A DNA stretch of 33,508 nucleotides from Kaiparowitsia implicata GSE-PSE-MK54-09C (GTDB lineage: Bacteria; Cyanobacteriota; Cyanobacteriia; Elainellales; Elainellaceae). How positions within the stretch are numbered: the stretch's first letter is position 1; every line of letters starts with the position of its first letter. Shown in pieces: positions 1 to 33,508 of this stretch. The position numbers were made by a program, and so were the translations under genes. The DNA lies in contig JAHHHI010000019.1 in assembly GCA_019359435.1 (NCBI GenBank), forward strand, positions 1 through 33,508, given 5' to 3'. The notes beneath the pieces were generated by a model, which did no database searches, had not been told where the DNA came from, and worked only from the letters and a program-made list of their open reading frames with translations.

Positions 1-2
1 TA

Positions 3-113
3 ATTCGCAGTTGGGCGGTCAATTTGTTTCGCTTGCAAGGGGAAACCTCGATTACCAAAGCACAACGGCGAGTTGCTCATGACATTGATGCTCTTATCCT
101 ACTCATACAATGA
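3..113 (+). pseudogene. C-terminal end of an ISAs1-like transposase, cut by the window edge
   Basis: The frame is open from the left edge to TGA at 111-113 and gives about 36 residues beginning IRSWAVNLFRLQGETS. The pattern 'R.WA.NL.R..G..S.T.A.R...D...L..L' matches, from memory of the family, the C-terminus of ISAs1/H-repeat DDE transposases. No catalytic motif lies inside the window, so whether the gene is intact upstream cannot be judged. A hairpin follows it directly. It is recorded as a partial gene and may be a whole gene rather than a broken one. Confidence 0.5.
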
Positions 114-127
114 ATTGACCCTGGGGC

Positions 128-186
128 AAACCCCCAACAGTGGGTGTGTATACGCTGTATGCATCCGCTGTTGGGGTTTGTTTTTC
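128..186 (+). terminator. Hairpin plus T-run after the transposase end
   Basis: The arms CCCCAACAG (132-140) and CTGTTGGGG (168-176) pair over 9 bp and are flanked by AAA and TTT. The 3' arm runs straight into TTTGTTTTT. The position just after the transposase stop suits an intrinsic terminator. The loop is long at 27 nt, so strength is uncertain. Confidence 0.55.
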
Positions 187-1027
187 CCCTCCAGCGCAGT
201 CATAAACCTATACCTAAGGTTTAGTTCTCAACGTTTCATTTAATTGAATTTCTCACCTTGGGGTGATGTAAATACAGCCTAAAAAAAGGATTGTTAATAC
301 CATACCTAGAGTCAAGCCTAAGCAAGAATTTAGAAGAGATCAGAACATTTATCAACTCCATTCAAGCTAGCTTGAGAAGTTGTAGCGAGAACGTATTGAT
401 GGGGCGATCGCCCTCTTCTGTTCTCGCAGGTTTAAGGTTCTACATACGCTTTTCTTCTACCGCAGTTATGCGTTTGTCTGGGCGATCGCTCAAGCGTTTG
501 TGGCACGGACTAGCAAGTTTAGCAGCAGTCAGAACTGTTTGATAGAACGCTCGCTTTGTGCAGATTCTACAAAAATTATGCTGTTCTAACTAGCGCGCCT
601 AGATCTACAGCTCTTGGTTTATGAGACAACTGTAGGAGCAGGAGTAGGAGGAATGGATTTGTTTCAGGTAAGTGGGAAGGTTTTTACTCCCCTGTCACTA
701 GCCTAAGTAGCTAGTCTAAACGATTGGCGAGATGGGCGTTAAATGATGGGGAAGGCTATGTCCGCTTTGCAACGTTGAAATCGACTGAGGATTGTTAGAG
801 CTAGGTTTTGACCATGGGTTTGAACTGTGATCTGAGTAGTAACCTAGGCAGCTCTGCGTCAGTGATAGCGCGATTGTAAGACCAGAAATCGTACACAAAT
901 TCATGCTAGGTAAGTCGTCCCAAAAGTCTCTTTGATCGGCTTACAGAAAGCGACTCAAACAGGTTGAAATTGCCAGATTGAACGTATCAATCAAAGCTTT
1001 GTATTTTGTTTCATCAATGGAAAAGTC
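187..1027. other. Gene-poor stretch before the repeat membrane protein
   Basis: I see no convincing gene in this stretch. An 83-codon frame from a TTG at 291 is rich in residues generated by HIP1 sites (near 402 and 482) and has no family resemblance. A 17-codon frame (653-706) is preceded directly by AGGAGGA, but the spacing is too short to be convincing. Upstream signals for the 1028 gene presumably lie near its right end, but none is clear enough to call. Confidence 0.4.
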
Positions 1028-4000
1028 ATGAGCAGCTATCTTCTCTTTTCATTAACCCGACTGGGTTGGCTGGCGCAAGCGCCAACTCAGTCCCCAACGC
1101 TAAGTCCTACTGCGGATCCCGGAGTGGTTTTATTCTCAGGGCCGCAGTTTTTTATTGCGCTAGTTTCAGGTGTCTTGCTGGCATTTGCGATTCAGCTGTT
1201 GCTCACAAATTTTTCAGTGGCAGCGGGCATTTCGTTTGTCGGCACTTTGGGCAATTCGGATGACTCGTCGGATAGCAACAAGGATACCGACGGCGGCAGT
1301 ATGGGTTCGACCATTCGCAAGGTTGGCCTTGGCCTTGGCTTGTGGACGTTGATCACAGTAACGATCGCCCTTTTCCTCGCCTGCTACCTGGCGGTGCAGC
1401 TTAGCCTGCTAGCAGATTCTGGATTAGGAGCCATCGTTGGCTTGGTCATTTGGGCTGCTTACTTTTCTCTACTTGTATGGTTCAGCTCGAGCACTGTGGG
1501 GTCGCTCATCGGCTCTGTGGTCAATGCGGCAACGTCTGGGTTTCAGGCTGTGCTCGGTGCTGCCACGGCAGCGTTGGGTAGCCGTGCGGCCAAGCATCAG
1601 GCTGTATCTACGGCTGAGGCCATTGTAGAGGCGACGCGGAATCAATTGGGTTCTGCTATCGATCCACTGAGCATTCGGGAATCTATTGAAGATTATGTCG
1701 GGGGGTTGAACTTGCCCCAGTTGGATATGTCTCAGCTGCGGCGGGATTTTGAGTCGCTGCTGAATGATCCTGAATTTGTCGCCTTGGCAGACAACGATCG
1801 CTTGCACAATATTGATCGCCAAACGTTTATAGATTTGGTTAGCAGCCGCACGGATTTTTCTCGGCAAGAGGTGAACCGCGTTGCCAAACTGCTAGAAGGG
1901 GTGTGGCGGCAAACGCTCGGGCAGCGCAAGTCCCGCAATTCGATGGATGAACTGGTGAGCTATTTGCAAGCCACTCAGCCTGGGCAACTGCAAACCAAAG
2001 AGCTGAATGCCAAGCTAGATCGCCTTTTGGCAGAGCGATCGCAGCAATCAGGACAAGGCGGCTCATCGCAGGGGGGTGGATTTCCGCAGTCGCTGCAAGC
2101 TGGCATGAGCATGGCAATCAGCATGCTGCTGAGCCGCACTGACTTGTCTGACCTGAATCTCGAACAAATCCTAAATCGGCTGAAGCACGCACCCGATGAA
2201 CTGGCAAAGCAAACGAGCAAAGTGGCGGGGCAACTTCAGGGTGCTAGAGAGCCCTACAGCCCGATTCGCCAAGATGTAGAGGACTACTTACTCAATAAGC
2301 CCTCTTGGCAGATGAATCCAAAAGCAATTGATCGAGAGTTTCGGGATTTGCTCTACGATCCGTCGGCTGATCCGGGTGCGATCGCCCAACAGCTGTCGCA
2401 GATCAACCGCGCTTACTTTGCAGACGTTCTATCGTCGCGGGGGCTGTTTACTCAAGCCAAAATTAATAGACTGGCAGACTATTTCAATACCGTTCGCAAA
2501 GATGTCTTGGATAGCGCATTAACTGCGAAGGAGCTAGAAAAGTCTACGGATGTGCAGCGTCGGGTTGAGATCTATCTAACCGCCACGCCCAAAGAGCAAC
2601 TCCATGCCAGCTCAGAGCTTCCTGGATTTCGAGCCATCCTAGCGGATGAAGAAGCCAACTACGAGACTCTCAGCACGCGGCTATCGGCCTACAACCGCAC
2701 CCTGCTGCTGGCTATCTTGACGCGCCGTAACGATATGACACCGGCAGAAGCTGAGCCCATTCTGAACAACCTAGAAACAACGCGCGATCGCGTGCTGTTC
2801 GATGCAAAGTCAGTTGATGAGCAAGCTCGCCAAAAGCTGACAGAATTCGAGCAAAAGCTAGAATCCTACCTTGTGCAGACTGGCAGATCAGAGCTAAACC
2901 CTGAGGGGATCAAGCGAGATATGCAGGTGCTGCTTAACGACCCGCAGTTGGGGCTAGAAGCGATCCGCTATCGGGCGTCGCAGTTTGATCGCGATACCTT
3001 TGTGCAGTTGCTGAGTCAGCGGAATGATATTAATGCTGAAGACGCCGAGCACATTATGGATCAAGTGGAATCCAATTGGTATAGCTTCACCCATGCGCCT
3101 AGCATTGTCGCAACTGTGGTCAAAGAGCGGTATGACGAGACCCTGTCTTCACTAGCTGATTATCTGCGTCAAACCCACGTAGATGCCCTCGACCCCGATG
3201 GCATTCAGCGCGACTTGACGACACTGTTCAAAGACCCACAAGAAGGAGCGATCGCCCTTCAGCATCGGCTATCGCAAATTGACCGGGAGACCCTGGTGCA
3301 GTTGTTAAGCCAGCGGCAAGACTTGAGCGAAGAGCAAGTAAACCGCACCATTGACCAAGTGCAAACGGCGATTCAGCAAATTGTGCGGGCACCGCGCCGG
3401 TTTGCCTTGCGTACTCAACAGCAAGTGATGGACTTTGAGCACAGCGTCGAGGACTATCTGCGCAATACCGAAAAAGAGGAGCTGAACCCAGACGGCATCA
3501 AGCGTGACTTAAACCTCTTAATGCAGTCGCCTAAGCTAGGACTGCGCTCCTTGGGCGATCGCCTCTCCCACTTTGACCGGTCTACTCTAGTCGCATTGCT
3601 ATCGCAACGCGATGACATGAGCCCCGAAGATGTGGAGCGCACAGTACAGCAAATCGAAGCCACCCGTGACCAGATTTTGGCCCAGTTGCGGCAGGTTCAA
3701 TACCGGATTCAGGCCGTGGTTGACCGCATCTTTGGCCGCATTCGGGACTACCTCAACTCGCTCGATCGCCCAGAACTCAACTACGATGGCATTCGTCGAG
3801 ACGTACGGACGCTGTTTAATGACCCTCAAGCCGGGTTCGAGGCGCTTCGCCATCGGCTAAGCGAGTTCGATCGCGAGACCCTCGTCGCCATCCTCAGCTC
3901 TAGGGATGATATTTCTGAAGCCGATGTGAATCGAATTATCGATCAAGTAGAATCGGCTCGAATCAACGTCTTGCAGCGGGCTGAGCGCATTCAAACTGAA

Positions 4001-4153
4001 GCCCAGCGTCGCCTAGAAGAGGTAAAAGAGCAAACCCAACGGCAAGTCGAAGAAACGCGAAAGGCATCCGCAGCAGCTGCCTGGTGGCTGTTCCTCACAG
4101 CTCTCTCATCAGCAGCAGCCGCTGCAGGTGCAGGCGCCCTAGCCGCAGGCTAA
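1028..4153 (+). CDS. Large membrane protein with about eight tandem ~80-residue helical repeats
   Basis: The protein is 1041 residues. The N-terminus has hydrophobic segments at about residues 36-58, 98-125, 130-152 and 157-180, and the last 30 residues form another Ala-rich hydrophobic segment after an E/Q/R-rich coiled-coil-like stretch. Between them lie about seven clear and one degenerate repeats. Their consensus is 'YL...ELNPdGI+RDl..L.nDP..G...L..RLs.fDR.TLv.lLSqR.D.s...v.+i.dqvE'. The four C-terminal copies are most alike; the second copy is degraded around a Gly/Ser/Gln-rich linker. Similar proteins occur in other cyanobacteria as hypothetical membrane proteins, as far as I recall. 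The function is unknown. The topology suggests a soluble helical array anchored at both ends, perhaps a scaffold. The ATG at 1028 precedes the first hydrophobic segment; no strong ribosome binding site is seen. Confidence 0.9.
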   Translation: MSSYLLFSLTRLGWLAQAPTQSPTLSPTADPGVVLFSGPQFFIALVSGVLLAFAIQLLLTNFSVAAGISFVGTLGNSDDSSDSNKDTDGGSMGSTIRKVGLGLGLWTLITVTIALFLACYLAVQLSLLADSGLGAIVGLVIWAAYFSLLVWFSSSTVGSLIGSVVNAATSGFQAVLGAATAALGSRAAKHQAVSTAEAIVEATRNQLGSAIDPLSIRESIEDYVGGLNLPQLDMSQLRRDFESLLNDPEFVALADNDRLHNIDRQTFIDLVSSRTDFSRQEVNRVAKLLEGVWRQTLGQRKSRNSMDELVSYLQATQPGQLQTKELNAKLDRLLAERSQQSGQGGSSQGGGFPQSLQAGMSMAISMLLSRTDLSDLNLEQILNRLKHAPDELAKQTSKVAGQLQGAREPYSPIRQDVEDYLLNKPSWQMNPKAIDREFRDLLYDPSADPGAIAQQLSQINRAYFADVLSSRGLFTQAKINRLADYFNTVRKDVLDSALTAKELEKSTDVQRRVEIYLTATPKEQLHASSELPGFRAILADEEANYETLSTRLSAYNRTLLLAILTRRNDMTPAEAEPILNNLETTRDRVLFDAKSVDEQARQKLTEFEQKLESYLVQTGRSELNPEGIKRDMQVLLNDPQLGLEAIRYRASQFDRDTFVQLLSQRNDINAEDAEHIMDQVESNWYSFTHAPSIVATVVKERYDETLSSLADYLRQTHVDALDPDGIQRDLTTLFKDPQEGAIALQHRLSQIDRETLVQLLSQRQDLSEEQVNRTIDQVQTAIQQIVRAPRRFALRTQQQVMDFEHSVEDYLRNTEKEELNPDGIKRDLNLLMQSPKLGLRSLGDRLSHFDRSTLVALLSQRDDMSPEDVERTVQQIEATRDQILAQLRQVQYRIQAVVDRIFGRIRDYLNSLDRPELNYDGIRRDVRTLFNDPQAGFEALRHRLSEFDRETLVAILSSRDDISEADVNRIIDQVESARINVLQRAERIQTEAQRRLEEVKEQTQRQVEETRKASAAAAWWLFLTALSSAAAAAGAGALAAG

Positions 4154-4186
4154 GCCCTTCCTCAAGCCAGCACTTCCATAAACTAA

Positions 4187-4307
4187 CCTGAGTCGGGATA
4201 AGCTCAAACCCTCAATGTGCCGTGCGCGATGCGCACGGCACATTGAGGGTTTTGGAGGCACCGCGCGTCGCGCGGTGCCTCCAAAACCCCCTTAACCCGA
4301 ACTGACG
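4187..4307. repeat. MITE-like element enclosing two perfect hairpins
   Basis: The left end CCTGAGTCGGGATAAG (4187-4202) and right end CTTAACCCGAACTGACG (4291-4307) are imperfect inverted copies of each other. Between them sit a perfect 22-bp stem with a GAT loop (4206-4227/4231-4252) and a perfect 18-bp stem (4250-4267/4269-4286). A small palindromic mobile element or a repeat-derived terminator are both possible. A shorter element with related ends lies at 14444-14490. Confidence 0.5.
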
Positions 4308-4324
4308 TTAAACTAAACTGCCCC

Positions 4325-4372
4325 TCCTAGCAAAAGCGCTCCTTAAGTTATTAAGGAGCGCTTTTGCTAGGA
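4325..4372. terminator. Perfect 22-bp hairpin, probable lepA terminator
   Basis: The arms 4325-4346 and 4351-4372 are fully complementary around the loop GTTA. The hairpin lies about 40 bp past the lepA stop and, for the convergent plus-strand gene, beyond the two hairpins at 4206-4286. It could stop transcription from either side. It lacks a long T-run. Confidence 0.65.
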
Positions 4373-4413
4373 AAGACCATCCCGGTTGATGGCATTAAGC
4401 AACTGAACTGGGC

Positions 4414-6219
4414 TTACTGAAGCTTGAGCACTGCCATGAATGCCTCTTGGGGCACATCCACTGTCCCAATTGCCTTGAGCCGCTTCTTCCCTTTGGCTTG
4501 CTTTTGCAGCAGCTTTTTCTTTCGGCTAATGTCACCGCCATAGCACTTTGCCAGCACATCCTTCCGCAAAGCAGGAATATGCTCACTCGCCACCACACGG
4601 CTCCCGATCGACGCCTGAATAGGGATCTTAAACTGGTGGCGGGGAATCAGCTCCTTGAGCTTTTCTACCAAGGCTTTGCCCACATAGTAGGCCTTGTCGC
4701 GGTGAACGATGGTGGCAAGCGGATCTACCTTGTCGCCGTTGATCAACACATCTAGCTTGACCAAGGGATTGTCACGATAGCCGATCAGGTGATATTCCAT
4801 GCTGGCATACCCGCGCGATCGCGATTTCATCTGATCAAAAAAGTCAGTCACCACTTCCGCCAAGGGCAAGTCATACGTCAACGTGGTGCGCCCCTGCGTC
4901 AGATATTTCATATCTTTAAACACCCCGCGCCGGCTCTGGCTCAGCTCCATCAGCGAGCCTACAAACTCCTCCGGCGTGATCATGTCGACTTGCACGTAGG
5001 GCTCTTCGATCCGCTCGCGATGCTGCGGGTCGGGCAAGAGGCTGGGGTTGTCAATATAAACCACCTCGCCGTCAATTTTTGTCACCTGATAAATGACGGA
5101 GGGTGCTGTTGTAATCAGATCTAGGGTATATTCCCGCTCTAGGCGCTCTTGCACAATCTCCATGTGCAGCAGCCCCAAAAAGCCGCAGCGAAAGCCAAAG
5201 CCCATGGCGCTGGAGGTTTCTGGCTCATATCGCAGGGCCGCATCGTTGAGGCTGAGCTTTTCTAAGGCTTCGCGCAGATCTTCAAACTGGTCGGCATCGG
5301 TAGGAAACAGCCCACAAAACACCATAGGCTTGGCTTCGGTATAGCCTGGAAAGGGAACCGGCGCAGGGGCGGCGGCTAGAGTAATGGTGTCGCCCACTCG
5401 GGCATCGGCAACGGCCTTAATGGCAGCGGCTAGGTACCCCACTTCTCCCGCATGAAGCTCGTCAACCTGAATTTGGTGGGGAGATAGTACACCCAACTCG
5501 TCAATCTCGTACTCTTTGCCCGACGCCATAAAGCGGACGCGATCGCCCGTCTTTAGCCGCCCATCCATCACTCGAAAATAAACAATAACACCCCGGTAGG
5601 GATCGTAATAGCTGTCAAAAATCAGCGCCCGCAACGGCTCCTCAGTGGTGTCTTGAGGCGGCGGCACCTGGCGCACAATGGATTCTAGAATGGCGTCAAT
5701 ACCGATACCTTCTTTAGCCGATGCCTGAATCGCGTCGCTACAGTCGAGGCCAATAATTTCTTCAATCTCTCCGGCGACGCGATCTGGCTCAGCGCCAGGC
5801 AGGTCAATCTTGTTGAGCACCGGAATGATTTCTAAGTCATTTTCTAACGCGAGGTAGACATTCGCCAACGTCTGGGCTTCTACCCCTTGAGATGCATCCA
5901 CAACTAGCAGCGCGCCTTCACAGGCTGCGAGCGATCGCGACACCTCGTAAGAAAAATCGACATGCCCCGGCGTATCGATCAAATTCAGCACGTACTGTTG
6001 ACCATCTTTGGCGGTATAGTTCATCCGTGCCGCCTGAAGCTTGATGGTGATGCCGCGCTCTCGCTCCAGATCCATGTTGTCGAGGAGCTGCTGCTTCATG
6101 TTGCGATCGCTCACCGTGCCCGTCACCTGCAACAGCCGATCGGCCAGGGTTGATTTACCGTGGTCGATATGGGCAATGATAGAGAAGTTGCGAATGTTAG
6201 AAACCGAAACGTCTGTCAT
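4414..6219 (-). CDS. lepA: Elongation factor 4 (LepA), ribosome back-translocating GTPase
   Basis: The 601-residue length is normal for LepA. The N-terminus carries the G1 loop AHIDHGKST (residues 16-24), followed by the switch region with RGITIK, DTPGH (G3) and NKID (G4). The LepA-specific C-terminus is present, with [13 protein letters not shown] and a Lys-rich end. The family is a translational GTPase that binds the ribosome and promotes back-translocation or assembly under stress. The ATG at 6219 gives [20 protein letters not shown], the usual short leader before the G1 loop. It is divergent from pnp and stands as a single gene in this window. No anomaly was seen. Confidence 0.97.
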
Positions 6220-6474
6220 ATAAGTAGGCGTTAAATAGGCGTAGGTAAGCGGTCAGGTGAGAGAAGATGAGCCGTGAATAAGCCGACTATGTAAAGGGAT
6301 ATGCGATCTGAATCGGTTTGAACCGCGGGGTTTGAATGAGATCGGTCAAGCTGAGGGTGATTGAGCGATCCCCCGTAATCACTCTACGTATTGTAATGCG
6401 TTCTAGCTCAGACCGCGTTGTAGCAGCCCTAGGCTCTCCAGTAGCCTACCCGTAAGATCCAGGCAGGCTCGTTT

Positions 6475-6666
6475 CTATGCCCAGCTCGTGAATAAAGCCA
6501 AAGTTCCATCCTCAAATTCAGCAGCGTGAACGTCAGAGCCGTAGAACTCGGTGCAGTACTGTGAGACCTGATGCCAGTCCGCAGCCCAAGATCCATCCAA
6601 GATCGCGCCATAAACATGCCAGCCTTCTGAGGGGGCATGATTCTTATGGTTTAGGATATCCGAAAT
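6475..6666 (-). CDS. Candidate small Trp-rich protein, ATT start or lost start codon
   Basis: The frame runs from just after an in-frame TAA (6667-6669) to TAG (6475-6477) and encodes 63 residues, including GWHVYGAILDGSWAADWHQ and AAEFEDGTLALF. The Trp/Tyr/Asp/Glu-rich composition looks like a folded protein rather than a chance frame. I do not recognise a family. There is no ATG, GTG or TTG near the N-terminus; the first usable codon is ATT at 6666. TTGACA at 6690-6685 followed 15 nt later by TAAATT (6669-6664) resembles a promoter and would place the transcript start inside the frame. It may be a real gene with a rare start or a gene whose start has decayed. Confidence 0.45.
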   Translation of the reverse strand: MSDILNHKNHAPSEGWHVYGAILDGSWAADWHQVSQYCTEFYGSDVHAAEFEDGTLALFTSWA

Positions 6667-6922
6667 TTAGACTTCAAATAGAGATGTCAACCGGATTGAA
6701 GTACGCTTGAGGCACACCCAGGGCGCACCTTCTCTAGGGTAATGAATTGCCGCAGATGGGAGGGCAAAACCCTTAAGGCAAAGTTGTTGCAGCCTCTATT
6801 GCTAACAGTATCAAAGCTTTAGAAACAGTTAACAATAGAAGCTACATAGTCTCACCTTTAGCTATCAGTGTTACGATTGCCACAGAAAGAAACAAGATGA
6901 AAAAATAAGGACGAACCGCTTC

Positions 6923-9073
6923 ATGCTCGAAGAAATGGATAAGTTGATATCCTTTGATGGTAGGGATATTCGACTGAAAGTTGGGCTGCTAGCACCCCAG
7001 GCAGGGGGTTCGGTGCTGGTGGAGTCCGGAAACACCTCCGTATTTGTGACGGCAACGCGCTCTACAGGCCGAGAAGGCATCGATTTCCTGCCATTGTTAG
7101 TAGATTACGAAGAGCGAATGTATGCTGCAGGGCGCATCCCCGGCGGCTTTTTGCGTCGAGAAGGACGGCCTCCCGAAAAGGCAACGCTAACTTGTCGGTT
7201 GATCGACCGACCGATGCGGCCCCTATTCCCCAGTTGGCTGCGCGATGATTTGCAGGTGGTAGCCACCACTATGTCGATGGATGAGAAAGTGCCGCCCGAT
7301 GTGCTGGCAGTCACTGGGGCATCGATCGCCACGCTCCTGGCAAAAATTCCGTTTAATGGCCCCATGGCGGCGGTGCGCGTCGGTCTGATTGGCGATGACT
7401 TTATTATTAACCCTACGTATGAAGAGATCGAACTGGGAGATCTCGACTTGGTAGTGGCCGGGTCACCCGATGGCGTGATCATGGTAGAAGCTGGGGCCAA
7501 CCAACTGCCCGAGCAAGACATGATCGAAGCGATCGATTTTGGTTATGAAGCCGTGCGCGATCTGATTCAAGCCCAGTTGGATTTGATTAAAGAGCTGGGT
7601 ATTGAGCTGGTTAAAGAAGAGCCTCCCGCCGTAGATTCTACGTTAGAAGACTTTATCACCGAGCGCTCTAAGGCTGAGATTAAGGCAATTCTGGCGCATT
7701 TTGAATATACGAAGCCCGAGCGAGATGTGGCACTGGATGCGGTAAAAGATACCGTTGCAAGTGCGATCGCCCAACTTCCTGAAGAAGATCCCGTGCGGCT
7801 GGCGTCCGAATCTAGTCCCAAAACCCTATCGAATGTATTTAAAAGCGTCACCAAAAAGCTGATGCGCCGTCAGATCGTAGAAGATGGCGTGCGAGTAGAC
7901 GGGCGTAAACTCGACGAAGTGCGTAAGATCACCTGCCGTACTGGTGTGTTGCCCTCGCGAGTGCATGGCAGTGGCCTATTTCAGCGAGAGCTAACTCAGG
8001 TGCTTTCTGTGGTAACGCTGGGCACCCCCGGCGATGCTCAGGCAATGGATGACCTGCATCCAGATGAGCAAAAGCGCTACCTGCACCATTACAACTTCCC
8101 GCCCTACTCGGTGGGTGAAACGCGACCCATGCGATCGCCCGGTCGGCGCGAAATTGGGCATGGTGCCCTGGCAGAACGTGCCCTGATTCCCGTGTTGCCG
8201 TCCAAAGAAGACTTTCCCTATGTTATCCGCGTGGTGTCAGAGGTGTTGTCCTCCAACGGCTCCACCTCTATGGGGTCGGTCTGCGGCTCAACCCTGTCAT
8301 TGATGGATGCAGGCGTGCCCATCAAAAAGCCCGTGAGCGGCGCGGCCATGGGGTTGATCAAAGAAGACGACGAAATTCGCATCTTGACTGACATTCAGGG
8401 GATCGAAGACTTCTTAGGCGACATGGACTTTAAAGTGGCAGGTACCGATACGGGTATTACCGCGCTGCAAATGGACATGAAAATCTCTGGGTTGCCCCTG
8501 TCTGTGATCGCTGACGCCATCAAACAGGCCAAATCGGCGCGGCTGCACATCTTAGAAAAGATGACCGCAACCATCGACAAGCCTCGCGAAGAGATGTCGC
8601 CCTACGCGCCACGTCTGTTGACCATTAAGATCGATCCTGACCTGATTGGCCTGATCATTGGCCCAGGTGGCAAAACCATTAAGGGCATCACTGAGCAGAC
8701 GGGTGCCAAAGTGGATATCGACGATGACGGCACGGTGACGATTTCAGCCATCGAAGGCGAGAAAGCTCAGCAGGCCCGCGGCATTATCGAAGGCATGACT
8801 CGCAAGATCAGCGCAGGCGATGTGTATGTCGGCACAGTGACGCGAATCATCCCCATTGGCGCATTTGTGGAATTTTTGCCCGGTAAAGAAGGCATGATCC
8901 ACATCTCGCAACTGGCGGACTATCGCGTGGGCAAAGTGGAAGACGAGGTGGCTCTCGGTGACGAGGTTGTGGTGAAGGTGCGTGAGGTAGACCAGCGCAA
9001 CCGCATTAATCTAACGCGTCTAGGCATTCATCCTGATGAGGCTGCTGCTGCCCGCGACGCCGCAGGGATCTAG
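6923..9073 (+). CDS. pnp: Polyribonucleotide nucleotidyltransferase (PNPase)
   Basis: The 716-residue protein has the standard PNPase order: a first RNase PH-like domain (about 10-145) with RSTGREG and RRE.R.sE-like motifs, a helical domain, a second RNase PH domain (about 330-470), a KH domain with IIGPGGK near residue 580, and an S1 domain (about 631-702) with VYVGTV and GMIHISQL. It degrades RNA 3' to 5' phosphorolytically and in cyanobacteria can also add heteropolymeric tails. The ATG at 6923 gives [17 protein letters not shown]; the internal ATG at 6935 is an alternative start. The 5' region of about 250 bp is long enough for autoregulation, though no specific structure is evident. Confidence 0.97.
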
Positions 9074-9087
9074 ACTCGCAAATGCAG

Positions 9088-9140
9088 AGAGGGTTCCTGC
9101 GCATACGTTATCGCATGCGTAGGAGCCCTCTTCAACCTTT
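9088..9140 (+). terminator. pnp terminator hairpin
   Basis: The arms AGAGGGTTCCTGCGCAT (9088-9104) and ATGCGTAGGAGCCCTCT (9115-9131) pair over 17 bp with two G-U pairs and a 10-nt loop, followed by a T-containing tail. The hairpin starts 15 bp after the pnp stop. Confidence 0.75.
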
Positions 9141-9163
9141 TCAGAACGTCAGTTCGGCAAATG

Positions 9164-9204
9164 CCTAAGACCGTGCTGCCTGCAATGCGGGCGGCACGGT
9201 TTAG
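9164..9204 (+). repeat. Dispersed hairpin repeat, copy A
   Basis: The stem-loop has the core CCGTGCTGCC...GGCGGCACGG, lies after the pnp terminator and is followed by TTTAGTATTATTT. Its sequence is shared with the hairpins at 11949-11985 and 22132-22184. This copy is imperfect, with mismatches and G-U pairs. Confidence 0.6.
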
Positions 9205-9416
9205 TATTATTTCAGCGCTATTCGGCTTATCCCCCTGAGTGCGTCATGATTCTGTAAGGGCGATCGCCACATCCCTAACCCATTCTTTACAGCCAACATT
9301 CTGTACGGCCGATATTCTGTATGCGGAAGATGTCTGGAACCGGCTTTTTGCTGTCGCCTGTTCAGCACGATTCGGCCTATCTGATGCGTGGCCTCAGGCA
9401 ATTTAGTTAGTGCGAT
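9205..9416. other. Intergenic remainder between pnp and the transposase-derived gene
   Basis: One HIP1 site lies near 9260. Several short related strings (ATTCTGTA, ATTCTGTACGGCC, ATTCTGTATGCGG near 9248-9325) repeat imperfectly. No gene or RNA is evident. Confidence 0.35.
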
Positions 9417-9959
9417 TTAGCGCGATCGCAGCACCTGCTTCCAAGCTTCATTATGTTCGAGCAGCCAGTAATGCACCAGTTGGCGTGGCGTCCAATGGAG
9501 GCGGTTGGTGGCAAAGGCAACCATGCTAGTGGGCTGTTGAGGTGCATCGCAGAGTACCAGCAGCCGTACTCGCCCCAGCCCCAGAATGGTAACGCAGCGG
9601 GTGTGGCTCCAGACGAGATGGCAGGCGATCGCCATCGCGCGATAGTCGTGCGGGGCGATCGCCTCAATATAAGCGTTCAACGTCATGCATTCAGTGGTGC
9701 ATTGGGGCACAACCGCTGAGTTTACCGACGATTGCCAATGCTGTCGTTCTACGAGCCAATCAGCATGCAGCATGCCAATCCAGTCTTGCTGAGCCTCAAT
9801 CAGATCATCCACACGGTCTGGGGATAGGGCTTGGGTGTCGAGAAGCTGAATGTTGAGTGCAGTGAGATCGGCCAGTTGAGGTAGATTGAACTGGGGCGAT
9901 CGCACGGGTGAGGGGCGATCGCCCAGTCGGGTCGATGCAGCAGCAGGGGCGACAGGCAT
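9417..9959 (-). CDS. Transposase-derived protein, C-terminal DDE-domain remnant or domesticated gene
   Basis: The protein is 180 residues. Residues about 35-70 (ALNIQLLDTQALS... DWIGMLHADW) resemble the 'D.WY......I.....DWI..LK' region of IS701/IS4-like DDE transposases. Residues about 110-175 (DYRAMAI, CVTILGLGRVRLLV, ATNRLHWTPRQLVHYWL) resemble their 'G+VRLV...TNR.DWS..+I...Y' block. The first catalytic Asp region is absent, and the frame stops where the final catalytic helix would continue, so it cannot be an active transposase. Unlike a simple wreck, it has a good ribosome binding site: AAGGAG at 9973-9968, 8 nt before the ATG. The similarity is from recalled family patterns; the role is unknown. 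Confidence 0.65.
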   Translation of the reverse strand: MPVAPAAASTRLGDRPSPVRSPQFNLPQLADLTALNIQLLDTQALSPDRVDDLIEAQQDWIGMLHADWLVERQHWQSSVNSAVVPQCTTECMTLNAYIEAIAPHDYRAMAIACHLVWSHTRCVTILGLGRVRLLVLCDAPQQPTSMVAFATNRLHWTPRQLVHYWLLEHNEAWKQVLRSR

Positions 9960-10426
9960 AGAACAGACTCCTTAAAGGGCAGAGGTGGCGCAATCGGCGA
10001 AACAGCCACAGAATGGATTTCTGGCATATTGGCTAATCTCTGTTAAGGTGTGAAAAATTCTGGCTTAACGTTACGCCGCCAGTGTAGACAAGTTGCCGCC
10101 TCTTGCCGGGCGACAAGCCCATCCGTAATGGCAGGCCTTTGATGCCCCGATCATCACCCGGTTCAGCCTTTCCTGAGACAGCAGTTCGCTCGTGATGCGC
10201 GGGTGATGGCATAGCTTCAGTTACACGCGAGAAATAAAAACAAAGAAGAAAAAAGGCGTTGCCGAATACGAGTATGAATTCAAGCATCAATGTTTTTCGT
10301 AGAAGCGCACGGCACGGCCCTGCACAGGTTTATGCCTCAATTCAGCAACGCCGCAAAAAAAATGAGGGCGATCGCGTAACATCTCCTTCGCTTTGTGCAC
10401 ATTTCTACAACTGGAGGACAAAACAC
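9960..10426. other. Intergenic region with a possible structured segment
   Basis: No convincing gene is seen; an 85-codon minus frame (10033-10290) and a 67-codon plus frame have no family features. A nested stem is possible: 10153-10160 pairs with 10200-10207 (8 bp), and 10142-10146 pairs with 10208-10212. An A-rich tract follows at about 10228-10255. This may hold the promoter and leader of the downstream two-gene operon. Confidence 0.35.
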
Positions 10427-10462
10427 GTGCCTCCCTTAGTCAACTCGCTTCCTAACTGGTAA
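10427..10462 (+). CDS. Possible 11-residue leader peptide (uORF)
   Basis: GTG at 10427 starts VPPLVNSLPNW and ends at TAA 10460-10462. GGAGG lies about 9 nt upstream, a good ribosome binding site. The frame ends 24 nt before the ATG of the next gene. A strong site in front of such a short frame suggests translation, perhaps as a leader. It may be chance, and no attenuator pair of hairpins is obvious. Confidence 0.3.
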   Translation: MPPLVNSLPNW

Positions 10463-10486
10463 GCGCTCTCTCCGTAAGAGGTTGTT

Positions 10487-10975
10487 ATGGACTGTCCAGC
10501 CAATGATTTAACGAATGACTTGATTGAAACGCTCTCTTGCACCAGCTACACCTACTTCGACACCCTGGCGGACTATTGCCGATTATCTGTGCAGGCCGAT
10601 CTGTCAGAACGCGACGTAGAACAGTTGGATCACATCTATGCGCAGGCCGAAGGAGATCCCAATCTCAATTTCTTCATCCACGAGCTCGATGCCATGCTGG
10701 CAGAGCGGCTAGGGCTGCTGGATGCAGCTCAAATTGAGCAATACAGCAACCAGCAAGCTTGGCTGCGTGAGCATCTCGAAGGAGTGCCCTACGACAAAGC
10801 CTATCGCGAAGAAGTGCAGATGCTGCTGAGCAAGCGTGGGTTTTATAGTGGCCCCATTGACGGGGTGTTGGGCGATCGCTCCCGCATTGCCGTTCAGAAA
10901 TTTCAAGCCACCCATGCCCTAAAAGTTGATGGCGTTCCGGGACGCGTCACGTTCACTGCCCTCCAAACTCGGTGA
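10487..10975 (+). CDS. Protein with a C-terminal peptidoglycan-binding (PG_binding_1) domain
   Basis: The protein is 162 residues. The last 55 form a PG_binding_1-type three-helix domain with the hallmarks 'VQ.LL...GFYSGPIDGVLGDRSR.AV..FQ....L.VDG.pG..T..AL'. The N-terminal 100 residues form an acidic helical domain that I do not recognise. There is no signal peptide or membrane segment, which is unusual for a wall-binding module and suggests a cytoplasmic role or a different use of the fold. The start has AGAGGT a few bases upstream. It is followed after only 6 bp by the sigma-like gene, so the two are very probably co-transcribed and functionally linked. Confidence 0.88.
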   Translation: MDCPANDLTNDLIETLSCTSYTYFDTLADYCRLSVQADLSERDVEQLDHIYAQAEGDPNLNFFIHELDAMLAERLGLLDAAQIEQYSNQQAWLREHLEGVPYDKAYREEVQMLLSKRGFYSGPIDGVLGDRSRIAVQKFQATHALKVDGVPGRVTFTALQTR

Positions 10976-10981
10976 TAAGTT

Positions 10982-11782
10982 ATGCCCCACAACTCAAAGC
11001 CCCTCTTTGATGCCAATAGCCTAGACAGCCACTCGTTTCGCACCTTTGTGCAAGAGACGCTAGAGCACTACCGCCTGAGCAGCACCTACAGCATGGAGGA
11101 TGTGATTAGCGCGGTATATGAGCAGAGCTTGACTGGCATCGAAGCTGATCAGATCCACACGATTCAATTTGCATGGCTCAAGACCGTTAGCCTGGATGTA
11201 ATCAAGCAGCTCAGCCGCCGCAAATTTGATGTAGCCGTGCAAGCGCTGTTTGATGGCCAAAATCCTGATGCGCGCTCCTTTTTTGCCAGTATTACCAATC
11301 GCCTGCGACAATTTCGACTGTTGGACACCTACGAGGTGCGGGAGATTATTGCCGAAGCCTATGCTCGCGGTGTGAAATACATCGACGCTGGGCACGGCAT
11401 CGACATCCCCGTGGCATGGTTACGGCGCACCTGCTTCAACGTCATCTTTGAGTTTCGCCGCAAGCAAGACAAGCTTGAGCATCCCCGCATCAATGACGAA
11501 CCCGTTGACGATGCGTTTTCTGAGCTCATTTTTGACGAAGATATTCGTGCCATTCGGATTGCGCTCACCCAACTCAGCGACGAAGAACGCACTATTTTGT
11601 GTAACCGCGTGCTAAAGCGTCAAGCCTGGCAAGAAATTGGCCAAGCGATGTCTACGCAAGATGGTACGGCCCTTTCTGCCAACGCAGCGCGACAGCGAGG
11701 GTATCGAGTGCTACAAAAGCTGCGCCACCTCTATGACGAAGTGCGCGATTCAATCCAGACAGAGCAGGCTGATTCAGCCTAG
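10982..11782 (+). CDS. Sigma-70-like protein with a duplicated N-terminal module
   Basis: The protein is 266 residues. Residues 19-81 and 100-162 align without gaps over 63 positions with 17 identities (RL..TY, I, Y, I.A, AWL, VI, R), so the module has been duplicated. Each resembles the region-2-like part of cyanobacterial ECF-type sigma proteins. Residues 190-252 look like sigma region 4: 'AL.qLs.eer..l..rvl....w.EIg.am.....s..AaRqRgyRvLqkLR'. An RNA polymerase sigma factor or a regulator that mimics one is inferred. It is the second gene of an operon with the PG-binding-domain protein. It could instead have lost promoter-opening activity, since the typical acidic core-binding segment is not obvious. 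Confidence 0.85.
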   Translation: MPHNSKPLFDANSLDSHSFRTFVQETLEHYRLSSTYSMEDVISAVYEQSLTGIEADQIHTIQFAWLKTVSLDVIKQLSRRKFDVAVQALFDGQNPDARSFFASITNRLRQFRLLDTYEVREIIAEAYARGVKYIDAGHGIDIPVAWLRRTCFNVIFEFRRKQDKLEHPRINDEPVDDAFSELIFDEDIRAIRIALTQLSDEERTILCNRVLKRQAWQEIGQAMSTQDGTALSANAARQRGYRVLQKLRHLYDEVRDSIQTEQADSA

Positions 11783-11948
11783 CTGTTCCTGGCCTTCTAT
11801 GGCTCTCAGCAGACGAGATGCGGGTGTCGATCTGATGTAAGCCGATTGGGGGGTGTGAGCGTTGCCCGCACCCCCCAATCTTGAGATCGCATCAGTCGAG
11901 TCCGCTAGGGCAATGATGATTACGGAACCCGAACTGTGTGAAATGCCT

Positions 11949-11995
11949 AAGGCCGTGCTGCCCACAATGCGGACAGCACGGCCTTGCGTTGTTTA
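11949..11995 (+). terminator. Dispersed hairpin repeat, copy B
   Basis: AAGGCCGTGCTG (11949-11960) pairs perfectly with CAGCACGGCCTT (11974-11985) around a short inner stem, followed by GCGTTGTTT. It lies about 165 bp past the sigma-like gene. The sequence is shared with copies A and C. Confidence 0.65.
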
Positions 11996-12170
11996 AGCCC
12001 CACACTGCGGGGTTGAAACAACGCCATCGAATTCATGTGTGCGACGGTTCCGCAATCACCTAAAGCTCAATCAGCGCCTCACGTGCTACGAATCCACGCG
12101 CTGTAGATTTAGGCCAACCGACGATGTAGGACGACTGAGATTCTCTCGTTTTGACGAGCGCTCTCAACTA
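11996..12170. other. Intergenic remainder between convergent genes
   Basis: The stretch from 11783 to 12286 between the convergent sigma-like and TonB-like genes holds hairpin copy B and the palindrome at 12171-12220. In the part listed here I see no gene or RNA. Confidence 0.4.
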
Positions 12171-12220
12171 TCGGGCTATCCAGTAATTAGACTAGCTAGC
12201 CTAATTACTGGATAGCCTGA
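12171..12220 (-). terminator. Long palindrome, probable terminator of the TonB-like gene
   Basis: GGCTATCCAGTAATTAG (12174-12190) is perfectly complementary to 12201-12217, with a 10-nt loop ACTAGCTAGC. The stem extends to 12171/12220 with one G-U pair. It lies 67 bp past the end of the minus-strand TonB-like gene. The AT-rich stem and self-complementary loop would also suit a repeat element. Confidence 0.55.
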
Positions 12221-12286
12221 TGACAGCCATGGTTTTGTGGCGCGGTCGCTGCACTATGACCCCAAGGCGACAAGACCCATACGATC

Positions 12287-13603
12287 TCAATCTGAAGCAG
12301 AACTCTGAGCATCAGAAGACGGGTCGGCCAGCCTGTAGTTAAAGCGAAGGTTGATAATCAGAGCATCCATTGGGGCTTCAGCAGGAAACGGTTCAAAGGG
12401 AGCAGCCAGTCGCACCGCTTCTAGAGCCGCGAGGTCAGCTAGGGTAGAACCTGATGGATCGCGGAGTTCTAGATGGGCGATCGCCCCATCCCGAGTCAGG
12501 GTAATCCGCACCTGTGGATGGTAGTTATCTTCGATTTTAATATCGTCCCATGCCGCATATACTGATTGCTCTAGTGCAGCCACATACTCTCCCCACAGAT
12601 CATCCTGTTGGGCTGTAATGCCGGGAGGGGCGATCGCCGTCTGATCTGGATTTAGATCTCCATCCAGCCCCAAGCCGTCGAGGCCAACCTCCATATCATC
12701 AGAGTCTAGGGGGTCTGGGGCCTCTTCTACACTTATGTCGGGCGCGTTGGGCAATACCTCAGTTGGCTCCTCGCTGCTAGGAGCGATCGCCATCGGCACC
12801 GGGATAGGGATGGCCTCAGGCACACCTGCAAGCGCATCGTCATCCCACAGGTCGGGTGCTGCCGTTAAGTCGGGTGCTGCCACCAAGTCTGATGCAGCGC
12901 TAGGGACATCTGCGGTCAGCTCGTCTGAGTCAACTGCATCTGAATTGGGCACATCTAAATCGGGCTGGGGATCAGGGGGTAGCGTTGGCCAAGACTCGAG
13001 CGGCAGTTCAATCGCGAGTTCTGGTGCCATCGGCGCAGATTCTAAAGCCGCCGGCGCCGATGCTAGATCGGGTAAATTTGCTGGGGTGACTAGGGCTGGT
13101 GCATTGGGTGCCGTCGTCTCGGGCGATGGCCCGGTGGGTGCTTGGGGAGTTGATATGGGTTTATTAGAGGGCTGAGCGGGTGCTGGGTCTAACCCTTTGG
13201 GGCTGCTATCGGCCGGCTCGGCCTCACTGCCCGCTGGGACTAGTTCACCCTCAATCAGCGGCATGGTGGGATCAATCAATTTAGCCGTGTCATCTGTGAG
13301 CTTGACCGGCGACCCTACAGCGCCTGACGCTACAGCTTCTAACCGGCGATCGCCCCCTGCTTGAGAATTGACCACGGCTCGACGCTCAGCCGCGATCGCC
13401 CCTTGATCAGCCCTATCCAGATACACAAACTCAATCGGCTGGGACGCCAGAACGGGCTCTGGCTCTGGCTCTGGCCCCGACATGGCGAGCCAAACTGCTG
13501 ACACAATGCCCGCATGAACCGCAAAGGCTGTGGTGATATAAAACAACAAGCGATCGCCCCGCTGGGCTGCAAATTGCTTGCGATAGTGACTGGCTAAACG
13601 CAT
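12287..13603 (-). CDS. TonB-like energy transducer protein
   Basis: The protein is 438 residues. It has a short basic N-terminus, a single membrane segment at about 18-42, then a PEPEPEP start to a roughly 280-residue linker rich in Pro, Ala, Asp and Glu. A TonB C-terminal domain (about 340-430) follows, with 'Y.aALEQSVYAAWDDI', 'P.VRITLTRDGAIAHLEL..PSGS..lD.aALEAVR' and 'LIINLRFNYRLA'. TonB family proteins span the periplasm and couple an ExbB/ExbD motor to outer-membrane transporters; neither ExbBD nor a receptor is in this window, so the partner is unknown. The N-terminal membrane segment and linker follow the ATG at 13603 directly. The long acidic linker is heavier in Asp/Glu than classical TonB. 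Confidence 0.85.
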   Translation of the reverse strand: MRLASHYRKQFAAQRGDRLLFYITTAFAVHAGIVSAVWLAMSGPEPEPEPVLASQPIEFVYLDRADQGAIAAERRAVVNSQAGGDRRLEAVASGAVGSPVKLTDDTAKLIDPTMPLIEGELVPAGSEAEPADSSPKGLDPAPAQPSNKPISTPQAPTGPSPETTAPNAPALVTPANLPDLASAPAALESAPMAPELAIELPLESWPTLPPDPQPDLDVPNSDAVDSDELTADVPSAASDLVAAPDLTAAPDLWDDDALAGVPEAIPIPVPMAIAPSSEEPTEVLPNAPDISVEEAPDPLDSDDMEVGLDGLGLDGDLNPDQTAIAPPGITAQQDDLWGEYVAALEQSVYAAWDDIKIEDNYHPQVRITLTRDGAIAHLELRDPSGSTLADLAALEAVRLAAPFEPFPAEAPMDALIINLRFNYRLADPSSDAQSSASD

Positions 13604-14064
13604 CGCTCATTTACTGAATGGATTCCACCCAGCTCCTCCTCACTATCCAGCATCAAACCACAAGACGCTTGTTTTAGCGACAGTAGCCGATACGAGACTA
13701 CATAGATGTCGGCTGATTTTCCGCTTAAGACCGTAGCCCTCCTGACCTAGCCCTACCCAGACTCATCTAGTTGGAGAAACTATGGCGTTAGGTTTGTCTC
13801 CAATGGCTACAGCGTCATAGTTTATCGTGATGGGTTCAGCCAAGTCTTTTTCAGTACTGCAAGACGCGCCGAAAAAAAAACTGCTCTAGTCTAGAGACAC
13901 CCCGTTTTGGCCTATGATGATTTGTATTGCTATCTTCTGCATCATTGCAGTTGAGTTGTTTGGCTGTCTAGCGCACCATCCAATTCTGTTAACGGTGCAA
14001 AGGCGGTACTAACAGGTTGCGAGAGCGCCTGTTGCTGTGTTGTTTTCCAAATTATTCAAGCACT
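13604..14064. other. Divergent intergenic region upstream of petN
   Basis: An inverted repeat AAACTATG (13777-13784) / CATAGTTT (13816-13823) and the palindrome CTCTAGTCTAGAG (near 13884-13896) are visible. TATGAT at 13913 could serve as a -10 element for petN, though no good -35 is paired with it. A 32-codon hydrophobic frame (13914-14012) has no ribosome binding site and is not called. Confidence 0.35.
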
Positions 14065-14154
14065 ATGGATATCCTGTCCTTCGGTTGGGTCATGCTGTTG
14101 GTGGTGTTCTCCTTTTCTATCTCAATGGTGATTTGGGGGCGCAACGGATTTTAG
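14065..14154 (+). CDS. petN: Cytochrome b6f complex subunit VIII (PetN)
   Basis: The 29-residue protein begins [15 protein letters not shown] and ends with the conserved VIWGRNGF, matching PetN in length and at both ends. It is a single-span thylakoid subunit needed for assembly and stability of the cytochrome b6f complex, which carries electrons from plastoquinol to plastocyanin or cytochrome c6. The ATG is at 14065 and TAG at 14152-14154. The next gene starts 8 bp later, so both probably sit on one transcript. No deviation from the usual size is seen. Confidence 0.95.
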
Positions 14155-14162
14155 AGTGAGCC

Positions 14163-14306
14163 ATGAGTTTTGAAATTACTGCCCTTACAGCATTATCTGT
14201 CTTAGCGTTGAGTCTCTTGGTGCTGGTTACGGGTGGCGTCGCCTACCTAACTAGTGCTGAGTGGCGCGATCGCCGTCGTCAAGAGCGAGAACGGCGCGGT
14301 CGCTAA
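14163..14306 (+). CDS. Small single-span membrane protein of 47 residues next to petN
   Basis: ATG at 14163 to TAA at 14304-14306. Residues about 5-30 are hydrophobic (ALTALSVLALSLLVLVTGGV, then AYL), followed by a very basic tail, EWRDRRRQERERRGR. GAGTGAG lies just ahead of the start, which is 8 bp after petN. The positive-inside rule places the tail on the cytosolic/stromal side. The shape resembles the tiny subunits of thylakoid complexes, including small NDH-1 or b6f-associated proteins, but I cannot assign one. A co-transcribed partner of petN is an inference from spacing. The call as a gene rests on composition, start context and location. Confidence 0.8.
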   Translation: MSFEITALTALSVLALSLLVLVTGGVAYLTSAEWRDRRRQERERRGR

Positions 14307-14443
14307 TCCCTGAGAGTGGCGCGCATCGTTGTAGCTTTTCTAGGCTATTTCTTTTAGCAGCAGTAGCAGTCGGACTCAAGCCCGTGTTTGGTGCGTGTCC
14401 TCCCGTCTATTAGCTGTCTATCAGTGCCGCAAACGTGCGCTAG

Positions 14444-14490
14444 CCTGAGTTCGGGATGAACCCAAAAAACCTTTTCAACCCAAACTGAGG
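14444..14490 (-). repeat. Imperfect hairpin with ends like the 4.2 kb element; possible terminator
   Basis: CCTGAGTTCGGG (14444-14455) and CCCAAACTGAGG (14479-14490) pair at 10 of 12 positions. The outer sequences resemble the ends of the element at 4187-4307. It lies just past the stop of the minus-strand caspase gene and may end its transcript. Confidence 0.45.
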
Positions 14491-14495
14491 TGACG

Positions 14496-17400
14496 CTAAT
14501 TCATCTCTAGACTGGGGCAGCTTGGGGCAGGCAGCCTTAGGTAGCGGGTGCATTCGGCCAACGTCAACTGTCGTTGACTGCGATCGCGCGCTAGTTTCAG
14601 CAACATCTCCCAGGTGGCGGCCCATAGATAAAGGTGGCCCTGATGGGTTAGAGCCGACACATACTGACCATCGGGGCTAAAGAAGACGTGCTTGATGGCC
14701 GTGGCCGTGGTTGAGTGCGGGCGCAACAGCGCCATCTCGCTCCCCGTTTGGGCACTCCATAAGCGCACCGTCCCATCTGTGCTGGCTGTTACGATAGATT
14801 GCCCGTCTGGGCTAAAGGCCACATCCATGACCGCGCCTTGGTGCCCCTTTAGCGAAACCTGCAAGACCCCTGTCTCTATGTCAGCAATGTGACCCTCCCC
14901 CGTGCTGAGCATGGCCACTAATTTCGTGCCAGTAGCGTTGAATCCCACACTGGTGACGGCTTCACCCAAAGGAATTTTTATGCGCTGCCGTCCAGATCCT
15001 CGCTCCCACACCATGACTGAGCCATCAGCACTGGCGGTGGCAATCATGTGACCATCCGGGCTGAACTGAGCATTGCGAATGCTGTCATCGTGCCCCCGCA
15101 ACTCTCCCACCTGTTTCCCGGTGTCTACATCCCATAACCGGCCTATGGCGTCTTCTCCCACTACTAAGAGCTGGCGGCTATCAGGACTAAAGATAAGAGG
15201 CTCTGGGGATGTTATCGTGAGGCCCGACAGAGACGAGGAGGAGTTGCCCTCTGATTGGAGGGGAAGGCGATGCTGCACGCGATAGGTTCCGTCTGGCTGC
15301 TGCAGCTGCAGCACTAGCTCTTGGTCTAGGGTGGCGATCGCCAACCACTGACTATCGTCGCTGATTGCGAGGCTTTGCACCTGTGCCATATCCCACTCTG
15401 CAGTGGGGAAGTTCGCCATAGCTAGCGTTGGGGTAGAAAACTCGATTGCTGACGTTCCGTTTGCAGGTTCGTCTACTGATTGAGACGCACCCTGGTCTTC
15501 TTCTGCAGCGATGACGGGCGATCGCCACTCTGTAGCGGCATTTGTCGCCCCATCTGCCATGGAGACGAGCCACGTTCTAAGCTGTAGCCATAGATCCTCA
15601 GGATGAAACGAACGTCGCCCTGATTCTCCTAAATAGCCGGTGTGCAGAGCGGTCGAATCGAGAGCGTCTGGTGCTCGAGCTGTTGACTTGGGCAATTGGT
15701 CTGCAAGGATTGTCCAGCGTTTAACCTGCCCATCACTGCTCAGCGTCAGCAGGCGATTAGCTGCGGGATTGAGTTCTGTCGCGATTGTCGAGGCGGTGGA
15801 GGCAGGCAGTGGGGGGCGATCGCTCCCCAGTGGAACGCCCTCCCTGAGCGGGGTTAACGCATCTGTGGTGAGAAAGCCAGCCCACTGAATCGGCCCATTG
15901 GCCAAGCGCACGGTTGGCAACTCACCACCGGGATAATTGGCCCAAAGCTGCACCCCACCCGACTGGTTTGCCGTCATGACGTAGGCATTATCGGGACTGA
16001 AGGCCACTAGCGTGACATGCTGTGAATCGTGAAACTGCGCGATGGTTTGCCCAGAGCGGATATCCCACAGCGTAATCTGGCTAGAGCTGGGAGACAGGCG
16101 AACCACTGATGCAGCTTGGTTGTCTGCGCCTAGGGCGATCGCACTGGGTCGTGCGGTAAAGCCGGGAGTCGATTTCGTCGATTCGCTCACGAGGGTTTGC
16201 GTCTCTAGCTCCCACACCTTTTGCTGCCCCTCAGCATCTAGAGTCAGCACAAGCTGATCATCGGGGCTGAGGTGAACCTGCATCAACGCGCCAGGAGACG
16301 TGGCGATGGATGGCTGTGCTCCGCTAGGGTTGGGCCGTTTAGAGTCCCCTGCCTCGTCTGCTTCGTCCCTAATCGGCAGAGATTCAAAGCGGGTGCGATG
16401 ATTGAGCACATGGGCTGGGTCTCCCGTTTGAGCATCCCACAGGCGCACCCGGCCATCGTCAGCGGCGACGACCACCCACTGCCCCCCCGGACTATAAAAG
16501 GCCTGACGAATTGCTGCGGGCGATCGCAGGGTCACGGTTGGCTCTAATGGAGTGGGTTCCCCCTCAGAACGCATCGACCCTAGCGGTACCACATCCACCG
16601 TGGCATTGGCATGCCCCAGCAGCAGCGCCTGACCATCGGGACTGAGGCTAAATTGCTGAATTGGAGCAGGCGCGACCCGTTGCCCCCGCAGTTGGCCGGT
16701 GCTGGGTTGCCATGCTCGCACCGACTGCCCCCCAGCGGCCACCAGCCATTGCCCGTCTGAGCTATAGGCTAGATGGGTTGCCGCCTCAGGTAAGCTTAGG
16801 CGAAATTGCACAATGCCACTCTTCACATCCCACACGTTAACGGTGGATGTTCCCTGGGCGATCGCCGCCACCTGCTCGCCACTGGGGCTAAAGGCAATGC
16901 CAATAATTTTAGGAGGTGTTGCAGGTTCGTCTGCTCCGGGCTTCTCTCGCCAAGGGAGCTGTTGGCTCGGCGACATCTGCTGCGCCACCCGAATCACCTG
17001 GTTCATTCCCGTCCAGAGGGCTAGGGTGCCATCAGCGCTACCCGTTGCGAGGTAATATCCATCGGCGCTAAAGACCGCTTGAGTGATGGCGGCTGTGTGC
17101 CCCTTCAGTTGCACCTGAAGCCCCAATCGCTGCAATGCAGCCCGCAGGCTCGACTGGGCTTCGTAGGTATGTCCGCCTTGCTCAGCCGCTAAGCGGCTAA
17201 TCAACAGCGCTGCCATAGAGTCGGCCTGTGGCTCTTGCAGAATGGATTGGGCGATCGCTGCCCGCTCTCGTGAGGTTGCATGGCTGATCTGCAAGTCTTT
17301 CTCGGCATACGTTTGCACGGCTAGATGATATTGACCTAGGGCGATCGCCGTTGCTGCCGTCATGACCGAGGGAATCCCAAACCGCAGTAAATTAAGGCGT

Positions 17401-19586
17401 TGGCGATCGCGCTGCAGTCGTGCCCAACTCATCTGCACATAGTGGGTTGCCACCGCTGACAACTCTTGTGGATAGCGGCACATCACCTCACGCGCCTCCG
17501 TCAACCGGTTACCCCGGAGTAAATGCCCGGCATCCATGGGCTTGCCGCTATCTAACCATTCATGAGCCACCTGCTCGACTCGTCGCACCTGCCGCAGCAT
17601 GGTTCGGCTTTCGTCTAACCAAGTTCGCAGGAGCGGCCAGTGGCGAATCAATGCTTCGTGAGCAATATCTAGCGTTTCTTTACCATCAATCGAGGTCACT
17701 TCGTCACCACGAGTGCGATTGGTCACCACCAGTTTGGCCGCCACCAGTTTTTCTAGCGTGTCTTCTATCAAGGCAGGGGCAAAGGCCGTATTCATCAATT
17801 CTGACTTGGCTACCCGACGGCGCGTGTCATCCGAGCCGTCCCCCAACTGCGTCAGCGCCAGAAAAATCCGCTTTGCCATTTGCTGCTCCTCTGGGGGCAG
17901 CGCTTGCAGTAGAGCCGTGGCCCGAGTTTGCAGCGTTCCACGGACGCCCCCCAATTCGGTGTACGCATTGAGGGTCAGGGTTGAGGGTTGTCCGCTAGCC
18001 GAAATATCTCGGTGCTGCCACAGTTCAAGCAGTGCATATTGCAACAGCGGCAGTTCTCCCGGTGCTCCCATTACGTCTAATAAGATGGTGTAGACCAGAT
18101 TGGGTTCACACTTCAGCCCGACTTTGCGGGCAGGACGCACAATGGTGTTTTTGATTTGCTCGTAGCTAAGCGGCAGCAGAGGCATAATCTGCCGCTTCAG
18201 ATGACGGGCTAAGTTTTTATAACGAACGCAAGCGCTAAAGAAATCTGCCCGCAACCCGGCCACTACGCACAAGCTCGTATCTGGCGATTCCAGTGCAGCG
18301 ATGACGCAGGAGAGAAACTGCTGTCGCTCTTCTTCATCGTCGCAGAGGGAAAATAACTCTTCAAATTGATCGATCACGAGCACCATGCGAGGACGCTGGC
18401 GATCGCCCAGCCCTGACGTGATCGTGGTTTCGGGTGCGAGGGTGGCGCGAACCAGTTGCCCAAGCCCCAGCCGCCCATCTCGCAAGAAATGCTCGGCCCG
18501 ACGCAGTTGCTCCGCTCGCTCAATGTTGGGTAGGTGGGGATCGACAAAGGCCGACGCCAGACTGTGTAGGGGGTGCTCACCTGGTGTAATCAGCTTAAGC
18601 CGCCAGCGATCGCTCCCGGCAATCTGCTTACCCTGCCGCAGATGATGCATGAGCCCTGCGCGCAGCAGCGACGACTTGCCACTGCCCGACGCCCCCATCA
18701 GCGTCACAAACGACGACTGGGCCACTTTCTCCACCAGCTTAGCCGTCATCTCTTCTCGCCCAAAGAAGTACTCAGCGTGGGCTTCTTCAAAAGATTCCAG
18801 CCCGCGATAGGGGCAGCAGTCATCCACCCGGCGGGGCAGTTTGGGCAACACGGGTTCGGCACGCTTGCCGCACCGGGTCAGCACAATTTCTCCACCTGAG
18901 CTTTCAAATAGCGGCTGCTGGAGTTCTCCTTGGAGCGCCTGACTCACCTGAGCCGTGAGCGCCAACCCGGTTACCCGGTCTAGCCCACTTTGACGGGCAT
19001 CCAGCCCATCCACCAGCGCTTGGGTAAACACACTATAGGTGCCTTCCAACGACTCGTAGGCTGCTTCGTATTCTCGAGAGGCCGCCATAAAGAGCCGATC
19101 AGTGCCCGCTCGCGCTCCCGGGTCGGCTTCCAAAAAGTTGAGCAGTTCACCGCTGTGGCAGCAGTCTAAAATCACCACGCGCTGACGCACAGGGCTTTCT
19201 TGCAGCAGTCGCCGCAGCCAAAACAGCGATAGGCCGTAGAATCCTACGTCTGGCTGCGTGTCGCTAACGGCTAGGTATCCTTCATTAATGCCAGCATCTC
19301 GCTGAATCCCATGACCCGAGAAGTAAAACAGGGCCGTTTGAGGGATGGTGTTTCCCCGAGGTTTGAACAGGTTGATCAGGGCGGTTTCTAAATCTCGCAG
19401 GCTGACCAGGGTTGAGTGCCCGACTTGGGGATGACCTGACTGAATCACCTCTGGCAGACGCTGAACGCGAAAGTCACCCTGCTTCTGTAACAGGTGGGCG
19501 ATCGCCTCTGCATCTCTGGCAGGAGCCTGTAACCCCGACAGATATCGGTAGCTATTAATTCCAACCACGAGTGCATCCCGAGACAT
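14496..19586 (-). CDS. Caspase-like protease / nSTAND ATPase / WD40 protein
   Basis: The protein is 1696 residues from the ATG at 19586, which GGAGAAGG precedes closely; a TTG five codons upstream is in frame but less likely. A peptidase C14 caspase domain fills residues 1-235, with catalytic His in YFSGHG (His92) and Cys in ILDCCHSGE (Cys143). A novel-STAND NTPase follows: CPYRGLESF, Walker A GASGSGKS (298-305), Walker B MVLVIDQFEEL (about 401-411), and the winged-helix signature IAHEALIRHWPLLRTWL (about 641-657). A hydrophobic segment lies at 737-755. From about 828 to the end are WD40 blades, such as 'FSPDGQ.IVTASTDGTVRLW', several of them degenerate. The family consists of signal-triggered proteases or death effectors, with WD40 as sensor and STAND as oligomerising switch. 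All key catalytic residues are present. The trigger is unknown. Confidence 0.93.
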   Translation of the reverse strand: MSRDALVVGINSYRYLSGLQAPARDAEAIAHLLQKQGDFRVQRLPEVIQSGHPQVGHSTLVSLRDLETALINLFKPRGNTIPQTALFYFSGHGIQRDAGINEGYLAVSDTQPDVGFYGLSLFWLRRLLQESPVRQRVVILDCCHSGELLNFLEADPGARAGTDRLFMAASREYEAAYESLEGTYSVFTQALVDGLDARQSGLDRVTGLALTAQVSQALQGELQQPLFESSGGEIVLTRCGKRAEPVLPKLPRRVDDCCPYRGLESFEEAHAEYFFGREEMTAKLVEKVAQSSFVTLMGASGSGKSSLLRAGLMHHLRQGKQIAGSDRWRLKLITPGEHPLHSLASAFVDPHLPNIERAEQLRRAEHFLRDGRLGLGQLVRATLAPETTITSGLGDRQRPRMVLVIDQFEELFSLCDDEEERQQFLSCVIAALESPDTSLCVVAGLRADFFSACVRYKNLARHLKRQIMPLLPLSYEQIKNTIVRPARKVGLKCEPNLVYTILLDVMGAPGELPLLQYALLELWQHRDISASGQPSTLTLNAYTELGGVRGTLQTRATALLQALPPEEQQMAKRIFLALTQLGDGSDDTRRRVAKSELMNTAFAPALIEDTLEKLVAAKLVVTNRTRGDEVTSIDGKETLDIAHEALIRHWPLLRTWLDESRTMLRQVRRVEQVAHEWLDSGKPMDAGHLLRGNRLTEAREVMCRYPQELSAVATHYVQMSWARLQRDRQRLNLLRFGIPSVMTAATAIALGQYHLAVQTYAEKDLQISHATSRERAAIAQSILQEPQADSMAALLISRLAAEQGGHTYEAQSSLRAALQRLGLQVQLKGHTAAITQAVFSADGYYLATGSADGTLALWTGMNQVIRVAQQMSPSQQLPWREKPGADEPATPPKIIGIAFSPSGEQVAAIAQGTSTVNVWDVKSGIVQFRLSLPEAATHLAYSSDGQWLVAAGGQSVRAWQPSTGQLRGQRVAPAPIQQFSLSPDGQALLLGHANATVDVVPLGSMRSEGEPTPLEPTVTLRSPAAIRQAFYSPGGQWVVVAADDGRVRLWDAQTGDPAHVLNHRTRFESLPIRDEADEAGDSKRPNPSGAQPSIATSPGALMQVHLSPDDQLVLTLDAEGQQKVWELETQTLVSESTKSTPGFTARPSAIALGADNQAASVVRLSPSSSQITLWDIRSGQTIAQFHDSQHVTLVAFSPDNAYVMTANQSGGVQLWANYPGGELPTVRLANGPIQWAGFLTTDALTPLREGVPLGSDRPPLPASTASTIATELNPAANRLLTLSSDGQVKRWTILADQLPKSTARAPDALDSTALHTGYLGESGRRSFHPEDLWLQLRTWLVSMADGATNAATEWRSPVIAAEEDQGASQSVDEPANGTSAIEFSTPTLAMANFPTAEWDMAQVQSLAISDDSQWLAIATLDQELVLQLQQPDGTYRVQHRLPLQSEGNSSSSLSGLTITSPEPLIFSPDSRQLLVVGEDAIGRLWDVDTGKQVGELRGHDDSIRNAQFSPDGHMIATASADGSVMVWERGSGRQRIKIPLGEAVTSVGFNATGTKLVAMLSTGEGHIADIETGVLQVSLKGHQGAVMDVAFSPDGQSIVTASTDGTVRLWSAQTGSEMALLRPHSTTATAIKHVFFSPDGQYVSALTHQGHLYLWAATWEMLLKLARDRSQRQLTLAECTRYLRLPAPSCPSLEMN

Positions 19587-20547
19587 TATCCTTCTCCTCA
19601 AACAGTCGTAAACAGGTCGTAGCTAATGAATGTCACGATTGACAAAAGGCTGGGAAATCCGGCAAAAGGCCAGAGCAATGTTGCTAGCTGCTTAGCGCAG
19701 GATTGATGGAAAACGATGAATTGACGATGAATTAACTTGGATGTAAACCTCAGCAATATGGCTGAATAAATCAGCACAATGTACTAGAAGGTCATAAAAA
19801 TAAAATCTTCGTTAAGTTGAACATAGCGGAATCATCATGCTATGTAAAAGGGGGTGTTAGCCCACATTAGAGCTATAACAAATACGCTTTTTGTTGAAGT
19901 GTAAAATGCACCTTTACATTTATAAAAATGGCATGAAGAGTTGCTGAACCCCTTATGAATCAAATTATTCAGGAATTTTATTCAACTACTTAGAATCATG
20001 TGTATTATTTGATTTATTAGGCTTTCTCAGTAAAAGTACGGAATATATTGAGCCGTTACTCTTGAGGATTTCACTATTTTTTTGGCCGTTCAAATTGGCT
20101 TGGCCTAATCTCTCTGAATAAAAGCCGTATGGGATTGCTCAAGCGGCGATCAGCCTTAAGCCGTTGAAGAGCGATCGCCCTTGATCGGGGGCACTTTCCA
20201 CACTATTGCCATGACGGGAGGGTCATTGTTGCATGTTGCATTGATCACGCTAGTGGTGAATCGATGCCATTATGCCAGCATGAACGCTAGATGAAGGGAT
20301 CGTGCAACGCCTGCCCTTCATCTGTCGAATTGCATAGACATACGATGATCCACTCAGTCTTAAGGCATAGATTCCTCGCTTGCGCTAAAACTTAAAAGAG
20401 GACAGTTTTTTTGGCCTGTACTGAAGTTGTATAGAAGGTGCAAACGGCAAGTGTTGTTAGATTGGCGCGAGTGCTGGGTTGGGTTGGCGATCGCCCACAG
20501 CAGCGCTTAAAGATGCCCAGGATCTTGCTGCATCAGTTGCGCCTGCG
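19587..20547. other. AT-richer gene-free region upstream of the caspase gene
   Basis: About 960 bp hold no convincing gene on either strand. Noted features are a dyad TGTAAA-7-TTTACA at 19900-19918, which could be an operator, and two nearby CAAAAGGC copies close to 19638-19672. A 9-bp stem GATGAAGGG/CCCTTCATC (20290-20298/20314-20322) could terminate the minus-strand small genes. Base composition from about 19700 to 20110 is clearly more AT-rich than the neighbouring genes. Confidence 0.4.
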
Positions 20548-20739
20548 TCAATTTTTAGCGCCGTCAGTTTTCTGCACCGTCAAATCGGGGACCAGTTCAG
20601 TCGCTAAGCCCGTTAAAGTTTTAGCGGCAAATTGCAGGTAGGCCGCAGCTCGACGATCAGCACCCAATTCTAAAAAGTAAGTGGCATGCTCAATCGCAGC
20701 CTGAACTAGGGCAAAGTCACGAGAGGGGAAAGACTGCAT
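20548..20739 (-). CDS. Small conserved-looking protein of unknown function (63 residues)
   Basis: The protein MQSFPSRDFALVQAAIEHAT... is mostly helical, with Ala/Leu heptad-like spacing (ATYFLELGADRRAAAYLQFAAKTL). The ATG at 20739 has a good site (AGGAG, 5 nt upstream). No domain is recognised, and there is no signal peptide or membrane segment. It follows the 20817-21062 gene on the same strand after 77 bp, so the two may form an operon. The frame lacks stops over a compositionally sensible length, and its strong ribosome binding site argues against a chance ORF. Confidence 0.65.
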   Translation of the reverse strand: MQSFPSRDFALVQAAIEHATYFLELGADRRAAAYLQFAAKTLTGLATELVPDLTVQKTDGAKN

Positions 20740-20816
20740 GAAAACTCCTGATTAGTAATCTGGTTGGTAATCTGATTGGTAAACAGTGGCATAGTGGACT
20801 GCGGAAGCGCGGCCCA

Positions 20817-21062
20817 TTAGGGCACTGAGGTGAGCAAGAGCTGCGATCGCCACAACCCAGCCCGGCAAATTAAAGGGCAGTAGTGCGCGATCAATGATTT
20901 CTGCTGAGGATTGGGCAGGCGACGGGCCGCATCATACCGGGCGATCGCCCAGGCAATTAGGTTTGCGGCGTCAATCGGCACTCCGACCTCAATCAACTGT
21001 CGCCAGTAGGTCGGGGTCACTTCACGGGTTGGTTTACGCAGAGGGTTTGGCATGACAAGCAT
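20817..21062 (-). CDS. Small protein of unknown function, RKPTREVTPTYWR type (81 residues)
   Basis: The core reads MPNPLRKPTREVTPTYWRQL, then LIEVGVPIDAANLIAWAIA and RYDAARRLPNPQQKSLIAHY. Aromatic, Pro and Arg residues in short motifs look like a real, conserved family that I cannot name. The ATG at 21062 is used; a second ATG three codons on (21053) may be the true start. No Shine-Dalgarno is clear for either. A cytosolic location is inferred, since there is no hydrophobic segment. The 20548-20739 gene lies 77 bp downstream on the same strand. Confidence 0.65.
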   Translation of the reverse strand: MLVMPNPLRKPTREVTPTYWRQLIEVGVPIDAANLIAWAIARYDAARRLPNPQQKSLIAHYCPLICRAGLWRSQLLLTSVP

Positions 21063-21588
21063 CCGAGAAAGGAGTGAACCATCAGAATGGGATTCAGTGG
21101 TGTGCTGGTGTCCCTATCATCGGCTGTAGCCTCAAAAACAGGCGTGATGCGGCAATGGGCGATCGCGTGATAGTTAACGAAGATGAAGGTGATAACAGCG
21201 CCGCCTGACTCGTGACAGCAGCACAGCGGCTCTTGTGACGAATATCACGCCTGCTCACCTCGGTTCTAATCCTTACCTGAAGACTATGATTTATAGATAG
21301 ACCGAATCTTCGTCCATTCCATGTCACGACACTCACCTCTAGCAGCGGCAACCTGCCCGTTCTAAGCTGTGGTGGCAAGACAAAGAGTAGGGCTGAGGCA
21401 GTTGATGCAGTGGGAAACGGTTGGCAGGTCGTCTGAATTAATGGGGCAAGCAACGGGAGCAAGTCAGATCATTAAGGCTGCTGACCTGTATCAAGTGTCA
21501 AGAAGCGCGACACGAGCTACCGCCCCTTGACAGATCACACTAGAATAGAACGCATGAACTACTAGAGTAGAGCTATAGGTGGGCAGCC
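21063..21588. other. Divergent intergenic region upstream of sepF
   Basis: A 122-codon minus frame (21094-21462) is Ser/Leu/Arg-rich without family features and is not called. TTGACA near 21525 is the best -35-like string before sepF, but no well-spaced -10 follows. One HIP1-like site (GGCGATCGCG) lies near 21159. Promoters for sepF and for the small minus-strand genes should be here. Confidence 0.35.
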
Positions 21589-22119
21589 ATGAGTTTCTTC
21601 CAGCGGTTACAGGATGTGCTCGGCATCAACGAGCAATACGCAGAGGGATACGACGACGGCCTCTACGATGAGGAATACATTTACCCAGATGGCGCATCAC
21701 CGCCGCCAGGGTATGGACGCCGCGGTGCAGCTGGGCCTCAGCGAGCAGAAGGCAGCAATGTAGTGGGGTTGCCGGGTTTACCCTCTGGGCAGCCTGAGGT
21801 GATTTTGATGGAACCCCGCAGTTTTGAGGAAATTCCACAAGCGGTGCGAGCCCTAAGAGAGCGCAAGTCGGTGGTGCTGAATCTAGGCATGATGGAACCC
21901 GATCAGGCTCAACGCGCTGCAGACTATGTAGCAGGCGGAGCCTACGCCGTCGATGGACATCAGGAACGTCTGGGTGATCACATTTTTCTGTTCACCCCTA
22001 ATTTTGTGCAGATCAGCAGCTACACTGGCATTCCCCCAATGCAGCCTCAGCAAGCGGTAGCGCAGCCCATTAGCCCAACGCTGCACAACCCTTTTTCTAC
22101 TACCCTAGGCCCGACGTAA
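21589..22119 (+). CDS. sepF: Cell division protein SepF (Cdv2)
   Basis: The protein is 176 residues. An amphipathic N-terminal membrane-targeting helix ([13 protein letters not shown]) and an acidic, Tyr/Gly/Pro-rich linker (about 15-65) precede the SepF fold (about 70-150), with [40 protein letters not shown] and [12 protein letters not shown]. SepF polymerises, binds the C-terminal tail of FtsZ and anchors the Z-ring to the membrane; it is important for division in cyanobacteria. The ATG at 21589 has a GGTGGG-like site nearby. No division gene flanks it here. A perfect terminator follows, so it is a single-gene unit. Confidence 0.95.
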
Positions 22120-22131
22120 CGTCTGCTCAGT

Positions 22132-22187
22132 AAACACCTAAGGCCGTGCTGCTCGCATAGCGAGCAGCACGGCCTTAGGTGTTTTTT
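22132..22187 (+). terminator. Perfect 25-bp terminator hairpin, dispersed repeat copy C
   Basis: The arms 22132-22156 and 22160-22184 are fully complementary around ATA and run into TTTTTT. The core GGCCGTGCTG...CAGCACGGCC is shared with the hairpins at 9164 and 11949. This copy is the most regular. Confidence 0.85.
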
Positions 22188-22245
22188 CAGCTCCGCAGTG
22201 CAAGGCTAAAACAGCAGGATCAGGCTTACGTTTTAGTAAAACATC

Positions 22246-23097
22246 TCAGACCGATACGGCAGGCTCGGCGGGGGTTGGATCGTGTTCTACGACAAACACG
22301 TTGGAATAAAGATTGGCGATGATCTGCTGTCCCTGCTGCGTTAGCGATAGGTAACGCAATCCATCTTTGATATATGGAAAGACGCCGTGCCAGTAGAACT
22401 TGGGGTAGTTGTTGCGTAAATCACCGGGATGGCGATAGCCCAATGCTCGGTTGACTCCCGTTTCTTCAAATTCGTAGTAGAGGGCACCAATTTTCTTGAG
22501 ATAGCGAGGATCGCTGAGTTGCCCAATCAAATCCGCCGCTCGTACCAGTCCAGGAAAGTTAACGGTATCCTGATGGTCGCCGTCTTGAGGCACCGGAAAT
22601 CGCGTTAGCTCGATATTGCGTTTTACCGCTTCGGCATCAATTAATCGATTGCCGCCAAATCGCTCATCTACAAACAGTTTGGCGCGATCAACATGGTAGG
22701 GCGTGAGGCTAGCATCTGACGCACCGGCAGGCAGGGGAACCATTTCACCATTGCCCGTTGAGTAGCGGGTGCCATCATCGGCACGGCATACGCCTTTGAC
22801 ATAGCCAATGTCGTGACAGACCAACGAAATCACGAAATGGAGCCAGTCTTCACAGCTCACACCCCCCTCGCGGATATGCTTACCCCGCAAAATTTCTTGC
22901 CCAACTAGAGTTACTAGAATGGTGTGCTCTACGTTGTGATAGAGCGCATCACTGTTGGCGATGTTTTCTAGCGCCATCGCCCCAATCCATCCCAGGATGT
23001 CTTCATAGTCGGATTTCAGACCCCCATAGGTGTGGCGATACCCTTCTTTAAGTTGGCGCACAAAGTCTGAAATTAGGAGTTCGGTAGCGTTAAACAT
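22246..23097 (-). CDS. HD-domain metal-dependent phosphohydrolase
   Basis: The protein is 283 residues. The HD metal-site residues are visible as YHNVEHT (His54, His58) and CHDIGY (His95, Asp96), with further His/Asp in the helical body. The sequence resembles a cyanobacterial HD family usually annotated as Npun_R2479-type metalloprotein; I place it there from memory. HD proteins hydrolyse phosphate esters of nucleotides or cyclic dinucleotides; the substrate here is unknown. The ATG at 23097 gives MFNATELLISDFVRQL. No operon partner is seen: it ends about 60 bp from the sepF terminator and is followed upstream by a 0.3 kb gap. Confidence 0.88.
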   Translation of the reverse strand: MFNATELLISDFVRQLKEGYRHTYGGLKSDYEDILGWIGAMALENIANSDALYHNVEHTILVTLVGQEILRGKHIREGGVSCEDWLHFVISLVCHDIGYVKGVCRADDGTRYSTGNGEMVPLPAGASDASLTPYHVDRAKLFVDERFGGNRLIDAEAVKRNIELTRFPVPQDGDHQDTVNFPGLVRAADLIGQLSDPRYLKKIGALYYEFEETGVNRALGYRHPGDLRNNYPKFYWHGVFPYIKDGLRYLSLTQQGQQIIANLYSNVFVVEHDPTPAEPAVSV

Positions 23098-23391
23098 GTT
23101 GGCCAGTCAACCTCAGTGGCTAAGGTTTTGTCAAAGAGTACCCAAAGATTCTCTATTGCTACCCTAGCTTAGTTGAAGGCTACTGGTTGTGAGGTAAAGC
23201 TGCGGCCATTCTTGACATAAATCACAATGGCTGCTGAGGCTGATGGGTGTGCTCCTGTGGGTATGGCTCAGCGCGGCATAGAACCCTTGGTATACGTGAA
23301 ATCCAGGGCTGTCTGCGGGTTTAACCACCGAGGGCTGTGATGTAGACAGGTGTGATGTAGAAGGAGTGAATTAAAAAAGTTTGGGATTTCC

Positions 23392-23967
23392 TCACAGGGC
23401 GGACTGAGCGGTTGAAGCGTCTTCTTGGGGATCTGCAGACTCTTTGAGAATGGTGAGAACCTCGTCGCACCATTCAATCCAGTCTGTTTCATAGCGAATG
23501 CCACGACGCAGCGTTAGATACAGGAACTGAAGGGGTGGGCTCGGTTGGGCGATCGCCCGATAGTTTGCTTCTTTTTCTCGATAGCGTTGGAGTTGGTCGT
23601 GATGCATTTGGCGGCGGCGGTGCACTTCCTGAACCAGCAACTCACGGGGGCCATAGGGCCCTGCCATCACGCGCACTAGCAAGTCTTCTCGAATGGGAGC
23701 GGGATCGGTGGGCTCTGTGAACCATGCCGATAGCTCCTGCATGCCGACGGGTGTCACGCGGTAAATTTTTTTGTCGGGCTTGCCCTCCTGGGGCACCGCT
23801 TCGAACTCTACTAAACCCTGTTGCTCCATCCGGGCCAGTTCGCGGTAAACCTGCTGCTGGCTGGCCTTCCAAAAGCAGCCGACTGAGTCGTCGAAGCATT
23901 TGCTGACGTCGTAGCCACTGCGGGGCGTATTGGCAAGCAGAACCAAAATGGTGTGGGCCAGAGCCAT
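23392..23967 (-). CDS. PadR-family transcriptional regulator
   Basis: From the ATG at 23967 the protein is 191 residues. A TTG eight codons upstream (23991) is in frame but has no better site. The N-terminal winged helix (about 1-80) shows ALAHTILVLL, SGYDVSKCF, QVYRELARMEQQGLVE and KKIYRVTPVGMQELSAWF, all typical of PadR. The C-terminal helical part (WFTEP...LLVRVM..., RYR.KEANY) is the vinculin-like dimerisation region of the PadR/AphA type. PadR proteins mostly repress adjacent transporter genes and release DNA on ligand binding. It is divergent from the RND efflux operon, which it probably controls. Confidence 0.92.
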   Translation of the reverse strand: MALAHTILVLLANTPRSGYDVSKCFDDSVGCFWKASQQQVYRELARMEQQGLVEFEAVPQEGKPDKKIYRVTPVGMQELSAWFTEPTDPAPIREDLLVRVMAGPYGPRELLVQEVHRRRQMHHDQLQRYREKEANYRAIAQPSPPLQFLYLTLRRGIRYETDWIEWCDEVLTILKESADPQEDASTAQSAL

Positions 23968-24152
23968 AGCGTTTTCACTTAGCGTGTTCAATCACAGCAA
24001 AACGGACGGCGATCGCCCCTTTAGGTCATAAGAAAGGTCTGGCGCTGCCGTTACTTCAGCATAGACCGTCTGCATGGCGGCTCGATGGATACATGATCGA
24101 GTTGCCATCGAACTGCTGTGTCGGGTCATTTTCAGAGATCATTTCCAGAGAG

Positions 24153-24224
24153 TTGACATACCCAATAAGTTGAGTATAAACTGCGAAGCATTGCACAACA
24201 AGTTTTATATCACTTAGTTGGGTA
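24153..24224 (+). promoter_or_regulatory. Promoter of the efflux operon with candidate PadR operator
   Basis: TTGACA (24153-24158) and TATAAA (24175-24180) are 16 bp apart, close to the sigma-70 consensus. An inverted repeat has its left half TACCCAATAAGT at 24159-24170, inside the spacer, and its right half ACTTAGTTGGGTA at 24212-24224 downstream. The halves differ by one base insertion and one substitution. A protein bound there would block polymerase, so this suits the divergent PadR repressor. Binding itself is inferred. Confidence 0.65.
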
Positions 24225-24247
24225 TTGGCTTGCTGTAATTCCACTCC

Positions 24248-25675
24248 ATGAGTCGTCGTGCCATGACCTCTGATGCACTTGACCAGAACGAATATCAAGA
24301 CCGGGCCAGGCCTAGAGCGGTGATGGGGGATGCGCCCTTGGCAGCCCGTGGGAGGCGGTGGCGGTGGCGCGATCGCCTGAGACGATGGGGATGGTTGCTG
24401 GTGCTGCCGGTGGGCGGGGCGATCGCCCTGCCTTATTTGAGCGCTTCAGCCCCAACAGAATTGACTGTCCAACAGGCACTTGCGGTAGACACGCTGACGC
24501 TGGAGCCGGTGGCTAGCTACGCTACTGAGCGCACCTATGCAGGAGAGGTGGTGGCGCGGCGCAGCAGCGAATTGGGGGTAGAGCTGGCGGGCACTGTGGT
24601 TGAACTATGGGTAGAAGAGGGTGAGCGAGTGGCGATGGGGGTGCCCCTGGCCCGGTTAGATACCCGCAGCTTGTTGGCCCAGCGCCAACAGTTACAGGCT
24701 CAGCAGGCTCAGGCGATCGCCCAGCTTGCCGAGCTGCAGGCGGGGCCTCGCGCTGAAACCATTGCTACTGCGCGTGCTGCCGTTGCGGAAGTGCAGCAGC
24801 AGCTAGATTTGGCGCGGTTGCAGCAGTCGCGCCGCGCTGCACTCTATACCGAAGGCGCGATCTCGCGGGAACAGTTGGATCAGCAAACGACGGGCGTTGG
24901 GGCACTGCAACATCGGTTAGAGCAGGCCCAGAGCCAGTTAAATGAGCTGCTTGCAGGGACTCGTACTGAACAGATTGCCGCTCAGTCGGCGCAGGTGCAG
25001 CAGCTAGAGGCACGACTTCAAGCGCTAACCGTGGATCTAGACAAAAGTGTGCTGCGATCGCCCTTTGCGGGCACCGTCAGTCAGCGCTTGGTGGATGAGG
25101 GCGTGGTGGTGAGCCCCGGTCAGCCCTTGCTGCGATTAGTGGAAGCCGGAGCACTCGAAGCGCGGGTTGGTGTGCCCACGGCGGTGGCGCAGCGGTTGCA
25201 GGTGGGTCAAGCCTATCCGGTGCAGGTGGGCGATCGCACCCTGATGGCAGAGATCACCGCATTACTGCCCGAGGTGGAGGCCACGAGCCGCACCGTAACT
25301 ACCGTCCTACGCCTGCCCCCTGACGCGGGCCTAACACTCGGGCAAACTGCCCAGTTGCAACTCGCCGAAACTCATGCAGAGGCAGGGTACTGGCTGCCTT
25401 CTACGGCGCTAGTGCCGGGAGAGCGGGGGCTGTGGTCGGTGTATGTGCTGCGAGCTGAGCCTTCAGCGGGTTCTGGGTTTAATCGCGACCTGTCTGAACC
25501 CGAGACTGAACCCGAGACGTTGGGTCATAACACCGTGGCGCGGCGCGATGTGGAAGTGCTGCATACCGAGGGCGATCGCCTGCTGGTGCGCGGCACCCTG
25601 CAACCGGGCGATCGGGCGATCGTCAGCGGGGCCCACCGGATTGTCCCGGGTCAGCGCGTTCAGCCTGCCCCTTAA
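24248..25675 (+). CDS. RND efflux periplasmic adaptor (HlyD/MexH-like membrane fusion protein)
   Basis: The protein is 475 residues. A basic N-terminus leads to one membrane segment (about 47-66). The first biotinyl-lipoyl half then reads 'AGEVVARR.SELGVELAGTVVELWVEEGERVAMGVPLARLD'. An Ala/Gln-rich coiled-coil hairpin (about 135-265) follows, with 'LQAGPRAETIATARAAVAEVQQQL' and 'EGAISREQLDQQ' split by the turn. The second half 'VLRSPFAGTVSQRLVDEGVVVSPGQPLLRLV' and a beta-barrel end complete it. It links the inner-membrane pump to an outer-membrane channel, which is not encoded here. The ATG at 24248 lacks a clear ribosome binding site; the ATG five codons on is an alternative. The permease starts 28 bp after its stop. 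Confidence 0.93.
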   Translation: MSRRAMTSDALDQNEYQDRARPRAVMGDAPLAARGRRWRWRDRLRRWGWLLVLPVGGAIALPYLSASAPTELTVQQALAVDTLTLEPVASYATERTYAGEVVARRSSELGVELAGTVVELWVEEGERVAMGVPLARLDTRSLLAQRQQLQAQQAQAIAQLAELQAGPRAETIATARAAVAEVQQQLDLARLQQSRRAALYTEGAISREQLDQQTTGVGALQHRLEQAQSQLNELLAGTRTEQIAAQSAQVQQLEARLQALTVDLDKSVLRSPFAGTVSQRLVDEGVVVSPGQPLLRLVEAGALEARVGVPTAVAQRLQVGQAYPVQVGDRTLMAEITALLPEVEATSRTVTTVLRLPPDAGLTLGQTAQLQLAETHAEAGYWLPSTALVPGERGLWSVYVLRAEPSAGSGFNRDLSEPETEPETLGHNTVARRDVEVLHTEGDRLLVRGTLQPGDRAIVSGAHRIVPGQRVQPAP

Positions 25676-25703
25676 TTCCACCCACGTGTCGCGAGGTTTT
25701 TTT

Positions 25704-28700
25704 ATGCACAGCCTGTTCTACCGCAATCGTCAACTGTTGGCGCTAACCCTGACGCTAATCATCGTGTGGGGTTTAGCCGCCGTCTTCACCCTGCCCCGCA
25801 TGGAAGACCCCGCCATCACCCAGCGCGTTGCCACCGTGGTCACGCCCTTTCCCGGTGCCAGCCCCGAGCGGGTAGAATCCTTGGTCACGGAGCCGATCGA
25901 ACAAATTCTGTTTGAACTCGACGAAATTGAGTCGCTGCGATCGACCAGCAGTAGAGGCCTATCCATCGTCACGGTGGAGCTAAAGGAAGCCATTCGGCAG
26001 GTGGAGCCGGTCTGGGCTAAAGTGCGGAGCAAACTGCAGGATGTGCAGCCGCAACTACCGCCCGATGCCGCCACCCCCGACTACCGAGACGGCAGCACGG
26101 CTGCTAGCGCCCTGATTGTAGGGCTGACGTGGGAACTGAACGCGCCTCCTAATTTCACCATTCTGTACCGCACCGCCAAAGCCCTGGAAGACCGCATTCG
26201 CGCCATTCCCGGAACTGACACGGTAGAGCTGTTTGGCAACCCGAGTGAAGAAATTCGGGTCGAAGTGTCTCCTCTAGACTTGGCGACCTTAGGGCTGACA
26301 CCGCAAGCCCTAGCCCAGCAGATTCAGGCCAGCGATGCCAAGCTGTCTGCGGGGCAGCTGCGCAGCAACCAAAGTCAGGTGTTGATAGAAGTGAGCAGCG
26401 CCATCGATTCCCTCATGCGGGTTCGTCAAATTCCGATTCGGGTGGGAGGCTCGGGGCAAGTGGCTCAGCTCGGCGACATCGCCACGGTGGTGAAGGGTGT
26501 GCAAGAGCCCTTGGCAGAATTGGCGATCGTGAATGGCTATCCAGCTGTGGTGCTCGCTGCCCAGGTAGAATCGCAGGCGCGGGTTGATGCATGGGCGCGG
26601 CAGGCGCGGCAGGTGCTCAATGAGGCGCGTGGCACCCTCTCGGACGGGTTGGGACTGCGGATTGTGCTCGACCAGAGCCAGTATGTAGAACAGCGGCTGA
26701 ATGGCGTCATGGGCAACCTGGTGACCAGTTCGCTGCTGGTGGTAGGAGTGTCGCTGCTGCTGCTGGGGTGGCGCGCGGCGCTGATTGTCGGGTCGGCCCT
26801 GCCCCTAGCCACGCTGATGGTATTTGGGATAATGCAAAGCCTGGGCGTGCCGCTGCACCAGATGTCGGTGACGGGCCTCATTATTGCCCTGGGGCTGCTG
26901 ATCGACAATGCCATTGTGGTGGTGGATGAGGTGCAGCATCGTCTGCGGGCGGGTATTGCCCCGGCTCAGGCTGTAGCCGATACGGGGCGTCATCTGACGG
27001 TTCCGCTGCTGGCGTCTACGTTGACGACGGTGCTGGCCTTTGTGCCGATTGCGTCGTCTCCTGGCAGCGTGGGGGAGTTTATCGGCACTATTGGCCTGAC
27101 CGTGATTTTGGCGTTGGTCAGCTCGCTGCTGCTGTCGCTGACGGTAATTCCTGCGTTGGCGGCGAGGCTATTGCAGGGCCACACGATGGGCGATCGCCCT
27201 CGCTGGTGGCAACACGGTCTTCAGATGCCTGCGGTGAGCCGCGTCTATCACTGGAGCTTGGGGGCAATTTTTCGGCGGCCTTGGCTGGGGGTGGGACTCG
27301 CGCTAGTGTTGCCGCTGGTGGGATTCACTCAATTCGGTACGCTAGAACAGCAGTTTTTTCCACCGACCAACCGAGATCAAGCCCAGGTTGAATTGCTGCT
27401 GTCGCCCCAAACGGCGATCGCCCAAACGCAGCACTATGCCCAGCAGATTCGGGATCTGCTGCTGCAGCATCCTGCGGTGGCAGAGGTGCACTGGTTTCTG
27501 GGCAGCAGCGCCCCGCCCTTTTTCTATAATGTGGCAGGTCAGCGAGACGATGCCGCCAACTATGCCCAGGGCATTGTGCAGTTGCAAACCCCCGATCGCC
27601 TGCGCGATACGCTCCGCACACTGCAAACCCAGGTCGATGCGGCTTTTCCTGAGGCGCAGGTGTTGGTGAAGCAGCTCGAGCAAGGCCCCCCGTTTGACGC
27701 GCCGATTGAGCTGCGGCTCTATGGTCAGGATTTGATGCAGATGCAGGCGCTGGGGAACGACCTGCGGCTGCGGCTGGCGCAGTTGCCCGAGGTGACCCAC
27801 ACCCGAGCCAGTCTTGCGGATGCGCTGCCCAAACTGGCGCTGACGGTAGACGAGGTGCAGGCCCGACGCGCTGGACTGGAGAATAGTGCGATCGCCCGCC
27901 AACTGGATGCGGCCCTAGATGGCGCGGTGGGCGGGTCGTTGCTAGAGGCAACCGAAGACATTCCCGTGCGCGTGCGGCTGGCAGACACAGCGCGAGGCAG
28001 TCTAGCGCAGGTTGCATCGCTGGATGTGCTCTCGGCGGCGGGGCAACGGGTGCCGCTGGGGGCGATCGCCGAGGTTGACTGGGTGCCGAGTCTGAGCACC
28101 CTGCAGCGCCGCAATGGGCAGCGCATCAATACGGTTCAAGCCTACCTTGAGGCAGGCGCGCTGCCCGACACGGTGCTGGCCCACTTTCGGCAACAGTTGA
28201 GTGACAGTGGCTGGGCACTCCCCCCCGGTGTGCGGCTTGAGTATGGCGGCGAGGCCGACGCTCGGGGCACGGCTGTGGGCAACCTGCTGTCTACCGTGGG
28301 CGTGCTGCTGATTTTGATGACGGCTACTCTCGTGCTGTCGTTTAATTCCTTTGGGCTAGCAGCGTTAATTGCGACGGTGGCGATCGCCTCTGTGGGTCTA
28401 GCAGCGCTGGCGCTATGGGTCTTTAATTCAGTTTTTGGCTTTACGGCCATCCTCGGCACCCTAGGGCTAATTGGCCTCGCCATCAATGATTCTATTGTGG
28501 TGCTCGCCGCCCTGCAAACAGACCCAAACGCCCGCGTGGGCGATCGCCATGCCACTCAACAGGTGGTGTTTCAGTCGACACGTCACGTCATTGCTACCAC
28601 GCTGACAACAATTGTGGGGTTTGTGCCGCTCTTGTTGGATTCAACTGGGTTTTGGCCACCGATGGCGATCGCCATTGCGGGTGGATTAGGCGGTGCCACG

Positions 28701-28814
28701 CTGCTGGCACTCTACTATATCCCGGCGGCTCACCTGCTGCTGGCACGCCGGGCTACGGCACCCCTTATCTCCGCAGATACAACAAAACCCCGCATTGCTG
28801 CGAGGTTTCGTTAA
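25704..28814 (+). CDS. RND-family efflux pump permease (AcrB/MexB-like)
   Basis: From the ATG at 25704 the protein is 1036 residues, a standard RND length; the same frame is open upstream into the adaptor gene, but MHSLFYRNRQLL directly precedes the first membrane helix. CGAGG lies 8 nt upstream. It shows 'PRMEDPAITQRVATVVTPFPGASPERVESLVTEPIE', large periplasmic loops, TM4 with GLIIALGLLIDNAIVVVDEV (the proton-relay Asp) and a duplicated second half with GLIGLAINDSIVVLAAL. It exports substrate using the proton gradient together with the upstream adaptor. Substrate cannot be read from sequence; the divergent PadR suggests induction by a small hydrophobic ligand. The last codons form a terminator-like hairpin. 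Confidence 0.94.
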   Translation: MHSLFYRNRQLLALTLTLIIVWGLAAVFTLPRMEDPAITQRVATVVTPFPGASPERVESLVTEPIEQILFELDEIESLRSTSSRGLSIVTVELKEAIRQVEPVWAKVRSKLQDVQPQLPPDAATPDYRDGSTAASALIVGLTWELNAPPNFTILYRTAKALEDRIRAIPGTDTVELFGNPSEEIRVEVSPLDLATLGLTPQALAQQIQASDAKLSAGQLRSNQSQVLIEVSSAIDSLMRVRQIPIRVGGSGQVAQLGDIATVVKGVQEPLAELAIVNGYPAVVLAAQVESQARVDAWARQARQVLNEARGTLSDGLGLRIVLDQSQYVEQRLNGVMGNLVTSSLLVVGVSLLLLGWRAALIVGSALPLATLMVFGIMQSLGVPLHQMSVTGLIIALGLLIDNAIVVVDEVQHRLRAGIAPAQAVADTGRHLTVPLLASTLTTVLAFVPIASSPGSVGEFIGTIGLTVILALVSSLLLSLTVIPALAARLLQGHTMGDRPRWWQHGLQMPAVSRVYHWSLGAIFRRPWLGVGLALVLPLVGFTQFGTLEQQFFPPTNRDQAQVELLLSPQTAIAQTQHYAQQIRDLLLQHPAVAEVHWFLGSSAPPFFYNVAGQRDDAANYAQGIVQLQTPDRLRDTLRTLQTQVDAAFPEAQVLVKQLEQGPPFDAPIELRLYGQDLMQMQALGNDLRLRLAQLPEVTHTRASLADALPKLALTVDEVQARRAGLENSAIARQLDAALDGAVGGSLLEATEDIPVRVRLADTARGSLAQVASLDVLSAAGQRVPLGAIAEVDWVPSLSTLQRRNGQRINTVQAYLEAGALPDTVLAHFRQQLSDSGWALPPGVRLEYGGEADARGTAVGNLLSTVGVLLILMTATLVLSFNSFGLAALIATVAIASVGLAALALWVFNSVFGFTAILGTLGLIGLAINDSIVVLAALQTDPNARVGDRHATQQVVFQSTRHVIATTLTTIVGFVPLLLDSTGFWPPMAIAIAGGLGGATLLALYYIPAAHLLLARRATAPLISADTTKPRIAARFR
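28785..28808 (+). terminator. Hairpin inside the last codons of the RND permease
   Basis: AAACCCCGCA (28785-28794) and TGCGAGGTTT (28799-28808) pair at 9 of 10 positions, six bases before the stop is complete. It has the shape of a terminator, without a T-run since the tRNA begins immediately after. Confidence 0.4.
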
Positions 28815-28888
28815 TCGGAGCGGCGGGATTTGAACCCACGACCCCTACTACCCCAAAGTAGTGCGCTACCAAGCTGCGCTACGCCCCG
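28815..28888 (-). tRNA. trnP: tRNA-Pro(GGG)
   Basis: The full cloverleaf is visible on the minus strand, 74 nt without encoded CCA. The acceptor stem CGGGGCG pairs with CGCTCCG (one G-U). The D arm is GCGC/GCGC with loop AGCTTGGTA. The anticodon stem CTACT/AGTAG carries loop TTGGGGT, so the anticodon is GGG. The T arm is GTGGG-TTCAAAT-CCCGC and the discriminator base is A73. It reads CCC and CCU proline codons. Its 3' end directly touches the RND permease stop codon (28812-28814) on the opposite strand. Confidence 0.97.
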
Positions 28889-29422
28889 ATACGCTACATT
28901 CAGCGCTTTACAAATATATCACAGCTGGTGAGCAAGTCTAAATAGACCGTTAAATCTACCGGGGTGAAGTCTGCTCTTTCGAGCCGATTCTACAGGTAGG
29001 TTAAACGGTGAGCCAGTGGCTACTGCTTAGCCTCAGCCTGATAGCCAGCCGCGCGCACTGGTCGGCCTGATATCCGCGCACGGTATTCCCTCCTCTATTA
29101 TGGCTTGCCAATGGCCCTGCCCCCTCAACCGTCTTTGCCGTCTAGTGGCGGCAAGAAGATGCTCCAATGCGTAGATTCTCCGTCTTCACCCGCATCATCC
29201 AAACCATTCCAATCAAAATTATTCCAATAAAAAATCCCCAGTTTGAACCAGGGATTTAACAGGAGTAACAACCACAGAACACTCTCGAATGCAACGCAAT
29301 AAAAGGAGCCGTCCGTCTGCTTTGACCCAGTTCACCCGGAGGGAACCTTGGGACATGCCGCTTTCCGGTTTACATTCTTTAAGCAATGATAGTGCGAAAT
29401 GGTGACATTGCTGTAGTAAGGA
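28889..29422. other. Gene-free stretch between the tRNA and the importer operon
   Basis: An AAATCCC/GGGATTT hairpin (29232-29238/29251-29257) reads on the minus strand into TTTTTT and resembles a terminator, but no gene upstream of it on that strand is evident. A 69-codon minus frame (29219-29428) overlaps it and has no family features. The tRNA promoter must lie just above 28889, where TATATT is seen on the minus strand without a clear -35. Confidence 0.35.
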
Positions 29423-29444
29423 CGACAAATTTAGGAATTTGTCG
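29423..29444 (-). terminator. Hairpin after the importer operon
   Basis: CGACAAATT (29423-29431) and AATTTGTCG (29436-29444) pair perfectly around a 4-nt loop, 29 bp past the permease stop. No strong T-run follows on the minus strand, so it may be a weak terminator or an mRNA end-protecting stem. Confidence 0.5.
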
Positions 29445-29472
29445 CCTCTCGCCGGATCGGTTTTGGGTGGAT

Positions 29473-31326
29473 CTACCGGAGCGATCGCCGTGCTGCACCA
29501 CTCACCGCATCCACGCCAAAGGTGAGCAAAATAAAGCAGCCCAGCGATACCACCAGCCCGCGATAGTCAAAACTACTCAACTGCTCCGTCAGCAACCGCC
29601 CCAGCCCGCCCGCGCCCACTAGCCCCACAATTACTGTTTCGCGCATGCATACCTCCCAGCGGTAGAGGCTATAGGCCAGAAAGCGGGTGAGCGTCAACGG
29701 TAGCACTCCGTAGAGGAAGACCGAAGGCGCGGGTGCCCCTTGAGCCTGTAGCGCGAGCAGAGGCCGCTGATCTAAATTTTCGATCACTTCGGCTTTAAGG
29801 CGTCCTAAGATGCCGAGGTTATGGAGGCCCAAGGCGATCGCCCCAGGCAAGATACCGGGGAAAAACACAAACAGCGCCACCAGCGCCCAAATCGGTGCGG
29901 GAATCGCGCGACACACCAGCAGCACCAAGCGCGTTGCGATAAACCCGGCCCAGGCGATCGCCCGCTGCATCCTAGACTCCCGCGTGCCGCTGAACAAGCC
30001 CCCTGGCAAAAAGAACGTGTAGGCTGCGGGGAAGGCCAGCAGAATGCCGCCCACGCTCGCTAGAGCGATCGCCAGCACCGACATGGCCAGGGTTTGCAGC
30101 GACAGCTGCAACAGTTGCGCCCCATCAGCTGCAGTGATGCGAATGGGCGTAGCCAAACGCACCACATCCCCCAACAGCGTGGCTGTGCGGGGCGACCACA
30201 GCTTGCTGTAGTCTGCCCCTACCCAGCGAAAGCTGACGGGAATCAGGATCACGATGAGCAGAAGGGCGATCGCCGGAAGCGCCTGCCAGAGGCGTTCACG
30301 CAGCGTCGTGAGCAGCGCATGACCCAGACCCCACGCGCCGCGAGTTCTGCGCTCCCACGCGGGAGAGCGGGATGCCCCCAGCGATGCAGGCGTCCCAGGC
30401 TGCCCAGATAGAGCCGCCGAAGACACGCCCGCGCGAGCCGAGCGCTGCCGCTTTAAATTCAAATCCATCCGGGTCGGCGAGTCCAATCGCTGCCGCAGCA
30501 GCGCGCTGATCACATCCACTGACCCATTCAGCGCAAACAGTGCGTAGAACAGCGTCCACAACTGCTCATAGCGCAAGGATTGCAAGCTGAGAAAAATCTC
30601 ATAGCCCAGACCCCCCGCACCAATAATGCCCAGCACCGCCGCCGAGCGAATGGAGCACTCAAACCGATAAAAGCTATAGGACAGCAAATCTAGAAAGGCT
30701 TGGGGCAGCAGCGTATACAGCAGCGCGGGCAAAGGTGCAACGCCGCTGTTGAGCAAAGCCTGGAGTGGCTGACGCGGCGTTTCATCCAGCAGATCGGCAA
30801 ACACTTTGGCCACGATCGCCCCATAGGGCACGGCAATGCCGAGAATCGCCACCAGCGGATCTAAGCCAAAAATATTGACAAAAAACAGGCCCCAAATCAG
30901 CTCGTGAATGGCCCGGGGCACCGCCAGCCCCAGGCGCAACACCTGCCCAAACGGTCGCCGCCGTTGGGGAAACACCGCCTGCCACCACACTGCTGACATC
31001 AGCACGCCGCCCACCAGTCCCAATGCGACGCTGAGCGTGGTGCCGCAGACGGCGTAGAATAGCGTCGTGACGGTGGCCTGTCCGGCGATCGCCAGAAACT
31101 CGGCACTGAGGTCGGGCGTCAGGCTAGCGCGGGCAAATCGCCCTAGCTGCGGCAGTCCACCCCCATTCACCACATCAGTGCGGAATAGTCCTGTCGGTAT
31201 AAGGGACAGGGCGATCGCCCCTAGGGCCACCAGCAGCCAAACCCGCCCCGCCGTCCACACTGGCGCAGTCGGAGCGACTGGCCCCGTAGAGGCCGCTGCC
31301 GGAGTTTGGGGTGGAGCGGACGTCAT
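29473..31326 (-). CDS. phnE: ABC importer permease with two fused PhnE-type domains
   Basis: The protein is 617 residues, twice a normal PhnE. Both halves carry the ABC permease coupling helix: GIIGAGGLGYEI (about 232-243) and GLVGAGGLGRLL (568-579). Each is preceded by the PhnE-like 'R.. ECSIRSAAVLG' or 'RWEVCMRETVIVG' string. A hydrophilic, Arg/Ser/Gly-rich linker (about 285-335) joins them. The ATG overlaps the last bases of the ATP-binding gene (31323-31326), so they are translationally coupled. It forms the membrane channel of the importer with PhnC, probably without needing a second copy since two domains are present. The substrate is not defined by the permease. Confidence 0.92.
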   Translation of the reverse strand: MTSAPPQTPAAASTGPVAPTAPVWTAGRVWLLVALGAIALSLIPTGLFRTDVVNGGGLPQLGRFARASLTPDLSAEFLAIAGQATVTTLFYAVCGTTLSVALGLVGGVLMSAVWWQAVFPQRRRPFGQVLRLGLAVPRAIHELIWGLFFVNIFGLDPLVAILGIAVPYGAIVAKVFADLLDETPRQPLQALLNSGVAPLPALLYTLLPQAFLDLLSYSFYRFECSIRSAAVLGIIGAGGLGYEIFLSLQSLRYEQLWTLFYALFALNGSVDVISALLRQRLDSPTRMDLNLKRQRSARAGVSSAALSGQPGTPASLGASRSPAWERRTRGAWGLGHALLTTLRERLWQALPAIALLLIVILIPVSFRWVGADYSKLWSPRTATLLGDVVRLATPIRITAADGAQLLQLSLQTLAMSVLAIALASVGGILLAFPAAYTFFLPGGLFSGTRESRMQRAIAWAGFIATRLVLLVCRAIPAPIWALVALFVFFPGILPGAIALGLHNLGILGRLKAEVIENLDQRPLLALQAQGAPAPSVFLYGVLPLTLTRFLAYSLYRWEVCMRETVIVGLVGAGGLGRLLTEQLSSFDYRGLVVSLGCFILLTFGVDAVSGAARRSLR

Positions 31327-32072
31327 CCCTCGTCCTCCAGCGCATAGAGCTGCGTCAGCATGGCGTCAGAGATGGCGGCAGTGGGTGCGTCAAACACAAT
31401 CCGCCCTTGGCGCAGACCGATGATGCGATCGCAAAACTGCCGCGCCAATTCCACCGTGTGCAGGCTCACCACCAGCGTTTTCCCATCTTCCACCACCAAC
31501 TCTCGCAACAGCGCCATCACGTCGCGGCTGCGCTCGGGATCAAGGCTAGAGACGGGTTCATCTGCCAAAATCACTAGGGGATTCTGAACCAGGACGCGGG
31601 CGATCGCCACCCGCTGCTGTTGCCCGCCAGACAGGTTTTCGGTGCGCGCATCCAGCTTTTCGGGAATGCCGACACGGTGCAACGCGGCGATCGCCCGGTC
31701 GCGCTCTAGCGGATATACTAGCGACAGAACGGCTTTCCACAGCGGCCAGCGGCCCAAGTGCCCGGCGTTAACGTTGTGCACCACCCGCAGCGGTTCCACC
31801 AGGTGAAACTGCTGATAGATCGTGCCAATCTGCCGCTGCACCCGCCGCCGCTGCCGACTCGAAAGCCGCCCGAGGGGATGGCCCAGCGCCCACACCTCGC
31901 CCTGGCTGGGGAGCAGCGTGCCGTTAAGCAGCCGCAGCAGCGTGCTCTTGCCCGCCCCGCTCGACCCCACCAACGCCACCCGCTCACCGGGGTAAATCGA
32001 GAGGGAAGTCTCTGCCAGGGCTGCCACGTCTCCAAACCGCTGCGTCACCCGCTGTAAGTCAAACAGGGGCAT
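31323..32072 (-). CDS. phnC: ABC importer ATP-binding protein, PhnC type
   Basis: From the ATG at 32072 the protein is 249 residues, the normal PhnC size. The frame is open further upstream into the binding-protein gene, but that part has no family similarity. Walker A is GSSGAGKST (36-44), the signature LSGGQQQR is at 147-154, Walker B is VILADE (167-172), followed by PVSSLDP and an H-loop VVSLHTVELA. 'QRFGDVAALAETSLSIYPGERVALVG' and 'QIGTIYQQFHLVEPLRVVHNV' are PhnC-like. It powers uptake of phosphonate-type or other oxyanion substrates. The Shine-Dalgarno site is weak. The stop overlaps the permease ATG by 4 bp. Confidence 0.92.
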   Translation of the reverse strand: MPLFDLQRVTQRFGDVAALAETSLSIYPGERVALVGSSGAGKSTLLRLLNGTLLPSQGEVWALGHPLGRLSSRQRRRVQRQIGTIYQQFHLVEPLRVVHNVNAGHLGRWPLWKAVLSLVYPLERDRAIAALHRVGIPEKLDARTENLSGGQQQRVAIARVLVQNPLVILADEPVSSLDPERSRDVMALLRELVVEDGKTLVVSLHTVELARQFCDRIIGLRQGRIVFDAPTAAISDAMLTQLYALEDEG

Positions 32073-32154
32073 CTCTGCTGGCGCAGCAAGGGCTACATCA
32101 GCGGTCGCTAACTGGAAAGATTGAATCGGGGAGCGATCGCCGGAAGGGTCTACA

Positions 32155-33084
32155 TTACTGGATTTTGCCAACCTGCCGACCCACTGCTTCAATCTGGGAA
32201 TAGTTGGAATTCTGTGTTTCGATGAATCGATTCGCCCCAAATAAATCGAGGATTTCGGCCTGCTCAGGCACACTGGGGTCAAGCTTGAGCAGCGCCGCCT
32301 GCACCCGTTCCACAAAGTCATCCCCATAGCGCTCCGTCACTTGGGCATTAATCACCCAGTGATAATCGTAATAGGGCGGAGTGCGCCACACCACCTGTAC
32401 GCGGCTCGTATCCACAGCGCCCGCTTCTACCCGCTGGTTCCACACTATTTCATTGAGCGCGCCCACCTCATAGGTGCCTGCTTCCACCAGTTGAATCGTC
32501 GCGTCGTGGTTTTGAGAAAAGCCCACCTCGCCGCGAAACTCACTGAGATCAAAGCCTGCGTCCTGCAAAAAATGCTGGGGCATTAGCCGTCCCGATGTGG
32601 AAGACTCGCTGCCAAAGGTAAAGCTACGCCCTTTCAACGCCTCTAGTCCGGCGCTGTCTTCAAAGGGTTCAATTCCACTGTCTGTGTTGGCAATAAACAC
32701 GCTGTAGAACTCAGCATCAATATCTCGCTGGGCGATCGCCTCTGCCCCGGGTACTTGCAGCCGCGCCTGCACTCCCGTGAGCCCCCCAAACCACACCATA
32801 TCTAGGTCGCCCACCCGAAAAGCCGTGACTGACGCCGCATAGTTGGTGACAGGCTTATACTCTACCGGCACACCCAATTCTTCTGAGAGATAGTCTGACA
32901 AAATGCCGTAAAGCCGCTGGAGCTTTTCTGGATCTTGGTCAGGGATGGCTCCGGTGACAAAGGGCTGGGTGACTACAGCGTCCTCAGCGCCATTGCCCAA
33001 AGATGCAGACGGAGCCGAGCCCGGTGCGCAGGCCGTTAGAGGCAGCAGCACCGATAAAAGTAGAAACCCTAAAAATCGCGTCAT
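32155..33084 (-). CDS. Periplasmic binding lipoprotein of the PhnD family
   Basis: The protein is 309 residues. A signal peptide ends in the lipobox LTAC (Cys19), so it is an anchored lipoprotein. The mature part is a PhnD-like two-lobed binding protein: 'GAIPDQDPEKLQRLYGILSDYLSEELGVPVEYKPVTNYAASVTAFRVGDLDMVWFGGLTGVQA', then 'FGSESSTSGRLMPQHFL' and 'EVGALNEIVW'. PhnD relatives bind phosphonates, phosphite, hypophosphite or, as annotated in cyanobacteria, possibly selenate; I recall this sequence type under the selenate label but cannot confirm it. It is the first gene of the importer operon and delivers substrate to the fused permease. No regulatory gene sits beside it. Confidence 0.93.
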   Translation of the reverse strand: MTRFLGFLLLSVLLPLTACAPGSAPSASLGNGAEDAVVTQPFVTGAIPDQDPEKLQRLYGILSDYLSEELGVPVEYKPVTNYAASVTAFRVGDLDMVWFGGLTGVQARLQVPGAEAIAQRDIDAEFYSVFIANTDSGIEPFEDSAGLEALKGRSFTFGSESSTSGRLMPQHFLQDAGFDLSEFRGEVGFSQNHDATIQLVEAGTYEVGALNEIVWNQRVEAGAVDTSRVQVVWRTPPYYDYHWVINAQVTERYGDDFVERVQAALLKLDPSVPEQAEILDLFGANRFIETQNSNYSQIEAVGRQVGKIQ

Positions 33085-33427
33085 TCCCTGTTTAACTTAT
33101 TCCCTATCTAACCTATTTAATGCTTCACGACTGAATCCCTAATGACGGGCGATCGCCCCTCCATCTCTACCCACCGCCCCCATCAAGCCTGCTGTTTTGA
33201 ATCTGGTAGGGCAAGAGGGCGATCGCTCTGTGCAACATTCTGCACAAATCATCACGCAGCCCCAGCACTTCTTTAGCATAGACACATCAGGCCATTAGGC
33301 AGCAGAGCAGCCCCAACCCAGCGGGCCGAACTGGCAACCTCAAACAACGTGAGTTCGACAAGGATCAGAGTGCCGAAAGGGAGGCTGAGGGTTACGCTCA
33401 AAGTATTGAATTCTAAGCACCTCAGCC
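33085..33427. other. Region upstream of the importer and of the IS element
   Basis: Two HIP1 sites lie near 33150 and 33220. The sequence CGTGAGTTCGACAAGGATC near 33346-33364 resembles the end sequences of the two MITE-like elements (CTGAGT-CGGGATAAG) and might be the left end of the IS that follows. The importer promoter should lie just above 33084, but no clear consensus is seen. Confidence 0.35.
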
Positions 33428-33508
33428 ATGTCTTTGAGTCTAGCGCGCCTCGACCTGACCCAAATCTTCTGCGACGTTGACGACTTCTGTCGCGAGTTTG
33501 AGGGGCTC
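33428..33508 (+). CDS. IS982-like transposase, N-terminal part, cut by the window edge
   Basis: ATG at 33428 opens 27 codons that run off the window: MSLSLARLDLTQIFCDVDDF, then CREFEGL. 'IFC.VDDFC..FE' is the typical N-terminus of IS982-family transposases as I know it. The DDE catalytic residues are outside the window, so activity cannot be judged. Together with the transposase end at 3-113, it puts IS-related genes at both window edges. Confidence 0.7.
   Translation, partial: MSLSLARLDLTQIFCDVDDFCREFEGL

Follow-up and report, generated by a model that had tools for sequence, protein, structure and literature searches.

Here, we describe a sigma-like protein that carries two region-2-like modules ahead of one region 4. 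The protein, P0001 (266 aa; 10982..11782, + strand), is encoded in the window, that is, the whole 33,508-nucleotide stretch analysed from the cyanobacterium Kaiparowitsia implicata GSE-PSE-MK54-09C, and it is recognized as a two-module ECF-like sigma factor from its open reading frame, a family-model match and an internal repeat that lies far above chance. The first module (residues 1-81; 10982..11224, +) appears from repeat, tree, profile and residues to be a degenerate copy of sigma region 2, the second (residues 82-166; 11225..11479, +) is by alignment and residue conservation a region 2 with the family's Glu125, Trp146 and Asn153, and a region-4 helix-turn-helix follows at about residues 185-255 (11534..11746, +), as indicated by a weak Pfam match, the predicted model and structural matches. 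We think it slightly better than an even bet that P0001 is an ECF-type sigma factor in which the second module and region 4 do the work, that it forms a local, positively autoregulated switch, and that the first module serves as a regulatory domain in cis.

The original prediction aligned residues 19-81 of P0001 with residues 100-162, without gaps and with 17 of 63 positions identical. This alignment is exact, and the repeat is larger than was given there, pairing residues 8-81 with 89-162, always 81 positions apart. Aligned to itself without gaps, P0001 has a best BLOSUM62 score of 104, a value reached by none of 300 letter shuffles (shuffle maximum 42), which supports the earlier view that a tandem region-2-like module ahead of a single region 4 is a non-standard sigma layout. 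Two of three full-length relatives also carry the repeat (0/200 shuffles each as high), and the third, L018, the most divergent copy, shows it weakly (1/200). Six one-module relatives and one fusion protein served as controls without the repeat, and between 25 and 182 of 200 shuffles scored as high in these. No direct DNA repeat was found within 10900-11800, and hence the duplication of the module is not recent.

The sigma70-ECF model of NCBIfam (TIGR02937) matches residues 87-249 of P0001 with E = 1.7e-7 and 31 bits; because the curated cut-off is 42.9, we name the protein ECF-like. At E <= 0.01 the same model matches 15 of 17 family members, with a best E of 4.2e-16. Pfam's Sigma70_r4 covers residues 194-249 at a score under its cut-off, a Pfam region-4 cut-off is exceeded by two of the three full-length, two-module relatives, and just two of ten family members scanned reach a Pfam sigma cut-off, so that surveys relying on those cut-offs would miss many. 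Used as a profile, 13 one-module relatives match solved ECF sigma factors, best SigW (5wuq, E = 5.9e-6). PDB matches of the single P0001 sequence stay at chance level (best E = 0.094). An Ourmia virus capsid match over the region-4 stretch (PF25652, E = 5.8e-4) is under its own cut-off, and the phage sigma family phrog_1740 gives E = 8.5e-7 but covers residues 89-260 only; one scan of viral contigs returned no relatives of P0001, and PADLOC returned no defence matches for the sigma gene, its partner or two copies of the neighbouring gene X.

The predicted model of P0001, built from five sequences, has a mean pLDDT of 79.6 and a pTM of 0.50. It places helices at residues 14-29, 38-50, 55-60 and 63-90 in the first set, at 97-110, 119-135 and 143-166 in the second, and at 185-196, 200-211, 216-222 and 233-265 in the region-4 part. 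The helix order is alike in both modules, which are connected by one long helix, and approximately 20 residues separate the end of the second module (helix end 166) from region 4 (next helix start 185); ECF sigma factors consist of region 2 and region 4 only, with a linker of under 50 residues (PMC8103513, in excerpt). Sigma factors lead the Foldseek list for the whole model, with no match below E = 0.001. Folded alone, the first module gives a low-confidence model (pLDDT 64.5) whose best Z, 4.5, is to unrelated non-sigma chains, and VIA-align of it gave nothing useful, a result of little weight because the starting model is weak.

The first half of P0001 had been taken for a relative of sigma region 2, and profile searches bear this out: in a profile-profile comparison, four first modules match the 13 one-module relatives with a probability of 98.9 and E = 2.9e-17, which places this half in the sigma family. 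Scanned alone, the first module of P0001 has a weak match to one NCBIfam sigma model (TIGR02952, E = 0.011), whereas those of the three two-module relatives, scanned likewise, have none. Of 386 genomes drawn from the phylum, 10 match P0001 at E <= 0.001, and among the 12 matches listed none but the window's own starts before residue 71; a stricter profile search of 292 genomes gave five. Both one- and two-module forms exist, as a survey of the family shows. Nine of its 36 genomes have sigma matches at E <= 0.01, and four of these are two-module, namely the window's own genome (G000), Phormidium tenue FACHB-886 (G401, locus L046), G410 and Oculatella sp. LEGE 06141 (G412, locus L045; Oculatellaceae in NCBI's taxonomy). 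The repeat is thus common to four genera of one family, and in G401 and G410 one- and two-module forms lie on the same contig. Intact one-module relatives are 190-223 aa long and share 28-47% identity with P0001 over roughly residues 75-258.

In a tree of region-2 modules, for which 41 residues ahead of a likely later start were cut from one relative, the modules separate by position: the four first modules cluster together with support of 93/98, on the longer branches, and the four second modules do so with 89/84. Mean pairwise identity among the four two-module proteins is 38% for the first module (range of pairs 25-53%), 63% for the second and 48% for region 4, and 12 positions after Met1 are invariant in all four first modules. 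Tree and profile fit a single event in which the family duplicated its own region 2, with the first copy changing faster thereafter. The family normally has one region 2 and one region 4, and by sequence the two-module form looks like a duplication inside a cyanobacterial ECF-like family. Three further loci hold other sigma-related arrangements. At L039 a 131-aa open reading frame with a region-2-like part only (7797-8192, -) lies upstream of a complete one-module sigma gene (6884-7477) and is perhaps a decayed duplicate; at L014, which is the same place as on the Nostoc sp. UHCC 0926 plasmid NZ_CP117766.1, a 373-aa protein annotated as PIN domain-containing (841-1962, +) has a C-terminal part related to the P0001 sigma family; and at L008 a sigma-like part stands behind a repeat-rich N-terminal part.

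The two modules of P0001 differ in the residues that they keep. A glutamate at position 125 is found in all 17 genuine modules (four second modules and 13 one-module proteins) and in none of the four first modules, which have A, K, K and V. It aligns with the glutamate of the QE of SigW, and on this alignment Glu125 is a putative contact to core polymerase. Asparagine at position 153 occurs in 16 of the 17 genuine modules (one H) and again in 0/4 first modules, where D, E, E and E stand instead. Core residues A64, L66, K67 and I74 are kept in all four first modules, and the Trp seven residues before the Asn position (Trp65) and the basic residues 79-80 in three of the four. The second module of P0001 retains Glu125, Trp146 and Asn153, with the Trp/Asn spacing of W81 and N88 of Mycobacterium tuberculosis SigH. 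In SigH these two residues form the -10 pocket and melting wedge, and changing N88 to alanine harms transcription, although other polar residues occupy this place in some ECF factors; the -10 specificity loop of ECF factors lies before the Trp (PMC6411747, in excerpt), and the corresponding stretch of the first module is not conserved. This is the pattern of a pseudo-domain, in which the fold is probably kept and the contacts are probably gone. That both Glu and Asn are lost speaks against the first module being another functional unit for binding DNA or core.

The gene upstream of P0001 encodes a 162-aa partner, P0002 (10487..10975, +), whose stop lies six bases ahead of the sigma gene and which has an N-terminal domain of approximately 95 aa followed by PG_binding_1. 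From gene layout and precedent we regard it as a candidate anti-sigma factor. Of 16 loci examined, with one module or with two, 14 have a partner-domain gene, whose orientation varies; it is missing at L038 (contig end) and L043, and at L037 the partner is 4 kb off. The partners of the two-module sigmas form one group (94/90), and their branching order is that of the second modules, with the window branching off first, G410 next and Oculatella and Phormidium last. Strong partner-domain matches (E <= 2e-26) occur in nine of the 36 family genomes, eight of which are among the nine with a sigma match; G399 has the partner only, and G404 has the sigma only, at a contig end. The partner profile A5 matches all 36 genomes, mostly through the common PG_binding part, and this tally is therefore uninformative on the partner domain. 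Pfam matches of P0002 and four further partner genes include no anti-sigma family, and the four two-module partners have no hydrophobic segment resembling a membrane span. A co-transcribed anti-sigma factor, autoregulation and AAC boxes are hallmarks of ECF sigma factors (PMC8103513, in excerpt), and region 2 and region 4 are bound by anti-sigma factors (PMC7406223, in excerpt). In Phormidium, a 521-aa protein with two partner-domain copies and one hydrophobic segment near residue 340 (L030 6198-7763, -) sits after a third sigma gene of the family; with this anti-sigma-like layout it is a candidate membrane-bound anti-sigma factor.

Gene X (180 aa; 9417..9959, -) is divergent from the partner-sigma pair and was recognized from its neighbourhood and a search of the family genomes. 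It is present in 4 of the 36, exactly the four two-module ones, and adjoins the sigma-partner pair in all of them, a conserved gene trio. Across 292 genomes of the phylum, gene X was found in its own genome only, with one other match, a long open reading frame of 446 aa in G185, part of which resembles part of gene X (probability 87.5, E = 3.6e-6). This frame reads like a DDE transposase and has no Pfam match at E <= 0.01.

Two promoter-like signals lie between gene X and the partner gene. The first, GTAACA-N16-CACA (10376..10401, +), points toward the partner-sigma operon and is a dyad conserved at all four two-module loci, 88-118 bases before the partner start. It was found by a scan of all 5+4-letter dyads and then shuffle-tested on the same four regions between gene X and the partner gene, in which 0/400 dinucleotide shuffles yield as many shared dyads. 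The second, GTAAC-N17-CACA (10049..10074, -), points toward gene X and, in the form GTAAC-N17-CAC, is likewise conserved at 4/4 loci, 54-143 bases before the start of gene X. The gene X-side pattern was shortened to CAC after the sequences had been viewed, so the joint shuffle frequency of 1.2e-10, a product, is optimistic. In the whole 33.5-kb window, GTAAC-N17-CAC occurs at these two places only. The base after CAC is A in seven of the eight two-module sites (CACA in three of four on the gene X side), where the GTAAC of all eight sites and the CACA of the partner side follow from the search pattern itself.

The one-module relatives have a related signal. Before the dyad scan, a signal of the GTAAC type was not found at most one-module genes. 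Within the 300 bases upstream of a sigma or partner gene, 11 of 25 regions contain GTCAC-N17-CAC followed by T, the top of a dyad scan on these same regions (best unrelated dyads, 5). GT[CA]AC-N17-CACT is found in 12 of 27 one-module upstream regions, a count that leaves out the 7-base upstream region of L038, and 2000 mononucleotide shuffles gave a mean of 0.04 regions and never more than one. At L037, the sigma and partner genes are 4 kb apart and both carry the one-module signal. Spacing is the same at one- and two-module loci, and, as read from these upstream regions, the family has a common promoter-like signal with fixed spacing. Across the four two-module genomes, GTAACA-N16-CACA occurs at 21 places, six of them in the four intergenic regions, versus 31 for the reversed control; TGTCACA-N16-CACT occurs at 38 places in 16 genomes versus 23 for its reversed control, with 10 of the 38 at sigma loci and 28 left. 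Outside the sigma loci there is no clear excess of either motif over its control and no wider regulon is seen, and the switch therefore looks local. Small genes beside one-module sigma genes carry GT[CA]AC-N17-CACT 38-66 bases before their start and are possible further members of local regulons. Three encode a CPxC motif, one weakly zinc-ribbon-like (L033 4573-4845, L034 6454-6726 and L035 5286-5588), and two are NfeD-like (L030 10400-10675 and L031 6298-6549).

P0001 most probably is a true sigma factor, given that its second module and its region 4 retain the sigma residues and that the ECF-like signals are conserved. These two parts would recruit core RNA polymerase to GTAAC-N17-CAC(A) promoters, and P0001 would in this way turn on its own operon, comprising the partner and sigma genes, together with the divergent gene X. 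GTAAC-N17-CAC stands before the operon in 4/4 loci; its -10-like box is not CGT, and by sequence it is promoter-like. P0002 may restrain P0001, and the first module, as a pseudo-region 2, may tune that restraint in cis. By analogy, its most likely form would be a docking surface or decoy for P0002, or an autoinhibitory cap. Sequence and conserved signals argue for the working step, whereas gene layout and precedent (PMC7406223 and the PhyR of PMC8103513, both in excerpt) point to the restraint by P0002 and the role of the first module. A more specific idea, which we entertain tentatively, is that P0001 has a sigma mimic built into it: its first module would compete in cis for the partner against the working region 2. 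If true, the sigma factor would carry its own decoy and the threshold for release would be set within one chain.

The main rival is that the first module is an evolutionary leftover, tolerated and decaying, that contributes nothing. Its faster change (mean identity 38% versus 63%) makes a loss of function possible, and the lost Glu and Asn and the faint repeat of L018 point the same way. We nevertheless judge this unlikely, as all four genera preserve its reading frame and approximate length, 12 of its positions after Met1 do not vary, and unconstrained drift over such a distance should probably have left less than the pairwise identity of 25-53% that is seen. It is very improbable that the first module is instead a second working region 2 that binds core or DNA on its own, so that the protein could open promoters with either of two units or form a bivalent holoenzyme: although it belongs to the same family by profile (E = 2.9e-17), has the same helix order in the model and keeps Trp65 and the basic residues 79-80 in 3/4, the Glu of all 17 genuine modules is gone from 4/4, the Asn is acidic in 4/4 and the stretch in place of the ECF -10 specificity loop is not conserved. 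The signals also have the spacing of the one-module relatives, so that no second recognition element is needed.

Could P0001 as a whole imitate a sigma factor and so titrate an anti-sigma factor, while another sigma factor uses the promoters? The scores under the curated cut-offs of the sigma family models would agree with this, and PhyR of the Alphaproteobacteria, a response regulator with a sigma-like domain, offers a parallel (PMC8103513, in excerpt). Against it, residues conserved in the one-module relatives are retained in both the second module and region 4, and a search of the window's genome returned no further clear member of this sigma family (next matches E = 0.19 and 0.87), which leaves no obvious sigma factor of the same family for the promoters; we hold this reading to be highly unlikely. 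The original prediction had suggested that the protein might bind core polymerase or promoter DNA in another way, or act as a sigma mimic or an anti-regulator. The sigma residues, the ECF-like signals and the lost Glu and Asn make new binding and whole-protein mimicry less likely, and the first module alone may have a role as a mimic or as a regulator acting in cis.

Read as a sigma factor with a regulatory first module, P0001 resembles the ECF (group IV) sigma factors, such as Bacillus subtilis SigW, M. tuberculosis SigL and SigH, and Escherichia coli RpoE, in its region 2, region 4 and short linker, and its locus resembles theirs in the AAC of the -35-like box, the adjacent partner gene and the signal before its own operon. 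It differs in the extra, degenerate N-terminal region 2 and in scoring below curated cut-offs. With the one-module cyanobacterial relatives, for example Nostoc plasmid genes annotated 'sigma-70 family RNA polymerase sigma factor', it shares the partner domain and the signal spacing, whereas these have a single region 2, a -35-like box that is mostly GTCAC rather than GTAAC, and CACT where the two-module loci mostly have CACA. PhyR/EcfG mimicry indicates how a non-sigma, sigma-like domain could bind an anti-sigma factor; PhyR acts in trans, whereas in P0001 the sigma-like domain and the sigma factor would share one chain, and Pfam finds no receiver domain in P0001. The sigma-like domain of PhyR, itself a response regulator, is N-terminal and has the correct ECF structure, and the -10 hallmark of ECF promoters is CGT, in contrast to the CAC(A) of the P0001 locus (both PMC8103513, in excerpt). 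In SigO-RsoA of B. subtilis, region 2 is a separable module, as in P0001, but it is split from region 4, each being carried by its own protein (PMC8103513, in excerpt), whereas P0001 has two copies of region 2 in one chain.

A layout of two region 2 and one region 4 is not described in the titles and opening lines of abstracts listed from the open-licence literature on duplicated or tandem sigma domains and on cyanobacterial, ECF and split sigma factors. A survey of cyanobacterial sigma70 factors allows that essential domains may occur in duplicate (Gevin et al. 2024, PMC11119718, in excerpt); according to the same excerpt it required Pfam trusted scores, and it probably would not catch P0001, whose one Pfam sigma match is below the cut-off. 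For non-canonical ECF factors, N-terminal extensions with membrane helices are mentioned, and a term search of the paper that describes them found no duplicated or second region 2 (PMC8999054). The comparison brings out a cyanobacterial ECF-like sigma family with a conserved partner and a recognizable promoter-like signal, and the two genomes that hold both one- and two-module forms offer a natural experiment, with controls, in the regulation of a sigma factor by a copy of its own domain.

Two other genes of the window deserve mention in their own right. A 1041-aa open reading frame (1028-4153, +) matches the bacterial DNA-binding protein family PF00216 (E = 4.7e-8), although none of its stretches is significant by itself, and it shows no further clear domain. 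A 1701-aa protein (14496-19601, -) combines a caspase domain (Peptidase_C14) with nSTAND1 and WD40, and may be a regulated protease that belongs to a conflict system.
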